From contig NZ_CP145732.1 of the NCBI RefSeq assembly GCF_036884845.1, positions 4,650,001 to 4,714,000 of the forward strand: DNA of 64,000 bases, given 5' to 3'. Below the pieces are notes generated by a model. It saw only the letters and a list, made by a program, of their open reading frames with translations, made no database searches and had not been told where the DNA came from. How positions within the stretch are numbered: the first letter of the stretch is position 1; each line of letters opens with the position of its first letter. Source of the stretch: Pseudomonas sp. MAG733B (lineage in GTDB: Bacteria > Pseudomonadota > Gammaproteobacteria > Pseudomonadales > Pseudomonadaceae). Made by a program: the position numbers and the translations under genes. Positions 1 to 64,000 of this stretch are shown piece after piece.

Positions 1-473
1 GGTCTGCGCCTTTGCAGCCGCTGGCGAATTTCCAGGTGCCGTTGACCTGATAGCCACCTTCCACGGCTTCGGCCGGTTGCAACGGGAACAAGCCGCCAGC
101 GAACACCAGATCAGGGCTGTCGGCGTAGAGTTCAGCCAGGGTTTCCTTCGGCAAAGCGGCCAGATAAACGCCGGCGCTGCCGAAACTGGCCACCCAACCG
201 GCAGAGCCGTCGGCTTCGGAGATGCGTTCGATCATTTGCAGGAACAGCGCCGGCGCCAAGGCGTCGCCGCCGAAGCATTTCGGCGTGGCGGCACGGTAGA
301 TGCCCACTTGTTTGAAACGCTCGATCATGTCCCGTGGCACATGAGAGACCGCGTCGAATTCCTCACGACGCTGGCGCACTTCATCCAGTACCTGCGCAAA
401 GGCCTGGCTGTCGACGACGTTCTCGTCAACGCCGATCAGAGCGTCTTGTTGCGCAACCGCTGAACGCAGCATG
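1..473 (-). CDS. acyl-CoA dehydrogenase-fold flavoprotein, likely flavin-dependent monooxygenase (partial)
   Basis: The reading frame enters from the left edge and is open for 157 codons, so only the N-terminal third is visible. The start is placed on the second of two nearby in-frame ATGs because GGAG lies at proper spacing before it; the ATG at 479 is too close to that site. The visible part has the all-helical N-terminal domain of acyl-CoA dehydrogenases (FKQVGIYRAATPKCFGG, then ISEADGSAGWV) and begins the central beta domain (GYQVNGTWKFASG). This pattern, with no CoA-specific feature in view, fits the group-D flavin monooxygenases (HpaB-C2/HsaA-like) at least as well as a true acyl-CoA dehydrogenase. 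It is divergent from the histidine kinase gene at 725. The substrate cannot be told from this fragment. Confidence 0.75.
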
Positions 474-724
474 GGCATTCTCCGTTTTGATTATTGTTAG
501 TGGGCTACACCGTGTCCTGCTGGATCGGCGTGACTGCCCTTACATTGCGGTCCAGTGTAAAAACCGCACCCCGGCGCAACTATTGGTGCGTGCAGCCCCC
601 CGACTAAAGAAAACCCCTAGGCCGACACCCCATACCTCTGAGCGCATCCCCATGCGCGAGCGGGTATAAAACGCCATACTTCCGGCTCCACCGGTCGGAA
701 CCCACTGCCACCAAGGGCTGCGCG

Positions 725-2206
725 ATGTACTTGCCGAAACCGAACGACTTTTATGCGCTGATCGAAGCCATGCCGCTGTGCATCATTCTTCACGATGCGC
801 ACACCAAGGAGATTCTCTGGGCCAACGCCGCAGCCTTGGCGGCGCTGGGCTTTACCCTGGAAGAACTGACGCCACTGAAAGCCCCGGACATGACCCGCGA
901 CGCGCCGAAGTACCGGCGCTCGGTGGGTTTGCGCTGGCTGGAAGGCGCCGCGCGCACGGGCCAACGCGCCATCGAGTGGTGCTATCGCTCAAAGCAAGGG
1001 GTGGAGATTCTTTCCGAGGCGGTAGCGACGCTGGTGCACCTGGACGGTCGCGATGTGCTGATGGTGCAGTTCCGCGACATCTCTAAAGAAGACAAGGTCA
1101 AGCGCGACCTCAAGCGCTTCGAAAGTCGGCTCAAGGCTTTCATGCAGGACCTGGCCGAAGGCGTGGCGGTGCTTGGGCCGGAGGGCGATATTCGTTTTAT
1201 CAGCGACTCTGGTGCGCACTTGCTCAACAGCGAGGGCCACAAGCTGATCGGCAAGAATTTTCTCGCCTGGTGCGACAACGTTTCACGCCAGCGCCTGTTG
1301 CAACAGCTCGCCAACGAAACACCGGAACATGCGCCGTTCAGCGTGCACTACAAAGTGCAGCGACTGGACGGCGAATGGCGCTGGCATGACGCAACCTGCC
1401 GCTACATCGAGATTGAAGACGATCTGGTCGGCCACCTGCTGTTGTTCCGCGACGTGACCGAACAGGTGCTGGCCGAAGAGGCGCGGAGGGTCAGCGAGCA
1501 GAAACTCGAATACCTGGCGCGCTACAACGCCATGGGTGAGATGGCCGTGGCCATCGCCCACGAATTGAGCCAACCCTTGGCCGCCACGCGTAATTTCATT
1601 GAAGGCACGGTGATTCGCCTGAACAACGCGGGCGACACCGATGAAGGCGTCGCCTGGGGCTTGCAGAACGCCGTGCGGCAAATCGAGCATGCCTCGGTGA
1701 TCATCAAGAGCGTGCGCGATTACGTGGTCAAGCTTGAGCAGTCCGAAGAGCTGGTCGACCTTAACGAGCTGCTGCGCGAAACCCGCTATTTCATCAGTTT
1801 GCGCGCCGATCCGAGTCTGGTGCGAGTGGAAATCGTCACCGCGCCCGAGCCGCTGCGGGTGAGCTGCGAGAAGGTGCTGATCGGCCAGGTGATCCTCAAT
1901 CTGGCTTTCAATGCAATTGAAGAAATGGCCGACCTGCCCATTGAACGGCGCTTGCTGCGCATTCATGCCAGCGCTGGCGACGGCGTGGCGTTGGTGCGCA
2001 TCGAAGACCGTGGCCGCGGGATTCAGGCCCAGGCGCAGGAAAAGCTGTTCGACGGGTTCTTCTCGTCCAAGGTCAGCGGCAACGGCATCGGCCTGGCGCT
2101 GTGCAAGAACATCATTGGTCGTCACCGTGGGGACATCTGGGCGCAAAACCTGGAGCCCTGTGGCGCTGTTTTCAGCTTCTCCCTCCCCCTCGCTTCCCCC
2201 GCCTGA
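725..2206 (+). CDS. PAS-domain sensor histidine kinase
   Basis: This 493-residue kinase has no obvious membrane segment. Two PAS-type sensor domains occupy about residues 5-122 and 130-250. A short coiled linker follows, then the dimerisation/phosphoacceptor helix with AHELSQPLAA (His279). The C-terminal ATPase domain shows an N-box (NLAFNAIEEM), a G1 box (EDRGRGI) and a G2 box (GNGIGLALCKNII). The layout resembles FixL-like soluble kinases. No response regulator gene is adjacent in this window; a partner may lie beyond the left edge past the divergent flavoprotein. The signal is unknown. Whether it controls the flavoprotein or the amine dehydrogenase operon downstream is inference from position only. 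Confidence 0.85.
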   Translation: MYLPKPNDFYALIEAMPLCIILHDAHTKEILWANAAALAALGFTLEELTPLKAPDMTRDAPKYRRSVGLRWLEGAARTGQRAIEWCYRSKQGVEILSEAVATLVHLDGRDVLMVQFRDISKEDKVKRDLKRFESRLKAFMQDLAEGVAVLGPEGDIRFISDSGAHLLNSEGHKLIGKNFLAWCDNVSRQRLLQQLANETPEHAPFSVHYKVQRLDGEWRWHDATCRYIEIEDDLVGHLLLFRDVTEQVLAEEARRVSEQKLEYLARYNAMGEMAVAIAHELSQPLAATRNFIEGTVIRLNNAGDTDEGVAWGLQNAVRQIEHASVIIKSVRDYVVKLEQSEELVDLNELLRETRYFISLRADPSLVRVEIVTAPEPLRVSCEKVLIGQVILNLAFNAIEEMADLPIERRLLRIHASAGDGVALVRIEDRGRGIQAQAQEKLFDGFFSSKVSGNGIGLALCKNIIGRHRGDIWAQNLEPCGAVFSFSLPLASPA

Positions 2207-2217
2207 CATACACAACT

Positions 2218-2336
2218 CCTGTGGCGAGGGAGCTTGCTCCCGTTCGATTGCGCAGCAATCGTAAAACCTTCCATCGCCCGCACCATTTCGGGGGCTGCTT
2301 CGCACCCCAACGGGAGCAAGCTCCCTCGCCACAGGG
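2218..2336. repeat. REP/BIME-type inverted repeat pair
   Basis: Two inverted copies of a GTGGCGAGGGAGC / TTGCTCCC palindrome flank about 65 bp of spacer. They sit between the kinase gene and the amine dehydrogenase operon. The form is that of Pseudomonas REP doublets, and it may help end transcription of the kinase gene. Confidence 0.8.
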
Positions 2337-2502
2337 GATCGCATACCCCCGTTCTGTGGCATGTCAGTGACACTGGCACAGATACACAAACACTTGGCAG
2401 GCAGCGCAATTCCCCGATTTGCCGGGCGAGGCACTATTCGATGGTCAGAATCTGCCCACTCACCCGCGATCCGCGTTACCAACAATTCAGGAAGTTCCCC
2501 TT

Positions 2503-3651
2503 ATGCGAACAAACAGGATCTCCGTACAGTCAGCGCTAGGCCTGAGCCTGCTTGTACTCGGTTTGAACAGTGCCCGTGCGGATTTGCCCGCCGACACCAT
2601 CGGCCAGACCACCTTGGCATTCCCCGCTGAACCGCATCGCGCGTTTGTCGTCGATGTCGAGTTCGAAAGCTTCGTCGCCGGCCGTGTCACCGTGGTCGAC
2701 CCCGACCAGAAGCGTGTGTTGGGCATGGTGCCGACCGGTTTCGCCGCACCTTCGGCCCTGAGCCATGACGGCAAGCTGCTCTACAGCGCCGACATCTGGT
2801 ATTCGCGTGGCACCCGCGGCACCCGCACCGACGTGCTGACCGCTTGGGACACTTCGACCCTGTCGCCGGCCTGGGAAGTGCTGATCCCGAACAAGCGCGC
2901 CGAGTCGCTGACCCAGCGCTACGGCCTGAAGACCAGTGGCGATGACCGCTTCGTCTACGTCTACAACTTCACCCCGTCGACCTCGGTCACCGTGGTGGAT
3001 ACCCAGACCAAAGCCGTCGCGACCGAAATCGCGATCCCCGGCTGCGTGCTCAACTACCCGGTCGGCAAGCGTCGTTTCGCCTCGCTGTGCGGCGACGGCA
3101 GCCTGCAAGTGGTGACACTCAACGATCAGGGCCAGGAAACCGCGCGCAACCGCACGCCGTTCTTCGACCCGAACGCCGAGAAACTGGTCGAGCGTGCGGT
3201 CAATGTCGGCGACACCTACTACTTCACCACGACCACCGGCACCGTACGCGCCGTGGATTTCTCCGGCGACACACCGAAAATCCTGCCGAGCTGGTCGCTG
3301 ACCACCGACGAGGAAAAGAAGGCCGGCTGGGCACCGGGCGGCTGGCAGCTGATGGCCGTCGCGCCGAAGCTGAACCGCTTGTACGTGCTGATGCACGACG
3401 CTCACGAACCGATGAAGTGGGAAGACCCGAGCACTTTCATCTGGGCCTACGACCTCAAGACCATGAAGAAAATCGCCACCCTGGAAGCCCCGGCACCGGT
3501 GTGGAGCATGCAGGCAACCGGTGACGACAAGCCGCTGTTGCTCGGCGCCGACGTCGAAGGTGGCTTGCAGATTTTCGACCTCAAGACCAACAAGCACACC
3601 GGCAGCATGGCAAAAGTCGCGAAGACCGCGACTCAGGTCATGAGCTACTAA
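2503..3651 (+). CDS. aauB: aromatic (aralkyl) amine dehydrogenase, heavy chain
   Basis: Periplasmic beta-propeller subunit of a TTQ quinoprotein amine dehydrogenase. This enzyme family oxidises primary amines such as tyramine or phenylethylamine to aldehyde and ammonia and passes electrons to azurin or cytochrome c. The start follows AGGAAG and gives 382 residues with a cleavable signal peptide (hydrophobic stretch ending in SARA). Upstream in-frame codons lack a ribosome site. Repeated blade-like segments such as VTVVD, DDRFVYVYNF and LLLGADVEGGLQIFDLKT support the propeller. The gene order heavy chain-E-D-light chain is that of aau and mau clusters. The absence of mauF, mauC, mauJ, mauG, mauM and mauN favours the aralkylamine (aau) type over methylamine dehydrogenase, but substrate range is not proven by sequence. 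Confidence 0.88.
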   Translation: MRTNRISVQSALGLSLLVLGLNSARADLPADTIGQTTLAFPAEPHRAFVVDVEFESFVAGRVTVVDPDQKRVLGMVPTGFAAPSALSHDGKLLYSADIWYSRGTRGTRTDVLTAWDTSTLSPAWEVLIPNKRAESLTQRYGLKTSGDDRFVYVYNFTPSTSVTVVDTQTKAVATEIAIPGCVLNYPVGKRRFASLCGDGSLQVVTLNDQGQETARNRTPFFDPNAEKLVERAVNVGDTYYFTTTTGTVRAVDFSGDTPKILPSWSLTTDEEKKAGWAPGGWQLMAVAPKLNRLYVLMHDAHEPMKWEDPSTFIWAYDLKTMKKIATLEAPAPVWSMQATGDDKPLLLGADVEGGLQIFDLKTNKHTGSMAKVAKTATQVMSY

Positions 3652-3664
3652 ACGAGGTTCGGCC

Positions 3665-4204
3665 ATGCAATCAGATCCGATCTTCATCATTGCCAGCGCG
3701 CTCGCCATTTCGGCACTGCTGGCCAGTGCTGCGACCCACAAGGTGCGGGCCCCGGCGCGCTTCGCCAAGCAAGTGGCGGACTATCAACTGCTGCCCGCTG
3801 CGCTGGTGCGCACGAGCGCGCGGTTGATTCCGCTGCTGGAACTGGCCATCGCTTTCGCGCTACTGGTTCCGGTCAGCCGGGGCTGGGCAGCGTTGAGTGC
3901 GGCCAGCCTGTTGGCGCTGTACGCCGCCGCTATCGGCATCAACCTGTGGCGCGGTCGTCGTGACATCGACTGCGGCTGTGCCGGCCCGGACCAGGCGCAA
4001 CCGCTGCGCCCGGTCCTGCTGCTGCGCAACAGCGTGCTGGTAGCGGTAGCGCTGCTGGCCAGCGTGACGCCGGTGGTGCGTGACATGACTGTGTTCGATG
4101 GCTTCGTCACCGTGGCTTCCGCCGCTGTCGCGCTGCTCATCTACGCCGCGGCCGCTGGCCTGATGGCGAACTCCCCTCTTCTGCTCAAATTGATTGGTAG
4201 GTAA
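3665..4204 (+). CDS. mauE: amine dehydrogenase maturation membrane protein MauE
   Basis: A 179-residue inner-membrane protein with about four to five hydrophobic helices and the family's conserved cysteine pair in a DCGCAG loop near residue 100. In mau/aau clusters MauE works with MauD in forming or isomerising the many disulfides of the light chain; loss of either destabilises that subunit. It begins 13 bases after the heavy-chain stop and is followed five bases later by mauD, so the four genes form one transcript. The conserved short DCGC motif and position between heavy chain and mauD make the call firm, although the sequence alone does not show which thiol partner it uses. Confidence 0.88.
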   Translation: MQSDPIFIIASALAISALLASAATHKVRAPARFAKQVADYQLLPAALVRTSARLIPLLELAIAFALLVPVSRGWAALSAASLLALYAAAIGINLWRGRRDIDCGCAGPDQAQPLRPVLLLRNSVLVAVALLASVTPVVRDMTVFDGFVTVASAAVALLIYAAAAGLMANSPLLLKLIGR

Positions 4205-4209
4205 TCAAA

Positions 4210-4830
4210 ATGGAAGGCTTGATAGTTTCCAACGTTCTGCTCTGGGTGCTGCTGGTGGCCGTGGCGTTTGTCGTCATGGGCCTGGTTCGGCAGATTGGTG
4301 TGCTGCACGGTCGCCTGGCTCCGGCTGGCGCACTGATGGTCGACAAAGGCGTGGCCGTCAACGAAGCCGCACCGCAAATCACCGCCGCCGACCGTAACGG
4401 TCGCCCGGTGAACTTCGGTTATGCCGGTGAAAAATCGCAACTGCTGTTCTTCCTCTCGCCGACCTGCCCGATCTGCAAATCCTTGCTGCCGGCGATCAAA
4501 TCCATCGCCAAGGAACAGGCCGGCACGCTCGACGTGGTGTTTGTCAGCGATGGCGACATGGACGCCCAGCAAGCGCTGATCCGCGAACACAAACTGGAAG
4601 ACGCCACTTATGTGGTCGGCCCGGAAGTGGGCATGACCTACCAGATCGGCAAGCTGCCGTACGCGGCGCTGATCGACAAGTCCGGCACCCTGCGCGCCAA
4701 AGGCCTGGTCAACTCTCGCGAACACCTGGACAGCCTGTTCGAAGTCGAGCACTTGAAGCACGCCACGCTGCAGCAGTACCTCAATGCTCAGCCTCACGAT
4801 CATGACCACAGCCACGGCCATAGCCACTGA
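4210..4830 (+). CDS. mauD: thioredoxin-like disulfide maturation protein MauD
   Basis: This 206-residue protein has an N-terminal membrane anchor (residues about 6-27) and a periplasmic thioredoxin fold with the redox motif CPIC (Cys86 and Cys89), in the LSPTCPICKS context that defines MauD. It would act as thiol oxidase or isomerase on the cysteine-rich light chain encoded next. The C-terminus ends in a histidine-aspartate tail (HDHDHSHGHSH), which looks like a metal-binding extension; I do not recall it as a universal MauD feature. It lies 18 bases upstream of the light-chain gene. Confidence 0.9.
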   Translation: MEGLIVSNVLLWVLLVAVAFVVMGLVRQIGVLHGRLAPAGALMVDKGVAVNEAAPQITAADRNGRPVNFGYAGEKSQLLFFLSPTCPICKSLLPAIKSIAKEQAGTLDVVFVSDGDMDAQQALIREHKLEDATYVVGPEVGMTYQIGKLPYAALIDKSGTLRAKGLVNSREHLDSLFEVEHLKHATLQQYLNAQPHDHDHSHGHSH

Positions 4831-4848
4831 TAAGGCAGGGAGACGTTT

Positions 4849-5370
4849 ATGAAACTGCTGGATCTGTTGTTCGAGCGCTCGACGCGCCGTGTTGCCGACA
4901 CCACCTCGCGTCGCAAACTGCTGTCGCGTATGGGCTCGCTGATGGTGGCCGGTGCCGCCCTGCCCCTGCTGCTGCCACTGGATCGCACCAGCAAGGCATT
5001 GGCCGCGACTGACCCGAAGGCCGGCGACCCCGGTGATCCGAACAGCTGCGACTACTGGCGCTACTGCTCCATCGACGGTTTTCTGTGCAGCTGCTGCGGT
5101 GGTTCGGTGACATCCTGCCCTCCGGGCACCGAAGCTTCGCAAGTGACCTGGATCGGCACCTGCCGCAACCCGGCCGACGGCAAGGACTACATCATTTCGT
5201 ACAACGACTGCTGCGGTAAACAAAGCTGCGCGCAGTGCGCCTGCACCCGTAACGACAGTGAAGAACCGGCCTACCGCCCGTTCAACAACAACGATGTGAA
5301 CTGGTGCCTGGCCGCCAAATCGCACATCTATCACTGCACCGTTTCGATCATTCGCGGCGTCGCGGTCTGA
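4849..5370 (+). CDS. aauA: aromatic (aralkyl) amine dehydrogenase, TTQ light chain
   Basis: Catalytic small subunit carrying the tryptophan tryptophylquinone cofactor. The 173-residue precursor has a twin-arginine-like leader (TSRRKLLSRMG followed by a hydrophobic stretch) and fourteen cysteines, matching a family with six disulfides. Trp101 (VTWIGTC) and Trp152 (VNWCLA) are 51 residues apart, exactly the spacing of the crosslinked pair in known light chains (57/108 and 109/160). Asp120 falls at the position of the known active-site base. The cofactor residues are therefore all present. The gene closes the BEDA operon and is followed by a strong terminator hairpin. The export route (Tat rather than Sec) is inferred from the paired arginines. 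Confidence 0.92.
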   Translation: MKLLDLLFERSTRRVADTTSRRKLLSRMGSLMVAGAALPLLLPLDRTSKALAATDPKAGDPGDPNSCDYWRYCSIDGFLCSCCGGSVTSCPPGTEASQVTWIGTCRNPADGKDYIISYNDCCGKQSCAQCACTRNDSEEPAYRPFNNNDVNWCLAAKSHIYHCTVSIIRGVAV

Positions 5371-5380
5371 CACGCGATTT

Positions 5381-5414
5381 ACCGCCGGTTGCCTGGGCAA
5401 TCGGCGGTTTTTTT
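5381..5414 (+). terminator. rho-independent terminator of the amine dehydrogenase operon
   Basis: The arms ACCGCCGGTTGCC and GGCAATCGGCGGT pair over 13 bases (one G-T pair) with a two-base loop, and a run of Ts follows at once. It starts 11 bases after the aauA stop. Confidence 0.88.
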
Positions 5415-5476
5415 CTTTATACGTCTGCTGTTTTTTTTCTTTTGGTAAGACCTGCCACCCGCAAAAGGTACTTGTC

Positions 5477-5998
5477 ATGCGTATGTTGCTTTCCCTGGGC
5501 CTGGCCTGCCTGCTCATCACCCCACAGGTGTACGCCCGGGCCATTCCCAACCCTGGCCAGCGCCATGCGCCGGGCAACGAAGAACTGCAAAAGCCCATCG
5601 CCGAGGCCAACTACAGCGTCGGCGTGAACTACCAATTGCAATGCGCCGGCTGCCATTTGGGCGACGGCACCGGTTCCGCTGCCAATGACACGCCACGGAT
5701 GAAAGGCTTTGTCGGCAACTTCCTGAAAGTCCCCGGCGGCCGCGAATTCCTGGTTCGCGTGCCGGGCATGTCGCAATCGGCGTTGAACAACGCGCAACTG
5801 GCGGACTTGCTCAACTGGCTGATGCGTGAAGACGGTATGGCCGGCCAGAGCATGCCGGCGGACTATCAGCCTTACAGCGCAGAAGAAGTTGCGACGTTGC
5901 GCGCCAAAACCATGCTCAACCTGCCCGGCACCCGTGGCGAACTGATCAAAGCCATGCGTGCGCAAGGCATCGCGATTGATGACGGGATGAATTACTGA
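5477..5998 (+). CDS. periplasmic monohaem cytochrome c
   Basis: A 173-residue exported protein with a signal peptide (residues 1-20) and one haem-binding motif, CAGCH (Cys56, Cys59, His60). Methionines in RVPGMSQ or SMPADY could supply the sixth ligand. It lies just downstream of the amine dehydrogenase operon, where a small monohaem cytochrome is also known in the Alcaligenes aau cluster, so a role as electron acceptor or maturation partner is plausible. The terminator in between suggests separate or read-through expression. It is not MauG: it is too short and has one haem motif rather than two. Start chosen after AAAAGG. Confidence 0.82.
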   Translation: MRMLLSLGLACLLITPQVYARAIPNPGQRHAPGNEELQKPIAEANYSVGVNYQLQCAGCHLGDGTGSAANDTPRMKGFVGNFLKVPGGREFLVRVPGMSQSALNNAQLADLLNWLMREDGMAGQSMPADYQPYSAEEVATLRAKTMLNLPGTRGELIKAMRAQGIAIDDGMNY

Positions 5999-6510
5999 GT
6001 CGGCTCGAATGCGGTCCGCCTGAGTTGCTGATAGGCAACCGCCAATTGCTCCAGGCTGAACGAGAGATTTCGCCCACTGGGGTTGGGCAAGATCCACACG
6101 GCCGCATTGCCGAAAGTCCTCTCCTGAAGTCCCCACGCCACGTTGCGCTGACCGGATAGCGCCGAGTACGCCGCTTTCCCCAGAAACGCCACATAACGTG
6201 GCGCATGACGGGCGATCTTCTGTTCGAAAGCCGCCGCCGCTGCGGCGAACTCATACAGCGACAACTGATCCGCCCGCGCCGTCGGTCGGTCGACCACCGC
6301 AGTCAAACCGCACTGATACTGAAGAATCGTCCGATCGTTTTCCGGGCGCACTTGCTCCGGGGTAAAACCGGCCAAATGCAGCGTGCGCCAGAAGCGATTG
6401 CCCCGGCCCGCAAAGTGATGCCCCTGGGCGGCGGCGGTCATGCCGGGGTTGATCCCGCAAAACACCACCGCCAGTCGCTCGGCCAGAATGTCTTCGAGCC
6501 CTTCACTCAC
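5992..6510 (-). CDS. mug: G/U mismatch-specific DNA glycosylase
   Basis: A 172-residue Mug/TDG-family base-excision repair enzyme that removes uracil or thymine mispaired with guanine. The diagnostic motif GINPG lies near residue 20, and the second catalytic-loop motif NPSGRN lies near residue 143. Length matches the family. Its start overlaps the end of the upstream tetR gene by a few bases, so both are translated from one minus-strand message. The 3' end overlaps the tail of the convergent cytochrome gene by seven bases. The link to the tetR gene seems positional rather than functional. Confidence 0.9.
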   Translation of the reverse strand: MSEGLEDILAERLAVVFCGINPGMTAAAQGHHFAGRGNRFWRTLHLAGFTPEQVRPENDRTILQYQCGLTAVVDRPTARADQLSLYEFAAAAAAFEQKIARHAPRYVAFLGKAAYSALSGQRNVAWGLQERTFGNAAVWILPNPSGRNLSFSLEQLAVAYQQLRRTAFEPTQ

Positions 6511-7129
6511 CGCAGATCACACTCACCGCATTACGGGCGAGGTCGGTCAGCTCGCTGCGGGACTTACCCGCCCGCGCGCGGATCGAAATGCTGTGCAGCA
6601 GCGATGATGCCAGTACCGCCAGGGACGCCGCGTCGACATCGCCTTTCAGTTCGCCGGATTCGATAGCCGTTCGCAGGCGCACTTCCAGGTCTGCGTCCAG
6701 GCGGCTGAGCCGGTCCGAAAGCACCGCGCGAATTTCCGAGTCCTCAACCGCTTCGGTAGTCGCCGTGCCGATCGCGAAGCAGCCGCGTGGTTGGCCTTCG
6801 CCCGAGAAGTAGATCGACAACTGCCCCTCATAAAAACGCAACAGCGCCTCACGCAACGTCAGGCCGGTGTCTGTCAGCGCCGCCTGCATCTCGGCGGAGG
6901 CCACTTCCCAGTACTGCTCCAGCGCCTTGATGTACAGGGAATGCTTGTCGCCGAACGCCGCGTAGAGGCTCGGGCGATTCATTCCCGCCGCCGTGGCGAT
7001 GCTGTCCAGGGACGCGCCGGAATAGCCGGTGCTCCAGAAAACACCGAGCGCTTGTTGCAGCGCTGTCTGCGGGTCATATGCGCGGGGCCGGCCGCGGCCT
7101 TTACCCTCTGTCAGTTTATTTTGTGCCAT
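6503..7129 (-). CDS. TetR-family transcriptional repressor
   Basis: A 208-residue regulator with a basic N-terminus (GRGRPRAYDP), a helix-turn-helix (SGASLDSIATAAGMNRPSLY, residues about 36-55) and the usual helical ligand domain. I chose the ATG at 7129 over the in-frame TTG at 7138 because AAGGA lies 11 bases before it, whereas it is only two bases before the TTG. It is divergent from the efflux operon starting at 7381, the classic arrangement of a local drug-efflux repressor. One of two candidate operators overlaps its own start codon, suggesting autorepression. The ligand is unknown. Confidence 0.88.
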   Translation of the reverse strand: MAQNKLTEGKGRGRPRAYDPQTALQQALGVFWSTGYSGASLDSIATAAGMNRPSLYAAFGDKHSLYIKALEQYWEVASAEMQAALTDTGLTLREALLRFYEGQLSIYFSGEGQPRGCFAIGTATTEAVEDSEIRAVLSDRLSRLDADLEVRLRTAIESGELKGDVDAASLAVLASSLLHSISIRARAGKSRSELTDLARNAVSVICGE

Positions 7130-7140
7130 GTCGTACAAAA
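7119..7140. promoter_or_regulatory. candidate TetR operator, proximal copy
   Basis: An imperfect palindrome with TTTTGT and ACAAAA ends over 22 bases; the tetR ATG lies inside it. It shares TTTTGTGCNATGNNGTA with a second site 50 bp away in the opposite orientation. Confidence 0.5.
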
Positions 7141-7168
7141 TCCTTGCAGGAAGGTGAATGTGGGGATA

Positions 7169-7190
7169 TTTTTACACCATCGCACAAAAA
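7169..7190. promoter_or_regulatory. candidate TetR operator, distal copy
   Basis: Second copy of the palindromic motif (TTTTTACACC / GCACAAAAA ends) in the tetR-efflux intergenic region. Read on the minus strand it matches the site at 7119-7140 over its core. It could cover the efflux promoter. Confidence 0.45.
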
Positions 7191-7380
7191 TAAGGAACCA
7201 CAAATTCCTTGATCCATGTTTGTTCACGCGAAGCTCGAACCGGGTGTTGCAGCGACGAAACAGAGGCGGCGGAGCGATCCTCCCAACCGCCTGCGGGTTT
7301 GCTTTCAAACAGCATTTATTCACATCGGCGCCAGGCGATAGCTCCAGGCCCGAATTCCCCGGTTAAAGGTGCTTTCGATC

Positions 7381-8499
7381 ATGACTACCCAAATCGATAT
7401 CCCGGCTTCCCAGGCCTTCGCGGCCCAATCGCCCATCAAGAAACCCTTGAAGGAAAAACTGCGGCCATGGCTGATGGTGGGCCTGCCCGCCCTCTTCGCC
7501 GCCGTTGGCTACGCCCACTACGTTGCCGGCGTACCCTTCGTCACCACTGATAACGCCTACGCCCGGGTGGCCAAGGCTTCGATCAACGCGCGGATTTCCG
7601 GCCAGGTTGTAGAAATCGCCGTTGAAGACAATCAGAAGGTCACCAAGGGCCAGGTGCTGTTTCGCATCGATCCCAAGCCGTTGCAGATCGCAATCGATCG
7701 TGCCGAAGCGCAACTGAGCGTCGCGCGGTTGCGCATCGACGGTCTCAAGGCCAGCTATCGCCAGCAACAGGCGGAACTGCAATCGGCGAAAGAGTCGGCG
7801 GGCTTCGACCAGAAGGAATTTGCCCGCAAGAAAGCGCTGGTGGCGACCGAATTCGTTTCCCGCTCCCTTTTTGAACGCTCGGAAACCGACCTCAAGGTGT
7901 CACGGCAGCGCATTGCGTCCATCGAGCAACAAATCGCCAGCACCGTTGTGGCTTTGAACGGCAACCCGAACATCGAAGCCGACAGTCATCCGAGCGTTCG
8001 TGAAGCCAAGGCCCATCTGGACGAAGCGCAGTTGTACCTCGCGTACGCCACGGTTTATGCGCCGGCCGACGGCATCGTCGCCAAGGTCGACGACTTGCAG
8101 GTGGGCAACTACCTCAACAACGGCGCGCCTGCATTTGCGCTGATTTCCGACCACGAGATCTGGATCGAGGCCAACTTCCGCGAAACGCAGGTCACGCACA
8201 TGCGCCCCGGCCAGGAAGCGACCATTCGCATCGACACCTACCCGGATCGCGTGTTCAAGGCCCACGTCACCAGCATGAGCCCCGGTGCCGGTTCGGACTT
8301 CGCCCTGCTGCCGCCGGAAAACGCCACCGGCAACTGGGTCAAGGTGGTTCAGCGGGTACCGGTTCGCCTCGAACTGGAGGACGCCGACCCTGCCCTGCCG
8401 CTGTTTTCTGGCACCAGCGCCACGGTAAAGGTCGACACCGGTTACAGCACGCCATGGTGGTATCCGCTCAAATCGTTGCTGACGGCAGGTAACTTCTAA
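7381..8499 (+). CDS. HlyD/EmrA-type membrane fusion protein of a multidrug efflux pump
   Basis: A 372-residue periplasmic adaptor with one N-terminal membrane helix (about residues 28-46), the biotinyl-lipoyl-like halves (ARISGQVVEIAVEDNQKVTKGQVL and the later DGIVAKVDDLQVGNYL) and a coiled-coil hairpin between them. It bridges the inner-membrane MFS pump encoded next to the outer-membrane channel. ATG at 7381 is preferred over the GTG at 7369, which overlaps the AAGG ribosome site. The stop overlaps the next start (TAATG), showing translational coupling. The likely repressor is the divergent TetR protein. It is EmrA-like rather than RND-type, since its partner is an MFS protein. Confidence 0.88.
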   Translation: MTTQIDIPASQAFAAQSPIKKPLKEKLRPWLMVGLPALFAAVGYAHYVAGVPFVTTDNAYARVAKASINARISGQVVEIAVEDNQKVTKGQVLFRIDPKPLQIAIDRAEAQLSVARLRIDGLKASYRQQQAELQSAKESAGFDQKEFARKKALVATEFVSRSLFERSETDLKVSRQRIASIEQQIASTVVALNGNPNIEADSHPSVREAKAHLDEAQLYLAYATVYAPADGIVAKVDDLQVGNYLNNGAPAFALISDHEIWIEANFRETQVTHMRPGQEATIRIDTYPDRVFKAHVTSMSPGAGSDFALLPPENATGNWVKVVQRVPVRLELEDADPALPLFSGTSATVKVDTGYSTPWWYPLKSLLTAGNF

Positions 8500-9998
8500 T
8501 GAACGCCCATGCAGATACAACCCCGAATGCAAGCAGTGCGCGCTCGCTCAGGTTGGCCGTTCTGCTCACGACTTACATGCAGTCGGCGAACCTGCCGTTG
8601 CCCAATGCGGTATTGCGGCTGATTCAAGGCAGCCTGTCGATGACCGACGACCAGGCGGGCTGGATTTTCACCGCGTACCTGGCGGCGAGCGCGATCACCA
8701 TGCCGATTGCCCAGTGGCTTGCCGGGCGCTTTGGCTTGAAGCTTGTGTATCAAGCCGCGCTGGCGTTCTTCGTGCTCGGTTTGCTGCTGGCCACTGTTTC
8801 CAGCACGCCGCTGGAGTTCATCGGTGCACGCATTATTCAAGGCTTGGCCAGTGGTGTGCTGGCGCCGCTGTCGATGGCGATTGCCATGGAGATGTTGGCG
8901 CCCGAGAAGCGCATGAAGTTCGGCGCGACCTGGACCGCCATCGTGCTCGTGGGCATCGTCAGCGGCCCGAGCATCGGTGGCTGGATCGCCGAACATTTCG
9001 ACTGGCGTCCGATCTTCTACGTCAGCCTGCCGTTGTCGGCGTACATCTTCCTGGTCGTAGCGCTGTTGCTCACCGAGAAGAAAGCCGCAAAGGCGCCGGC
9101 GTTCGACTTCTTTGGTTTTGGCACCTTCACGCTGGCGTTGATCAGCCTGCAAATGCTGCTCGACCGTGGTGAACGCATGGACTGGTTCGACTCGCCGGAA
9201 ATCTGGATCGAGGCGCTGGCCAGCGGGCTGGGTTTGTACTTGTTCCTGGTGCATGTGTTCACCAAACAGGCGCATTTTCTCAACAAGAGCCTGTTCCGCG
9301 ATCGCAATTTCGTGCTGTCGACGATCATCTTTTTCGCCGTCGGTTTCGTGCTGTTGTCGACCATGGCCCTGACCTCGCCGATGCTCGATGAAATCCTCGG
9401 CTACCCGCCTGACACCACCGGTGCCTTGACCATCCCGCGCGGTATCGGGCTGGTGGGCGCGTTCCTGCTGATGGGGCGTGTGCCTGAGCGTTTCGACCGT
9501 CGGTGGTTCGTGGCGGCAGGCGCGGGCGCGGTGATTTATGCCAACTGGTTGATGCTCGGCTATTCGCCGTTGATGGACTGGTCGCCGGTTGCGCTGACCG
9601 GCGCGATCCAGGGGATCGGCATCGGCATGTTGATGCCGTCGCTGACCAAGGTTGCGTTCAGCACACTCGACCCCAAGCTGCGCCCGGAAGGCACTGGTCT
9701 GTTCAATCTTTCCCGTGTTTACGGCAGCACCATCGGCGTGGCGATCGTGCAGATTTTCTTCTTCAACAATACGCAGGCGATGCATCTGGCGCTTGGCAAC
9801 AACGTGACGCCCTACAGCGCCGCCGCGCATTTCGGCACCGCATCGTTGCCGCTGCCGACACTTGAAGGGCTCAACCACCTGATCACCCACCAGGCTGCGT
9901 TCATCGCCGTTGTCGACCAGTTCAAGATCCTGATGGTGGCAATGCTGGTGGTCAGCCCGCTGATTCTCTTTCTTCGCAAACCCGCTGCGGCCAACTAG
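8499..9998 (+). CDS. DHA2-type MFS multidrug transporter (EmrB-like)
   Basis: A 499-residue inner-membrane proton antiporter with about fourteen hydrophobic segments. Family signatures include the early motif with LPNAVLRLIQGSLSMT...WIFTAYL, the LAGRFG loop (motif A) and the RIIQGLASGVLAPLSMAI segment (motif C region). It pairs with the upstream adaptor and the downstream NodT-type channel to form an EmrAB-TolC-like tripartite pump. It is translationally coupled to the adaptor gene. Substrates cannot be read from the sequence. The last helix ends in a short FLRKPAAAN tail, after which ten bases lead to the ribosome site of the channel gene. Confidence 0.9.
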   Translation: MNAHADTTPNASSARSLRLAVLLTTYMQSANLPLPNAVLRLIQGSLSMTDDQAGWIFTAYLAASAITMPIAQWLAGRFGLKLVYQAALAFFVLGLLLATVSSTPLEFIGARIIQGLASGVLAPLSMAIAMEMLAPEKRMKFGATWTAIVLVGIVSGPSIGGWIAEHFDWRPIFYVSLPLSAYIFLVVALLLTEKKAAKAPAFDFFGFGTFTLALISLQMLLDRGERMDWFDSPEIWIEALASGLGLYLFLVHVFTKQAHFLNKSLFRDRNFVLSTIIFFAVGFVLLSTMALTSPMLDEILGYPPDTTGALTIPRGIGLVGAFLLMGRVPERFDRRWFVAAGAGAVIYANWLMLGYSPLMDWSPVALTGAIQGIGIGMLMPSLTKVAFSTLDPKLRPEGTGLFNLSRVYGSTIGVAIVQIFFFNNTQAMHLALGNNVTPYSAAAHFGTASLPLPTLEGLNHLITHQAAFIAVVDQFKILMVAMLVVSPLILFLRKPAAAN

Positions 9999-10017
9999 TT
10001 TTCGTGGAGTGTGCACA

Positions 10018-11472
10018 ATGAAATCCAGTCATCTGTTCCAACCGAAACTCACGGCATTGTCGGCGCTGGTTTTTCTCTCGGCCTGCACTGTCGGTCCTGA
10101 CTTCAAAACACCTGAAGCGAGCCCGTCGCAGCATTACGATCAACAGGCCGAACAACATCTCGGCGGCCAGCAGCGCATCGCGCTTGGCCAGAAAATCAGT
10201 GGGCAATGGTGGTCGGCCTTCCGCTCGCCCAAGCTCGACCAGGTCGTGCGCCGGGCCATCGACGGCAACCTTGAACTGGTCGCTGCCGACGCCACCATTC
10301 GCCAAGCCTCTCAATCCGTAGCGGCGGCGCAAGGTGCGCTGTACCCGCAGGTCGACTTCGGCGCAACGGCGGGTCGTCAACGGGTGCACAACGCCAAGGA
10401 ACCTTCGATCTCCAATTTCTATGCGATCGGACCACGGGTCGGTTTCGACCTGGATGTGTTCGGTGGCAATAAACGGCTGGTCGAACAGCAGCAAGCGTTC
10501 ACCGATCTGCAAACGCATCGCTATGAAGCGGCGTATCTGACCCTGACCGGCGAGGTTGCGAGCCAGTCGTTGTTGATCGCATCGGCGAATGCGCAAATCC
10601 TGGCCGTGGAGAAACTGCTGGCCAACGACGCCAAGAACCTCGAACTGGTGCGCGCGGCGCTGATCAACGGCACGACCACGCAGATTGATGTTTCGCTGGC
10701 CGAGACGCGGCTTGCCCAGGACCGCACGCTGCTGCCGCCATTGGCCCAGCAACGTGATGCGGCCCGCCATGCGCTGTCGATCCTGACCGGCAAAGGCCCG
10801 GCTGACTGGATCGCGCCGGATTTCCACCTCGACGAGTTCGCCTTGCCGTCGAACGTGCCGGTCAGCCTGCCCTCGGAAATGGCCCACGACCGGCCGGACG
10901 TGCGCCAGGCCGAGGCCGAGCTGCACATCGCCAGCGCCGCCGTTGGCGTGGCGACCGCCAATCTCTATCCGCGGGTGACGCTGTCGGCGTCGCTGGCCCA
11001 GGCCGCTTCAGGCAATGGCGGTGCCGCGCTCTGGGGTTTTGCTGCGGGCCTGACGGCACCGATCTTCAACGGCGGAACCCTCAAGGCTGAGCAGCAGGCA
11101 GCCGTCGAAGGCTACAACGCGACGCTCGCCGGCTATCAGCAGACCGTCATCAGTTCGTTCGGCCAGGTCGCGGACACGCTGCAAGCGATCAATCACGACG
11201 CGGAAGAATTCCGTGCCCAGGAAGATGCTCTGCAAGCGGCCGAAACCAGCCTGCGGTTGAACCAGCAAGCCTACGCCCAAGGCGAGAACAGCATCCTCCA
11301 GGTGCTGGAAGCCGAGCGCGCCTATCAACAGTCGTTGCTGGGCCATATCCGCGTGAAGACCGCGCAGTACCTCGACACCGTGCAGCTGTTTGTAGCCCTC
11401 GGCGGCAATTCCATCGGCGTCTTCGAGCAACGGGTTGCCAGCCGCGAAGCCCCACAACGTCCGTATCAGTAG
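10018..11472 (+). CDS. outer-membrane efflux channel lipoprotein (NodT/OprM family)
   Basis: A 484-residue TolC-fold protein with a lipoprotein signal peptide and lipobox LSAC followed by TVGPDFKTP, the usual N-terminus of NodT-family factors. Two OEP repeats of long helices follow (for example LELVAADATIRQASQSVAAAQGALYPQV and LHIASAAVGVATANLYPRVTLSA). It forms the trimeric outer-membrane duct of the pump encoded by the two preceding genes. Start at 10018 follows TGGAG; the earlier GTG in frame overlaps that site. The gene is 19 bases after the pump gene and belongs to the same operon. Confidence 0.9.
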   Translation: MKSSHLFQPKLTALSALVFLSACTVGPDFKTPEASPSQHYDQQAEQHLGGQQRIALGQKISGQWWSAFRSPKLDQVVRRAIDGNLELVAADATIRQASQSVAAAQGALYPQVDFGATAGRQRVHNAKEPSISNFYAIGPRVGFDLDVFGGNKRLVEQQQAFTDLQTHRYEAAYLTLTGEVASQSLLIASANAQILAVEKLLANDAKNLELVRAALINGTTTQIDVSLAETRLAQDRTLLPPLAQQRDAARHALSILTGKGPADWIAPDFHLDEFALPSNVPVSLPSEMAHDRPDVRQAEAELHIASAAVGVATANLYPRVTLSASLAQAASGNGGAALWGFAAGLTAPIFNGGTLKAEQQAAVEGYNATLAGYQQTVISSFGQVADTLQAINHDAEEFRAQEDALQAAETSLRLNQQAYAQGENSILQVLEAERAYQQSLLGHIRVKTAQYLDTVQLFVALGGNSIGVFEQRVASREAPQRPYQ

Positions 11473-11503
11473 AGGCTGCGGCCTCGATATTTGGAGTAAT
11501 GAC

Positions 11504-12454
11504 ATGTCCTACGAAGCCTTTCACGATGAACTTCGCGATACAAAATTTGCGCTGAATCACGGTACGGGGAAAATGCCCGCCGTCGGCTTCGGCACCCTGT
11601 TCAAGGACCTGAGCGTCACCACCGAGGCGATCACCCACGCGCTGGAAACCGGGTTCCGCCATTTCGATTGCGCCGAGCGGTATCGCAACGAAGAAAGTGT
11701 TGGCGTTGCCTTCAAGGCATTCATGGACGCGGGTAAGGCGCGGCGCGAAGACTTGTTCATCACCACCAAACTGTGGAACACCAACCATCGTCCCGAGCGC
11801 GTGTTGCCGGCGTTCGAAGCCAGTTGCCGTCGGCTCCAGGTGGACTACATCGATTGCTACCTGATCCACACGCCTTTCGCCTTCAAGGCGGGCGACGATC
11901 AAGACCCGCGGGATGCTTTCGGGCATATCCTCTACGACGGCGACGTGAAGTTGATCGACACTTGGCGCGCGCTTGAGCAACTGGTGGATGAGGGTCGTTG
12001 CGGAGCAATCGGCTTGTCCGATATCACCCTCGAAGCGCTGAAAGAGATCGTGGCCGAGGCACGGATCAAACCCGCCGTGGTGCAAGTCGAATCCCACCCA
12101 TACTTGCCGGAATGGGAACTGCTGGAGTTCTGCAAGGAGCATGGCATCGTGGTCCTCGCCTTTGCCCCGCTCGGGCATGGCATGGAGCCGAACGTGTTGG
12201 AAGACGAGGTGATTACCGGGATCGCCCGGCATTTGCAGCGCACCCCGGCCCAAGTATTACTGGCCTGGGCTGTGCAACGGGGTGTAGCGTTCCTGACTAC
12301 TTCAGCAACACCGAGCCGTATCCGCGAAAACTTCGATATCGCTACCTTGCCGCACCGGGCCATGCTGGAAATTCGCGAAGAGATCACAACACGGATACGC
12401 TTCAATTCGGTGGTCGAGACGGGTGTGCCGGGATTCATCCCGCGCAAACAGTAA
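11504..12454 (+). CDS. aldo/keto reductase
   Basis: A 316-residue NAD(P)H-dependent carbonyl reductase with the complete AKR catalytic set: Asp55 and Tyr60 in FDCAERY, Lys89 in TTKLWN and His122 in YLIHTPF. The cofactor-loop region VAFLTTSATPSRIREN lies near residue 275. The ATG follows TTGGAG by seven bases. It lies only 31 bases after the outer-membrane channel gene and before a terminator, so it is probably the last gene of the efflux operon. That context suggests detoxification of a reactive carbonyl that may be the pump's inducer or cargo; this is inference. Confidence 0.86.
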   Translation: MSYEAFHDELRDTKFALNHGTGKMPAVGFGTLFKDLSVTTEAITHALETGFRHFDCAERYRNEESVGVAFKAFMDAGKARREDLFITTKLWNTNHRPERVLPAFEASCRRLQVDYIDCYLIHTPFAFKAGDDQDPRDAFGHILYDGDVKLIDTWRALEQLVDEGRCGAIGLSDITLEALKEIVAEARIKPAVVQVESHPYLPEWELLEFCKEHGIVVLAFAPLGHGMEPNVLEDEVITGIARHLQRTPAQVLLAWAVQRGVAFLTTSATPSRIRENFDIATLPHRAMLEIREEITTRIRFNSVVETGVPGFIPRKQ

Positions 12455-12462
12455 TGCACGAT

Positions 12463-12492
12463 AAGGGACGGCACCGACCGTCCCTTTTTTTG
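12463..12492 (+). terminator. rho-independent terminator of the efflux/AKR operon
   Basis: AAGGGACGG pairs with CCGTCCCTT across a six-base loop, followed by a run of Ts. It lies between the aldo/keto reductase and the LysR gene. Confidence 0.88.
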
Positions 12493-12514
12493 GCTATACC
12501 TTGAGGTGAAACCG

Positions 12515-13462
12515 ATGGATGTTTTCCAGACCATGCGCTGCTTCATGGCGGTCGCCCAAAGCGGCAGCTTTACCGCAGCGGCCCAGTTGCTGGACACCAC
12601 CACGACCAACGTTTCCAAAGCGGTTTCCAGTCTGGAAGCCCGTCTGCAAACCCGCCTGATCAACCGCACGACCCGACGCCTGGCGTTGACCGAAGCCGGC
12701 ACACGTTACTTGCAACGCTGCGAGAGAATTCTGGAAGAACTGCGTGAAGCCGAGGAGGAAGCGGGCACCGCACAGATAACCCCCGTGGGCCGCTTGAAGA
12801 TTCATGCGATGTCGGCCATCGGCAACCATTACGTGATCGACGCCATCGCCCAATACCGCGAGACACATCCCTCGGTCCTGTTTGATCTGACCTTGACCAA
12901 TCGGCTGCCGGATTTGCTTGAGGAAGGCTATGACATGTCGATCGTGCTGGCGCGGGACTTGCCCGACTCGGGCTTTGTCGCGCAGCGGCTGGGCATCACC
13001 TACAGCATCCTCTGCGCCTCGCCGGCGTACCTGAAGAAACGCGGAATGCCCGACACGCCGGGTTCGTTGGGAGCACATGATTGCTTGAGGATCGTCAATA
13101 CGATCATGCCGGTTGAACACTGGGTGTTCGAAGGGCCGGAAGGCGTGGAAACCGTCAGCACCCCGGTGTCGCCGTTTCACGTCAACACCGCCGATGCCAT
13201 GACCGTTGCCATCACCCGCGGCATGGGGATCGGCATTCAGCCCATTGCGTCTGCCGTGGCCGGCCTCAAGGCCGGCACCCTGGTGCGGGTGCTGCCGGAC
13301 TATCATTTCGAAGAGTTGAACCTGTTTGCGATCTACCCTTCACGAAAATTCGTCGATGCAAAAATAAAAACCTGGGTGGAGTTCCTGAAGGACTACCTGC
13401 CCGGGTTGCTGGCGACCGATGACAAAATTGCGCGCTCGTCAAAACACGCCAAAAACAACTAA
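12515..13462 (+). CDS. LysR-family transcriptional regulator
   Basis: A 315-residue LTTR with an N-terminal winged helix (MRCFMAVAQSGSFTAAAQLL...VSKAVSSLEARLQTRLINRTTRRLALTEAG) and a periplasmic-binding-like effector domain. ATG at 12515 follows GAGGTG. It has its own position after the efflux-operon terminator, in the same direction, and faces a convergent DUF2790 gene. Its target is not evident; the aldo/keto reductase operon just upstream is one possibility, though LTTRs usually regulate divergent genes. The lysine-rich C-terminal tail (SSKHAKNN) is unremarkable. Confidence 0.88.
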   Translation: MDVFQTMRCFMAVAQSGSFTAAAQLLDTTTTNVSKAVSSLEARLQTRLINRTTRRLALTEAGTRYLQRCERILEELREAEEEAGTAQITPVGRLKIHAMSAIGNHYVIDAIAQYRETHPSVLFDLTLTNRLPDLLEEGYDMSIVLARDLPDSGFVAQRLGITYSILCASPAYLKKRGMPDTPGSLGAHDCLRIVNTIMPVEHWVFEGPEGVETVSTPVSPFHVNTADAMTVAITRGMGIGIQPIASAVAGLKAGTLVRVLPDYHFEELNLFAIYPSRKFVDAKIKTWVEFLKDYLPGLLATDDKIARSSKHAKNN

Positions 13463-13517
13463 GAATGTACCCGCCCTGCCCGGATGGAGTGTCGACCCTC
13501 CACCGTCATCACGGCAC

Positions 13518-13790
13518 TCAACCGTTCGAACACCCGGTGCCCATGACCTGATACTGCAGGACATGCCGTTGACCTTGGGAATCTTCATAAGTCATTTGTG
13601 CCGAAACCGGGCCGCACTCTGGTGGAACATCGGTCACGGAGATGACCTTCTTCACGTCCAGTTTCGAACCGTAGGTGTAAGTCTCAACCGGTGTCTGGTC
13701 TCTCGACACTTTGGCGTGGCTTTCTTCGGCAAAGGCCTGCGCACCGATACAACTGAGTGCAAGGAAAATCGCGATTTTTGAGATGTTCAT
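13518..13790 (-). CDS. DUF2790 small exported protein (copy 1)
   Basis: A 90-residue protein with a cleavable signal peptide (MNISKIAIFLALSCIGAQAFA) and the DUF2790 core YTYGSKLDVKKVIS, followed by two cysteines (PPECGP and GTGCSNG) that could form a disulfide. The frame is open further upstream, but the ATG at 13790 gives the proper signal peptide. A second member of the family lies at 63055-63318 in this window with the same two-cysteine layout. The function of the family is not known to me; members are abundant in Pseudomonas. Confidence 0.85.
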   Translation of the reverse strand: MNISKIAIFLALSCIGAQAFAEESHAKVSRDQTPVETYTYGSKLDVKKVISVTDVPPECGPVSAQMTYEDSQGQRHVLQYQVMGTGCSNG

Positions 13791-14007
13791 GAGGTTCACC
13801 GTCTCGTTCAAGTGGGTTTGCTTGTACGTTGTGAACCCATGGCGTGGGCTCATTCCGTAGAGACGATGCTAGGTGTTTACCCCGGCGCCAAACAGCGCAG
13901 CGCCGGACAAACACTGTTAACGAAATGAGGGGGAATGCAGGACGCTAACGGTAGCGCGCCCTGCCTGAATGACCGCATCTGCGCAGACTTCGGCGACACC
14001 CAATAAA
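13791..14007. other. intergenic spacer with a short GC hairpin
   Basis: No gene is supported here. A hairpin with CCGGCGC and GCGCCGG arms lies near 13880-13907 without a T-run. The region upstream of the DUF2790 gene presumably carries its promoter. Confidence 0.5.
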
Positions 14008-14102
14008 CCTGTGGGAGCTAGCCTGCTAGCGATGAGGCCGGCACATCCAGCATCCCTGCTGCCTGACACGCCGCCATCGCGAGCAGGCTCGCTCCCACAG
14101 GG
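14008..14102. repeat. REP/BIME-type inverted repeat pair
   Basis: CCTGTGGGAGCTAGCCTGC on the left and the inverted GAGCAGGCTCGCTCCCACAGG on the right flank about 50 bp. It lies just downstream of the BCCT transporter stop on the minus strand. Confidence 0.85.
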
Positions 14103-14151
14103 ATTTGCGTCGTTCACATAACCGAGCGATGGACGTCAACGATAACGCGCC

Positions 14152-15819
14152 TTAAGCCTGCGCAGCAGCCAACGAATTCACTCGCCCCACCGATTCACGA
14201 CGCTCAATTTCCGGCAAACCATCCACCGCTGGCGTCCACGCCGGTACGCTCGGCATCTCTTTACGCAAGCTGTGAATCAGGGTGTACGACATCACCAGCA
14301 GCAACATCGCAATCGGCAAACCGGCAGCAATACTCGCCATCTGAATCGCCTTCAGCCCGCCCGCCAGCAATAGACCTGCCGCAATCGCACCTTCCAGAAG
14401 GCACCACAGCAACCGGATCCAGTTCGGCGGATTGGTGCTGCCCAACGCACACAAGGTGCACAACACCTGGGTTCCGGCATCCGCCGTGGTGACAAAATGC
14501 ACACCCAGCAACACGCACACCAATATCGACAGCGCGGCACCAATAGACGGGCCATCAAGCGACTGAAGCAGCGTGAACATGGCCGCCGTGGTTTCTTTCT
14601 TGGTGGCGAGCAGCACCGTGCCGCCTTCGAACTTCGGCTGTTCCTGAGTCACGACCTGGCTGGCGACAGACGCCTGGTAAGCCTGACGATCCTGCTGTTC
14701 GTTTTTCAACGCCGCACCACCGAACACCGACATCCACAGAATGGTCACCATGGTCGGCACCACCAACGCGCCGATCACCAGTTCACGAATGGTCCGGCCC
14801 TTGGAAATCCGTGCAATGAACAGACCGACAAAGGGACCCCAGGTCATCCACCAAGGCCAATAGAACGCCGTCCACCAGTTTTGCCATTCGCTGTCTTTTT
14901 GCGTGTCCATCCAGAGGCTCAGGCCGACGATGTTTTGTACATAGTCGCCGGTGGACTCAAACATCAGGTTCAGAATGTAGCGAGTCGGACCAATCGCAAG
15001 TACCGCCAGCATTAAAATGAAGGACAGATACATATTAAGCGTGGAGATACGCTTCATACCTTTGGACAGCCCGGCAAGTAGCGAAATGCAAGCAACAATA
15101 CTGACAAACAGAATGATGGATAACTGCAACCCAACACTCACCGGAATACCAAATACCTGATGCAACCCGGTATTGATTTGAACGACACCCAACCCCAAAG
15201 ATTGCGAAACACCGAACGCCGTAATAACCACGCCCATAATGTCGACAACATGACCGATCCAGCCATAGATGCGGTCGCCAATCAGCGGGTACAGCAACGA
15301 ACGAAGGGCCAGCGGCAAACCTTTACGGTAGGCAAAATACGCCAGGCTGAGGCCGATCATGGAGAAGATCGCCCACGGGTGCAGGCCCCAGTGGAACAGC
15401 GTGATGCGCATCGCCAGGGTCGCCGACTCGTCCGTCAGGCCCTTGGAGAACGGGTTGTCGGCGTAGTGCAGCATGGGCTCTGCCACCGACCAGAAAATCA
15501 GGCCAATACCCATCCCGGCGCTGAACAGCATGGCAATCCACGAGGCGAAGCTGAACTCGGGCCGGTCATGTTCGGTGCCCAGTTTGAGATTGCCGAAACG
15601 GCTGATAGAGATATAAAGCAGCAGACCGAGTACGCCACTGATCAGGGCGAGGTAATACCACTTGAAGTTATGCAGAATAAACACCGAAGCCATTTCAAAA
15701 GCCTTGGCTGCCTGCTCATCTTTAAATGCACAAAATAGAACAAATGAGATCACCGCTAATATCGAAGCGACTGTCACATTCGGGTTCAAGCCTTTTAACA
15801 TGCCTGATTGCGCACGCAT
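14152..15819 (-). CDS. BCCT-family betaine/choline/carnitine-type transporter
   Basis: A 555-residue inner-membrane transporter with about twelve helices. The BCCT signature is clear: FSAGMGIGLIFWSVAEPM near residue 100, and the tryptophan-rich segment FYWPWWMTWGPFVGLFIARISKGRT near residue 320. This family moves quaternary ammonium or related zwitterionic compounds. The short C-terminus lacks the long osmosensing tail of BetP/BetT, suggesting nutrient uptake rather than osmoprotection. It is the last of a co-directional minus-strand series that starts with LysR and a Rieske oxygenase, so the imported compound may be that pathway's substrate. A gap of about 230 bases separates it from the MFS gene, so it may have its own promoter. 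The ribosome site AAAGGGG precedes the ATG. Confidence 0.92.
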   Translation of the reverse strand: MRAQSGMLKGLNPNVTVASILAVISFVLFCAFKDEQAAKAFEMASVFILHNFKWYYLALISGVLGLLLYISISRFGNLKLGTEHDRPEFSFASWIAMLFSAGMGIGLIFWSVAEPMLHYADNPFSKGLTDESATLAMRITLFHWGLHPWAIFSMIGLSLAYFAYRKGLPLALRSLLYPLIGDRIYGWIGHVVDIMGVVITAFGVSQSLGLGVVQINTGLHQVFGIPVSVGLQLSIILFVSIVACISLLAGLSKGMKRISTLNMYLSFILMLAVLAIGPTRYILNLMFESTGDYVQNIVGLSLWMDTQKDSEWQNWWTAFYWPWWMTWGPFVGLFIARISKGRTIRELVIGALVVPTMVTILWMSVFGGAALKNEQQDRQAYQASVASQVVTQEQPKFEGGTVLLATKKETTAAMFTLLQSLDGPSIGAALSILVCVLLGVHFVTTADAGTQVLCTLCALGSTNPPNWIRLLWCLLEGAIAAGLLLAGGLKAIQMASIAAGLPIAMLLLVMSYTLIHSLRKEMPSVPAWTPAVDGLPEIERRESVGRVNSLAAAQA

Positions 15820-16047
15820 TGTTTTCCCCTTTTGTTTTTGTTTAAGGGTTTTAGAGAGTATTCCGCAAGATGCTTATCGCCTGATATCAACTGATGTCAG
15901 CGCGCTGTTTATCTGCAGTTTAATTCCGGTCTATCTCGGTTTTGGCAGCATCGCCAAGATGATTGAAACCTGGCCGTCGTTCAAACCATTTTTAGTCACC
16001 GACTCATGAGAAAAACGCATCAATAAATCCGCTCCGCCCTCCTTCGC

Positions 16048-17295
16048 TTAACGTCCGTCCACGCACTCACTGACAGGCTCGACAACCGACGCCAGGCTCG
16101 AGCTGGCGATCCCGTTGGGTGTCGATGGGTGTTGCAGTGGCGCATCCTTTTGCAGGTGCTTGCCGGTGACTTTCGCCTGGCCCACGCACAGCGCAAGCAA
16201 CGCTGCACTGCCCGCATAGAAAAAGTAGAAGCTCGAAGTGCCGAAGTGCTCCATCAACACGCCCGCGATCAGCGGACCGAAACAGGCGCCGACACCGAAG
16301 GTGATCAACAGCATGCCCGACAGCGAAACGCGCAACTGTGGCTCCATATTGTCATTGGCCAACGCCACGCCCAGCGGATACAGGCAGAACTGCAAAAAGC
16401 CGATGCCCGCGCCGAACCACAGCAAGGTCATGAATGAAGGCGCTTGATCGAAGCCCAGCGGCAGGCTGATGAGCACCAGCAACACCGCCACTGCGCGAAT
16501 CAGGCTCGCACGGGGCAATCGATCCGAAAGCCAGCCCAGCGGCAACTGCGCCAACAGCCCGGCGCCGATGGTCAACGCCATGAACTGGCCAACCTGCGCC
16601 GTGCCCAAGCCCTGCTTGCTCGCATAGATCGACGCCAATCCGTAGAAGCTGCCGTTGATCATCCCGGACACCAGAATCGTCACCAACGACTGAGGAATGC
16701 GCCGCAGGAACAACCGCAGATCGATCGAGGCCGAAGGCACCGCCGTCGGATGTGCGCTGCGGGTGAGTGCCACTGGCACCGAACACAGCGCGAACACCAT
16801 CGCCACACCCAGCAGTGCGCGGATGCCCAGCCCCTCGTCGAGACTCAAGGCCAGTTGACCGAGCATCATGCCGACGTAGCTGGCGACCATGTACAGCGCC
16901 AGCACACTGCCGCGCTGCTCGGTGCGGGCCTGATCGTTGAGCCAGCTTTCCAGCACCATCAACTGGCACATCATGGCCAGCCCGACCAGCCCACGCAGCA
17001 CCAGCCAGAATGGCAAGGAGGTGCTGAACTCATGCGCCAATACCGCCGCCGCAATCGTTCCGGCACAAGCCGCATAGGTCCGAATGTGCCCGACCTGCGC
17101 GATCAGGCTGCGCCCGACCCAGCCACCCAGCACCATCCCCAAGGCATTGGCGGCCATCAGCGCACCGCCTGCCGTTTCGGTCGACCCCATCGCATTGAGA
17201 CGCAGCGCCAGATAGGTCATCAGCAAGGTCGATCCCAACTGCATCAACAAGCTGGCCAGATAGAGGGCGCCGAAGGTTTTTGTGAGTTTTATCAC
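16048..17295 (-). CDS. MFS transporter (YcaD-like)
   Basis: A 415-residue twelve-helix major facilitator. I use the GTG at 17295 because it follows GGGGGA and gives a normal N-terminus (MIKLTKTFGALYLASLLMQLG); the longer open frame upstream would overlap the cupin gene. Motifs include LGWLSDRLPRASLIR in the central loop. The sequence resembles the YcaD/UPF0226 group. It begins 27 bases after the cupin stop and is probably the penultimate gene of the Rieske cluster. Whether it imports the substrate or exports a product is open. Confidence 0.82.
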   Translation of the reverse strand: MIKLTKTFGALYLASLLMQLGSTLLMTYLALRLNAMGSTETAGGALMAANALGMVLGGWVGRSLIAQVGHIRTYAACAGTIAAAVLAHEFSTSLPFWLVLRGLVGLAMMCQLMVLESWLNDQARTEQRGSVLALYMVASYVGMMLGQLALSLDEGLGIRALLGVAMVFALCSVPVALTRSAHPTAVPSASIDLRLFLRRIPQSLVTILVSGMINGSFYGLASIYASKQGLGTAQVGQFMALTIGAGLLAQLPLGWLSDRLPRASLIRAVAVLLVLISLPLGFDQAPSFMTLLWFGAGIGFLQFCLYPLGVALANDNMEPQLRVSLSGMLLITFGVGACFGPLIAGVLMEHFGTSSFYFFYAGSAALLALCVGQAKVTGKHLQKDAPLQHPSTPNGIASSSLASVVEPVSECVDGR

Positions 17296-17321
17296 CGTGC
17301 CGATCCCCCGATAATTGCGCG

Positions 17322-17693
17322 TCAAGCCAAGCCGTGAAGTTGCTTCCAGTTGCCGGGGTGAACCACATACCCGAACAACGCATGCCCGCCATACACCAGC
17401 TCGGTGCCTTCGGGAATCCACAGCAACTGGCCAGGCGTGACCTGGAAAAGCTCGTCGCCGACCTGCAGTTCGAAGCAACCCTCGATCACGAAAATCACCT
17501 CGTCGTAGAGCACCGTCCAGGCGACTTGTGCACCTTCCCAACGGGCGAAGCCCACACCGATGTTCGGCGAGACTTCGTTGCTGAGGGCTCGCGCTACATA
17601 AGCGGCGCCGGGCGGACCGCCACGGAAGGTAAAGTCGAGGTCCTGATGGTCGATGCGCAGCACGCCGCTTTTGCCTTTGTCCGCAGGGCTCAT
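17322..17693 (-). CDS. small cupin-domain protein (EutQ-like)
   Basis: A 123-residue single-domain cupin. The segment YDEVIFVIEGCFELQVGDELFQVTPGQLLWIPEGTELVY contains the double beta-hairpin of the fold, but the usual metal-binding histidines of motif 1 are largely absent (no HxH), as in EutQ-type ethanolamine-utilisation cupins. Its ATG overlaps the stop of the FAD oxidoreductase gene (ATGA), so the two are translationally coupled and likely act on related compounds. It could be a small-molecule sensor or an isomerase-like helper; no activity can be assigned. Confidence 0.8.
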   Translation of the reverse strand: MSPADKGKSGVLRIDHQDLDFTFRGGPPGAAYVARALSNEVSPNIGVGFARWEGAQVAWTVLYDEVIFVIEGCFELQVGDELFQVTPGQLLWIPEGTELVYGGHALFGYVVHPGNWKQLHGLA

Positions 17694-19018
17694 AGCTCGC
17701 TCCGGCTGTTCCAGGCCGCCAGATGAATGCGCGAACGAACACCGAGGCCGAGGAACGGCTCCGGCGGATTGAGCGACGGCATGCCGGTCACGGCGCGAAT
17801 ATCGTTCAGCTGCGCCGAATCGGCACCGACGGCAAGATCTGCGAGCATCGTCCCGGAAATCGTGCCCCAGGCTGCACCGACACCGTTGTCACACGCCGAG
17901 GCATGCACGCCCGGTTCCAGCTCGCCAAAGAAATTGGTGAAGTTGCGCGAGATCGCATAGACGCCACCCCACGTATGACTGAAAGGCACGTCGGCCAGTT
18001 GCGGGAAGCGCGCCAGGAATGCCTTGCGGTGCGAATCACGTACTTTCGAGCGCATGCCATCGCTGGTGCTGCGGCCGTATTTGGGTACGTGCTTATAGGT
18101 GTTGCGGATGATCAACCGACGATCCTGAGTCATGCGCACGGTCGTGCCGGCGTGGTCCGCCGGGGTCAGGCCCCAATCGAGTTGCCCGCCATAGGTGGCC
18201 AGTTCCGCATCGGTCAACGGGCGGGTCCAACTGGCGAAGGTCATCACCGGCAACAGGCGATTGCGCAGATAACCGAATTCCTGGGTGAAGATGCTGGTGC
18301 CCAACAGCAGTTGCGGGGTGCGGATCAGTCCAGCCGTGCCATGCAGAATCCAGCCGCCACGCCCGTCGCGCTCCAGACGCTGGATGGGGGATTCTTCCAG
18401 CAATTCGACGTTGCTCGGCAATGTACGAGCCAGGCCGGTGACCAGCGCTGCCGGTTGCATCAGGTAGCAGCCGGGGGTGTAGATGGCGCCGCTGTAATGG
18501 CCGGTGCCCAACACCTTGGCCAGCTCAGCGGAATCGGCCCTGCGGAACGGTTCGCCGAGGTCGCTCATCAGGCGTTCGAAATGATCGAGGTAAGCCTCGC
18601 CACGAGCGCCGACGGCGCCTTGATACTTGCCGGCATGGGACCATTGGCAATCGATGCCATGGTTTTGCACCAGCCCTTGCAGCTGCGAAATCGCGGAACG
18701 GTTGAGCGACAACAAACGCTGTTTGTGCGCAGGGTCCGGATGCTCCAGGGCAAATTTGTGCGGCAGGTCGATCACAAAACCGGAGTTGCGCCCCGAAGCG
18801 CCATGGGCGACCCGTTGCGCATCCACCAGCAGGATACGAGCCTGCGGATGATGCTCGGCCAGACGGCGGGCAGCGGCGAGGCCAGCGAAACCCGCGCCAA
18901 TCACGGCGTAGTCTGCACGCTGCTCACCGGACAAACGTTGGCAGGACGGTTGCTCGGGCAGCGCCGCGTACCAGCCGCAGCTCGAGTCATCGAATGGCAG
19001 GTTGATGGTGTTTTTCAT
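17690..19018 (-). CDS. FAD-dependent amine oxidase/dehydrogenase (DAO family, PuuB/OrdL-like)
   Basis: A 442-residue flavoprotein with the dinucleotide-binding motif VIGAGFAGLAAARRLAEHHP near residue 38 and the GASGRNSGF motif typical of the glycine oxidase / gamma-glutamylputrescine oxidase / sarcosine oxidase group. These enzymes oxidise primary or secondary amines, including N-methyl groups. The ATG at 19018 follows GAGG; the longer upstream frame overlaps the previous gene. It comes ten bases after the rubredoxin reductase and overlaps the cupin gene by four bases. In the proposed pathway it could take over after the Rieske oxygenase has cut a C-N bond or removed a methyl group. The substrate is not known. 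Confidence 0.86.
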   Translation of the reverse strand: MKNTINLPFDDSSCGWYAALPEQPSCQRLSGEQRADYAVIGAGFAGLAAARRLAEHHPQARILLVDAQRVAHGASGRNSGFVIDLPHKFALEHPDPAHKQRLLSLNRSAISQLQGLVQNHGIDCQWSHAGKYQGAVGARGEAYLDHFERLMSDLGEPFRRADSAELAKVLGTGHYSGAIYTPGCYLMQPAALVTGLARTLPSNVELLEESPIQRLERDGRGGWILHGTAGLIRTPQLLLGTSIFTQEFGYLRNRLLPVMTFASWTRPLTDAELATYGGQLDWGLTPADHAGTTVRMTQDRRLIIRNTYKHVPKYGRSTSDGMRSKVRDSHRKAFLARFPQLADVPFSHTWGGVYAISRNFTNFFGELEPGVHASACDNGVGAAWGTISGTMLADLAVGADSAQLNDIRAVTGMPSLNPPEPFLGLGVRSRIHLAAWNSRSEL

Positions 19019-19028
19019 GATTCGAGCC

Positions 19029-20426
19029 TCAGGCAACCGCCTGCTGGGAATGCTGACAGGACTGCAGCAATGCGCTGCGTTGCGTTTGCGCTTGACGACC
19101 GAGCAGGACAAAACCATTGAGCTGGCCCGTGGTGTCGTAGAACCCGGCACTCAAGCCATCGTCGGTCGGCGTGCAGCGCCATTCACCTTCGCCGGCGTTA
19201 GCGGGTGCCAACAGACACAGCGGCGCCGCCGGCGTCTTCACCGTTACCGGCATCAACGGGTAGTCGACAGCCGTGGGTTGGCCAAGCAATGTCTTGCTCA
19301 ACGCAGCAATGCCTTGGTTGATCGGCGCCAGATACGGCAACAGTTGCCCATCGACCTCGATGCAGTCACCCAAGGCGAAGATGCCCGGTACCGAGGTTTG
19401 CAACTGAGCGTTCACCTGAATACCCCGCCCAACCACTACGCCGGCACTCTCTGCCAGGCTCAGGTCGGGACGCAGACCCACGGCAGACAACACCAGATCG
19501 GCCTCGATGGTCTGGCCGTTGGCGAGTTTCAAGCGATAGCCCTGAGTGGTCGAATCGATGGCCTCCAGGGTGTTTTGCAGATGCCACCTCACTCCCAAAT
19601 CACTCAGAGCGTTTTGCAGTACCTGCCCCGCCTCCGCCGGCAACAGACGCTCCATCGGCCAGCGACCCAGGCCGATCACATCGACGCTGAAACCGTTGTG
19701 GGCCAGGTCATTGGCGAACTCGCAACCAATCAGGCCATCGCCCAGGATCGCGACGCGCCGCACACCGGTCAGACGCTCACGGAACCCGTGGTAATCCTGC
19801 AGGTTATTGACGCTGATCAGCGCTGACGTATCGCCCTGAATCGGCAAGCGAATCGGCTGCGCACCGCTGGCAAGCACCAACTGGCCATAGTCCATTTCGC
19901 CGAAACTGGTACGCAAGCGCCGCGCCGAACTGTCGATGCCCAACACCTTGCAGTGCGGATACACGCGGATGTTCAAGCGCTGCTCGATTGCCAGCGGTGA
20001 TTCGCCGGACAACGCCTCGGCACTCTTGCCTTGGGACAGTCCGATCGACAGCGCAGGTTTCGAATACAGATGCCCGGACTCTTGCGTCAGCACGCGGATC
20101 TCGACCTTGGGGTCTGCCTTGCGCAACGCCTGGGCCAGGCCATAACCGGCATAACCACTGCCGATGATGACGATCGGCTGGCGCGGTGCCGCAGCAACCA
20201 CAGGCGCAGCCACCACTACCGGCGGCGTGCTGACGGCTGTCACCGCCTGCGTGTATTCACTGATATCGAGCATTTCGAAATCAGCCTTGCCGACGTGGCA
20301 TTCCGGGCAGATCCAGTCTTCGGGAACATCTTCCCAGCGCGTGCCGGCGAGGATGCCATCCTCGGGCCAACCCAGCGCCTCGTCGTAAATCAGGCCGCAA
20401 ACGATGCAAAGCCAAGTCTTGAACAT
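19029..20426 (-). CDS. rubredoxin fused to FAD/NAD-dependent rubredoxin reductase
   Basis: A 465-residue fusion. Residues 1-55 are a complete rubredoxin with its four iron ligands Cys7, Cys10, Cys40 and Cys43 (CIVCG and CPECH). After an alanine/valine/proline linker (about 60-83) comes a reductase with an FAD GxGxxG (residues 89-94), a second NAD-binding motif (ILGDGLIGCEFA) and the FAD-closing motif GIFALGDCIE. Such reductases normally feed separate rubredoxins for alkane hydroxylase, but no AlkB is present here. Its neighbour is a Rieske oxygenase without a visible reductase, so this fusion is the natural candidate electron donor. Start at 20426 follows GGGGAG and lies five bases after the aldehyde dehydrogenase stop. 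Confidence 0.9.
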   Translation of the reverse strand: MFKTWLCIVCGLIYDEALGWPEDGILAGTRWEDVPEDWICPECHVGKADFEMLDISEYTQAVTAVSTPPVVVAAPVVAAAPRQPIVIIGSGYAGYGLAQALRKADPKVEIRVLTQESGHLYSKPALSIGLSQGKSAEALSGESPLAIEQRLNIRVYPHCKVLGIDSSARRLRTSFGEMDYGQLVLASGAQPIRLPIQGDTSALISVNNLQDYHGFRERLTGVRRVAILGDGLIGCEFANDLAHNGFSVDVIGLGRWPMERLLPAEAGQVLQNALSDLGVRWHLQNTLEAIDSTTQGYRLKLANGQTIEADLVLSAVGLRPDLSLAESAGVVVGRGIQVNAQLQTSVPGIFALGDCIEVDGQLLPYLAPINQGIAALSKTLLGQPTAVDYPLMPVTVKTPAAPLCLLAPANAGEGEWRCTPTDDGLSAGFYDTTGQLNGFVLLGRQAQTQRSALLQSCQHSQQAVA

Positions 20427-20431
20427 GGTGT

Positions 20432-21877
20432 TCACTCCCCAGCAATCCGGATCGCTACGTTTTTGGTGCGCACGTAGCTGTATAAGGCTTCCTGACCCTT
20501 CTCCCGACCGAAGCCCGACAACCCGACACCGCCAAACGGCGTCTCGATGCCACCGGCGTACCATTCGTTGACGAACACCTGGCCGGATTTCAACTGGCGT
20601 GTGCAACGCATGGCGCGGCTGATGTCCTGGGTGAACACCCCGGCCACCAGACCAAATTCGGTGCCGTTGGCAATCGCGATGGCTTGTTCTTCGGTGTCGA
20701 ATGGCATGATCGCCAGCACCGGCCCGAAGACTTCTTCCTGAGCGATGCACATCTCTGGGGTGACGTCGCGGAACACGGTCGGACGCATGAAGTGCCCGGC
20801 ACGGTCAGCGAAGGCTTCACCGCCGGTAACCGCTACGGCTCCGTCTTCGATGGCTCGTCGGCACAAGGCTTCGATGCCCGTCAGTTGCCCGGCGCTGACG
20901 ACCGGCGTGAGGTCGGCATTCTCCTGACCCAGACCGACACTCAACCCTTCGGCCATGGCAACGACGGCCTCGACCACTTCTTCATAAATCTCGCGCTGTA
21001 CCAGCAGCCGCGACATCGCCGAACAGACCTGGCCGGCATTGAAGAAAATCCCCGACTGAACGCTGGCCAGGAGTTGTTCACGATCGGCGTCGGCAAAAGC
21101 GATTGCCGCCGACTTGCCACCCAACTCCATCACACTCGGAATCGCATGCTGCGCGGCATCGCGCAAAATCGACTGCCCCGTCGGAACGGAACCGGTGAAC
21201 ACGATCTGATCGACAGCACGGTGGCTGACCAGATACGCACCGACTTCGCGACCACGGCCACAAATCAGGTTGACCGCGCCGTCGGGCAAGCCAGCCTTGG
21301 CGATGGCGCGGATCAGTACGCACATGCCCAGCGGGGACAGCTCGGGGGACTTGATCACCACCGCATTACCGGCCGCCAGTGCCGGTGCCAGCGAACGGGC
21401 GCAGATCGACACCGGGAAATTCCACGGTACGATCTGGGCCGAAACGCCCATCGGGTCGTACAGGGTGAAGTCCATGTAACCGTTGCCCAGCGGAATCGAG
21501 GTGCCCTCGATTTTGTCCGCCATGCCGGCGTAATACTCGAAGTAGCGCGCCGCCTCGATGAACTCGTCCTTGGCATCGCTCAGGCGCTTGCCGTTTTCCT
21601 GGCACAGCACCCAAGCGCCTTCGTCCGCCACCGCACGAATTTCTTCGGCGATGCGCAGCAACCACGTGACACGCTGCGCCGGGCGCACGCGGGTCAATTC
21701 GCCGCTGTCGGCGCAGCGACGCGCCGCCAGCAATGCACGCTCGGCATCGGCCACGGTGGCCTGGGCGATGGTCGCCAGGGGTTCGGCGGTGCCGGGGTTG
21801 TTCACCGTCAGGCGCTGGACGCTGTCGCTCCATTGCCCGTCGATATAGTTGAGCCAGTGAGAGGCTATCGGATACAT
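20432..21877 (-). CDS. NAD(P)-dependent aldehyde dehydrogenase
   Basis: A 481-residue ALDH with the catalytic glutamate in MELGGKS and the catalytic cysteine in FNAGQVCSA, plus the cofactor-site pattern PWNFPVSICARSLAPALAAGNAVVIKSPE. Full family length, starting after GAGGAGAGG. It lies 11 bases after the Rieske oxygenase gene. In carnitine and choline breakdown a C-N oxygenation or oxidation yields an aldehyde that a paired ALDH converts to the acid; that is the likely role here, or formaldehyde/betaine aldehyde-type oxidation. Specificity cannot be set by eye. Confidence 0.92.
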   Translation of the reverse strand: MYPIASHWLNYIDGQWSDSVQRLTVNNPGTAEPLATIAQATVADAERALLAARRCADSGELTRVRPAQRVTWLLRIAEEIRAVADEGAWVLCQENGKRLSDAKDEFIEAARYFEYYAGMADKIEGTSIPLGNGYMDFTLYDPMGVSAQIVPWNFPVSICARSLAPALAAGNAVVIKSPELSPLGMCVLIRAIAKAGLPDGAVNLICGRGREVGAYLVSHRAVDQIVFTGSVPTGQSILRDAAQHAIPSVMELGGKSAAIAFADADREQLLASVQSGIFFNAGQVCSAMSRLLVQREIYEEVVEAVVAMAEGLSVGLGQENADLTPVVSAGQLTGIEALCRRAIEDGAVAVTGGEAFADRAGHFMRPTVFRDVTPEMCIAQEEVFGPVLAIMPFDTEEQAIAIANGTEFGLVAGVFTQDISRAMRCTRQLKSGQVFVNEWYAGGIETPFGGVGLSGFGREKGQEALYSYVRTKNVAIRIAGE

Positions 21878-21888
21878 GGGACCTCTCC

Positions 21889-23076
21889 TCAGGCAGACGG
21901 CGTGATGGCGAGCAACTGCCGTGCAGCCCACTGGTGGAAGAAGTGCGTCGGAATGTCCATTTCCGGCGAGAACGCGCCGCCCTTGTAGCCTGGGGAATGA
22001 CGACCCTTCTGCATGCCTTCCACGGAGCTGATGTCTTCGGCGAACACCACTTTCCACGACTCCAGGATTGCATCGCGGCAAGCGCTGAATTCTTCGCTGC
22101 TCGCGGCTTCGTCGCCGACATAGAACAGGCGTAGGTGCTCGATGGTGCGGCCCGGCGCGACTGGTTCCAGTTGCATGGCGAAGGCATGGTCAGCCTGGAT
22201 GCCGAGCAGAACGTTCGGGAAAAACGCGACGTATTCGGCGTTGCGCAAGCGGTCCAGCGGCCAGCCCGGGAATTTCGGCAGGTGCGTACCGGCGACGTCC
22301 GACAGGTTGTAGGCGTAGCTGCCCTGACCGGCGAAGTGTTCGTCAAAAATGATGTTGTAGTGATCTTCCAGACGCGAGTACGAGTTCAGGCTCGGGTGTA
22401 CCCACGGCAAGTGGTAGGCCTCGCAGTAGTTCTCGACGGCCAGTTTCCAGTTGCAGTTGATGTCCAGCGTGGTGGCGTCATGACCCGGGCGGCGGCGCAT
22501 CAGGCTCATGCCGTCTTCACCGAGGAACTGGGTCCAGCGTTTGGTCAACGGCGCCAGCATGTCTTCAAGCGGCTGCGCATCGCCGGAAAGGTTGATGAAC
22601 ACCATGTCCATCCAGATCGCGCTGCGGATGGCTTTCAAGCCATGTTTTTCACAGGCGAAGCGTTCGTCCTTGTGCTGGTCAATACCGCCAACGTGAGGCG
22701 TGCCACGCAAGCCGCCGTTGAGGTCGTAAGTCCAGGAGTGGTACGGGCAGCGAATCACGCCCTGCACTTCGCCGGCCTCTTCCACCAGTTTCATGCCGCG
22801 GTGGCTGCACACGTTATGGAACACTTGCACCAGGCCTTCGCGGTTGCGCATCAACAGCAACGGCAGGCCCATGAAATCGATTGGCTTGACCGAACCGGCC
22901 TTGCCCAGGTCGCTGGCGAAGCCGACGCAGGCCCAGGTTTTACCCATGACCTGATCGCGTTCGAGTTCGAAGTAACGTTGCTCGGTGTAGAACTCGTTGC
23001 TCAGGCCGGTCGCTTCGTGGATCGGATTGAGGACGGTTTCAAGGTGATGCACTGGAATCTGTTGGAGGGTGGTCAT
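21889..23076 (-). CDS. Rieske non-haem iron oxygenase, alpha subunit (CntA/choline-monooxygenase-like)
   Basis: A 395-residue oxygenase. The Rieske [2Fe-2S] ligands are Cys90, His92, Cys110 and His113 (CSHRG and CPYHSW). The mononuclear-iron ligands His222 and His227 sit in YCEAYHLPWVH, with an acidic residue expected further downstream. The residue that links the two metal centres is a glutamate (Glu219), as in carnitine monooxygenase CntA, rather than the aspartate of ring-hydroxylating dioxygenases. That points to C-N bond cleavage or N-demethylation of a quaternary amine. No beta subunit is encoded, consistent with a trimeric alpha-only enzyme. It follows AGGGG and is the first enzyme gene after the LysR regulator. 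The substrate is unproven; stachydrine, carnitine-like or choline-like compounds are candidates. Confidence 0.88.
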   Translation of the reverse strand: MTTLQQIPVHHLETVLNPIHEATGLSNEFYTEQRYFELERDQVMGKTWACVGFASDLGKAGSVKPIDFMGLPLLLMRNREGLVQVFHNVCSHRGMKLVEEAGEVQGVIRCPYHSWTYDLNGGLRGTPHVGGIDQHKDERFACEKHGLKAIRSAIWMDMVFINLSGDAQPLEDMLAPLTKRWTQFLGEDGMSLMRRRPGHDATTLDINCNWKLAVENYCEAYHLPWVHPSLNSYSRLEDHYNIIFDEHFAGQGSYAYNLSDVAGTHLPKFPGWPLDRLRNAEYVAFFPNVLLGIQADHAFAMQLEPVAPGRTIEHLRLFYVGDEAASSEEFSACRDAILESWKVVFAEDISSVEGMQKGRHSPGYKGGAFSPEMDIPTHFFHQWAARQLLAITPSA

Positions 23077-23234
23077 TATTGTTTTCCCCTGCTGGGCACG
23101 GTTTGGATGATCGGCGGGCACATTGGCCCGGGTCCGCTGGCGGCAAGTTTGGGAAAACAGGGAGTGTCTCGACAAACGATATTTCGGGAGGGATTAATGA
23201 CTTTTGATCATGAATATGACAGCACCGTGGTTCC

Positions 23235-23327
23235 CCTGTAGTCGCTGCCGCAGGCTGCGATCTTTTGATTTTGCTTTTTAACAAAACAAAAGATCGCAGC
23301 CTCGTTGCACTCGACAGCTCCTACAGG
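23235..23327. repeat. palindromic dispersed repeat (GATCTTTTG type), copy 1
   Basis: Long inverted repeat with GGCTGCGATCTTTTG and CAAAAGATCGCAGCC arms and outer CCTGTAG / CTACAGG ends. A near-identical element occurs at 34107-34200. The stop codon of the LysR gene falls inside its right end. Confidence 0.8.
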
Positions 23328-24232
23328 GGCGGTGTCGGAAGTTGATTCATCAACCAGCTGCGAAAGCGTTTGACGCTCTGGCGCATGCCGCCACGGGACA
23401 ACGGCTCAAGCAAACAAAACTGCGCATCGGTTCTCAGCACGGTATCGAGCGGACGGATCAGCGCGCCGCTCTGTAGGTGATCGTCGACAAGATTGGACCA
23501 GGCCAGCGCAATACCCTGCCCGCTGATGGCCGACTGGATCAGCATCGAGTAGCTGTTGATATTGATCCGGCGTTTTGGCTCGACATTTTTCAGGCCCTGA
23601 CTCTGGAACCACTCCGGCCAGCCAATCCAGTCGCGTTGCGGGTCATCGAGAAACAGCCAGGTGCAGGCTGCCAGGTCCTCGGGCTTGTTCAAGGCTGGAT
23701 ATTTGGCAAGGTAAGCGGGGCTGCAAACCGGATAAACCTCTTCGGAAAACAACGGCGTGACCTGCATGTCGCGGGGCGGTGTCTTGCAGTAATACAACGC
23801 CAGGTCGCAATCGAGGCGAGAGAAATCCTTGACCTGGTCATGGGCGATGATCCGCAGGTCGATCTCTTCGTTCTCCCGTTGAAACTCGGTCACTTTCGGC
23901 AACAGCCACAGCGAAGCCATCGCGGTACTGGTGGCGACCGTCACCTGCTCGGCGCCCTGCCAATGGCGAATCTCGCCGGTGGCTTGGGCGACTTGCATCA
24001 ACGACGCACGCACCGTTTCATAGTACTGACTGGCCGCTGGGCTCAGGTGAATCGTGCGGGTGGTGCGTTCGAACAACACCTTGCCCAGATAGTCTTCAAG
24101 CAGCCGAACCTGTCGACTGATTGCACCTTGCGTCACGTTCAACTCTTGCGCAGCCAGGGTGAAACTCAAATGACGTGCCGCCGCTTCAAACGCGACCAGA
24201 CTGTTGAGTGGCGGTAATGGGTGGATTTTCAT
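23321..24232 (-). CDS. LysR-family regulator (GcvA-like) of the Rieske cluster
   Basis: A 303-residue LTTR of the GcvA subgroup, with the winged helix PLNSLVAFEAAARHLSFTLAAQELNVTQGAISRQVRLLEDYLG. It lies upstream of, and in the same direction as, the Rieske oxygenase gene, about 245 bases away. That is unusual for an LTTR but compatible with control of the cluster. The last codons and the TAG stop lie inside a dispersed palindromic repeat (CCG CCC CTG TAG), so its C-terminus (LPTPPL) has been set by the repeat. Confidence 0.86.
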   Translation of the reverse strand: MKIHPLPPLNSLVAFEAAARHLSFTLAAQELNVTQGAISRQVRLLEDYLGKVLFERTTRTIHLSPAASQYYETVRASLMQVAQATGEIRHWQGAEQVTVATSTAMASLWLLPKVTEFQRENEEIDLRIIAHDQVKDFSRLDCDLALYYCKTPPRDMQVTPLFSEEVYPVCSPAYLAKYPALNKPEDLAACTWLFLDDPQRDWIGWPEWFQSQGLKNVEPKRRININSYSMLIQSAISGQGIALAWSNLVDDHLQSGALIRPLDTVLRTDAQFCLLEPLSRGGMRQSVKRFRSWLMNQLPTPPL

Positions 24233-24327
24233 ACAAGGCCGGTCACGTCGTTATTGTGGTTTTATCGCGGCATATTAGCCCCTGCCGCAGACGCTGGACA
24301 GCGCCGCTCTGACCGACAATGAGTAAC

Positions 24328-24456
24328 CCTGTGGGAGCGAGCTTGCTCGCGATGAGGCCGGCACATTCAACATCCCAGCCACCTGACCCACCGCCATCGC
24401 CATCGCCATCGCCATCGCCATCGCCATCGCCATCGCCAGCAGGCTGGCTCCCACAC
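24328..24456. repeat. REP/BIME-type pair with internal hexanucleotide expansion
   Basis: CCTGTGGGAGCGAGCTTGC on the left and AGCAGGCTGGCTCCCACA on the right form the usual inverted pair. The inner flank of the right arm, normally CCGCCATCGC, has been expanded into a tandem GCCATC array. Confidence 0.85.
24393..24440. repeat. GCCATC tandem hexanucleotide array
   Basis: Seven perfect GCCATC units followed by GCCAGC lie within the REP element. This is a simple-sequence tract prone to slippage. It lies in non-coding DNA upstream of the CHASE2 gene and upstream of the LysR start on the other strand. Confidence 0.95.
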
Positions 24457-24760
24457 TGGATATTTGCCAACCGCAAATTCCATGATCTGCGCAAAGGACG
24501 GATTACGCTGCTGGCGAACGGATCCAATAAGTGTAACAACCGCGAAACAGCCGCGATCAAGCGGACTATTTCGCCGATAAAGGGCGCTTGCGACCGACTG
24601 GCCAACTGCTAGTGTGAACAGGGAGCGCAACGGTTGAACACGCCATTTGTTCGAGTGCTGTAGATCTTCGGCCAGTACCGGAACGCAACAACGGCAGACT
24701 CCTGCACAGTGCCCCGGTGGATTCCTGGGTTAGCGTTTTGTGAGTGGCGGAAAGATCGCA
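24457..24760. other. intergenic region, no gene seen
   Basis: About 300 bases between the repeat and the CHASE2 gene. It should hold the promoters for the CHASE2 operon and the divergent LysR gene. I see no hairpin terminator, RNA gene or convincing small gene. Confidence 0.5.
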
Positions 24761-26308
24761 ATGACCGGCCATGACAAGTCCGAGCACTGGATAGCCCGTT
24801 GGATATCTGCTGGCACTCATCATTTGCCTGCGGCGTTGATGGTTGCTGCGGTGGTGTTTATCTGTCATCACAAATTGCACTTGCTTGACGCTATCGACGG
24901 TTACGCCTATCTGGGAATTGGCAATCGAACGGCCAATAGCATCGCACGGGAGATCGGCAGTAAGCCCACAGTGGCGGTGGTACTGATCGACCAGAAAAGT
25001 CATGAAGACTATTACCAGGAACGCAGCCCCCTAAACCGCTGCCAGCTGAAAAAAGACCTCGAGGCCATATATGACCTTCCAGGACCACCAAAGCTATTGG
25101 TGATCGATCTCGACCTTTCACCTCCATTGCCGCTCCTGCCACTCGAAGGCCCTGAAAATCAAGAATTGAAATACTGCGACGCTCAACTCAAGACGCTGCT
25201 CTCGCAACAGAGAAAAACCGAAACCGTGGTAATTGCCCCCTTTGAAATGCTCGATAAGAATGCCCAGGCGAAGAACGAAAACTGGCGCAAGGAGCTTACG
25301 GGCATTGTCACCTTCGCCGACCCTAGCATCAGAGTCAGCTATGGGCTGGTCAACGGTATCGAATGCACCGCCGACTCGCTAGCCGTGACGGCGTACGATA
25401 AATACCCGGATAAACCCGCCAACCTGAAAAACTGCCGGACCGAAGAAGACGATGATCTGAAGATCAGCCCGGGGCAGTATTTTTCCGGTTTGCGGCCGGT
25501 GTCGATCTGCCAGTTGTCGTCAAGAGTGGAAGAAAGCCAATGCCATACCTCCGAGAACGAAGGCCCCAATAACTTGCCGGTCGTGTTCTTCGGCGCCAGT
25601 TTTGGTGACAGCGACACCTACCTTACCCCCCTCGGTACGATGTATGGCGTGGAGGTGCATGCAGCAGCTTTCATGTCGTTGCTGCAACCGACCACTCATA
25701 ACGACTTGTCGGCATTCATCCTGGACGTCGTGCTCGGTCTGGTGATGGGCAGCAGCATTGCCTTTTTCTGGCACCACTATTTCTCTCTGCGTTTCAGTTC
25801 CAGTGCCGTCAAACGTCAGTGGGCTCCGTGGATGATCCTGCTACTTGTCATCTTCCTTTTGCCCTTGGTTGCCGGACTGACTTACTTGTCTTTCGTGTTG
25901 TTGCGTCACTGCAACATTTGGCTCTCACCGATTCCGATTGCAGTGGGGATGCTGATCGAAAGCTTCTTCAACAGCGCGATCGGTAACGCCGTGAAGGAAG
26001 GCTACGAGCAACGTCAGGCGCTGATCCGACGCCTTCAAGCCAGCGGCCCCGACAGCTATGCGAGTCGATTGGCACTGGAAGCTGAGCAGCACCCGCACCC
26101 TGCGCACAGTCTTCAAGAGCGCGCGAAGCGTTTTGTTTATCTGGATTGCCTACGCCTGTGGCGCCTCGAGAAATATGGTGCAGCGCTCTTGCTGTTCGTA
26201 CGCCGGCTGATGTTTTTACTGGTGCTGCTACTTGCCTTTTACTGGGATTCGATTGTTCCACCCATCAAGGACTTTCTTTTAAAAGCCGTGATCTTCCTTT
26301 TTTACTAG
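24761..26308 (+). CDS. CHASE2-domain membrane protein without output domain
   Basis: A 515-residue protein with one N-terminal helix (about residues 22-42), a large periplasmic domain of the CHASE2 type (VAVVLIDQKSHEDYY...LLVIDLDLSPP...VFFGASFGDSDTYLTPLGTMYGVEVHAAAFMSLL), then three hydrophobic segments and a C-terminal helix pair. CHASE2 proteins usually end in a kinase, adenylate cyclase or GGDEF domain; none is present here, only a 90-residue cytoplasmic stretch between helices. The ATG at 24761 has GGAAAG before it; the GTG at 24740 is the alternative. It is followed at 13 bases by a small secreted protein and then an M48 peptidase, probably one operon sensing or acting in the envelope. 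Confidence 0.8.
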   Translation: MTGHDKSEHWIARWISAGTHHLPAALMVAAVVFICHHKLHLLDAIDGYAYLGIGNRTANSIAREIGSKPTVAVVLIDQKSHEDYYQERSPLNRCQLKKDLEAIYDLPGPPKLLVIDLDLSPPLPLLPLEGPENQELKYCDAQLKTLLSQQRKTETVVIAPFEMLDKNAQAKNENWRKELTGIVTFADPSIRVSYGLVNGIECTADSLAVTAYDKYPDKPANLKNCRTEEDDDLKISPGQYFSGLRPVSICQLSSRVEESQCHTSENEGPNNLPVVFFGASFGDSDTYLTPLGTMYGVEVHAAAFMSLLQPTTHNDLSAFILDVVLGLVMGSSIAFFWHHYFSLRFSSSAVKRQWAPWMILLLVIFLLPLVAGLTYLSFVLLRHCNIWLSPIPIAVGMLIESFFNSAIGNAVKEGYEQRQALIRRLQASGPDSYASRLALEAEQHPHPAHSLQERAKRFVYLDCLRLWRLEKYGAALLLFVRRLMFLLVLLLAFYWDSIVPPIKDFLLKAVIFLFY

Positions 26309-26321
26309 CCGAGGACATTCC

Positions 26322-26729
26322 ATGAATCCGCTCCGCTTCAAGCTCGTCATCGCCTCGCTACTGCTGACTGCCGCAGCGACCGTCATGGCCCAAGACTGCA
26401 AAGGGCTACAGGACCTGCAACAGTATCGATCCGATAAACCGCAGGTCGAATGCAGCTCCCTCACATCGGTACTCGACAGACTGGTCAACACCCGCAAAAC
26501 CGGCGGCCGCAAACTCGAAGAAGACCGCCCGTTCAACGCCCAGCAAGCCCAGGCCGACTTGACCAAGGCGCAGGCCGACCCCGAGGTCCGTCCGCGACTG
26601 GAGAAGATTAAAAAGGAAGTGTCTGACCCGACCCGTCGGCTGGTGTATGAAGCTGCGGTCTTCGACGAAGAGGGGTATTACGGCGCCAGGGATTTGCGCA
26701 TCAACCAGCTCAAGCAACAGCTCAAATGA
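26322..26729 (+). CDS. small secreted protein of the CHASE2-M48 operon
   Basis: A 135-residue protein with a signal peptide (MNPLRFKLVIASLLLTAAATVMAQ), two cysteines (DCKG and VECSS) and a charged helical C-terminal half (FNAQQAQADLTKAQADPEVRPRLEKIKKEV). I do not recognise a family. It lies between the CHASE2 protein and the M48 lipoprotein peptidase and may link the two in the periplasm; that is inference from position only. Confidence 0.7.
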   Translation: MNPLRFKLVIASLLLTAAATVMAQDCKGLQDLQQYRSDKPQVECSSLTSVLDRLVNTRKTGGRKLEEDRPFNAQQAQADLTKAQADPEVRPRLEKIKKEVSDPTRRLVYEAAVFDEEGYYGARDLRINQLKQQLK

Positions 26730-26756
26730 CAGGCAAGTCCCTGTCGGGGATACCCC

Positions 26757-27863
26757 ATGAACACGCGCGTGGCCCTGCACGGTGTACTGGCGCTGACGAT
26801 ACTGGTCAGTGCCTGTGACAGTACCCCGAAATTGTCCAACCCCTTCAGCAGCCAGGATAGCCCGCAACACATCAAGGACATCAACAGCCTGCCGCCCCGT
26901 GCTCTGGTGGTGCTCGACCGTAACTGTGCCGAACTGGTGCAACCCTATCGGCTGACCGATAACTTCGCCTCGCTCTCGGTGTTCGGCATGCAGGAAGGTA
27001 TCAAGGCAGTGCCGGGTCAACTGAGCAAACTGTTCGGTGGAAGCGGTTCGCAAGCGTCCGCCAGCAGCGACAAACTCAGTGACTCGGCGAAGCAGGCGGC
27101 CAAGCAATTGAACTGGATGCCCATGAGCGCCGAGGTGATGTATGCCGAGCGTCAACATCGGGCCCGCCAGGACGAGTTGCTGACCCGTGACAGCAAGCAG
27201 GGCCGCAAGTACTACCCCACCGCCGACAAGATGCTCAGCGATATTCTGGCCAGCATCCACGAGCCGTACGACTATCAATTCAAGCTGTTTATCGTCAAGA
27301 GCGACAACCATAACGCCCTGGCTTTACCGGGCGGCTACCTGTATCTGGACAAGGGTCTGTTGAGCACACCGGAGATGCAGAAAAAGGCCTACTTCGCCCT
27401 CGCCCACGAAATTTCCCATGTGCTGCAACGGCATGAAACCAAGGAGATGCAGAGCCTGGTGGTCGACTCCTTCAGTGCCAAATCGGACTTGCTCACACTG
27501 ATGAAAAGCTCTCAGGGAAACCCCAAGGCAGTGGTCGACCGGATCAAACTGGAGAAGGGGCAATTCACCCGTCACCATGTCGATCAGGAACTGCAGGCCG
27601 ATTCCTGTGCGGTAAAAATGCTCAGTCGGGTCTACCCCACTCGGCAGCAATTGGCGGACTCGATCAATGCGTTCATCAACGACCTGCCGCCGGCGCAGGC
27701 CAGTTCGACGTCCAAAGCCGCCAGCAATCAGACTGTGGCCATGGCAGGTGATGTGGAAGACATCGTCAAGTCACCGGCCCTGCGCCATCCCAACACCCAG
27801 GAACGCAAAGCCAACTTGCAGGAGATTTACCAGGAGGTCGGGGCTGGCGGAAAGTCAGGCTAG
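26757..27863 (+). CDS. M48-family metallopeptidase lipoprotein
   Basis: A 368-residue lipoprotein (signal peptide ending LVSAC, lipidated Cys20) with the zinc motif HEISH (His217, Glu218, His221) and the third ligand in QELQADSCAV, as in BepA/LoiP-type M48 peptidases. The preceding PGGYLYLDKGLL is the usual substrate-edge strand. It would act in the periplasm on misassembled or signal proteins. It is the third gene of the CHASE2 operon (27 bases after the small secreted protein). The N-terminal 150 residues before the protease domain carry a serine-rich segment and are not typical of BepA. No TPR domain is seen. Confidence 0.86.
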   Translation: MNTRVALHGVLALTILVSACDSTPKLSNPFSSQDSPQHIKDINSLPPRALVVLDRNCAELVQPYRLTDNFASLSVFGMQEGIKAVPGQLSKLFGGSGSQASASSDKLSDSAKQAAKQLNWMPMSAEVMYAERQHRARQDELLTRDSKQGRKYYPTADKMLSDILASIHEPYDYQFKLFIVKSDNHNALALPGGYLYLDKGLLSTPEMQKKAYFALAHEISHVLQRHETKEMQSLVVDSFSAKSDLLTLMKSSQGNPKAVVDRIKLEKGQFTRHHVDQELQADSCAVKMLSRVYPTRQQLADSINAFINDLPPAQASSTSKAASNQTVAMAGDVEDIVKSPALRHPNTQERKANLQEIYQEVGAGGKSG

Positions 27864-27871
27864 TGGCTGAC

Positions 27872-28192
27872 TCAATTTCCCGAGACCAGCTTCAGTCCGA
27901 TCACGCCAGCCAGGATCACCGCGATGCAGAGTATCCGCGGCAGCGACGTCGAGTCGCCCAGCAAGGCCATGCCGACAATCGCCGTCCCTGCCGCGCCGAT
28001 GCCGGTCCACACCGCGTAGGCCGTGCCCACCGGTAACGTGCGCAGCGACAGCGACAGCAGAATGACGCTCGACAGGCCGGTGACCACGGTCAAGACGCCG
28101 GGGACCAGTCGGGTGAAGCCTTCGGAGCCCTTCATGTAGAAGGCGAAGGCGATTTCCAGGATGCCAGCGATACCCAGCAGTGCCCAGGCCAT
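27872..28192 (-). CDS. SMR-family small multidrug/guanidinium-type efflux protein
   Basis: A 106-residue four-helix transporter with the membrane-embedded glutamate in GILEIAFAFYMK (Glu13) and the SMR signature AYAVWTGIGAAGTAIVGM. The form resembles SugE/Gdx rather than EmrE, but the cargo is not certain. AAGGAG precedes the ATG. It lies 62 bases downstream of the AhpD-like gene on the same strand; both are divergent from the MocR regulator. Its 3' end converges closely on the M48 peptidase gene. Confidence 0.88.
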   Translation of the reverse strand: MAWALLGIAGILEIAFAFYMKGSEGFTRLVPGVLTVVTGLSSVILLSLSLRTLPVGTAYAVWTGIGAAGTAIVGMALLGDSTSLPRILCIAVILAGVIGLKLVSGN

Positions 28193-28254
28193 ATGTCATT
28201 GCTCCTTTGAAAGGACTCGCCGGGCCTCGAAGCCCGGCGAGAGAGAGAGTGGGA

Positions 28255-28710
28255 TCAGGCTTTTGCGGCGGCTGCCGGTTGCGAGCGGAATGCCACGCCG
28301 AGTCGGTTGAAGGCGTTCATCAAGCTGATGGCGTAGGTGAGATCCGCCAGTTCCTTTTCGCTGAACTCAGCGGCAGCGGCCTCATAGACGGCATCGGGTA
28401 CGCCGGTTTCGGCAACGCGAGTGACACTTTCCGCCCAGGCCAGCGCAATGCGTTCACGCGGGGTGAAGACATTCCCGGCGTCGTGCCACACCGGCACCAG
28501 CACCAGTTTTTCTGTCACGACACCGAGGTTGAGCAGGTCGCGAGAATGCATGTCGATGCAAAACGCGCAGCCATTGATGAGCGAAACTCGCAGGTAAACC
28601 AGGTCGATCAACTCGGTGGGCAAACCGCTCTTGAGCAGATAGCCGTACACATTGCCGAAGGCCTTGTAACCTTCAGGAGAAGCGCTGGAGTAGTTGATAC
28701 GTTGAGTCAT
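28255..28710 (-). CDS. AhpD/carboxymuconolactone decarboxylase-family peroxidase-like protein
   Basis: A 151-residue protein of the AhpD fold with the redox motif CAFC (Cys48, Cys51) and the following His55, as in alkylhydroperoxidase-like proteins. The ATG at 28710 follows GAGG; the open frame further upstream crosses the intergenic region and is not used. It is divergent from the MocR gene, which is probably its regulator. Confidence 0.88.
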   Translation of the reverse strand: MTQRINYSSASPEGYKAFGNVYGYLLKSGLPTELIDLVYLRVSLINGCAFCIDMHSRDLLNLGVVTEKLVLVPVWHDAGNVFTPRERIALAWAESVTRVAETGVPDAVYEAAAAEFSEKELADLTYAISLMNAFNRLGVAFRSQPAAAAKA

Positions 28711-28918
28711 GATGAATCCTCGGGTTTGCTGTTTGGAGGACTGCATCGTGGGGCAGCTTGGCCTATGCTTGAAGAGCCATGTTTTGGTTAGTGTCATGGG
28801 CCATGTTTGTGCCGTCATGGCCTAGTCGAACAAGCGATTCATGGACCTTTGAAGCAGGTCATGAGACTTGTAGGATTATTGTTTAAGTCGGCAACGCTGT
28901 TGCCTTCAGAGCCAGAGC

Positions 28919-30337
28919 ATGAGCAAAACCGTCAATAGCTTTTCCCCCCTTGACCCCGGCTCCATGGAACCGATCTACCGGCAGATCTACTGGCGGTTTC
29001 GCGGTGCGATCACCGACGGCGTACTCGCGCCGGGCGAGCGCATTCCCGCGGCCCGGGCACTGGCAAAAGAGCTGGGGCTGGCGCGGGGAACCGTCGATAC
29101 CGCGTACTCGTTGCTGACCGCCGAAGGTTACCTTCAGTCTCGCGGCCAGGCCGGCACGGTGGTTGCGGCAGGGCTGAATGTCCGGACTAGCCAAAGCCGA
29201 GACGAACGCGCCTTGAGCCCAGCCTCCAGCGCCTCGCTCCGGCAAAAGTCGCCGGTGCTGCCCTTTCAGATGGCTTTGCCGGCGCTGGATGAATTTCCGC
29301 GCAAAATCTGGGCGCAGATCGGTGCTCGCTGCGTGCGTGCAACGGGGGTTGCGGAGATGGCCAACCCCTCGGCGCATGGCCTGGAATCCCTGCGCAGTGC
29401 GATTGCCAGCTACCTGCAAGTGGCGCGCGGCATCAGTTGCCAGCCTTCGCAGGTATTCGTCACTTCGGGCTACCGCAACACCCTGACGCTGATCGTGCAC
29501 GCCTTGCTGCAACCGGGCGACCGCGTGCTCGTCGAGAATCCCGGTTACTCCCCTACCCGCCAAGTGCTGGAATATTTGCAGATCGGCGTGCAACCCATTG
29601 CGGTGGACCAGGACGGCATGCAAGTCGCGCAAGCCGTGATCGATTCATCCGGCGCACGCGCCGCCGTGGTCACGCCGGCCCATCAGAGCCCGTTGTGCAT
29701 GTCGCTGTCGTTGCCGCGACGCTTGCAACTGTTGGAGTGGGCGAGTCGGGAGCAAGCGTGGATCATCGAAGACGACTACGACGGCGAGTACCGCTACGTC
29801 AGCCGTCCACTGCCAGCGCTCAAAAGCCTGGATCGCGAGGGTCGTGTGCTTTACGCCGGCACCTTCAGCAAAGTGCTGTTTCCCGGCATCCGCATTGCGT
29901 ATCTGGTGGTGCCGTCGGCGCAGGTCGAACGCTTCGAACAAGTCGCCCAGACGTTCCTCGGCGGCGTCCCGGAACTGACCCAGGCCATCGTTGCGACCTT
30001 TGTCACCGAGGGCCATTTCGCCCGGCATATCCAGCGCATGCGCAAACTCTACGGCGAACGCCGGGTAGCGGCAGTCAAGGGCCTGAGCAATGCCTTGGGT
30101 GAACACATCCACATCGATGCCCAACCCGGCGGCATGCACCTGATACTGCGATTGACCCGGCCACAATCAGACCGTGCGCTGGTCGAGCGCCTGCTGCGCG
30201 CGGGGATCTACGCCGAAGCCTTGAGCGAGTGTTGCTTCGGCCCCGAAACCCATTGCGGGTTGATGCTTGGCTTCGCCAACATCGACTCGCAAGCCAGTGC
30301 CGAACGGCTTGGGCAAAAAATCCTGGCGCTACTCTGA
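28919..30337 (+). CDS. MocR/PdxR-type regulator (GntR helix-turn-helix fused to aminotransferase fold)
   Basis: A 472-residue fusion. The GntR winged helix covers residues 18-85 (EPIYRQIYWRFRGAITDG...PAARALAKELGLARGTVDTAYSLL). A class-I aminotransferase-like domain follows with the PLP lysine Lys318 in GTFSKVLFPG and an aspartate in EDDYDGEYRY. Such proteins bind PLP and activate or repress adjacent genes. The divergent AhpD-like and SMR genes are the likely targets. Confidence 0.9.
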   Translation: MSKTVNSFSPLDPGSMEPIYRQIYWRFRGAITDGVLAPGERIPAARALAKELGLARGTVDTAYSLLTAEGYLQSRGQAGTVVAAGLNVRTSQSRDERALSPASSASLRQKSPVLPFQMALPALDEFPRKIWAQIGARCVRATGVAEMANPSAHGLESLRSAIASYLQVARGISCQPSQVFVTSGYRNTLTLIVHALLQPGDRVLVENPGYSPTRQVLEYLQIGVQPIAVDQDGMQVAQAVIDSSGARAAVVTPAHQSPLCMSLSLPRRLQLLEWASREQAWIIEDDYDGEYRYVSRPLPALKSLDREGRVLYAGTFSKVLFPGIRIAYLVVPSAQVERFEQVAQTFLGGVPELTQAIVATFVTEGHFARHIQRMRKLYGERRVAAVKGLSNALGEHIHIDAQPGGMHLILRLTRPQSDRALVERLLRAGIYAEALSECCFGPETHCGLMLGFANIDSQASAERLGQKILALL

Positions 30338-30439
30338 CCCCATCCATGGCCCACACACGCAACCAATTCTTGGCTCTTTGTCACTGGTCCAAGCGACGAC
30401 ATCATGCAGATCCTGTCTCCACACACGTCGAAGGGTCCC

Positions 30440-31072
30440 ATGAAAATACTGCGCGTGATCTGCAGCCCGCGAGGGACATCCTCCGAGAGTTATCGACTCT
30501 CGCAAACCCTCATCAATCACCTGATCGACAGCCGCCCCGGCAGCGACTTCATCATTACCGAGCGCGGCGTCACGGGGCTTGCGCATATCGACGCCGAATA
30601 CGCCGAAGCCGTGAGCAAGCGACGCGATCCGTCAAACCCGGTAACCGCCACAGGCGCGCTGCTGCAATCCGAGCAATTGATTCGCGAACTGGAAAGCGCC
30701 GACTGCGTGGTGATCGCCACTCCCATGCACAACCTGATGGTGCCCTCGGCGCTGAAGGCCTGGCTCGATCATGTGATCCAGGCCGACCGGACCTTTCGCA
30801 TCACCCCTGAAGGCAAGGTCGGCGCCCTGCGCGATCGGCCGGTGTTTATCGCTGTCGCCTCGGGGGGCACGTTTACCGGGGTCAATGCCCAGCAACCGGA
30901 CTTTTTGCGGCCCTGGCTGAAAGCGGTGCTGGCGAGTATCGGCTTGCGCGATGTGAAGTTTTTCTCGGTGGAAGGCACCGGTCAAAAACCGGATGTGGTG
31001 AATACCACCCGAGCAAAAACCGAGCGGGAAACCGCCCTGTATTTTTCCAGCCATGCAGCAGTGCCTGCCTGA
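30440..31072 (+). CDS. azoR: FMN-dependent NADH-azoreductase/quinone reductase
   Basis: A 210-residue flavodoxin-fold oxidoreductase. The FMN-phosphate loop is CSPRGTSSESYRLS near the N-terminus and the family signature is PMHNLMVPSALKAWLDHVIQADRTF, followed by ASGGTF. It reduces quinones or azo compounds with NAD(P)H. The ATG at 30440 gives the expected N-terminus (MKILRVICSP); an upstream ATG at 30404 has no good ribosome site. It precedes the LOG gene by 23 bases. Confidence 0.85.
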   Translation: MKILRVICSPRGTSSESYRLSQTLINHLIDSRPGSDFIITERGVTGLAHIDAEYAEAVSKRRDPSNPVTATGALLQSEQLIRELESADCVVIATPMHNLMVPSALKAWLDHVIQADRTFRITPEGKVGALRDRPVFIAVASGGTFTGVNAQQPDFLRPWLKAVLASIGLRDVKFFSVEGTGQKPDVVNTTRAKTERETALYFSSHAAVPA

Positions 31073-31095
31073 AATCAAATCCCAGGAACAATTCC

Positions 31096-31695
31096 ATGAC
31101 TACCGCTTCTCCCCTGCGCAGCATTGCCGTGTTTTCCGGCTCCAACTACGGCTTCAACCCGGCCTATGTCGAAGGCGCCCGGGCGTTGGGCCGGGAAATC
31201 GCCAGGCGCGGTTTGCGTTTGGTGTATGGCGGCACAGATAAAGGCTTGATGGGCGTGATGGCCGACACCGTACTCGCCGAGGGCGGTGAAGTGGTCGGCA
31301 TCATCACCCGCCTGTTGTGCGATCTGGGGCACCTGCACCCAGGCCTGACCCGGCATGAAGTGACACCCGACATGCGCAGCCGCAAGACCCGCATGAGCGA
31401 TTGCGCGGACGCGTTCATTGCCCTGCCCGGTGGCCTGGGAACCTTTGAAGAATTGTTTGAAGTGGCGACGCTGACGCAATTGGGCGAACACCACAAAGGC
31501 GTCGCGTGCCTCAACATCGGCGGCTTTTTCGAGCCGGTGCGCAGCCTGCTCAACCATGCGGTGAGTGAAGGTTTCATGAAGACTGAACACAGCGAGATGC
31601 TGGTGTTCGATACCGATCCGGTGGCGCTGATCGATGCGCTTGAACGATGGCAGGCGCCGACCGTGACGAAATGGATCGCCCCTCCCCTGATTTGA
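31096..31695 (+). CDS. LOG-family cytokinin riboside 5'-monophosphate phosphoribohydrolase
   Basis: A 199-residue Rossmann protein with the LOG motif PGGLGTFEELFE and the N-terminal FSGSNYGFNP...YGGTDKGLMG pattern. Family members split nucleoside monophosphates such as cytokinin ribotides or AMP into base and ribose phosphate. It follows AGGAA and ends in a strong terminator, apparently in one transcript with the azoreductase gene. Confidence 0.9.
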   Translation: MTTASPLRSIAVFSGSNYGFNPAYVEGARALGREIARRGLRLVYGGTDKGLMGVMADTVLAEGGEVVGIITRLLCDLGHLHPGLTRHEVTPDMRSRKTRMSDCADAFIALPGGLGTFEELFEVATLTQLGEHHKGVACLNIGGFFEPVRSLLNHAVSEGFMKTEHSEMLVFDTDPVALIDALERWQAPTVTKWIAPPLI

Positions 31696-31703
31696 ACGCT
31701 TTC

Positions 31704-31751
31704 AGGTCCTGGCGATGTTGCTCCCAAAATCTGTCGCCAGGACCTTTTTTT
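31704..31751 (+). terminator. rho-independent terminator after the LOG gene
   Basis: Perfect 12-base arms AGGTCCTGGCGA / TCGCCAGGACCT around an 18-base loop beginning TGTTGCT, then seven Ts. A sequence-related hairpin occurs at 33070-33117. Confidence 0.92.
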
Positions 31752-31760
31752 ACATCAGCA

Positions 31761-32408
31761 TCAATGCGCGGCAGCGTTTACCCATTGCGGTGCGATGAGG
31801 CTGGTCTGGCGCTTGGCGCGCTGAGTCAATGCCAGCATCGTCAAGAAGCCCAATACGATCAGCACCGGGTATGCCATCAGCAGTTCGGAGAGAGAGTACT
31901 TCCAGGCCAGTGGTCGACCGACACCGAGCATGGCGGCATACATCCAGGACACCGCCGACAGCGAGCCACAAAACAGAGCGAGCATTCGGGCACTGAAGCC
32001 GAGTTCGAGCAAGGAGCCAGCCTTCTGCAATGCCGGCAAGACCAGGTGGTGCAGCAGCACGCCGTTGTAGGTCAGCAGCACGACGATTATCACCTTGGCG
32101 TGAAGCTTCGGATTCATGAAGTATTCCATGCCTTTGCCCAGGTAATCGATACCGATGATGGCGGTGCCTGTCACCCATAGACAGATCAATGCCATGACCA
32201 CAGACCGCTGAAGGCTTTCCATATGCGCATGATCATGTGCAGTGAATGCCTTGCGTTTCAATAAATCCCTGACCATTGCAATATCACTGGTCAACACTAA
32301 ACCAATCGCCACGCAACAGGCGACCAAATGAGCGTAAACTACGCCCAGCCGTAAAAACTCCATGAATTCTTTATGTTCGATCAGGCTCATAATTGTATTT
32401 ATCGCCAC
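31761..32408 (-). CDS. polytopic inner-membrane protein of unknown function
   Basis: A 215-residue protein with about six hydrophobic helices and conserved-looking histidines within or near them (YAHLVACC, AHDHAHME, LHAKVIIVV, HHLVLP), which recalls haem- or metal-binding membrane families such as CopD or DUF2214 proteins. The GTG at 32408 is preferred because GGAG lies seven bases before it; the ATG at 32390 has no ribosome site. It stands alone between two related hairpins. I cannot name a function. Confidence 0.75.
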   Translation of the reverse strand: MAINTIMSLIEHKEFMEFLRLGVVYAHLVACCVAIGLVLTSDIAMVRDLLKRKAFTAHDHAHMESLQRSVVMALICLWVTGTAIIGIDYLGKGMEYFMNPKLHAKVIIVVLLTYNGVLLHHLVLPALQKAGSLLELGFSARMLALFCGSLSAVSWMYAAMLGVGRPLAWKYSLSELLMAYPVLIVLGFLTMLALTQRAKRQTSLIAPQWVNAAAH

Positions 32409-33069
32409 GGGATTCTCTCCACCTTATTCGACAGTACAGATCGGCCAATCAACAGGGTATTTATTAAAACAGCCCCGAACGACCTTGCTCATACAAGAAA
32501 ATCAAACCCAGGGTTTATTATTTGAAGCCCTATTGGTCCGATTAGGAAATTGATGACAGCTTAGTTGGCACCTCTTGAATTTCGGGTAAAAAAATCCTCA
32601 TTTGCATTCACTGCAACTGAGGTTCGGATTCAACTTCTTTTTGCGATCAAAGCAGCAGGTCATGGGTGACATGCTGCAGGATCTGAGGCCTGCAACCACG
32701 GAATGTTCATTTTTTAGCCACCCCACCGACAAGCGGTCGCTGGCTGGAGAGCCGCCAGCCTCGACATCAAGACATCAACTTCCGCGTCAAGCCCCGGTCC
32801 AACTGAGCTGCTTTAATTACATGACCTTCGACATTGTCAATTGGATCCACTAGTTGTCGCGCAAGCAAAAAACATGATCAATAGCGACCACATGTCATTT
32901 ATGCCCTCACAACTAAAACAGTCAGACTATTCATCATGCTCGAGCTTGACCCGACAGAGCCCGAACAGAGAAAAATGCGCGAGCACTCTTAGTTAATCAT
33001 TAGATAACAAGTGAGAGAGTTTAAGCCAAAGAACTTTTGACACGCTTGGTCGTCATCTTTGTAAGTATC
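32409..33069. other. gene-poor, AT-richer spacer
   Basis: About 660 bases with no supported gene. The short open frames at 32362-32553 and 32602-32853 have no ribosome site or recognisable protein. The composition is richer in A and T than its surroundings, especially 32840-33030, and it ends in an unexplained plus-strand terminator. A small RNA or decayed gene is possible. Confidence 0.5.
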
Positions 33070-33117
33070 AGGTCTTGGCGACGTTGCTTGCAGGAAATCG
33101 TTCGCCAAGACCTTTTT
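33070..33117 (+). terminator. orphan rho-independent terminator
   Basis: Perfect 12-base arms AGGTCTTGGCGA / TCGCCAAGACCT with a 20-base loop beginning CGTTGCT, then TTTTT. It closely resembles the hairpin at 31704-31751, yet no plus-strand gene precedes it. Confidence 0.8.
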
Positions 33118-33126
33118 CATTTCAGT

Positions 33127-33543
33127 TCAGACCAACTTCAATGTGACGTTGATGTTGTTGCGGGTGGCTTTGGAGTACGGGCAGTACTTGTGGCCGGTGT
33201 CGACCAGCTTCTGTGCGGTTTCGCGATCCAGTCCCGGCAGGCTCACATTCAACCGCGCCTGCAAAAGGTAGCCACCTTCATTGGTGCCCAGATCGACTTC
33301 GGTATCGACAGCCACATCCTTGGGCAGCGCCACCTTCATCTCCTTGGCCGCGACGCCCATCGCGCCGATGAAACAGGCAGACCAGCCGGCGGCGAACAAT
33401 TGCTCCGGATTGGTGCCACCGCCGCCCGCGCCCGGGGACGACAGTTTGACATCGAGAATGCCGTCATCGCTTTTGGATGCGCCGTCCCGGCCACCCGTGG
33501 TGTGGGTTTTGGCGGTGTACAGAACTTTGTCGAGCTGGGTCAT
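33127..33543 (-). CDS. ohr: Ohr-type organic hydroperoxide resistance protein
   Basis: A 138-residue OsmC/Ohr thiol peroxidase with both catalytic cysteines in their motifs: Cys57 in AAGWSACFIGA and Cys121 in HKYCPYSKATRNN. It reduces organic hydroperoxides using lipoamide in the known systems. AGGAG precedes the ATG at 33543. No OhrR (MarR-type) regulator is adjacent, unlike many Pseudomonas loci. Confidence 0.92.
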   Translation of the reverse strand: MTQLDKVLYTAKTHTTGGRDGASKSDDGILDVKLSSPGAGGGGTNPEQLFAAGWSACFIGAMGVAAKEMKVALPKDVAVDTEVDLGTNEGGYLLQARLNVSLPGLDRETAQKLVDTGHKYCPYSKATRNNINVTLKLV

Positions 33544-33702
33544 GATGATCTCCTGATTGAATTGAGGTTCATGCAATTTCAGGTGAATCAGAAAAACGGC
33601 CTTCAGGTTGGATGCCGGACATTGAATATAGATGGCGCTGCTGGATAAGGTGTGTGATCCGACGAAGGTCGTGTTTTGGGATTTCACGTATTCGCCAAAT
33701 TG

Positions 33703-33730
33703 CCTGTGGGAGTGAGCCTGCTCGCGATGG
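33703..33730. repeat. single REP element
   Basis: CCTGTGGGAGTGAGCCTGCTCGCGATGG, one unpaired copy of the REP palindrome, upstream of ohr. Confidence 0.75.
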
Positions 33731-33804
33731 CTTTGTGGCAGGCACCGGGATTTTAATCGAGTACATATCCGTTGCTGCGGTAACGGCGGCTTATGGTTTC
33801 GCTC

Positions 33805-34080
33805 TTACAGCGACTCACTTTTTCAAACGCCAAAAAGTAAGCAAAAGGCTTTGCCCCGGCGTACGGCACCTCGCTGGGGCTCGGTGTTCCCTCGCTACGG
33901 TGCCCATCAGGGGGCATCGCCTACGGTCTGCTTCGCGACGACCTCCTCTCGATGTGTGCGGCTTCGCCGCACGGCGCTACGCGCCTAACCCCCTGATGAA
34001 CACCTACGCTCGGCCTGCCGAAGGGGCAAAAGATCAAAAGCCAAAGCCAAAGCAAAAGCAAGGCGGCCTACCGGCCGGCC
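33805..34080. repeat. probable dispersed non-coding repeat
   Basis: A stretch with low-complexity A/C-rich ends (CAAAAAGTAAGCAAAAGG; AAAGCCAAAGCCAAAGCAAAAG) and several small palindromes (for example GTGCGGCTTCGCCGCAC). From memory this resembles a repeat found many times between genes in fluorescens-group genomes. It has no ribosome site or plausible protein. Confidence 0.45.
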
Positions 34081-34106
34081 TGTTTGTTTGGTTCGTGCGC
34101 GTTTCT

Positions 34107-34200
34107 CTGTAGGAGCTGTCGAGTGCAACGAGGCTGCGATCTTTTGATTTTGTTTTTTACAAGCGAGATCAAAAGATCGCAGCCTTCGGCAGCTCCTACA
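34107..34200. repeat. palindromic dispersed repeat (GATCTTTTG type), copy 2
   Basis: CTGTAGGAGCTG and CAGCTCCTACA ends with GGCTGCGATCTTTTG / CAAAAGATCGCAGCC inner arms (one arm carries GATCAAAAGATC). It is nearly identical to the element at 23235-23327, inverted with respect to its GAGTGCAACGAGG spacer. Confidence 0.85.
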
Positions 34201-34240
34201 TTGGGCGCTGTATAGCCACGACATCAGGTCGGCTGGCAGG

Positions 34241-34271
34241 CCGCCATCGCCAGCAGGCTGGCTCCCACAGG
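34241..34271. repeat. single REP element
   Basis: CCGCCATCGCCAGCAGGCTG followed by GCTCCCACAGG: one right-arm REP copy. Together with 33703-33730 it brackets the repeat island. Confidence 0.75.
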
Positions 34272-34438
34272 AGATCGGCGTACAAGCCAACCGGAGGCGA
34301 TGCCCCGGATGAATGCCGGAGCGAGGGGCCAGACGCTCGGGGCGAGCGTTTTTTTTTTACTTTTTAGCTGGGGGCGAAACCGCCAGCAGCCATTACCGAA
34401 GAAACGGATATTCGCACCAACCAAAAAAGCCTCCACCA

Positions 34439-34768
34439 TCACTTACGCGCCAACTTATACCTCACACAATCATCATAAAAACTCTGCCGCAATGCGGCCG
34501 GCTTCATCTTCGTCGGACTGTCATAAGTTTGCTCGGTAATCCCCATCGCCATCATCCTCATCCACGATTTGGCGAACTTGTAAGACTGGATTTTCTGCCG
34601 CGCCGCATACAGCGAAACCCCGGACAACTTGAGTTCCTGCGCTCTGGCCGCCGTCCCCGCCCCCCAGCTGCACATATAAGTATCACCGGGCTTCAGTTCC
34701 CTGGCCTGGGCAGAAACTGCACAGCCTGCAACGCTGAACGAGATCAGCGCGATCCACACATTGCGCAT
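34439..34768 (-). CDS. small exported protein of unknown function
   Basis: A 109-residue protein with a signal peptide (MRNVWIALISFSVAGCAVSAQA) and a helical, basic C-terminal region (SYKFAKSWMRMMAMGITEQTY...YDDCVRYKLARK). Two cysteines remain in the mature part (MCSWG, DDCVR). GC in AVAGCAV could be read as a weak lipobox, but AQA cleavage looks more natural. Family not recognised. Confidence 0.65.
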   Translation of the reverse strand: MRNVWIALISFSVAGCAVSAQARELKPGDTYMCSWGAGTAARAQELKLSGVSLYAARQKIQSYKFAKSWMRMMAMGITEQTYDSPTKMKPAALRQSFYDDCVRYKLARK

Positions 34769-34952
34769 GTAAATGCCACCATAACCGCCTGAAATTCCAG
34801 CGATTCTGGCGACAATCGAAAGTCTTGGGGGCCAGCATAACGCCTTACCCTCAACAGCTGATCTGTGTCAGTAAACGAAAGTCATTTTCTTGCGACATTT
34901 CAATCCTTTGCTATAGCTATCAGTCTCTTCTGCCAACTAATGGGGCAACGGA

Positions 34953-36362
34953 ATGTCAGTCGCAAAGAAAATGAGTGTGGGGCAACTGACAATGTTGACC
35001 GCCGTCAACATGTTGGGCTCAGGCATTGTGCTACTACCGACAAAACTCGCGGAAGTCGGCGCAATTTCGATTCTCTCCTGGCTGGTAACGGCCACAGGTT
35101 CACTCGCACTGGCCTATGCCTTTGCGCGTTGCGGGATGCTCAGTCGAAAAACCGGCGGCATGGGCGGCTACGCTGAGTACACCTTCGGCAAGGCCGGCAA
35201 CTACATCACCAACTACACCTACGGCCTGTCGCTGCTGATTGCCAACGTGGCGATCAGTATTACCGCGGTCGGCTACATCCAGGTGCTGTTCAACGTTCAG
35301 CTCGGTTCACTGCAAGTGGGCCTGGCGACCATCGCGCTGTTGTGGATCACCACCTTCGCCAACTTCGGCGGTGCGCGGATCACCGGACGGATCGGCGCCA
35401 TCACGGTCTGGGGTGTGATCGCTCCGGTGGTGCTGGTGTCGACCGTCGGCTGGTTCTGGTTTGACAGCAGCGTTTACGCCGCTGGCTGGAACCCCCACGA
35501 CAAGTCCTGGTTCGAAGCGGCGGGTGCCTCGGTGGCGATTACCCTGTGGGCGTTCCTCGGTCTGGAGTCGGCTTGCGCCAACACTGACGCCGTGGAAAAC
35601 CCCGAGAAGAACGTGCCGATTGCGGTCCTTGGCGGCACTCTGGGAGCGGCGGTGATCTACATCGTCTCCACCAACGTCATCTTCGGTATCGTCGGCAACG
35701 CTGAACTGGTCTCCTCCACCGCGCCATTCGGTCTGGTGTTCGCCCATATGTTCACCCCATTGATCGGCGACATCGTGATGGCGGCGATGGTCCTCGCCTG
35801 CATCGGCTCGTTGCTCGGTTGGCAGTTCACCATCGCGCAGGTGTACAAAAGTTCGGCCGACACCGGTTACTTCCTGTCGATCTTCGCCAAGGCCAACAAG
35901 GCGGGAACGCCGATTGTCGGCATGCTGGTGCTGCTGGCGGCGCAGACTGCGCTGGCCCTGCTCACCATCAGCCCTAACCTGAGCAAACAGTTCGATACCC
36001 TGGTCAACCTCGCGGTGGTCACCAACCTGGTGCCGTACATCCTGTCGATGGCCGCGTTGATGACCATGCAAAAAGTCTCCAACGTACCGCCTGGAAAGGC
36101 TCTGGCGACCAACATCATCGCCTGGGTCGCGGCGGCCTACAGCTATCTGGCGCTTTACAGTTCGGGCGAGCAGGCGCTGATGCTCGGCGGCGTCGCCACC
36201 ATCTTCGGCTACACGCTGTTCGGTTTCGTCAACAACCGCCTGATCCGTCTCGAAGCGCTCAACAACAGCGTACCGACCCAGACCGTCAGCGCGCAGCACC
36301 TCAGCGCCGAACCCGTACCGGTCAATAACCTGAAATCTGTCGCACTGGAGACTCAATCATGA
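34953..36362 (+). CDS. lysine/cadaverine-type amino acid-polyamine antiporter (PotE/CadB family)
   Basis: A 469-residue APC-superfamily protein with about twelve helices and the family's first helix GQLTMLTAVNMLGSGIVLLPTKLAEVG. The segment LWAFLGLESACANTDAVENPEKNVP is typical of PotE, CadB and AdiC. The stop overlaps the start of the decarboxylase gene (ATGA), giving a coupled amino acid decarboxylase/antiporter pair that exchanges external amino acid for the amine product. The arrangement matches PA1819-PA1818 (ldcA) of P. aeruginosa. Lysine/cadaverine is therefore the first guess, with ornithine/putrescine as alternative. The ribosome site before 34953 is weak. Confidence 0.88.
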   Translation: MSVAKKMSVGQLTMLTAVNMLGSGIVLLPTKLAEVGAISILSWLVTATGSLALAYAFARCGMLSRKTGGMGGYAEYTFGKAGNYITNYTYGLSLLIANVAISITAVGYIQVLFNVQLGSLQVGLATIALLWITTFANFGGARITGRIGAITVWGVIAPVVLVSTVGWFWFDSSVYAAGWNPHDKSWFEAAGASVAITLWAFLGLESACANTDAVENPEKNVPIAVLGGTLGAAVIYIVSTNVIFGIVGNAELVSSTAPFGLVFAHMFTPLIGDIVMAAMVLACIGSLLGWQFTIAQVYKSSADTGYFLSIFAKANKAGTPIVGMLVLLAAQTALALLTISPNLSKQFDTLVNLAVVTNLVPYILSMAALMTMQKVSNVPPGKALATNIIAWVAAAYSYLALYSSGEQALMLGGVATIFGYTLFGFVNNRLIRLEALNNSVPTQTVSAQHLSAEPVPVNNLKSVALETQS

Positions 36363-38644
36363 CGGAATATAGACACTCCCTCGGGATGCTGACGCTGCTG
36401 GTCAGCAGCCCGCCGGACAAACGCACCGTCTTCGGTCGCGCCCTGCAACAGCTGGTCAACGACGTGGAAGAGCGCGCCGTTCACGTGCTGGCGTCTGAAT
36501 CCCTGAGCGACGCCACCTCCATCCTGCGCTCGGACCCGGCCATTCAATGTGTGCTGCTCAGTTGGGAGATGGATAAAAGCGAGGGCCATGACGAGTGCAT
36601 CAAACTGCTGATCAGCCTGCGCGAGCGCAATACCCGCGTGCCAGTGTTCCTGATCAGCGACCGCAGCACTGCGTCGAGCATTCCGCTGGTGGTCATGCAA
36701 CACGCCGACGACTTCATCTGGCTGCCCGAGGACACCAGCCGCTTCCTCAGCGGCCGTATCCTGGCAGCCATCGAGCGCTATCGTCAGGCTGCCCTGCCGC
36801 CGATGTTCGGGGCGCTGGTGAAGTTTGCCCGGTCGTATGAATATTCCTGGCACACGCCGGGGCATGCCGGTGGCACCGCGTTTCTGAAAAGCACCGCGGG
36901 CCGCGCGTTCTACGAGTTCTTCGGGGAAAACCTGCTGCGTTCCGACCTGTCGATTTCCGTCGGCGAACTCGGTTCGCTGCTCGATCACAGCGGCCCTATC
37001 GGCCAGGGCGAGCGTTATGCCGCCAAGGTCTTCGGCGCCCACCGCACTTACTACGTGACCAACGGTTCGTCGATGTCCAACCGCGTGATCCTCATGGCCA
37101 GCGTCACGCGCAACCAGATCGCCCTGTGCGACCGTAACTGCCACAAGTCTGCCGAACACGCGATGACCCTGTCCGGGGCACTGCCGACCTATCTGGTGCC
37201 GACCCGCAACCGCTACGGCATCATCGGCCCGATTCTCCCGCAAACCTTGAGCGCCGAAGGCGTGAAAGCGGCCATCGCCAACAACCCGATGGTCAAGGAC
37301 GGCATCGATCCGACGCCGGTTCACGCGATCATCACCAACTCCACCTACGACGGCCTGACCTACAACGTCACCCGCGTCGAAGAACTGCTGGGCCAGAGCG
37401 TCGACCGTCTGCATTTCGACGAAGCCTGGTACGGTTACGCGCGCTTCAACCCGCTGTACCGCGACCGCCATGCCATGCACGGCAGCCCGGACGATCACGA
37501 TGCGTCGAAGCCGACCGTATTCGCCACGCAATCAACCCACAAACTGCTGGCGGCGCTGTCCCAGGCCTCGATGATTCACGTGCGCAACGGCCGCAACCCG
37601 ATCGAACACGGGCGCTTCAACGAGTCGTACATGATGCACGCCTCGACCTCGCCCAACTACGCGATCATGGCGTCTTGCGACGTCAGCTCGGCGATGATGG
37701 AAGCGCCCAGCGGGCAGATCCTCACCAGCGAATCCATCGAAGAAGCGGTGTCTTTCCGTCAGGTCATCTCGCGCATGCACAACGAGATGCTGAGCAAGAA
37801 CGACTGGTTCTTCACCTGCTGGCAACCGCCGACCGTGCAAGTCGGCAATGCCACGGTGCCGTTCCACGAAGTCGACCCGGTGCTGCTGAAAACCGAGCCG
37901 AACTGCTGGGTCCTGCACCCCAACGAGGTGTGGCACGGTTTCGGCGACATCGAGGAAGGCTACTGTATGCTGGACCCGATCAAGGTCTCGGTGCTCAGCC
38001 CCGGCATGGGCGACGACGGCAACCTGCTTCCGACCGGTATCCCGGCCTGCGTGCTGACCGCGTACCTCGGACGCCAAGGCATCGTTGTCGAGAAAACCAC
38101 GGACTTCACCATCCTGTTCCTGTTCTCCATCGGCATCACCAAAGGCAAATGGGGCACGCTGGTCAACGCCCTCCTCGACTTCAAGCGCGACTACGACGAC
38201 AACGTCGAACTGGAGCTGTGCCTGCCGGACCTGCTGGCCGGGAACCAGACCCGTTACGCGGGTATGGGTCTCAAGGACCTGGCCGACGAAATCTTCGCCG
38301 CCATGAAGAAACACAAAACCACCTCGGCCATGTCCAATGCGTTCGGTACGTTGCCGCAAGCGGTCTTCAGCCCGGTGGAAGCCTACGAAAAACTGGTGCG
38401 CAACGACATCGAACTGGTGACCCTGGAACAAGCTGCCGGGCGCATCGCCGCCACCGGTATCGTGCCGTATCCACCGGGTATTCCATTGCTGATGCCGGGC
38501 GAAAATGCCGGTCCGGCGGACGGCCCGCTATTGGCCTATCTCAAGGCGCTGGAAGCCTTCGACAAATCCTTCCCCGGTTTCACCCATGACACTCACGGGA
38601 TCGAAGCCGAGAATGGGGTTTATCGAATGTTGGTGTTGAAGTAA
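36359..38644 (+). CDS. ldcA: lysine decarboxylase LdcA-type (Orn/Lys/Arg decarboxylase class I)
   Basis: A 761-residue fold-type I PLP decarboxylase. The N-terminal flavodoxin-like wing covers about residues 1-130, the PLP lysine is Lys395 in QSTHKLLAAL, the aldimine-region motif is HFDEAWYGYARFNP, and the C-terminal domain is complete. Length and architecture match inducible-type Lys/Arg/Orn decarboxylases. It is translationally coupled to the antiporter gene. In P. aeruginosa the equivalent enzyme decarboxylates lysine under ArgR control; lysine specificity here is inferred from that match. Confidence 0.9.
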   Translation: MTEYRHSLGMLTLLVSSPPDKRTVFGRALQQLVNDVEERAVHVLASESLSDATSILRSDPAIQCVLLSWEMDKSEGHDECIKLLISLRERNTRVPVFLISDRSTASSIPLVVMQHADDFIWLPEDTSRFLSGRILAAIERYRQAALPPMFGALVKFARSYEYSWHTPGHAGGTAFLKSTAGRAFYEFFGENLLRSDLSISVGELGSLLDHSGPIGQGERYAAKVFGAHRTYYVTNGSSMSNRVILMASVTRNQIALCDRNCHKSAEHAMTLSGALPTYLVPTRNRYGIIGPILPQTLSAEGVKAAIANNPMVKDGIDPTPVHAIITNSTYDGLTYNVTRVEELLGQSVDRLHFDEAWYGYARFNPLYRDRHAMHGSPDDHDASKPTVFATQSTHKLLAALSQASMIHVRNGRNPIEHGRFNESYMMHASTSPNYAIMASCDVSSAMMEAPSGQILTSESIEEAVSFRQVISRMHNEMLSKNDWFFTCWQPPTVQVGNATVPFHEVDPVLLKTEPNCWVLHPNEVWHGFGDIEEGYCMLDPIKVSVLSPGMGDDGNLLPTGIPACVLTAYLGRQGIVVEKTTDFTILFLFSIGITKGKWGTLVNALLDFKRDYDDNVELELCLPDLLAGNQTRYAGMGLKDLADEIFAAMKKHKTTSAMSNAFGTLPQAVFSPVEAYEKLVRNDIELVTLEQAAGRIAATGIVPYPPGIPLLMPGENAGPADGPLLAYLKALEAFDKSFPGFTHDTHGIEAENGVYRMLVLK

Positions 38645-38652
38645 CCAAACCA

Positions 38653-38742
38653 ATGTGGGAGCTAGCTAGCCTGCTAGCGATGGAGTATCAGTCAACATCA
38701 ATGTGGCTGACCCACCATCGCCAGCAGGCTGGCTCCCACATG
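38653..38742. repeat. REP/BIME-type inverted repeat pair
   Basis: ATGTGGGAGCTAGCTAGCCTGC on the left, with a duplicated GCTA unit, and CAGCAGGCTGGCTCCCACAT on the right. It lies just downstream of ldcA and may act as its terminator. Confidence 0.82.
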
Positions 38743-38816
38743 GGATCCCCTGCAAATGCTCCATCAGTCCAATCCCTATGGGCAAACTCAATCACAGCAC
38801 TCTATGATTGAACCCC

Positions 38817-39218
38817 ATGACCACCTCTGCTCCGATTCGCCAACCCTGCCCACCCGGTGCCTGCGATTGCGGGCGTGACCCGTTGCTGGAAACGCCGGGG
38901 GCCGACGTACGCATCCTGTTTCTGACCCGCGCGGAAGAAAAACGCCTGATCGAACGTCTGGAAAATTTGTCGAGCCTCCAGGACCTGGAGCACCTGAAAC
39001 GGCGCATGTTCGAGCAACTGGGCATCCGCGTCGACATCGTCCCCAGCTTCAACGAAGTGCGCACCATGCGCGGCATCGGCATCCACGTCGGCGAACTGCC
39101 GGGGCTGTGCCGCAAGACTCGCGCATCGATCCCCACAGCGATCCGCCGCGCCCTGGAAAAGCGCCCCGAAATCGCTTACGAACTCCTCAACGCCAATGAC
39201 CTGTTGCGGGATGCGTGA
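38817..39218 (+). CDS. conserved hypothetical protein with N-terminal cysteine cluster
   Basis: A 133-residue cytoplasmic protein. The N-terminus has a cysteine group (PCPPGACDCG) that could bind zinc or another metal, then a helical domain (LTRAEEKRLIERLENLSSLQDLEHLKRRMFEQLG) and an SFNEVRTMRGIGIHVGELPGLC segment. I do not recognise a function. Its stop overlaps the start of the HD-domain gene (ATGA-type overlap), so the two are probably coupled. ATG at 38817 is preferred to a TTG three codons earlier. Confidence 0.7.
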   Translation: MTTSAPIRQPCPPGACDCGRDPLLETPGADVRILFLTRAEEKRLIERLENLSSLQDLEHLKRRMFEQLGIRVDIVPSFNEVRTMRGIGIHVGELPGLCRKTRASIPTAIRRALEKRPEIAYELLNANDLLRDA

Positions 39219-39757
39219 TGAACCTTGCGCTCGAATTCCCCGTCACCGACGAGATACTCACCTCGTTCGCGCTGGTAATCGGCACGGACCTGCAGGGCTA
39301 TCGCAATCACATCTATCGCGTGCTGAATTTCTATCGCGCGCTCAACGACATTCAAGGCCTGCCGTCAGAGGCGGTGCAGATCGCCGCAGGGTTCCACGAC
39401 CTGGGCATCTGGACCGACAACACCCTGGACTATCTACCGCCTTCGGTGGCCCTGGCCGTTGATTATCTGGAAACCCGACAACGCCCTGAACTGATCGATG
39501 AAGTCAGTGCGCTGATCCTGGAGCACCACAAAGTACGTCCTTATCGCTTCGCAAACGCCACGACTGTCGAGGCATTCCGGCGGGCCGACCTGATTGATGT
39601 GTCGCTTGGACTGGTGCGTTTCGGCCTGCCTCGGGCATACATCAAGACGGTGCAGTCGACGTTTCCCGATCATGGCTTCCACGGGATGTTGATGAGGCAG
39701 TCTGTACGGCAGTTCCTCCGCTCGCCATTGCGTCCGTTGCCTATGTTTCGCTGGTGA
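39218..39757 (+). CDS. HD-domain phosphohydrolase-like protein
   Basis: A 179-residue HD-superfamily protein. The metal ligands are visible as His in YRNHIYRVLNF, the His-Asp pair in GFHDLGIW, and a later EHHKVRPY with RRADLIDVS. Such domains hydrolyse phosphate esters or nucleotides, but the substrate is unknown. It overlaps the preceding hypothetical gene by one base. The basic C-terminus (RQFLRSPLRPLPMFRW) is unremarkable. Confidence 0.82.
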   Translation: MNLALEFPVTDEILTSFALVIGTDLQGYRNHIYRVLNFYRALNDIQGLPSEAVQIAAGFHDLGIWTDNTLDYLPPSVALAVDYLETRQRPELIDEVSALILEHHKVRPYRFANATTVEAFRRADLIDVSLGLVRFGLPRAYIKTVQSTFPDHGFHGMLMRQSVRQFLRSPLRPLPMFRW

Positions 39758-39935
39758 AACAACCTCCTGAAAAGACTGAAAAAACAGGATCAGCGGTCGT
39801 ACGTGAAGTACGTGGCAATGCTATGCCTTCTGCAGGACGAAATCGTTTCGAGGCAATAGCAAACGTGACCGTGGTCCCGGCGCCAACCCGGTACGAAATG
39901 ACAGACGGGTGCCAATCCCTGGAAGGAGGTGGCCA

Positions 39936-40214
39936 ATGTTATTCATCGTCAGCTGGACGATCAGTTCGGCGAATCGCAACAATGCGATCGAGCGTTTTCT
40001 CAAGACCGGTGGCGCCCCGCCGGAAGGCGTCAAGATGCTTGGCCGCTGGCACGCCGTCGGTGGCGCAGCCGGTTTTGGTATTGCCGAAGCCAGTGACCCG
40101 GTACCGATTCAGAAGTGGGTACTGCAATGGAGCGACCTCATGAACATGGAAGTCCAGGCCGCGTTGACCGACGAGCAAATCGCGCCACTGCTGGCAGCCG
40201 CTGCCGGCGGATAA
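39936..40214 (+). CDS. DUF3303 small protein
   Basis: A 92-residue soluble alpha/beta protein (MLFIVSWTIS...FLKTGGAPPEGVKMLGRWH...FGIAEASDPVPIQKWVLQWSDLMNMEV...) typical of DUF3303, a ferredoxin-like dimeric fold without assigned function. A strong AAGGAGG ribosome site sets the start. It stands alone. Confidence 0.85.
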   Translation: MLFIVSWTISSANRNNAIERFLKTGGAPPEGVKMLGRWHAVGGAAGFGIAEASDPVPIQKWVLQWSDLMNMEVQAALTDEQIAPLLAAAAGG

Positions 40215-40258
40215 CCGCTATTGAGGCGGCGAGCGTAGTTCACCGCCTCATGTTTTCT

Positions 40259-41314
40259 TCAGATGTTTCTCCAGCAATCGGAATAACGCGCGCACACGCC
40301 ATACTGTTGATCCATCTGCGCCATCCGCTCCAGGTGGCGGCCGACGGTTTCAAACGTCACGCGATTGCTGATCTGGAAGTAGTAGATCGCCATCGCCTTG
40401 TACTCCGCGAACGCCGCCGCATTGGCAGGCTTGGCCGATTTGTCTTCCGGCAGCGCCCACTGCTCCAGTTGCTTATCGTCAAGTCGTTGCAGGCGCACAC
40501 GGTATTCCTCGGTGTAACGCTTGAGCGTCTCGCCCTTGTTTGCCGCCATGTCTTCTTCGAACGCGATCAGGTTCTGGCGATACAGCGTCCAGTAGTCGTC
40601 CGGCAGCGCAAAACCGAGCTTGGCCTTGCGCTCCGTGATCAATTTGTCGAGGTTGTCCGGCGCCGAAATGCTCGGCTTGGCCGGATCGGGCTTCATCGAT
40701 GCAATCACGGAACTGCCAATGATTTGATCGATCAAGGTCACGCGATGCGGCGTATCCGGTAATGTCGGCGGCACTTTCGGGAAGAACGCGTTGCGTCCTT
40801 CACAGGCTGCAACGCCTTTGCGGTCGAGCAACATCGGCATGCGCACATCCTTGCCATCGATACGCTGCACACGCTGCAGCGTAGTCAGGCAATAGCCGCG
40901 CCCGGCCTTCAGGGTCACCTCGTACTCCGCTCCCCGTTGAGGCCTTAGGTTGAAACCGCTGCCGCACACTGAGTAGCCACCCGCCTGGGCGAGCAGGTAA
41001 GCATCTTGGTCGGGCTTGAGTTTGATCTCCAGGTAATCCTTGGCGTCGGCCGGTGGCGCAACGCTCATGCCGACCCGGCGCTGGCTATCACTGGTGAACA
41101 TGTTGTTGAGCGCGCCAGTGGTCTGGCCGTCACAATGCGCGGCATCGAAGTAGGAGAACGTCGAGTTCTGCATGCTGGTGACGAAGCGCAGCTTGGCGGC
41201 ATCCGGCTCGGTGGCATCGGGATAAGTGCCGTTGACGACACAGCCGCCGAGCAAAACGGAGAACAGCGCTACCGTGGCAACGGCGCGCGATGATTGAAAG
41301 TTAAGGGCCAACAT
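40259..41314 (-). CDS. uncharacterised outer/periplasmic lipoprotein
   Basis: A 351-residue lipoprotein with signal peptide and lipobox LLGGC (Cys25). The mature part has six further cysteines, including a near-C-terminal pair (YGVCARYSDCWRNI), and a strongly charged helical C-terminal half. I do not recognise a family. AAGGA precedes the ATG. It is divergent from the ECF sigma gene at 41492 with about 180 bases between, but nothing ties it to iron signalling. Confidence 0.75.
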   Translation of the reverse strand: MLALNFQSSRAVATVALFSVLLGGCVVNGTYPDATEPDAAKLRFVTSMQNSTFSYFDAAHCDGQTTGALNNMFTSDSQRRVGMSVAPPADAKDYLEIKLKPDQDAYLLAQAGGYSVCGSGFNLRPQRGAEYEVTLKAGRGYCLTTLQRVQRIDGKDVRMPMLLDRKGVAACEGRNAFFPKVPPTLPDTPHRVTLIDQIIGSSVIASMKPDPAKPSISAPDNLDKLITERKAKLGFALPDDYWTLYRQNLIAFEEDMAANKGETLKRYTEEYRVRLQRLDDKQLEQWALPEDKSAKPANAAAFAEYKAMAIYYFQISNRVTFETVGRHLERMAQMDQQYGVCARYSDCWRNI

Positions 41315-41491
41315 GTTCGTCCTTGAGGGGGCGTGCGCAATGGAAAGCGCGGAAGGCTACTAAATAGCCACTACTGTGTCCATCAATGAAGAGACGCTCT
41401 CGCAATGCCGCTCAAACCACTTTGCCGAGGCTATGAATGAAAAGCTTTCTCATTTATATTTGCCGTCGTTCTGCCTCGTCTCGGGTCTGTC

Positions 41492-42016
41492 ATGCCTTTC
41501 GATTCCACCAAACCTTCGCTGATCAGCACGCTGGTGCGTCATTACGACGAACTGGTCGACCGTGTTCGTCGGCGCTTCGGTGATCGTGGTTTTGCTCGCG
41601 AAGTGGTGCACGACGTCTGTGTGCAATTGCTGGAAAAACGCGAAAAGGAAGGCGTGCACACGCCGCTGGCGTTGCTGCACAAGATCTCCCACGATCAGGC
41701 AGTAAGTCGTTACCGCAGCGAACGGCGGCGTCAGGCCTGGGTCGTGGCCATGCCCGAGTTGCCCGAAGCGGCTTGCCAGGCGCCGTTACCCGCGCAGCAG
41801 TATGAGGCAGCCCGCGAGTTCGAGCGTCTGGCACAAGCCATTGCCGGGTTGCCGTCGCGTTGCCAGATAGTGTTCGTCATGCACAAAATCCATGAACTGC
41901 CCCAGGCTGAAGTGGCCGCGCGCATGGGTATTTCCTTGAAGACCGTGGAAAAACATCTGCGCCTGGGCCTGGCCGCCTGCCGCGCAGTGCTGGCTGAGAC
42001 GGAGCGTGCCCAATGA
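41492..42016 (+). CDS. FecI-type ECF sigma factor
   Basis: A 174-residue ECF sigma factor with region 2 (STLVRHYDELVDRVRRRFGDRGFAREVVHDVCVQLLE) and region 4 (GLPSRCQIVFVMHKIHELPQAEVAARMGISLKTVEKHLRLGLAAC). It overlaps the fecR-like gene by four bases and is followed by a receptor with a signalling domain: the complete surface-signalling trio for iron uptake. It should transcribe the receptor gene when the receptor is occupied. Expression is probably iron-controlled; a loose AATGA...TCATT dyad lies about 40 bases upstream, but it is not a good Fur box. Confidence 0.9.
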   Translation: MPFDSTKPSLISTLVRHYDELVDRVRRRFGDRGFAREVVHDVCVQLLEKREKEGVHTPLALLHKISHDQAVSRYRSERRRQAWVVAMPELPEAACQAPLPAQQYEAAREFERLAQAIAGLPSRCQIVFVMHKIHELPQAEVAARMGISLKTVEKHLRLGLAACRAVLAETERAQ

Positions 42017-42849
42017 GCCAGTCGCCCATCCCAACCCCATCGTCCCGCGAAGACGAAGCCCTGGCGCGCCATCGCGAGGAGCTGCGCAATCGCTTCCCGA
42101 TGCCCACGCCAGCCCCGCGCAAACCGCGCAAGGCACTCGGCGCGACGGTCTTGCTGGTGCTGCTCGGCGCAGGGTTGGTGTGGCTCGATCCGGCCTACCA
42201 GAGCGAGCAGTTCCATACTGTGATCGGCGAGCGCCGGGTGGTGAAACTGGTCGACGGCAGCCGCATGACCCTGGACAGCGACAGCCGCGCCACGGTCGCC
42301 TGGCATCTGCGCTCACGGCGTGTGGAACTGCAAGCCGGGCAGGCGCTGTTCGATGTATCCAAAACGCTTTTGCGCCCTTTCCGCGTCGATGCCAGTGGCG
42401 CGCAGGTCAACGTGTTGGGCACGCTGTTCAGTGTCAGTCATCTTGAGGACGGGGTGCGGGTGACGCTGGTGCGCGGCGTCGTCAATGTGAACGACAGAAC
42501 GGCAGCCAAACACAGTGTTCAACTCGTGCCGGGGCAGCAGGTGGATGTGCGACAGCACCTGTTGCAACAGCCGATCGCAGTCGACACCGACGCGGCGATT
42601 GCCTGGAAGGACAGTCGACTGATTTTCGAGCGCACACCGCTGGCCGAAGCCTTGGTGCAGATTCAGCGCTACCGCAAGCCGGCGATCATCCTTGATGACC
42701 CGAGCCTCGCCAGCCTGCCGATCAGCGGCGTGTTCGATAACCGCAACGTCGAGGACTTGCTCAAGCTGTTGCCGAGCATCCTGCCGGTCAGCCTCAACAG
42801 CGAATTCGATGGCACCCTTCACGTGCGGCGCAAGGCGACGAAAAAATAA
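42013..42849 (+). CDS. FecR-type anti-sigma/sigma regulator
   Basis: A 278-residue inner-membrane protein with a cytoplasmic N-terminus, one membrane helix (ALGATVLLVLLGAGLVWL, about residues 43-60) and a periplasmic FecR domain (VIGERRVVKLVDGSRMTLDSDSRATVAW...VLGTLFSVSH). The STN-like C-terminus (FERTPLAEALVQIQRYRKPAIIL) contacts the receptor's signalling domain. It holds or activates the sigma factor encoded upstream. An N-terminal DUF4880 segment, common in these proteins, is reduced (ALARHREELRNRFP). Confidence 0.9.
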   Translation: MSQSPIPTPSSREDEALARHREELRNRFPMPTPAPRKPRKALGATVLLVLLGAGLVWLDPAYQSEQFHTVIGERRVVKLVDGSRMTLDSDSRATVAWHLRSRRVELQAGQALFDVSKTLLRPFRVDASGAQVNVLGTLFSVSHLEDGVRVTLVRGVVNVNDRTAAKHSVQLVPGQQVDVRQHLLQQPIAVDTDAAIAWKDSRLIFERTPLAEALVQIQRYRKPAIILDDPSLASLPISGVFDNRNVEDLLKLLPSILPVSLNSEFDGTLHVRRKATKK

Positions 42850-42926
42850 TTGCCGAGAGAGGTAGGGTTTTCTTGCGCTCGTGGCGGCTAGTCAGTACAG
42901 CCCCCACTTTCCAAGGAACACCGTCC

Positions 42927-45266
42927 ATGAAACACCGCCGGCATTTGCCATTGTCCACCCTCGCCGCCAGCCTGCTGTTCGCCCTCGCGACACCGGCCCA
43001 GGCGCAGGAAAAGGTCGAACTCGACCTGCCAAGCACCAGCCTGGACAAGGCGCTCAATGCCCTGGCGCGGCAATCGTCGGTGCAGATCATCTTCGCCAGC
43101 GACATCACGACGGGTAAAACCACCAAGGCACTCAAGGGCAGCTACACGCCACAGCAAGCACTGTCGCAACTGCTCGACCACAGCGGCCTGCAATCACAGG
43201 TTCGCGACGACCACACGTTCATTATCGTTCCGGCGCAAACCCCGGCACCTGCCGCCGCCAAGCCTGCCGAACCCGAATACATCGCCCCGATGGTGATCCG
43301 TGGCGATGTGCTCGGTGGCGCGACTGATCCGGAAATTCTCACCTACGCCGGCAGTCGCTCGATGGTCAAGGAAGCCGACCTGCACAAGGCCAGCGTGCGT
43401 GGCGTCGACGATGCCTTGCAACGGGTGCCGAGCGTAAAAATCTTCGACGAAACCGGCACTGGCGCCCTGCCGCAGATTTCCGTGCGCGGACTGTATGAAA
43501 GCCGCAGCGGCCGGGTGCAAGCCTTGTCCGACGGCATTCCTCTTGCCCTCGCGCCGTATGGCCAGACCGGGTTATCGCTGTTCCCGGTGACCCTGGCAAC
43601 CGTCGACCGGATCGATGTCGTGCGTGGTGGTGCCGCCGTGCAGTACGGCCCGAACAACGTCGGCGGCGTGATCAACTTCATCAGCAAGCCGATTCCCCGG
43701 GAATGGGAAACCACCCTGCAGGAACGCACCACGTTCAACGCTGGTGGCCACCAAATGTGGGACACCTACCTCGGCACCGGCGGCTACCTCACCGACAACT
43801 TCGGCCTGCAACTGGACCTCAACACCATCAATGGCGACACCGCCCGCGAGCATTCCGACAGCGACATCCAGAACTATCGCCTGCGCGGCCAATGGAACAT
43901 CGACGATGACCGCGACCTGAGCTTCGGCGTGCAGCGCTATGTAGCCGACATGGACCTGGCCGGCGCCCTCAGCGTCAAGGATTACAAGGACGACCCGCGC
44001 CAGTCGACCCGCCCGCTGGACCGCTTCGAAGGTGACACCGACCGGGTTTGGGGCACCTACACCCAACAGCTCGGCGCGATGGGACCGTTCGATTCGGTGG
44101 AGTTCAGCTGGACCAACTTCGCCCACAACAGTTACCGCAACTTCGTCGTCGGCCTGCCCTTCACCCCCGACGGCGCGGCGGTGACCAAGCAGGATGGCCC
44201 GCGTGACTTCAAGGTCTGGGGCAGCGAACCGCGCCTGAGCATGAGCATCGACGGCGAACAACTCAGCCAGACGTGGTTGCTGGGCGCGCGTTACGTGCGC
44301 GAAGACATCGACTACAAGGTCAATCGCGAAAGCCTCGCCACGGGAAGAACCACGCCGTTTCGCGACTGGACCTTCGACGACGAAGCCAAGGCGTTCTACC
44401 TCAGCAACGCCATCGGCCTGCTCGACAATCGCCTGACGATCACGCCTGGCGTGCGCTACGAAAACGCAACGATGAACTACGACGACGGCATCACCGGCTT
44501 CAAGAATGAAAACAAATCCGAGGAATGGCTGCCAGGCCTGACCGTGGGTTACCAGGCCAGCGATGACTGGTTCGTCTACGCCAACGCGCAAAAATCCCTG
44601 CGCCCGCCGCAGGTCACGCAGATCGTCAAGGAAGGCGACGTTGGCGCCGAACTCGCCTGGAACTACGAAACCGGTGTGCGTTACACGCCGTGGCAAGGTC
44701 TGCGCGTGGACTTCGGTGTGTACCGCATCGATTTCAGCGATCAGATCGTCTACAACGCCACCACCGACCGCTTCGTCAACCTCGGCAGCACCCGCCATCA
44801 GGGGATCGAGACCGAAGTGTTCTGGACCCCGTCGGCGCTGCCCGATCTCGACCTGCACGCCAGCTACGCCTACCTCGATGCCAAACAGCGCAACGGCGCC
44901 TTCAAGGACAACGAAGTGCCGTACGCGTCGCGCAACCAGTTCAACATCGACGGCCGTTATCACTTTGCCGAACACTGGACGTATAGCCTCGACGGATTGT
45001 TCGTCAGCAGTGCCTATACCGACGCCGCCAATTCTGGCGACGAAGATGCCACCGCGTCCGTGGGCAAACTCCCGGCGTACTGGGTGTGGAACACCGCGAT
45101 CGAGCGGGAATTCAAGTTGCAGGACCACAGCGTCCTGACCGCCTCGGCCGGGGTCAGCAACCTGTTCAACCGCAAGTATTACTTCCGCGGTATCGACACC
45201 AGCCCGTGGGGACGCCAACCGGCGCCAGAGCGTTCGCTGACGCTGGGCTTGAACTACCGATTCTGA
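42927..45266 (+). CDS. TonB-dependent receptor with signalling domain (FecA-like)
   Basis: A 779-residue outer-membrane receptor. The signal peptide (to about residue 28) is followed by a secretin/TonB N-terminal (STN) signalling domain (LDLPSTSLDKALNALARQSSVQIIF), the plug (DALQRVPSVKIFDETGTGALPQISVRGLYESRSGR...IDVVRGGAAVQYGPNNVGGVINFISKPIP) and a 22-stranded barrel ending in LGLNYRF. The plug resembles FecA, so ferric citrate is one candidate ligand; a xenosiderophore is another. AAGGA precedes the ATG at 42927. It completes the sigma/anti-sigma/receptor set. Confidence 0.9.
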   Translation: MKHRRHLPLSTLAASLLFALATPAQAQEKVELDLPSTSLDKALNALARQSSVQIIFASDITTGKTTKALKGSYTPQQALSQLLDHSGLQSQVRDDHTFIIVPAQTPAPAAAKPAEPEYIAPMVIRGDVLGGATDPEILTYAGSRSMVKEADLHKASVRGVDDALQRVPSVKIFDETGTGALPQISVRGLYESRSGRVQALSDGIPLALAPYGQTGLSLFPVTLATVDRIDVVRGGAAVQYGPNNVGGVINFISKPIPREWETTLQERTTFNAGGHQMWDTYLGTGGYLTDNFGLQLDLNTINGDTAREHSDSDIQNYRLRGQWNIDDDRDLSFGVQRYVADMDLAGALSVKDYKDDPRQSTRPLDRFEGDTDRVWGTYTQQLGAMGPFDSVEFSWTNFAHNSYRNFVVGLPFTPDGAAVTKQDGPRDFKVWGSEPRLSMSIDGEQLSQTWLLGARYVREDIDYKVNRESLATGRTTPFRDWTFDDEAKAFYLSNAIGLLDNRLTITPGVRYENATMNYDDGITGFKNENKSEEWLPGLTVGYQASDDWFVYANAQKSLRPPQVTQIVKEGDVGAELAWNYETGVRYTPWQGLRVDFGVYRIDFSDQIVYNATTDRFVNLGSTRHQGIETEVFWTPSALPDLDLHASYAYLDAKQRNGAFKDNEVPYASRNQFNIDGRYHFAEHWTYSLDGLFVSSAYTDAANSGDEDATASVGKLPAYWVWNTAIEREFKLQDHSVLTASAGVSNLFNRKYYFRGIDTSPWGRQPAPERSLTLGLNYRF

Positions 45267-45420
45267 TCCGCGATGTACCGGGCTGGCACCTTTTCCCGGC
45301 GCCGGCCCCTGTGTAAGCGAGCTGAAACACAGGTTGCCAATAACTGGAAATTTCGCCATTCGAACCTACGCTCTTCGCGGGGGTTCCCAAAATCAATGGC
45401 GCTCGGGGGTTCGTCTCAGA

Positions 45421-45436
45421 GTACTAACGCTAGTAC
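45421..45436. promoter_or_regulatory. small perfect palindrome before the sulfatase gene
   Basis: GTACTA and TAGTAC arms with a four-base centre, ending a few bases before the AGGAG ribosome site. It could be an operator or a 5'-leader hairpin. Confidence 0.35.
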
Positions 45437-45449
45437 GCAGGAGCTCGAC

Positions 45450-47063
45450 ATGAACCGAACAATGTTATCGTCAATACTCGCTGTGCCCATACTGATGTCC
45501 GCAATCATGCTGCCCGGCATGAGCCATGCCGCCGACAAGGCACCCAACATCGTGGTGATCATGGGCGACGACATTGGCTGGTCCAATATCGGTGTCTACA
45601 ACCAAGGCATGATGGCTGGCAGAACACCCAACCTCGATCAACTTGCCGCCGAAGGCATGCGCTTTACCGACTATTACGCCGAGGCCAGTTGCACCGCCGG
45701 GCGCGCCAATTTCATCACCGGTGAATTGCCGATCCGTACCGGCATGACAACAGTGGGCCAGGCCGGCTCTCCCATCGGCATTCCCGCGCAAGCCGTGACC
45801 ATTGCCGCAGCCCTGAAATCCATGGGCTATTCCACAGGCCAGTTCGGCAAGAACCACTTGGGCGACCTCAATGAATTCCTGCCCACCGTGCACGGGTTCG
45901 ACGAATTCTTCGGCTACCTCTATCACCTCGACGCCATGGAAGATCCGGCGCACCCCAATTACCCGCAAGCGCTGCTGGCGACCGTCGGCCCGCGCAACAT
46001 GGTGCACAGTTGGGCAAGCAGCACTGACGATACGACCGTGATGCCGCGCTGGGGCAAAGTGGGCAAGCAGAAAATCGAAGACGCCGGCACGCTGTATCCG
46101 GAGCGGATGAAAACCGTCGACGACGAAATCCGTGACAAGGCCTTCAGCTTTATCGACAAGGCCAAACAGGACAACAAACCGTTCTTCGTCTGGCTCAACC
46201 CGACCCGCATGCACATCGTCACCCACCTTTCCGACAAGTACCAAGCGATGCGCAATGCGGAAAATGGCTGGTCGGAACAAGAGGCCGGCATGGCACAGAT
46301 CGACGACATCGTCGGTGACGTCATGGCCAAGCTGAAAAAAGACGGCATGGATGACAACACCATCGTGATATTCACCACCGACAACGGGGCGGAAAACTTT
46401 ACTTGGCCGGATGGCGGGCAAACACCGTTTGCCATGGGTAAAGGCACGGTGATGGAGGGTGGCTTCCGCGTTCCGGCGATCATTCGCTGGCCGGGCAAAG
46501 TACCGGCGAACCAGATCAACAACGGCATCATGTCCGGCCTGGACTGGTTCCCGACGCTGGTCGCGGCGGCTGGTAACCCGAACATCACCACAGAACTGCT
46601 AAAGGGCAAGCAACTGGGCGACACCACCTACAAAGTGCATCTCGATGGCTATGACCAGACGCCGATGATCACCGGCAAGGGCCCTTCCAATCGCCATGAA
46701 ATCTTCTACTTCGGCGAGAGTTCGCTGGGTGCGGTACGGATCGACGACTACAAGTACCGCTTCATCGATCAGCCTGACGGCTGGCTGGGAGCCAAGGTCA
46801 GTATCGACGTGCCTGTGCTGACCAACTTGCGCCTGGACCCGTTCGAGCGTGCCGGCTGGCCGCAGCACCAGGCGGCCAATGGTTCGACGCAGTATTTCGA
46901 CTGGTTCAAGTTCCAGTTCTGGCGTTTCGTATTCGTGCAACAACAAGTGGCCAAACTGGCCGAAACCGCGATTGAATTTCCGCCCATGCAAAAAGGTGCA
47001 AGCTTCAACCTCGACTCGGTCAAGGCCAAGATCGAGGCGGCCCGGGCGGCCATGGGCAAGTAA
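45450..47063 (+). CDS. exported arylsulfatase-type sulfatase
   Basis: A 537-residue precursor with a signal peptide (cleaved after SHA). It belongs to the alkaline-phosphatase-superfamily sulfatases: metal ligands in IVVIMGDDIGWSN (Asp40, Asp41), the formylglycine motif CTAGR (Cys81 to Arg85) and TTDNGAENF later. Position three of the motif is alanine instead of the usual proline, an accepted variant. The cysteine needs conversion to formylglycine, but no maturation gene is in this window. The enzyme releases sulfate from an organic ester in the periplasm. AGGAG sets the start. A FadL-type porin and a lipoprotein gene follow in the same direction. Confidence 0.9.
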   Translation: MNRTMLSSILAVPILMSAIMLPGMSHAADKAPNIVVIMGDDIGWSNIGVYNQGMMAGRTPNLDQLAAEGMRFTDYYAEASCTAGRANFITGELPIRTGMTTVGQAGSPIGIPAQAVTIAAALKSMGYSTGQFGKNHLGDLNEFLPTVHGFDEFFGYLYHLDAMEDPAHPNYPQALLATVGPRNMVHSWASSTDDTTVMPRWGKVGKQKIEDAGTLYPERMKTVDDEIRDKAFSFIDKAKQDNKPFFVWLNPTRMHIVTHLSDKYQAMRNAENGWSEQEAGMAQIDDIVGDVMAKLKKDGMDDNTIVIFTTDNGAENFTWPDGGQTPFAMGKGTVMEGGFRVPAIIRWPGKVPANQINNGIMSGLDWFPTLVAAAGNPNITTELLKGKQLGDTTYKVHLDGYDQTPMITGKGPSNRHEIFYFGESSLGAVRIDDYKYRFIDQPDGWLGAKVSIDVPVLTNLRLDPFERAGWPQHQAANGSTQYFDWFKFQFWRFVFVQQQVAKLAETAIEFPPMQKGASFNLDSVKAKIEAARAAMGK

Positions 47064-47076
47064 GCAGCCCGATCAC

Positions 47077-47098
47077 GGGTGGCCGCGACTGGCCACCC
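47077..47098 (+). other. intercistronic hairpin between sulfatase and porin genes
   Basis: GGGTGGCC and GGCCACCC arms (8 bp, perfect) with a six-base loop but no T-run, so likely a message-processing or stability hairpin rather than a full terminator. Confidence 0.5.
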
Positions 47099-47131
47099 TC
47101 AGGGAAAAAGGACATTTGCTGAGGTAACGCC

Positions 47132-48400
47132 ATGCAGATCAAGACAACCGCCCTGCCCGCCCTTACGGTGCTTGCCCTGTGCTGCCAGCAAGCTCATGCC
47201 GGCGGCATCATGCTCTACGAAATCGGTACGGATAACGTCGGGCTCGCCAACGCCGGCGCCGCTGCCCGGGCACAAGGGCCCTCGACGATAGCGTCAAACC
47301 CGGCAGGCTTGAGCTATCTGCCGGGTACGCAGATCACCGGTGGTTTGCAGGTGCTGTACGGCAACCTCAAGTTCGATCGCGACGACAACACCAACGTGGC
47401 GGGCAGCGGCAGTGGCGGTGCCCTTGATCCAATGCCCGGCGGCAGTTTTTTCATCAGCCATGAACTGGACGATCACTGGAGCGTCGGCTTCGGCCAGTAC
47501 GGCGATTTCGGCCTTGCCGTCAATTACGACAACGAATGGTCCGGCCGCTATTTCTCGCAAAACTCCAGCCTGCTCGGTCTGTCGTTGGTGCCCAGTGTCG
47601 CGTATCGCTTCAATGAGCAATGGTCGATCGGCGTCGGAGTAAAAGCCATGTACGGCATGCTGCAGGCCCAGACCGCGATCGATCGCTCGCCGTTCGGGTT
47701 CACCGAACGCGAGGACGGCCAGTTCAAATACAAGGACAAGGACTGGGGCTTCGGCGCCAATGTGGGGGTGATCTACGCGCCTCAACCGGGCACCCGCATC
47801 GGTCTGACCTACACCAGCAAGGTCGATCTGGAGTTCGAGGACGGCCTGGACATCAAGGGCAACGGGCCGTTGCTCAATCGCCTGGATGGCGCCAAGACCC
47901 AACTCGACATGACCGTGCCGCAAACCCTGACCCTGAGCCTGTTCCAGCAACTGGACCGGCAATGGGCCCTGCTCGCCTCTGTCAACTGGCAGGACTGGTC
48001 AGAGTTCGGCGAAATCGGTGCACAGGTCGACACCTCGGCCAACAATGCCGTGTCGACCGATGTCGATGCAGGCTTCAAGGACACCTGGCATTTGTCGCTC
48101 GGCGGGCAATATCAGGCCACCCCGCAACTGCTGTGGAACTTCGGCGTGGCTTACGACAGCAGCGCTGTTTCTGACAGCAAGCGCTCGGTGATTGTGCCCA
48201 TGGCCGAGTCCTGGCGCATCGCGACGGGAGCCACCTATGCTCTGAACAGGGACACTGACGTCAACCTCAGTTGGGCCATGATCTGGATGGGTGACATGGA
48301 AGTGGACCAAAGCAAATCGTTGTCGGGCAATCGACTTTCCGGCCAGTTCGACAACGCCTGGATTCAAACAGTGACCGGAAACATGACTTGGCGTTTCTGA
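47132..48400 (+). CDS. OmpP1/FadL-family outer-membrane transporter
   Basis: A 422-residue outer-membrane barrel for hydrophobic compounds. The signal peptide ends AHA, followed by the FadL N-terminal plug pattern GGIMLYEIGTDNVGLANAGAAARAQGPSTIASNPAGLSYL. The protein ends in the aromatic C-terminus WRF expected of barrel proteins. Sitting behind a periplasmic sulfatase, it may admit lipophilic sulfate esters. It is separated by 68 bases and a hairpin from the sulfatase gene and by 45 bases from the DUF3313 gene. Confidence 0.9.
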   Translation: MQIKTTALPALTVLALCCQQAHAGGIMLYEIGTDNVGLANAGAAARAQGPSTIASNPAGLSYLPGTQITGGLQVLYGNLKFDRDDNTNVAGSGSGGALDPMPGGSFFISHELDDHWSVGFGQYGDFGLAVNYDNEWSGRYFSQNSSLLGLSLVPSVAYRFNEQWSIGVGVKAMYGMLQAQTAIDRSPFGFTEREDGQFKYKDKDWGFGANVGVIYAPQPGTRIGLTYTSKVDLEFEDGLDIKGNGPLLNRLDGAKTQLDMTVPQTLTLSLFQQLDRQWALLASVNWQDWSEFGEIGAQVDTSANNAVSTDVDAGFKDTWHLSLGGQYQATPQLLWNFGVAYDSSAVSDSKRSVIVPMAESWRIATGATYALNRDTDVNLSWAMIWMGDMEVDQSKSLSGNRLSGQFDNAWIQTVTGNMTWRF

Positions 48401-48445
48401 TTATCTGACTACGCTTAAACGACTACTCAAGGAGCACACCGCACT

Positions 48446-49120
48446 ATGAACCTGTCCCGAAACTTGCTCATCGGCGCCGCACTGACCGGGCTCCTGCTCG
48501 GGGGTTGCACCTCGAAAGTCACCGACAAGGAGCAGTACTCCGGCTACCTGTCCAACTACAACAACCTGCAAGAAGTCAGCACCCCAAGCGGCGGTACGGC
48601 GATGCGTTGGGTAAGCCCGTCATGGAACGCGAATGCCTATGACACCGTAGCGTTCACCCGACTCGAACTCTATCCGGCGCCCAAGCCCAATGAGCGAGTC
48701 AACCAGCAGACGCTCAACGACATCCAGAACTACATGACCAACAAGGCCAAGGCCACATTGGGCCAGAAATACCGGGTGGTCTCCAGCCCGAGCGCGGCAC
48801 CGGCCGGGTCGAAAACCCTGGTCATGCGTGCAGCCATCACGGGCGTGAGCGCCTCGAACGAAGGTATGAAGTGGTATGAAGTGGTGCCCATCGCCGCTGT
48901 CGTCGGGGCGACCCAGGCAGCCACCGGGCACCGTGATCAGGACACCGAGCTGTTTATCGAAGCCGAGTTCATAGACGCAAAAAACAACCAGACCGTGGCC
49001 AAGGTTGTGCGCAAGGTGTTCGGCACGCAGCTTTCCAACGAAAGTCAGAAAATCACTGCACAGGACTTCAAAGCGGCGATCGACAAACTGGGTTCTGACT
49101 TCCAGGCGTTTCTCAAGTAA
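48446..49120 (+). CDS. DUF3313 lipoprotein
   Basis: A 224-residue lipoprotein with lipobox LLGGC (Cys21) and the DUF3313 pattern DKEQYSGYLSNYNNLQEVSTPSGGTAMRWVSP...FTRLELYPAP. CAAGGAG precedes the ATG. It closes the sulfatase-FadL set. A related role in outer-membrane handling of lipophilic compounds is inferred from position. A long palindrome lies directly after the stop and may end the transcript. Confidence 0.85.
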   Translation: MNLSRNLLIGAALTGLLLGGCTSKVTDKEQYSGYLSNYNNLQEVSTPSGGTAMRWVSPSWNANAYDTVAFTRLELYPAPKPNERVNQQTLNDIQNYMTNKAKATLGQKYRVVSSPSAAPAGSKTLVMRAAITGVSASNEGMKWYEVVPIAAVVGATQAATGHRDQDTELFIEAEFIDAKNNQTVAKVVRKVFGTQLSNESQKITAQDFKAAIDKLGSDFQAFLK

Positions 49121-49134
49121 GGCAATTGCTCTTG

Positions 49135-49202
49135 TGTAGGAGCACGGCTTGCCGGCAATGGCGTCAGTGAGATCGCCATCGCCGGCAAGCCGTGCTCCTA
49201 CA
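49135..49202. repeat. long perfect-arm palindromic repeat
   Basis: 29-base arms (TGTAGGAGCACGGCTTGCCG and its complement) with one mismatch around a ten-base loop. It lies between the converging DUF3313 and ligD genes. The arm sequence differs from the GTGGGAGC-type REPs, so this is another repeat class. Confidence 0.85.
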
Positions 49203-49210
49203 AGGACGCA

Positions 49211-51793
49211 TCACGTCTTCTTCATCCCGACCCGCCGCCGCATCTCGGCAGTAATCGTCTGCCGGGTTTTCTTCAGATCCTCCCACGGCCCGTCGCCCAC
49301 TTCGGCCAGGCGCTCATGCACGTTGTGTATGTTCCACTGATTGCCGCCCTTGAGTTCGGCCACCTCTTCACGGTAAATCGGCACCGACACCGGCAGCCCT
49401 TCGCGGGTGCGTGCGGCATAGGCGCAGATGGTGGTGGCGCCCAACCCGTTGCGCAGGTAATCGATGAAGATCCGCCCCACCCGGTTCTTCGGTCCCGACA
49501 CCGCGGAAAAACGCTCCGGCAACAGCTTCGCCATGTGGCTGACAATGGCGTGGCTGAAGTCCTTGACTTCATCCCAGCCGAGCTTGCGGGTCAGCGGCAC
49601 CACCAGGTGAATGCCCTTGCCGCCGCTGGTCTTGAGAAAGGCCTTGAGCCCCAGTTCATCGAGCACCGTCAGGGTCAACTGCGTGGCTTCGATCATGCGC
49701 TTCCACGGCAGCGCCGGGTCCGGGTCGAGGTCGAGGACAAAGCGGTCGGGCTTGTCGAGATTGTCCGAGGTGGCGTTCCACGTGTGCAGCTCCACGGTGC
49801 TCATCTGCACCGCGCCGACCAGTGCTTCGGCGTTGTTGATCACCATCATCGGCTGCCCCGTAAGCTTTTGGTCCAGCGTAGTGATGCCGGGGATGGCCAG
49901 GCGCTCGGCGTTTTTCTGGAAAAACAGTTCGCCGGCAATGCCGTCCGGCGCACGCACCAGCGCCACCGGGCGGTCCTTTAGCTGCGGCAGAATCCACTCG
50001 GCAACGCTGGCGTAGTACTCCGCCAGCTGTACTTTGGTGGTGCCGCTGGTGGCGTCGATGACCCGGTCCGGGTGAGTGATGCGCACCTTGCCCTGGTCCA
50101 GGCCGATCTGTGACGGGGCCGGTTCGGCTTTCTTTTTCGTGGCGGATGGCTTGGCGGTTGGCTTTTTCGCGGAGGTGGTTTTCATGTCGGTTGCACGCTC
50201 CTCGGTGATTTCTGTGGCGGGTTTGTCGTCACGCAGGCCATGGAACACCGCATGCCGCACCGAGCCGTCCTTGGTCATTTCGGCAAAAGCCACTTCCGCC
50301 AGCAGAGTCGGTTTGAGCCAATGCACGCCCCTGACTTCGGCACCACTGGGCGGATTGACCACGGCCGGTTTTTTCGTTTGCAAGGGCTTGAGTTGCGCAT
50401 GGATGGTGCTCAACGTGGCCTCGGTGAAGCCGGTGCCGACCTTGCCGGCGTAGCGCAATTCGCCGCAATCGCGGTCATGCAGGCCCAGCAGCAACGCACC
50501 GAAAGCACTGCGCGAACCCTTGGGATCGGTGAAGCCGACAATCACGAATTCCTGGCGATGCTTGCACTTGAGCTTGATCCAGTCACTGCTACGCCGGGAC
50601 ACGTAAGGCGAACCGAGGCGCTTGCCGATCAGCCCTTCCATGCGCATCTGGCAGGCGCTGTTGAGCAAGGCTTCCGGGTCTTCGCCGAAGGCATCGGAAA
50701 AGCGCAGCAACGGGTCTTTTGTGGCTTTGAGTACTGTCGCCAACGCGGCGCGACGCTCCTCCACCGGCACCTCGCGCAGATCGACGCCATTGAGGTACGG
50801 CAAATCGAACAGGTAATAAACAATGTTGCCGCTGCGACCGGCTTCGAAAGCATTTTGCAGCGCCTGAAAATCCGGCACGCCCTCTTCGTCCGCCACCACC
50901 ATTTCACCATCGAGCCACGCCGATTCCAGGCCCAGGCCGGCCAACGCCTTGGCCTGGCCGGGCAACTTGTGGGTCCAATCATGGCCGTTCCGCGTGAAGA
51001 GTTTGACCTCGTCATGGTCGATGCGCGCCATGATCCGATAGCCGTCGAACTTGACTTCGTAGCTCCACTGACCGCCGGGTGCCTTTTCCACCAGCGTCGC
51101 CAGTTCCGGTTTGATCTGATCCGGTAGTTTGGCCTTGCGCGCGCCAGTGAGGGGAGCAGACTTTTCCTTCTGCGGGGCCGCCGGTTTTTTGATGGCTTTG
51201 GGTTTGGCGGCCTTGGGTGATTTGGCGACGATGGTGCGCTCGCTGAGTACGCTGTCAGGCTCGGCGCTGACCACGTCGTAATCACTTTCCGGCCGCGCGG
51301 CGCCGTCCTGATGTTTGATCAGAAACCACTGTTCCTGCTTGCCCGGCATGTGGGTGCGCACCAGGTTCCACAGGCCTTCGAGCTTCTCGCCTTGCAGCTC
51401 GAACTTGAGCTTGCCCTTGGCATAGGCCTTGGCGGGATCCTCCTGGGGAATCCACACGCCACGGTCCCAGACAATCACATCGCCCGCACCGTAATGGCCT
51501 TCGGGGATGCTGCCTTCGAAGCTGGCGTAGTCCAGCGGATGATCTTCGACGTGCACCGCCAGGCGCTTGACCTTGGGGTCCAGCGATGGCCCCTTGGGCA
51601 CCGCCCAGCTTTTGAGCGCGCCATCGAGTTCCAGGCGAAAGTCATAATGCAGGCGCGAGGCGTCGTGCTTCTGGATGCAGAACTGCAAGGCGTGATCCTT
51701 GGCGTTTTTTCTGCCCGTGCGTTTGACGGCAGCCGGTTCCGACGTCGCCGAAAAATCGCGCATGCGGTTGTAGTCATCGAGATTCTTGTTCAT
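49211..51793 (-). CDS. ligD: ATP-dependent DNA ligase D (three-domain NHEJ enzyme)
   Basis: An 860-residue multidomain repair enzyme for non-homologous end joining. The N-terminal 3'-phosphoesterase has its metal residues His43, His49 and Asp51 (KHDASRLHYDF). A lysine/alanine/proline linker (about 190-222) leads to the ligase core with the adenylated Lys248 in EVKFDGYR. A second linker rich in threonine and lysine (about 535-560) precedes the polymerase/primase domain with LDLDPDPALPWKRM and SGGKGIHLVVPL. The order PE-ligase-polymerase is that of Pseudomonas LigD. No ku gene is adjacent. Confidence 0.95.
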   Translation of the reverse strand: MNKNLDDYNRMRDFSATSEPAAVKRTGRKNAKDHALQFCIQKHDASRLHYDFRLELDGALKSWAVPKGPSLDPKVKRLAVHVEDHPLDYASFEGSIPEGHYGAGDVIVWDRGVWIPQEDPAKAYAKGKLKFELQGEKLEGLWNLVRTHMPGKQEQWFLIKHQDGAARPESDYDVVSAEPDSVLSERTIVAKSPKAAKPKAIKKPAAPQKEKSAPLTGARKAKLPDQIKPELATLVEKAPGGQWSYEVKFDGYRIMARIDHDEVKLFTRNGHDWTHKLPGQAKALAGLGLESAWLDGEMVVADEEGVPDFQALQNAFEAGRSGNIVYYLFDLPYLNGVDLREVPVEERRAALATVLKATKDPLLRFSDAFGEDPEALLNSACQMRMEGLIGKRLGSPYVSRRSSDWIKLKCKHRQEFVIVGFTDPKGSRSAFGALLLGLHDRDCGELRYAGKVGTGFTEATLSTIHAQLKPLQTKKPAVVNPPSGAEVRGVHWLKPTLLAEVAFAEMTKDGSVRHAVFHGLRDDKPATEITEERATDMKTTSAKKPTAKPSATKKKAEPAPSQIGLDQGKVRITHPDRVIDATSGTTKVQLAEYYASVAEWILPQLKDRPVALVRAPDGIAGELFFQKNAERLAIPGITTLDQKLTGQPMMVINNAEALVGAVQMSTVELHTWNATSDNLDKPDRFVLDLDPDPALPWKRMIEATQLTLTVLDELGLKAFLKTSGGKGIHLVVPLTRKLGWDEVKDFSHAIVSHMAKLLPERFSAVSGPKNRVGRIFIDYLRNGLGATTICAYAARTREGLPVSVPIYREEVAELKGGNQWNIHNVHERLAEVGDGPWEDLKKTRQTITAEMRRRVGMKKT

Positions 51794-51978
51794 GGCTCAC
51801 CTGCGGGTCGCTGCAGGGTGCTGAATCAGCACTTCCCTCCCTCAGCAGAGCGAGTCATCAGCCGAAAAATTCCATCGTCGTCAAAATTACCCGGACCAAC
51901 GGCCCTGCATCACGGCGGTCGACCGCCGTTCAAGCGCATACAATCAGCGGGTGCTGCCTCATCCCCCGGAGAGCAATC

Positions 51979-52428
51979 ATGCGCACGGTTCACGTCCTCC
52001 AAGCTCCACCGGCACCGGTCAACGTCGTTGGCGAAACGATCACGGTCCTTGCCGGCGGCGATATGAGCAAACCCTTCGAAATGCATATCCAGGAAGGCGT
52101 GCAAGGGGGCGGCCCGCCACCGCACTTTCACCCTTGGGACGAGGCGTTCTACGTAGTCGACGGCCAGGTCGAAGTGACCGTGGAAGGCAAATCCACCACC
52201 GTATCGACCGGGGGCTACGTGCATATCCCGGCTGGATCGATTCATGCCTACAAGAACATCAGCACCACCGCGAAGATGATCGGCGTGGTCTCCGATCCTC
52301 GCGGCGGGCAGTTTTTTACGGCGATGGATCAGTTCAAGGTGCCCGAAGACCTACCGCGAATCTTCGAAGTGGCCGAGCGTTTTGGTGTGACGTTTCTGGT
52401 GCCGAAACCGGACTCACCGGCAGGTTGA
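51979..52428 (+). CDS. cupin-domain protein
   Basis: A 149-residue cupin with the metal-binding motif 1 HFHPWDEAFYVVDGQVEVTVEG, including His-x-His and a glutamate, and motif 2 HIPAGSIHAY. It may be a small dioxygenase, isomerase or sensor; substrate unknown. GGAGAG precedes the ATG. It is divergent from ligD and has no obvious functional neighbour. Confidence 0.82.
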   Translation: MRTVHVLQAPPAPVNVVGETITVLAGGDMSKPFEMHIQEGVQGGGPPPHFHPWDEAFYVVDGQVEVTVEGKSTTVSTGGYVHIPAGSIHAYKNISTTAKMIGVVSDPRGGQFFTAMDQFKVPEDLPRIFEVAERFGVTFLVPKPDSPAG

Positions 52429-52443
52429 CCGCGTCATCGTTCA

Positions 52444-52538
52444 TCGCTGGCAAGCCAGCTCCCACAGGGATCGATGGTGGTAACAGATTTTGCGTACAAC
52501 CTCGGTTACCTGTGGGAGCGGGCTTGCCCGCGATGGCG
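52444..52538. repeat. REP/BIME-type inverted repeat pair
   Basis: TGGCAAGCCAGCTCCCACAGG and the inverted CCTGTGGGAGCGGGCTTGCC flank about 40 bases, downstream of the cupin gene and the converging DUF533 gene. Arm order (tail-to-tail) is opposite to that at 14008. Confidence 0.82.
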
Positions 52539-52573
52539 TCCTGGCAGCCGACCTTATCCTCACGGATACATAA

Positions 52574-53311
52574 TCAAACAGCCCCGCCCTTGGCCTGCTG
52601 CTCCAGATGCACCTGCAAATCCGGATCAATACCCAGCGCCGCCGCCAATTCGTCCAGATAGCTGCGCTCGGCATCCTGTTGATCGTCCACCAGCATCACG
52701 CTGGCCAGGTACATTTCGGCAGCCATGCCGGGGTCAGTTGCCGACTGCGCCACATCGGCGGGGTCCAGTGGTTTGGCGACTTCATCATCCAGCCATTGCT
52801 GCAATTGCGGGTCATCGGTGTGCTTGCCGATTTCAGTGCTGATCATGTGTTTCTCTGCCTCATCGATCCGGCCATCGGCCTTGGCCGCCGCTATCAATGC
52901 ACGCAGGATTGCATGGCTATGGTCCTCCAGTTCCGGCCCCGCCAAAAGATCAGCCGTGCGTGGGGTTTCCTGAGGCGCGGTGGCCTGACTGCGCTGCCAC
53001 GCCTGATAAGCCTGAAACGCCATCATCCCCAGAGACGCGAGCGCGGCATAGTTGGTCCCGCCGCCGGAACGCGATTGCGGCGCACCGCCCATCGGTGAAC
53101 CGCCACCGAGCAGGCCGCCAAGCAAGCCGCCCAGCCCGCCCATTCCACCGGCCCCGCCACTGCTGGCGGCGCCACCGCCATCGAGCAGGCCACCGAGCAA
53201 ACCGCCCAGGTCACCGAGACCACCTTGAGCCGACGCCCCACCGCCGCCCTGTTGCGCCATCGAGCCCTGGCCGGCCCGCAGTAATTGTTCGAGCAGATCG
53301 CTGGTGTTCAT
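52574..53311 (-). CDS. DUF533/TerB-like protein with glycine-rich N-terminus
   Basis: A 245-residue protein. The first 85 residues are glycine-rich with repeated LGGLLGGLL units, which may insert in or coat membranes. The C-terminal helical domain (HAILRALIAAAKADGRIDEAEKHMISTEIGKH) is the TerB/DjlA-like fold of DUF533. Function unknown; homologues are found next to many Proteobacterial genes without a fixed partner. The acidic C-terminal domain and low-complexity N-terminus are the notable features. Confidence 0.85.
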   Translation of the reverse strand: MNTSDLLEQLLRAGQGSMAQQGGGGASAQGGLGDLGGLLGGLLDGGGAASSGGAGGMGGLGGLLGGLLGGGSPMGGAPQSRSGGGTNYAALASLGMMAFQAYQAWQRSQATAPQETPRTADLLAGPELEDHSHAILRALIAAAKADGRIDEAEKHMISTEIGKHTDDPQLQQWLDDEVAKPLDPADVAQSATDPGMAAEMYLASVMLVDDQQDAERSYLDELAAALGIDPDLQVHLEQQAKGGAV

Positions 53312-53693
53312 GACGACGTCCTCATCGAAGGAACTGATCCGTCAGGCAACGATAGACCTCGCCGGCAATTGCGCCACCACCGTTTGGCTGATGTAAACGT
53401 GGATGGAAAGGCGCATTCTCGCCCCGGCCAACTGACATAGCTATCAATTAGCCACATAACCGACAAGCGGCAATGTGCTATCGCAAACATTCGCTATACC
53501 AAGCTAATCAGTATCAACTCAGCCAACGAACATGAGGCGCGCAAGCGTATCAGGAGTCGGCAGGATGCTACCCATTCGCTCCTTTATCGTTGGCTGCCCT
53601 TCGGCGCACCCTCAACCTGTCGAGCTTTCTTGTGCTCTGACTCAAATACCCCATATCAACCGGCAAACGGCGGTAACAACGGCGGTCGAAAAA
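53312..53693. other. intergenic region upstream of the unrecognised envelope operon
   Basis: About 380 bases without a supported gene. The downstream lipoprotein frame is open back to 53532, but the extra residues would bury the signal peptide. The A/T-richer part around 53440-53520 (GCTATCAATTAGCC, CGCTATACCAAGC) is the likely promoter zone. Confidence 0.45.
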
Positions 53694-55280
53694 ATGCCGT
53701 GGCCATTCGATGGTCCCGCGTACCGTGTAGCTCGGCGGAAAATCCTGGCCAAATTCTTATTTTGCATCTTTTCGCTCCTTTGCGCTGCAGCCGTGCTCTC
53801 AGGCTGCGCATCCTTGATAAAACCCAACCTGGGACCGGATCCCGAGGTCGCCAAGACTTACGATAAGGCGCCGACCTTGCAGAATGCGATCGCTGTCGGT
53901 ACCTCGATGCGTGAACGCTACAGCGCAAAAGTCGAAGACCAGATTGCCTGGGAACGGGGTCTCGGCATCGGACTGATCGGCGCGGCAACCATCGGTGCCG
54001 ACCTCGCCATGCGTTCGGTGGGTAAAAGCGAAATACTCGGACTGGGACTTGCTGGCGCGGCGCTTTATGCGAGCAGCAACTGGTTGTTCAGCAAGCCACA
54101 ACAACTGATCTATGCCGCAGGCGCGGGAGCCGTGCAGTGTGCACTCGATACGGTGTTGCCTTTACAGGGGCCGTACCAGCAACAAGGAGATCTGCAATCG
54201 AAAAGGGACCAGATCGCCAGAATGGTACTTGAGGTTAAACGCCTGAAGACCAACGTCGCTCCGGGCGCGCCCGGTCAACCACCCACCAGCCTGGTCCGGG
54301 CTGACGCGATGATCGCACGCGCCAATGCCGTCCTGACCGCCGCAGATCAAGCTTTGGCTGTGCTCAAGGGAGCCGCCGGAACATTGCGATCTTCATTGAG
54401 CGCAATTCAGATACAGGTGACCAATGCCTACATCACCAATGCCCCGAGCATGGAGGCGTTGGTTCGCTCCCTGGAAACTTTGATTCCGGCAGCACCGCCA
54501 AAGATCAACACAGGTTCGACAGCGGTCGCTTCAACAGTTGGGGTAATGAGATCAGCGGAAAATGAAGGGCCACTGGTTATAAAAACTGCCGAACTGGAGA
54601 ACCTGATCATTGAAGTCTCGCTGATGATTGATGCTATCAACGCAAGCCCTGCACCGAACACGTTGAAACAATGCAATGTGGATCTCAAGCAGGCCGGTCT
54701 GTCGATGAGATTGACACCTTCCGAACTGTCCATGACACCTGACAGCAAGGGCACCGTAACTGCTTCTGCGTTTGTCTCCGGCAATGTACTGCCATATAGC
54801 TCAGATTGGATTGGCGTACGGCCGCCAAGCGAGCAACTCGACCAGAAAATCGGGCCAACCCCGAGAACCATCACGGTTACGGCAAGCCCCACAGCGAAAG
54901 CCGGGACCTACCAGATACTGGTCCTCGATGAAGCGAAAGCTCAAGAAACCATTCTTCGGGTAACGATCCTGGGCGAGTCCGCTTCTTTGCCGCAAAAACA
55001 GGTGACGCCTGTCACTGCGGTCGACCAGCGAGTGAAAAATCTCCAACAGGATTTGATTGATCTGGGTTACGGCACGGTTGAAGTCAAAGGAAAGAAAGTG
55101 ACAGTGGCCGCTGACGGTCGTATGGGAAGCATCACGACTGAAGCGATGCGGCGGTTCTACATAAATAATGGAAGGGACGATGTTCAGGAAGACGCAATTC
55201 CCAAAGAAAGCAAAAAACTGTTCGACGACGTCGAGCAAATGATCAAAGACCTGAAAACGCGTAGAACGGTGGAAACATGA
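53694..55280 (+). CDS. large lipoprotein with Ig-like and peptidoglycan-binding-like domains
   Basis: A 528-residue protein. The N-terminus is basic (RVARRKILAK), then a hydrophobic stretch and lipobox LSGC (Cys38). After it come a glycine/alanine-rich hairpin that could be membrane-associated (GLGIGLIGAATIGADLAM, LGLGLAGAALYAS) and a helical coiled region (about 180-310). A beta-rich Ig-like domain follows (MRLTPSELSMTPDSKGTVTASAF...AGTYQILVLD), and a C-terminal repeat VKNLQQDLIDLGYG...ADGRMGSITTEAMRRF resembles a peptidoglycan-binding domain. ATG at 53694 is chosen for signal-peptide geometry; no strong ribosome site is seen. It overlaps the next gene by four bases. I do not recognise the whole protein. 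Confidence 0.72.
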   Translation: MPWPFDGPAYRVARRKILAKFLFCIFSLLCAAAVLSGCASLIKPNLGPDPEVAKTYDKAPTLQNAIAVGTSMRERYSAKVEDQIAWERGLGIGLIGAATIGADLAMRSVGKSEILGLGLAGAALYASSNWLFSKPQQLIYAAGAGAVQCALDTVLPLQGPYQQQGDLQSKRDQIARMVLEVKRLKTNVAPGAPGQPPTSLVRADAMIARANAVLTAADQALAVLKGAAGTLRSSLSAIQIQVTNAYITNAPSMEALVRSLETLIPAAPPKINTGSTAVASTVGVMRSAENEGPLVIKTAELENLIIEVSLMIDAINASPAPNTLKQCNVDLKQAGLSMRLTPSELSMTPDSKGTVTASAFVSGNVLPYSSDWIGVRPPSEQLDQKIGPTPRTITVTASPTAKAGTYQILVLDEAKAQETILRVTILGESASLPQKQVTPVTAVDQRVKNLQQDLIDLGYGTVEVKGKKVTVAADGRMGSITTEAMRRFYINNGRDDVQEDAIPKESKKLFDDVEQMIKDLKTRRTVET

Positions 55281-56578
55281 AAGCCCCCAGTTACGTGATA
55301 CGCACATTTTTTGTGCTGCTCGCCGCTGCCGCACCGGCAGCAATACTGTTGTGCTACAGAGACTCCAGCGCGATGGCTGGATTCGACTGGCCGCGTTTGG
55401 TTGCCTGGATCACTTGCCTGGTCGCAATGCTCGTCTTGTTCATATTGGCCGGGCTGAAGATCCGAGGCCGAGTGCTAGGTGTACTGGTCGACGAACGCAA
55501 TCGTTATTCGTTATCCCGCCTGCAGATCTCGCTATGGACGGTACTGGTGCTGGCAACCGTGTACGTGGCGTACCTTGCCAACATTGTCCGAGGGCCCGCC
55601 GACGATGCCCTGGACATTGATCTCGATTACAACTTGATTGCCTTGATGGGTTTCAGTCTTGCGAGTTTCGTGGCTGCACCGATGGCATTGAGCCGCAAAG
55701 CCGAAAAGCCCGGAGGTGAACAGGATCTCGCAACGAATGGCCAGCAATTGCTGGACGCTCAGAACCTTTCAACGCTGCCGTCAGCGACAGGTCAGGTACT
55801 GGTAAAAAACAACCCGAAAGATGCACGGCTTGCAGACCTGATCCGGGGTGAAGACGTCGCCAACGCAATGGTCGTTGATCTGCCTCGCTTGCAAATGCTG
55901 TTGATCACTGCCGTTATTGTCTTCGTGTATGGCGTCACGGTCGGACATAGCTTTGGAACCAGTACCTGGCTGCTGGACCATTTGCCAAAGCTGAACCAAA
56001 CGTTGCTGCTACTGGCGCTGATCAGCCACAGCGGCTATGTCGTCGGAAAGTTGATCCCTACCAGCGCGACATCAACGTCCGTGTTGCCACAACAAACCGC
56101 TCGTGCGCTGACGGCAAGTCAGCGAGCAGCTTCACTGGCGGGTGACTTACAGGCACGACTCAATGCTTGCGCACCGGGTGATCCGCTGTACGACTGGCTT
56201 CGTCGAAGTCTTGCACTTACCCAAGTCACCTCTGCCGAAGCATCGGCGCTGATCGGCCAATTGGACGCACCTGACTTCAATCTCGATGCGATTTCCAGAG
56301 TCGAGGGTCGCATCGATGCGCTGCAAGCAAGCCTGAGCTCACTGCCCACCGGACCAGCAGCTCGCCAAATGCTCGATGCGCCCTCTGAAGAGACCGTGCG
56401 CAAAGTTCAGCAACGCCTGTACAACGTGGGTCATAACGAGGTGACGGTAAACGGCATTGCCGATGCGCCGACCGAACAGGCCATCCGTGCCGAACTCGTG
56501 AAGCAAGGTATCGCCCGCACAGATCTGCATCCACGCCCCTATCGTTATTTTGAAGAACTCGCCCACCTCATCAAATAA
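55277..56578 (+). CDS. polytopic membrane protein with C-terminal peptidoglycan-binding-like repeat
   Basis: A 433-residue protein with about six hydrophobic helices: two near the N-terminus, two around residues 85-140 flanking a short loop, and two around 205-256. The segment LVDERNRYSLSRLQISLWTVLVLATVYVAYL looks family-defining. The C-terminal soluble part ends with VRKVQQRLYNVGHNEVTVNGIADAPTEQAIRAEL, the same kind of repeat as in the preceding lipoprotein. Its ATG overlaps that gene's stop, and the next gene starts 16 bases after its own stop. This suggests an inner-membrane partner of the lipoprotein. Function unknown. Confidence 0.75.
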   Translation: MKAPSYVIRTFFVLLAAAAPAAILLCYRDSSAMAGFDWPRLVAWITCLVAMLVLFILAGLKIRGRVLGVLVDERNRYSLSRLQISLWTVLVLATVYVAYLANIVRGPADDALDIDLDYNLIALMGFSLASFVAAPMALSRKAEKPGGEQDLATNGQQLLDAQNLSTLPSATGQVLVKNNPKDARLADLIRGEDVANAMVVDLPRLQMLLITAVIVFVYGVTVGHSFGTSTWLLDHLPKLNQTLLLLALISHSGYVVGKLIPTSATSTSVLPQQTARALTASQRAASLAGDLQARLNACAPGDPLYDWLRRSLALTQVTSAEASALIGQLDAPDFNLDAISRVEGRIDALQASLSSLPTGPAARQMLDAPSEETVRKVQQRLYNVGHNEVTVNGIADAPTEQAIRAELVKQGIARTDLHPRPYRYFEELAHLIK

Positions 56579-56593
56579 ATCCCGGAGTTCGCC

Positions 56594-57613
56594 ATGAGCC
56601 TGATGCTGCGGATCCACCAGGACCTTTACAAGGATGCGTTCGACTTCCTGTCCAGGGACCTGCCAACCATCAATCAACAAGCACCCAATGTCTGGGAGGC
56701 TTTCCTACAAAATTCGGGGCTCAAATCCGATGAGGCAGTGCAAGCCGTTACGATGAATGGGTTGGCACCGCTGATCTTCGTCGCCAACCTTGGACCGGCG
56801 GTGTTTGGCCAGTTTGATCCACAAATACCAGGTCGTATCGAAATCAGCAGCGAGGTGCTGGATCAGTTTGCGCGCAGCCCGTCAGATACGCTCGCACAGC
56901 AATTCTTGAGGGCAAAGGTGCTGCACGAACTCTGCCACTGGGCCTGCTTCAAAAAACAAATACCGGACAATGACCAATCTGGCGAATCCTTCGAACAAGC
57001 CGCGTTCGGCCGAGAACTGGTGCCCGACTGGACCATCGGCATTGCGGCCACCCACTCGGTGTTCAGCGACCCGCAAGAACGTGCTGACCTGCTGGTGTCG
57101 CTTCTCACGAAACGTACCTTTGCTCCGGGTAGAATCGAGGATCCTGACCACACAGTTTTCGGTGGGGCCAATGTCGCAGAAGCCATGGCGCGCGGTTTCA
57201 GGAACAACAATCCCGGCAACATCCGTGTCAGCCTGACGTCTATCTGGCGCGGCTTGGCAGACCCTGTCGACATGAAAGACTTTCAGCTTCGCGAGAAGAG
57301 TTTCTGCGTATTCCTTGAGCCCGAATGGGGGCTGCGAGCATTGGCGATCCTGCTGCGCAAATACAAGACCAAGTACGGGCTGGATACGCCGCGCAAAATT
57401 ATTTCGCGTTGGGCACCCGCCAGCGACAACAATGATGTAGCCAGTTACGCTCAACAGTTCGCTAAAGCACTGGGTATTGGACCGGATGATTTCGTTGATG
57501 CAAACAGAGACGCTGATCTGGTCAAAATGATGCGCGCCATTGCTCGACACGAAAACGGTGATGCGCCACCGTATAGCGCTATGCAGTATCAAACGGCGCT
57601 CATACTTGTCTGA
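56594..57613 (+). CDS. HELCH metallopeptidase-like domain fused to NNPGNIR phage-virion-like domain
   Basis: A 339-residue protein without signal peptide or membrane helix. The N-terminal half contains a zincin-type motif HELCHW (His111, Glu112, His115) and a downstream GESFEQAAFGREL that could supply the third zinc ligand. The C-terminal half (about 198-330) has GFRNNNPGNIRVS, then IWRG, EPEWGLRALAILLRKY, IISRWAPASDNND and SYAQQFAKALG, the pattern seen in virion-associated proteins of many phages and thought to handle peptidoglycan. GGAG precedes the ATG. As the third gene of a tight operon with two peptidoglycan-binding-like envelope proteins, it may be an exported or lysis-linked effector. 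That is inference; I know of no described family with this fusion. Confidence 0.7.
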   Translation: MSLMLRIHQDLYKDAFDFLSRDLPTINQQAPNVWEAFLQNSGLKSDEAVQAVTMNGLAPLIFVANLGPAVFGQFDPQIPGRIEISSEVLDQFARSPSDTLAQQFLRAKVLHELCHWACFKKQIPDNDQSGESFEQAAFGRELVPDWTIGIAATHSVFSDPQERADLLVSLLTKRTFAPGRIEDPDHTVFGGANVAEAMARGFRNNNPGNIRVSLTSIWRGLADPVDMKDFQLREKSFCVFLEPEWGLRALAILLRKYKTKYGLDTPRKIISRWAPASDNNDVASYAQQFAKALGIGPDDFVDANRDADLVKMMRAIARHENGDAPPYSAMQYQTALILV

Positions 57614-57847
57614 CGAGGTGCGCAAGGCCGACAGCCCTGTTCCAATGAGCATGGCTGAACAAAAGAGGATGTCAGAAACAACGCGCCCCCGGATTTATCC
57701 AGATTTTTCTTACGGCCCAGCTAAGATTCATAGGTGGTGAACCTTATTCCCGGATACCCGGTCGATACCTGCAACCCGAACCGGTTTGCCGCCGCCCGCC
57801 AGATGAGGGCGATGACTGGCTTGCTTCACTTTCTGGAGAACGCCCCC

Positions 57848-58570
57848 GTGATTTCAACTCTACACATTGCCAGGCTCAAAGCATGGGGTGCCCATGGTTT
57901 TACCGCGACCGGCGTGGTCACCGCCTTCCTCGCCACCCTCGCCCTGCTCGATAACCAGCCGACCAGTTGCCTGCTGTGGCTGGGCGTGGCCCTGATCGTC
58001 GACGGGCTGGACGGCGCATTGGCGCGCAAGGTCAATGTGCAGTCGGTGCTGCCGAGTTTCGACGGCTCGATTCTCGATCTGGTGATCGATTACCTGACGT
58101 ATGTATTCATTCCGGCGCTGTTCATCTATCGCTATATCCCGTTGCCGGACTACACGCTGCTGCTGACGGTGTCGCTGATTCTGGTGTCGTCGCTGTTCTG
58201 CTTCTGCAACGTCAACATGAAAAGCAAAGACAACTACTTCCAGGGCTTTCCTGCCGCGTGGAACGTGGTTGCGCTGTGCCTGTACATCATTGCGCCGTCG
58301 CCGTGGATCACTTTTCTCACCGTGATCGGCCTGGCCCTGCTGACGCTGACCCGGATGAAATTCCTGCACCCGTTCCGCGTGCGGCGCTTCATGCCGATCA
58401 ACATTGCCGTGACCGCCATCTGGCTGCTGTGCAGTCTGTCGCTGGTGATCAATCATCCAGTGATCAACCCGCTGGTGATGGGCCTGTGGCTGCTGATGTC
58501 GGCTTACTTTCTGGGGATCTGCTTCTGGCGCACGGCGCTGGAGTGGTTCGACGGATCGCGGGTGAAATAA
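57848..58570 (+). CDS. pcs: phosphatidylcholine synthase
   Basis: A 240-residue inner-membrane CDP-alcohol phosphatidyltransferase. The catalytic motif DG-x2-AR-x12-G-x3-D-x3-D is complete (Asp55, Gly56, Ala59, Arg60, Gly73, Asp77, Asp81). KFLHPFRVRRFMPINI near the C-terminal third is typical of Pcs, which makes phosphatidylcholine directly from CDP-diacylglycerol and choline. I choose the GTG at 57848, which follows GGAG and gives the expected N-terminus (MISTLHIARLKAWG); an ATG at 57803 is the alternative. It uses choline, which needs import, so the BCCT carrier at 14152 is one conceivable supplier but is far away. Confidence 0.9.
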   Translation: MISTLHIARLKAWGAHGFTATGVVTAFLATLALLDNQPTSCLLWLGVALIVDGLDGALARKVNVQSVLPSFDGSILDLVIDYLTYVFIPALFIYRYIPLPDYTLLLTVSLILVSSLFCFCNVNMKSKDNYFQGFPAAWNVVALCLYIIAPSPWITFLTVIGLALLTLTRMKFLHPFRVRRFMPINIAVTAIWLLCSLSLVINHPVINPLVMGLWLLMSAYFLGICFWRTALEWFDGSRVK

Positions 58571-58574
58571 CGCC

Positions 58575-58961
58575 ATGCCTGTCCATATCGTGCGCCTCGG
58601 CTCACCGCGCCTGCCCGGCGAAGGTTTGCGCCTGGGCACCGTGCGTCGCCCACCTCGTGGCGTACCGAAAGCCGAGTTCGCCAGTCGGGATTTCTACGAT
58701 GTGTGGCAACCGCTGCTGTCCCCGAGCCAGGAGTTGGTGCACGAAGCCCAACACGCTGAAGACGAAAAAGCCTGGAACGCGTTCAAGCGCAAGTTCAAGG
58801 CCGAAATGAACCAACCCGCCGCCAGTCAGTTGCTCGATCTGCTGGCCGCCCTCTCGCATGACACTTCGTTGGCTGTTGGCTGTTACTGCGAAGAAGAAGC
58901 GCATTGTCATCGCTCGGTGTTGCGTGAATTGCTGGCGGCGCGGGGTGCGAAAGTTACCTGA
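58575..58961 (+). CDS. DUF488 family protein
   Basis: A 128-residue protein with the DUF488 signature: IVRLGSPRLPGEGLRLGTVRRPPRGV at the start and the cysteine/histidine motif GCYCEEEAHCHRSVLRELL near residue 103. It begins four bases after the pcs stop, so it is co-transcribed, but no functional tie is known. The family has no firm biochemical role. Confidence 0.88.
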   Translation: MPVHIVRLGSPRLPGEGLRLGTVRRPPRGVPKAEFASRDFYDVWQPLLSPSQELVHEAQHAEDEKAWNAFKRKFKAEMNQPAASQLLDLLAALSHDTSLAVGCYCEEEAHCHRSVLRELLAARGAKVT

Positions 58962-58982
58962 TCACCAACAAACACCATAAAT

Positions 58983-59075
58983 CCTGCGGGAGCGGGCTTG
59001 CCCGCGATAGCGATCATCCAGACAAAGATAAAGTGGCTGGCAGACCGTCATCGCGGGCAAGCCCGCTCCCACAGG
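58983..59075. repeat. REP/BIME-type inverted repeat pair
   Basis: CCTGCGGGAGCGGGCTTGCC and the inverted GGGCAAGCCCGCTCCCACAGG flank about 50 bases between converging genes. Confidence 0.85.
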
Positions 59076-59088
59076 GATCTATGTCGAT

Positions 59089-59901
59089 TCAACGCCGTGT
59101 GATCACCACCTCCAGATACTCACTCGGCACCACCAGCGACTTGTCGCCCGCCCGGTTCGAACGGTTGATCAGATCAGCCAGGTCATTTTCCAGGGCCAGG
59201 GCGCTTTCCGGTGGCAGCGCCCCGAATGCCTTGTGCACCGGGCCGTACCAGGTGCGGAAGGTGTCAATGAAATGCGCTGTGGAGCGATACCGGAAATTGA
59301 AGGTCTTGCGCGTTACCTGAACCAGGAAGTTTCGCTCATCGAACTGCATGTGCAACCAGGCTTCGGTGCCCCACTGCGAGGGCGGTTGCGCGCCGGGTGG
59401 TGGTGGCATGTGCCGGCCGAGGGTCTTGAACATCTGGCCGACGAAACCTTCCGGTGTCCAGTTGGCCAGGCCGATCCGGCCGCCCGGCCGACAGACCCGC
59501 GCCAGCTCCGCTGCAGCCTTGGGCTGGTCCGGGGTGAACATTACGCCGAAAGTCGAAAGCACGGCGTCGAAACTGGCATCGTCAAAAGGCAGCGCTTCGG
59601 CATCGGCCACTTGAAAAGTCACGTTGAGGCGCTCTGCCCTCGCCCGGTCTTCGCCGCGTTCGAGCAGTGCGGCCACATAGTCGGTCGAGGTCACCAGGCA
59701 ACCCCGGCGGGCAGCGGCCAGTGTGGCATTGCCGTTGCCGGCGGCGACGTCCAGCACTTGCTCATCGCACAGCAGGTCGCAGGCTTCGGCCAGTTGCTCG
59801 CCGACAATCTGCAAGGTCGTGCCGATCACGGCATAGTCGCCACTGGCCCAAGCGGCCATCTGACGGTTTTTCAAGGCAGTAAGATCAATGGGTGTACTCA
59901 T
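59089..59901 (-). CDS. class I SAM-dependent methyltransferase
   Basis: A 270-residue methyltransferase with motif I VLDVAAGNGNATLAAARRG, post-I TSTDYV and motif III-like DAVLSTFGVMFTPDQPKAAAELARVCRPGGRIGLANWTPEG, as in UbiE/COQ5-type enzymes that modify small molecules. The substrate is unknown. It is followed upstream on the same strand by the DUF4242 gene. Confidence 0.88.
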   Translation of the reverse strand: MSTPIDLTALKNRQMAAWASGDYAVIGTTLQIVGEQLAEACDLLCDEQVLDVAAGNGNATLAAARRGCLVTSTDYVAALLERGEDRARAERLNVTFQVADAEALPFDDASFDAVLSTFGVMFTPDQPKAAAELARVCRPGGRIGLANWTPEGFVGQMFKTLGRHMPPPPGAQPPSQWGTEAWLHMQFDERNFLVQVTRKTFNFRYRSTAHFIDTFRTWYGPVHKAFGALPPESALALENDLADLINRSNRAGDKSLVVPSEYLEVVITRR

Positions 59902-59947
59902 GGAGACGATCTCTGGGTTGAAACACGGATCAGTTACCGGCGCACAC

Positions 59948-60217
59948 TTACTCCGCCGTGGTGGGATCGATGATGTTCATGACCTGGGAGACACGATTGG
60001 CCGGGAAACCACTCAGCCGGGCATGTTCCTGGATCTGTTCTTCGCTTGGCGCGATGTACACGCAGTAGAGCTTGTCACCGGTGACATAACTCTGCAGCCA
60101 CTGCACTTCCGGCAAATCGCGCAACGTCCTGCAGGACTTTTGCGAAGCGGCTTTCAAATCCCTTTCTGACAGTGTTCCAGCACCTGGAATCTCGCGTTCT
60201 ATGACGAACTTAGGCAT
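59948..60217 (-). CDS. DUF4242 small protein
   Basis: An 89-residue ferredoxin-like protein (MPKFVIEREIPGAGTLSERDLKAASQKSC...VQWLQSYVTGDKLYCVYIAPSEEQIQEHARLSGFP), matching the DUF4242/SCO4226-like family, one member of which binds nickel. It is 46 bases upstream of the methyltransferase gene and divergent from the AraC regulator. Confidence 0.85.
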   Translation of the reverse strand: MPKFVIEREIPGAGTLSERDLKAASQKSCRTLRDLPEVQWLQSYVTGDKLYCVYIAPSEEQIQEHARLSGFPANRVSQVMNIIDPTTAE

Positions 60218-60398
60218 GGCAACCTCTCATTCTTGTTATTGATGACAGGGTCGGCAGACCCTGTGCGTCAACTATCGCGCCGCGAGACGGCGGCGTCCTG
60301 CCCGATCGTCGGCCAGCACTGTCCGATCGTCCGGCGGTTTCACGCATTGCTGCAACAGGCTCACAATCGAGAACATCCGTCCGCACGGGAAAACCACC

Positions 60399-61391
60399 AT
60401 GGATGCCCTGTCACAGACCCTGCGTGTCGTTCGCCTGGTCGGCGCGATTTTCATCAACGCCCGGTTCACCGCGCCCTGGTGCTATCAGTCGCCGAGTGCC
60501 GACACGGCTGCGCCTTTTCTGGAGCCGAACGCCGAGCGGGTGGTGATTTTTCATTTGATCACCGAGGGCGAGTGCTACGTCGAACTGGGGGATGACCCGC
60601 CACTGCTGTTGAGCGCCGGAGACGTTGTGGTATTTCCCCAGGGCGATGCCCATCGCATGAGTTCCCAACCCGGACTGACGCCGGCCAGCGGCGGACGGCT
60701 GGACAAGGTGCTGGCGCGTCGGCCACGGCAATTGAGCTATGGCGGTGGCGGCGCGGTCACGCGGCTGGTGTGCGGTTATCTGGCGTGTGATACGCGGTTG
60801 GCGGGAATGTTGTTGACCGGACTGCCGCCGGTGGTGCGGGTCAATGTGCGCGGTTCGAATGCCGGAATCTGGCTGGAATCTTCGGTGCGTTACGCCTTGG
60901 CCGAAGCCCGCTCGCCCAGGCCTGGCGGCGAAGGCGTGTTGGCCAAACTGGCCGAGGTGTTGTTTATCGAAGTGCTGCGCCTGTACATGCACGAACACGG
61001 CAAGGGCCGCACCGGTTGGCTGGCGGGCGTGAGCGACCGGATCGTCGGCGCCGCCCTCAACGCCTTGCACAAAACACCCTGCCACACCTGGACCCTGGAT
61101 GAACTGGCGCGCACCGCCGGCACCTCCAGATCCGTCCTCGCGGAACGCTTTCAACAATTGGTCGGGGTTTCGCCGATGCAGTACCTGACGCAATGGCGCA
61201 TGTTGCTGGCGGCCAACCTATTACGCAGCAGTAACAGTTCCTTGATCCGCATTGCCGAAGAGGTGGGTTACCAGACCGATACGGCGTTCAGCCGGGCATT
61301 TCGTCGCGAATATGGAGCGCCGCCAGCGGCGTGGCGGCGCAGTCAGGAGAATCGCTCAATGGCCCACGGCGCGACGCCTTTGAGCCATTGA
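60399..61391 (+). CDS. AraC-family regulator with cupin sensor domain
   Basis: A 330-residue regulator. The N-terminal cupin (about 1-190) includes APWCYQSPSADTAAPF, VVIFHLITEGECYVELGDDPPLLLSAGDVVVFPQGDAHRM. The C-terminal double helix-turn-helix (about 215-315) contains TLDELARTAGTSRSVLAERFQQLVGVSPMQYLTQWRMLLA and SLIRIAEEVGYQTDTAFSRAFRREYGAPPAAWR. It is divergent from DUF4242 and the methyltransferase and likely regulates them. Confidence 0.9.
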   Translation: MDALSQTLRVVRLVGAIFINARFTAPWCYQSPSADTAAPFLEPNAERVVIFHLITEGECYVELGDDPPLLLSAGDVVVFPQGDAHRMSSQPGLTPASGGRLDKVLARRPRQLSYGGGGAVTRLVCGYLACDTRLAGMLLTGLPPVVRVNVRGSNAGIWLESSVRYALAEARSPRPGGEGVLAKLAEVLFIEVLRLYMHEHGKGRTGWLAGVSDRIVGAALNALHKTPCHTWTLDELARTAGTSRSVLAERFQQLVGVSPMQYLTQWRMLLAANLLRSSNSSLIRIAEEVGYQTDTAFSRAFRREYGAPPAAWRRSQENRSMAHGATPLSH

Positions 61392-61400
61392 TCTTCAGGA

Positions 61401-62627
61401 TCAAGCCGCTGGAGCGGTGGCTTTGGCGTCGGCCTTGGCCTCTTCCAGCAACTGCTGGATCATTTGCTCCTGAGTGTCGTAGCGACCTTCACCAAAGTGA
61501 GTGAAACGCACCTGCCCCTTGGCGTCGATCAGGTAATGCGCAGGCCAGTACTGATTGTCGAAGTTGCGCCAGATCGCGTAGTTGTTGTCGATCGCCACCG
61601 GGTAGGTGATGCCGTATTCCTTCACCTTGTCCTTGACGTTGTCGATGATGCGCTCGAAGCCGTACTCAGGAGTGTGTACGCCGATCACCACCAGGCCGTC
61701 CTTCTCGTATTTCTTCGCCCAGTCTTTCACGTACGGCAAGGTGTGCTTGCAGTTGATGCAGTCGAAGGTCCAGAAGTCCACCAGCACCACTTTTCCTTTG
61801 AGCGATTCGTTGGTCAGCTCCGGCGAGTTCAGCCATTGCACGGCGCCGTTCAGCGAAGGCATGGCGCCCTGGGCGTTGTCCATGGACTCGGCCTTGACCT
61901 TGCTGACGAAGTAATCGACGACTTTCGGCACAGTTTCCAGCACGCCTTTCTCGACACTGCTGACACCTTGCGACGAGGTGCCGGCGAGCAACACGCTATC
62001 GGCGCCGGTGGAGATCAACGCCGCACCCGCCAACACCGCAACACCAGCACCGCGACGCAACCAGCCAGTGACCGGAATCGACGGTTTCAAGCGATTGACC
62101 AAACGGCGACCGGTGAAGATCAGCACGCCCAGCGACAACGCACTGCCGAGACCGTAAGCCACCAGCAACAGACTGGTGCCGGCGTTCGCGCCTTGCAGCA
62201 TGGCGCCGGTGAGGATCACGCCGAGGATCGGCCCGGCGCATGGCGCCCACAGCAGGCCGGTGGCGACGCCGATCATCACCGACTTCAACGGGCCGGACGC
62301 TTTGCGGCTGTTCGGGTCCAGGCGATTGCCCAGCATCACGAACGGACGCGCCAGCCAGTCACCGACCCGGGCGGAAATCAGCGACAGGGCGAACAGCACC
62401 ATCACGATCAGGGCCACATGGCGGCCGGCGTTGCTCGCTTGAATCACCCACTCGCTGCTGACCACGGCCAGGCTGGCGACCAGGGCAAACGTCAGGGCCA
62501 TGCCGCCGAGGGTCAGCAGGATCGATGAGCGTGTGCGGTCGGCACCGGCAAACAGGAACGGCACGACCGGCAGGATGCACGGGCTGAGGACGGTCAATAT
62601 GCCGCCCAGGAAAGCGATGAGAAACAT
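61401..62627 (-). CDS. dipZ: DipZ-like protein: CcdA transporter fused to thioredoxin-like domain
   Basis: A 408-residue inner-membrane thiol-relay protein. The N-terminal CcdA/DsbD-type part has its cysteines in VLSPCILPVVPF (Cys17) and LLWAPCAGPILG and about six helices. The periplasmic C-terminal domain is redoxin-like with CINCKH (Cys290, Cys293). It carries electrons from cytoplasmic thioredoxin to exported substrates. Two small cysteine-pair exported proteins are encoded just upstream on the same strand and a response regulator diverges from them. In P. aeruginosa a dipZ-type gene sits by the copper-responsive DsbRS pair, so copper or thiol stress control is likely. Confidence 0.9.
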   Translation of the reverse strand: MFLIAFLGGILTVLSPCILPVVPFLFAGADRTRSSILLTLGGMALTFALVASLAVVSSEWVIQASNAGRHVALIVMVLFALSLISARVGDWLARPFVMLGNRLDPNSRKASGPLKSVMIGVATGLLWAPCAGPILGVILTGAMLQGANAGTSLLLVAYGLGSALSLGVLIFTGRRLVNRLKPSIPVTGWLRRGAGVAVLAGAALISTGADSVLLAGTSSQGVSSVEKGVLETVPKVVDYFVSKVKAESMDNAQGAMPSLNGAVQWLNSPELTNESLKGKVVLVDFWTFDCINCKHTLPYVKDWAKKYEKDGLVVIGVHTPEYGFERIIDNVKDKVKEYGITYPVAIDNNYAIWRNFDNQYWPAHYLIDAKGQVRFTHFGEGRYDTQEQMIQQLLEEAKADAKATAPAA

Positions 62628-62666
62628 GGGATCACCTATTACGAATTAGAGGGCGACATACATTCC

Positions 62667-62757
62667 CAGTGGGAGCGGGCTTGCTCGCGAAAGCGATCTG
62701 ACAGTCACATTGATGCTGAATGTGCCGCCGTCTTCGCGAGCAAGCCCGCTCCCACAA
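62667..62757. repeat. REP/BIME-type inverted repeat pair
   Basis: CAGTGGGAGCGGGCTTGCTCG and the inverted CGAGCAAGCCCGCTCCCACA flank about 50 bases, between the small exported-protein gene and dipZ on the minus strand. Confidence 0.85.
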
Positions 62758-62792
62758 TGGCTTGGTGGTGTTTACAGAACCGTGCCAAGGCC

Positions 62793-63005
62793 TCAGGCCG
62801 TCTGGCCATCCAGCCACTTGCCCTGCGGCGTGTGGCTGGAGCCGTTTTCGGCGAGGAAGGCGTCACCGCCCTTCTCTGCCACCGGCGTCAACTGAAAGCA
62901 GGTGCTGCTGCCGCAAGCGCTCTGTTCTACAGCGCCGTTGGCGTGGGCCGCAGCACCGGCGGCGGAGAAGGCAATGGCGGTCAGGAATCGGCTGATGTTG
63001 TTCAT
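62793..63005 (-). CDS. small exported protein with a cysteine pair
   Basis: A 70-residue protein with a signal peptide (MNNISRFLTAIAFSAAGAAAHA) and a short mature part with CGSSTC, followed by FQLTPVAEKGGDAFLAENGSSHTPQGKWLDG. GAGGA precedes the ATG at 63005. It follows the DUF2790 gene and precedes dipZ. The cysteine pair makes it a possible substrate or partner of the DipZ thiol relay. Family unknown to me; I have seen similar short Pseudomonas proteins with the AEKGGDAF motif. Confidence 0.75.
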   Translation of the reverse strand: MNNISRFLTAIAFSAAGAAAHANGAVEQSACGSSTCFQLTPVAEKGGDAFLAENGSSHTPQGKWLDGQTA

Positions 63006-63054
63006 GGTGGTGTTCCTCGCTTCAAAGGGGATGCGCAATGGCTGATCGCTGGAC

Positions 63055-63318
63055 TCAGTTGTCCGAGGTGCAGCTATCGGAAATCTTGCGGTAGTCCAGA
63101 ACCTGGGTTTTGCTGTGGGAGTCCAGGTAGGTCAGTTGGGCATCCACCACCCCGCAGGAAGGCGTCGCGTCCTGCTTCAACGACACCACTTTTTTGATGT
63201 CCAGTTGCGTGCCGTAGGTGTAGGGTTTGGCGCTGACATCGGCTTCGGCGCGGGCCGACAAGGTGCAGATGTTCAGGGCGGCAAACAGGCAAGCGGCGTA
63301 GATGGCTTTGGTGTTCAT
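63055..63318 (-). CDS. DUF2790 small exported protein (copy 2)
   Basis: An 87-residue protein with a signal peptide (MNTKAIYAACLFAALNICTLSARA) and the DUF2790 core KPYTYGTQLDIKKVVSL, then two cysteines (PSCGVV and SDSCTSDN) in the same places as copy 1 at 13518. TGAGGA precedes the ATG at 63318. It diverges from the response-regulator gene and is probably under its control. Confidence 0.87.
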   Translation of the reverse strand: MNTKAIYAACLFAALNICTLSARAEADVSAKPYTYGTQLDIKKVVSLKQDATPSCGVVDAQLTYLDSHSKTQVLDYRKISDSCTSDN

Positions 63319-63468
63319 GGCGGTTTCCTCAAGGTTTGAATAGGTCAATCGTTAGTTGGGTAGAGGCAGCTGGGCTTGCCTCGATGGAACCTATTTAAAG
63401 CTTGCGAGGTATCCCGCATGTGTCGGAAAAAGGCGCGTGTAAATCGGTACGTATCAGAACCGGGTCGG

Positions 63469-63491
63469 GATACAGAGCGATACAAAACCCC
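63469..63491. promoter_or_regulatory. GATACA-type direct repeat, copy 1
   Basis: GATACA-GAGCG-ATACAAAACCCC in the space between the divergent DUF2790 and response-regulator genes. A matching copy lies 68 bases further on. A candidate response-regulator binding site. Confidence 0.5.
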
Positions 63492-63536
63492 GGAAAAATC
63501 GCTTTTTTACGTCGGTGTGTATCCACCGACAAGCCA

Positions 63537-63558
63537 GATACACTGCAATACAAACCCC
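63537..63558. promoter_or_regulatory. GATACA-type direct repeat, copy 2
   Basis: GATACA-CTGCA-ATACAAACCCC, second copy of the repeat. Inverse GTATC cores also occur near 63451 and 63519, so the intergenic space holds several half-sites. Confidence 0.5.
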
Positions 63559-63623
63559 TGCGGGCGAGCGGGAAAAGGCTCGATAGACTGTGCGACATCC
63601 CCCACTTACAGAGGCAAGTCCCC

Positions 63624-64000
63624 ATGGAGCACGTCGATCACATTCTCATCGTTGATGATGACCGCGAGATCCGCGAACTGGTGGGCAACTACCTGAAGAA
63701 GAACGGCCTGCGCACCACCGTCGTGGCGGACGGTCGACAGATGCGCACCTTCCTGGAATCCACCCCGGTGGACCTGATCGTGCTGGACATCATGATGCCG
63801 GGCGACGATGGCCTGATGCTGTGCCGCGAGCTGCGCTCCGGTAAACACAAGGCCACGCCCGTATTGATGCTCACCGCGCGCAACGATGAAACCGACCGCA
63901 TCATCGGCCTGGAAATGGGTGCCGACGATTACCTGGTCAAACCCTTCGCCGCCCGTGAACTGCTGGCGCGGATCAACGCGGTCCTGCGCCGTACGCGGAT
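63624..64000 (+). CDS. OmpR-family response regulator (partial), possibly DsbR-like
   Basis: The first 125 residues are a complete receiver domain: the acidic pair VDDDREIREL, phospho-acceptor Asp in VDLIVLDIMMPG, and the conserved Thr/Lys in MLTARNDETD and DYLVKPF. The winged-helix output domain is cut off by the window edge. It is divergent from the DUF2790/small protein/dipZ group. The position next to dipZ resembles PA2479 (DsbR) of P. aeruginosa; that assignment is inference. A sensor kinase gene is expected just beyond the edge. Confidence 0.88.
   Translation, partial: MEHVDHILIVDDDREIRELVGNYLKKNGLRTTVVADGRQMRTFLESTPVDLIVLDIMMPGDDGLMLCRELRSGKHKATPVLMLTARNDETDRIIGLEMGADDYLVKPFAARELLARINAVLRRTR

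What the first reader, a model, noticed from the sequence alone, without database searches (positions are those of the whole stretch)
53694..57613. Unrecognised three-gene envelope operon with two peptidoglycan-binding-like proteins and a metallopeptidase/phage-like fusion
The genes overlap or are 16 bases apart. A lipoprotein and a six-helix membrane protein each end in a similar repeat that looks like a peptidoglycan-binding fold, so both may hold the cell wall from opposite membranes. The third gene encodes a cytoplasm-style protein with a zinc motif and a phage-virion-like half. Such a set could be an envelope-spanning device, a toxin-release system or a defence module. I can match none of the three to a described system, and the base composition is somewhat lower in GC than the neighbours.
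Basis: partly seen in the sequence, partly recalled or inferred. Interest (0 to 1): 0.78.

Follow-up and report, generated by a model that had tools for sequence, protein, structure and literature searches.

The report
Three-gene cell-wall-cutting envelope operon
A bacterium, probably a Pseudomonas, carries a compact and rare three-gene set that joins a two-headed enzyme, half of it like a phage wall-cutting enzyme, to a membrane protein and a lipoprotein; it looks like an undescribed kit for breaching a bacterial envelope, but nothing about its function has been tested.

Summary
Genes A (53694-55280, lipoprotein), B (55277-56578, six membrane helices) and C (56594-57613, no hydrophobic stretch) form a tight operon on a 4.3-kb insert that is missing from the same spot in 5 of 37 other genomes searched. 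The tails of A and B are homologous PG_binding_1-like domains. C is not a virion part: its first half is a Tox-MPTase3 zinc metallopeptidase, its second half an Enc34-type endolysin glycosidase, and both keep their active-site residues. Relatives of C add an M23 or an M15-like peptidase. B and C distances correlate (Mantel r 0.90, 15 pairs). B's membrane core is an unnamed family that reaches archaea and several bacterial phyla. Best reading (0.4): an envelope-breaching cassette that works like a lysis/T10SS module, with C as endolysin, B as membrane gate and A as outer-membrane partner. It is not a T10SS member: no small holin, no spanin pair. The claim that B grips the wall is doubtful, because charge bias places B's tail in the cytoplasm.

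The parts
53390..57691 (.). About 4.3-kb insert holding only the three genes, between a DUF533 gene (52574-53311, -) and a CDP-alcohol phosphatidyltransferase gene (57734-58570, +)
   Evidence: In 5 of 37 other genomes searched the two flanks lie 20-160 bp apart; flank families by Pfam; GC 0.552 against 0.599; no direct repeat over 9 bp at the ends
53694..55280 (+). Gene A: lipoprotein of 528 aa with a glycine-rich hydrophobic stretch, long helices, an Ig-like sandwich and a PG_binding_1-like tail (an in-frame start also exists at 53532)
53694..53807 (+). Gene A signal peptide and lipobox (LSGC, cysteine 38, next residue Ala; that this fits outer-membrane sorting is recalled)
54702..54968 (+). 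Gene A Ig-like beta sandwich, residues 337-425
55023..55277 (+). Gene A PG_binding_1-like tail, residues 444-528
   Evidence: 20.1 bits, under the cut-off; 6 of 19 relatives; homologous to the B tail
55277..56578 (+). Gene B: six-helix membrane protein of 433 aa
55295..56056 (+). Gene B membrane core, residues 7-260, with motifs SLSRLQxxLWT, DxxxGxxxxN, QxxxxT, SHxGYxxxK
   Evidence: alignment of 54 sequences, archaea included
56372..56575 (+). Gene B PG_binding_1-like tail, residues 366-433
56594..57613 (+). Gene C: two-domain hydrolase of 339 aa without a hydrophobic stretch
56627..57010 (+). Tox-MPTase3 (PF15639) zinc metallopeptidase domain, residues 12-139; HExxH at 56924-56938, probable third ligand E134 at 56993-56995
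   Evidence: 46.0 bits, cut-off 25; residue counts
57179..57598 (+). Enc34/PHA02564-type endolysin glycosidase domain, residues 196-335; catalytic Glu320 at 57551-57553
   Evidence: phrog_873 4.6e-43; 7q47_A 6.5e-20, by profile 1.8e-33; residues

Best explanation
A-B-C is a horizontally acquired, bacterial-encoded envelope-breaching cassette. Shown by sequence: C has two domains with intact active-site residues, a zinc metallopeptidase and an endolysin-type peptidoglycan glycosidase, and no hydrophobic stretch; B is a polytopic membrane protein of a widespread unnamed family; A is a lipoprotein with a peptidoglycan-binding-like tail; the genes are linked and their distances correlate. Inferred: on a signal, B lets C cross or disrupts the inner membrane, C cuts glycan and a peptide or protein target in the wall, and A, attached to the outer membrane and the wall, lets the outer membrane be passed or ruptured. 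The outcome is self-lysis of the producer or release of its contents. It would work like a phage lysis cassette or T10SS but is built from other membrane parts.
For: C's second half keeps the residues tied to catalysis in Enc34 endolysin, PDB 7Q47: Glu131 = E320 35/35, Trp79 = W273 34/35, Tyr95 = Y285 35/35. No hydrophobic stretch in 35 of 35 aligned C sequences (hydropathy only, no signal-peptide predictor), as expected of an endolysin that needs a membrane partner. In phage M4Lys, same family, removing the attached membrane segment abolished lysis in E. coli, and Sec was not needed (PMC7143992, abstract and passages). Relatives of C add wall peptidases: M23 in P0112 and, by my reading, an M15-like stretch in P0058. 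P0112's glycosidase lies outside the single C group (100/97), so this pairing may have arisen twice (long branch). In one other genome a B relative sits beside an Amidase_2 gene that by eye has no signal, with a lipoprotein two genes on. Linkage: 15 of 26 full or near-full B hits have an A or C partner by locus or equal contig length. B-C Mantel r 0.90, 0 of 9999 permutations as high.
Against: B matches no holin family and is far larger than a usual holin. No spanin-like pair among ORFs of 40 aa or more in the insert, by eye. B's core also occurs alone: in 4 Pseudomonas loci with neither A nor C, in Methanosarcinales archaea, and in many loci with no wall enzyme seen nearby, so its basic job is not wall lysis. 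The B relative beside the amidase has no PG-binding tail. Loop charges put the B tail in the cytoplasm. No relative of A or B was found in phage records by tblastn or in viral contigs by pattern scan, so a phage origin holds for C's second half only. The Mantel test does not exclude plain common descent of linked genes.
Confidence: 0.4

Rival explanations
1. C is an exported antibacterial effector (metallopeptidase toxin plus wall glycosidase), and A, a periplasmic lipoprotein, and/or B are its immunity or export partners.
For: Tox-MPTase3 was described as a toxin domain of polymorphic toxins, listed with T2SS and PVC delivery (PMC3482391, passages). One eCIS_core match lies elsewhere in the window's genome. 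A lipoprotein beside a wall hydrolase recalls immunity lipoproteins of secreted wall hydrolases (recalled). The trio is rare and sits on an insert.
Against: No trafficking domain on C: Tox-MPTase3 starts at residue 12. No contractile-injection tube match in the window's genome (PF06841). Other secretion systems of that genome were not searched. A and B are larger and more complex than usual immunity proteins (recalled).
Confidence: 0.25
2. The trio is an envelope-maintenance or wall-remodelling unit: A and B anchor to peptidoglycan from the two membranes and C trims the wall between them.
For: Two homologous PG-binding-like tails; Ig-like domain plus PG-binding-like tail in a lipoprotein.
Against: C has no hydrophobic export signal. 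Loop charges place B's tail inside. Rarity, full-length C in 1 of 398 same-genus genomes, argues against housekeeping.
Confidence: 0.15
3. It is a suicide defence system in which B senses infection and C kills the infected cell.
For: Self-lysing anatomy; some distant B relatives have nearby SIR2-like (L018), CHAT plus AAA (L092), patatin (L114), S8 (L113) or C25 (L011) genes.
Against: No PADLOC match for A, B or C; nine flanking genes give only partial matches in two. Such neighbours were seen in a minority of the B loci read by eye, with no background test.
Confidence: 0.12

Closest known systems
Type 10 secretion system / phage lysis cassette (holin, endolysin, spanins; PMC10847048, passages)
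   Same: Endolysin-type enzyme without hydrophobic signal, a membrane protein and a lipoprotein encoded together in a bacterial chromosome
   Different: No small holin and no Rz/Rz1-like pair; B is a 6-helix protein of an unrelated, widespread family; C carries an added metallopeptidase
Enc34-type (PHA02564) phage endolysins: Enc34 ORF39 (PMC8943055, abstract and passages) and M4Lys (PMC7143992, abstract and passages)
   Same: C's second half: same family, same three active-site residues
   Different: These two phage enzymes carry their own C-terminal membrane segment; C has none and is fused to Tox-MPTase3; the C domains form their own group
Tox-MPTase3 polymorphic-toxin peptidase (PMC3482391, passages)
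   Same: C's first half: family score above cut-off, HExxH and F[DE] motifs
   Different: At the N-terminus, without RHS or PVC-type delivery parts, fused to a wall glycosidase
PG_binding_1 tails such as that of lytic transglycosylase SltB3
   Same: Tail domain of B (above cut-off) and A (below it)
   Different: Carried by a polytopic membrane protein and a lipoprotein with no enzyme domain found

Membership tests
T10SS / lysis cassette | Endolysin-type enzyme without a Sec signal | tested here: met
   Domain and active-site residues; no hydrophobic stretch in 35 of 35 (no signal-peptide predictor run)
T10SS / lysis cassette | Small holin with few helices (definition recalled) | tested here: not met
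   B is 433 aa with six helices and matches no PHROG or Pfam holin
T10SS / lysis cassette | Inner/outer spanin pair | tested here: not met
   No Rz/Rz1-like pair, by eye, among ORFs of 40 aa or more in the insert; A is a 528-aa lipoprotein
T10SS / lysis cassette | Released cargo | tested here: inconclusive
   No cargo gene in the insert, but cargo need not be adjacent; a PF04185 phosphoesterase lies beside the trio in Dokdonella and beside the B relative in L111
T10SS / lysis cassette | Causes lysis or release | not testable with these tools
   -
PHA02564 endolysin glycosidase | Catalytic Glu with conserved Trp and Tyr | tested here: met
   35/35, 34/35, 35/35, mapped
Tox-MPTase3 (PF15639) | Score above family cut-off with zinc site | tested here: met
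   46.0 against 25 bits; HExxH and E134
Polymorphic / eCIS-delivered toxin | Trafficking or RHS domain ahead of the toxin domain | tested here: not met
   Toxin-type domain starts at residue 12
Polymorphic / eCIS-delivered toxin | eCIS tube gene in the same genome | tested here: not met
   PF06841: 0 matches in G000; one eCIS_core match exists elsewhere in it
PG_binding_1 (PF01471) | Score above cut-off | tested here: inconclusive
   B 25.1 above, A 20.1 below the cut-off of 23
Anti-phage defence system | Match to a known defence model | tested here: not met
   PADLOC: none for A, B, C

The most novel reading that the evidence does not exclude
The trio is the first seen form of a non-phage, holin-free envelope-breaching machine. 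A widespread, unnamed six-helix membrane family, present in archaea and several bacterial phyla, serves as a gate that has been coupled, by adding a PG-binding-like tail and a lipoprotein partner, to interchangeable wall hydrolases that lack an export signal.
Probability: 0.27. Interest if true: 0.78.

Novelty: new variant of a known kind. Interest (0 to 1): 0.52.

Why it matters
If the reading is right, bacteria have built lysis or release modules from membrane parts other than phage holins and spanins, and a large unnamed membrane family gets a first testable role. It also places a 'toxin' metallopeptidase family in fusion with wall hydrolases, perhaps more than once, which suggests that this peptidase acts on the cell wall or on wall proteins.

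Tried and rejected
Chi-like phage endolysins seemed to match most of C (54-335) in one tblastn piece. Reading one such locus showed that the piece runs over a stop between a spanin-like gene and the endolysin, with no HExxH, so only the glycosidase half is shared there. eCIS link: a distant B relative (L021) lies beside tube- and sheath-like genes (my reading), but tube genes were found in 3 of 11 B-bearing genomes and not in the window's; dropped. Foldseek gave no match at E<=0.001 for the whole models of B or A; in the second look the listed rows test mainly B 265-360 and A 335-429, so the membrane core was barely tested and nothing follows for it. A lipobox scan around 34 B loci was too strict: it missed the A genes of L002 and L006, so I use none of its counts. 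The lipoproteins near B in L019 and L111 resemble A only weakly (7.8 and 2.6 bits, against five sequences). The promoter scan found none and the terminator scan no more than shuffles roughly allow; Rfam found none in 52000-60000. NCBIfam gave nothing above cut-off. Paper searches: PF15639 / 'metallopeptidase toxin 3' found 0, lysis-cassette wording 0, PHA02564 two phage papers, Tox-MPTase3 one, Enc34 11, of which 5 were listed, holin/spanin/T10SS 410, of which 10 were listed. No listed paper describes the trio as far as titles and abstracts show; only these searches stand behind that.

Limits. Contig pairing of A, B and C rests partly on equal 'longest contig' lengths, an inference; the 11 of 26 B hits without a partner are not shown to lack one. 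Searches scored only the candidates sharing most words. Whole-genome searches scored only a few candidates per genome (4-5). Gene models in fetched loci are mechanical ORFs. Models of A (mean pLDDT 64) and B (75) are moderate. In one search one row was dropped for a short domain, 136 columns served 106 rows, and the bootstrap had not settled. The distant-B alignment left out L012, L013, L032, L092 and L114. The genus name Pseudomonas for the window and the order name Burkholderiales for G1450 are inferences; no call names these genomes.

They confirmed 7Q47 as Enc34 and the flank families, added tblastn searches in phage records for A and B, and led me to drop 'no cargo' from the reasons against T10SS membership.
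Full report
Observation. The window's genome (6.65 Mb, one contig; probably Pseudomonas, which no call names) carries three adjacent + strand genes. A (53694-55280) overlaps B (55277-56578) by 4 bases, and C (56594-57613) starts 15 bases after B. GC is 0.552 in the insert against 0.599 in the rest of the window, and 9 of 299 windows of that size are as low.

Insert. A DNA search of 38 genomes (37 besides the window's own) with 52500-58600 found matches in 25, own included. In 5 of the 37 (G002, G005, G011, G019, G021) the two flanking genes lie 20-160 bp apart, where the window has about 4.3 kb; the other matching genomes were not examined further. The flanks are a DUF533 gene and a CDP-alcohol phosphatidyltransferase gene. 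No direct repeat longer than 9 bp brackets the insert, no tRNA gene was found in the window and I saw no transposase-like ORF in the insert.

Rarity. C profile, genus: 69 of 398 genomes match at E<=1e-20. The own genome is the only full-length match; the 68 others start at model position 144 or later, after the metallopeptidase half. Phylum: 20 of 398 at E<=1e-10, again only the own genome full length; two others (G690, G715) match only the metallopeptidase half. B profile: 3 of 398 genomes of the phylum, 2 of 369 of the class, 2 of 300 of the order of the Accumulibacter genome, 1 of 28 of its genus and 1 of 4 of the genus of G1450; each count includes the centre genome itself. These searches scored few candidates per genome in the large sets.

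Gene C. Pfam: Tox-MPTase3 at 12-139, 46 bits, cut-off 25. PHROGs: endolysin family phrog_873 at 196-335, 4.6e-43. PDB: 7q47_A, 6.5e-20 by sequence, 1.8e-33 by profile. 7Q47 is the Enc34 endolysin domain; the paper (PMC8943055, abstract and passages) names catalytic Glu131 and conserved Trp79 and Tyr95. Mapped by me through the alignment (chain number minus one) these are E320, W273 and Y285, present in 35/35, 34/35 and 35/35 C sequences. The Enc34 authors conclude on a beta-N-acetylglucosaminidase; the M4Lys paper reports glycosidase and infers an endopeptidase activity, so the bond cut is not settled. The zinc residues H111, E112, H115 and E134 are kept in 35, 35, 34 and 35 of 35. None of 35 has a hydrophobic stretch. 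The glycosidase halves of the 35 C proteins form one group (support 100/97) against 70 other endolysin-type domains; P0112, with Tox-MPTase3, M23 and glycosidase, lies outside it on a long branch. P0058 adds a C-terminal stretch that I read as M15-like from HxxxxxxD and HxE; Pfam did not call it. The company of wall hydrolases favours a wall or wall-protein target for the metallopeptidase.

Gene B. Six hydrophobic segments in the window's protein, weak signs of an internal duplication (hhalign probability 68.8%), a helical bundle at about 265-360 and a PG_binding_1-like tail. The membrane core matches no Pfam, PHROG or NCBIfam family above cut-off. A scan of genome contigs with the B alignment returned 31 loci, from Accumulibacter, Pseudomonas and Dokdonella to Methanosarcinales, Anaerolineales, Planctomycetota, Paenibacillus and Lentzea. 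In an alignment of 54 sequences W44, Q83, W87, Q206, T211, Y218, Y254 and K258 are present in all. None of the 25 distant ones in it has more than 58 residues after the last helix, so in this sample the PG-binding-like tail goes with the trio form. In 4 Pseudomonas loci (L003-L005, L007) a short B without the tail stands without A or C. Loop charges (K+R against D+E) are higher at the N-terminus and in loop 2-3 than in loops 1-2, 3-4 and 5-6 in the 25 near-full relatives, and higher in loop 2-3 in the 25 distant ones. This predicts both ends in the cytoplasm. The last helix is the weakest, and homology of the tail with A's tail points the other way; I leave it open.

Linkage. The trio is read directly in the window, L002 (Accumulibacter) and L006 (Dokdonella). 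Among 26 full or near-full B hits, 15 have an A or C partner by locus or by equal longest-contig length; none of the 7 short B hits does. Linked genes that simply share descent would give the same.

Wider context. In Dokdonella a PF04185 phosphoesterase lies just upstream of the trio. Other B relatives lie near S8, C25, CHAT/AAA, patatin or SIR2-like genes, and many lie near nothing of the kind. I ran no background test, so this is a lead only.

Mechanism. Shown by sequence: intact active-site residues, no hydrophobic export signal, linkage. Inferred: C reaches the wall through or with B, and A deals with the outer membrane. In M4Lys the same glycosidase domain needs its attached membrane segment to lyse E. 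coli, without Sec; B could supply such a part in trans. T10SS cassettes show that bacteria use endolysin modules for lytic release (PMC10847048, passages). The trio fails T10SS membership on holin and spanins, so it may work like one but is not one.

Noticed in passing
   Followed up: partly
L092 1-16768 and L114 4879-16001: B relatives with an extra N-terminal domain (a separate gene in L092) beside a giant uncharacterised protein that looks homologous by eye in both, with CHAT and ATPase genes in one and a patatin in the other; looks like a separate conflict-type module.
   Followed up: partly
L021 5787-10705: B relative with an N-terminal extension next to contractile-injection tube- and sheath-like genes.
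   Followed up: partly
L003, L004, L005, L007 about 10000-10900: Pseudomonas loci (two of them P. protegens) with a lone short B gene without A or C; in L003 and L004 it lies between a phosphatase-like gene and an HxlR-like regulator gene (names by eye).
   Followed up: no
window about 52507-52560: Short sequence that recurs at several places in this and related genomes, probably a REP-type repeat.
   Followed up: no
P0112: Single protein joining Tox-MPTase3, an M23 peptidase and an Enc34-type glycosidase: three hydrolase domains in one chain.
   Followed up: partly
   Followed up: no
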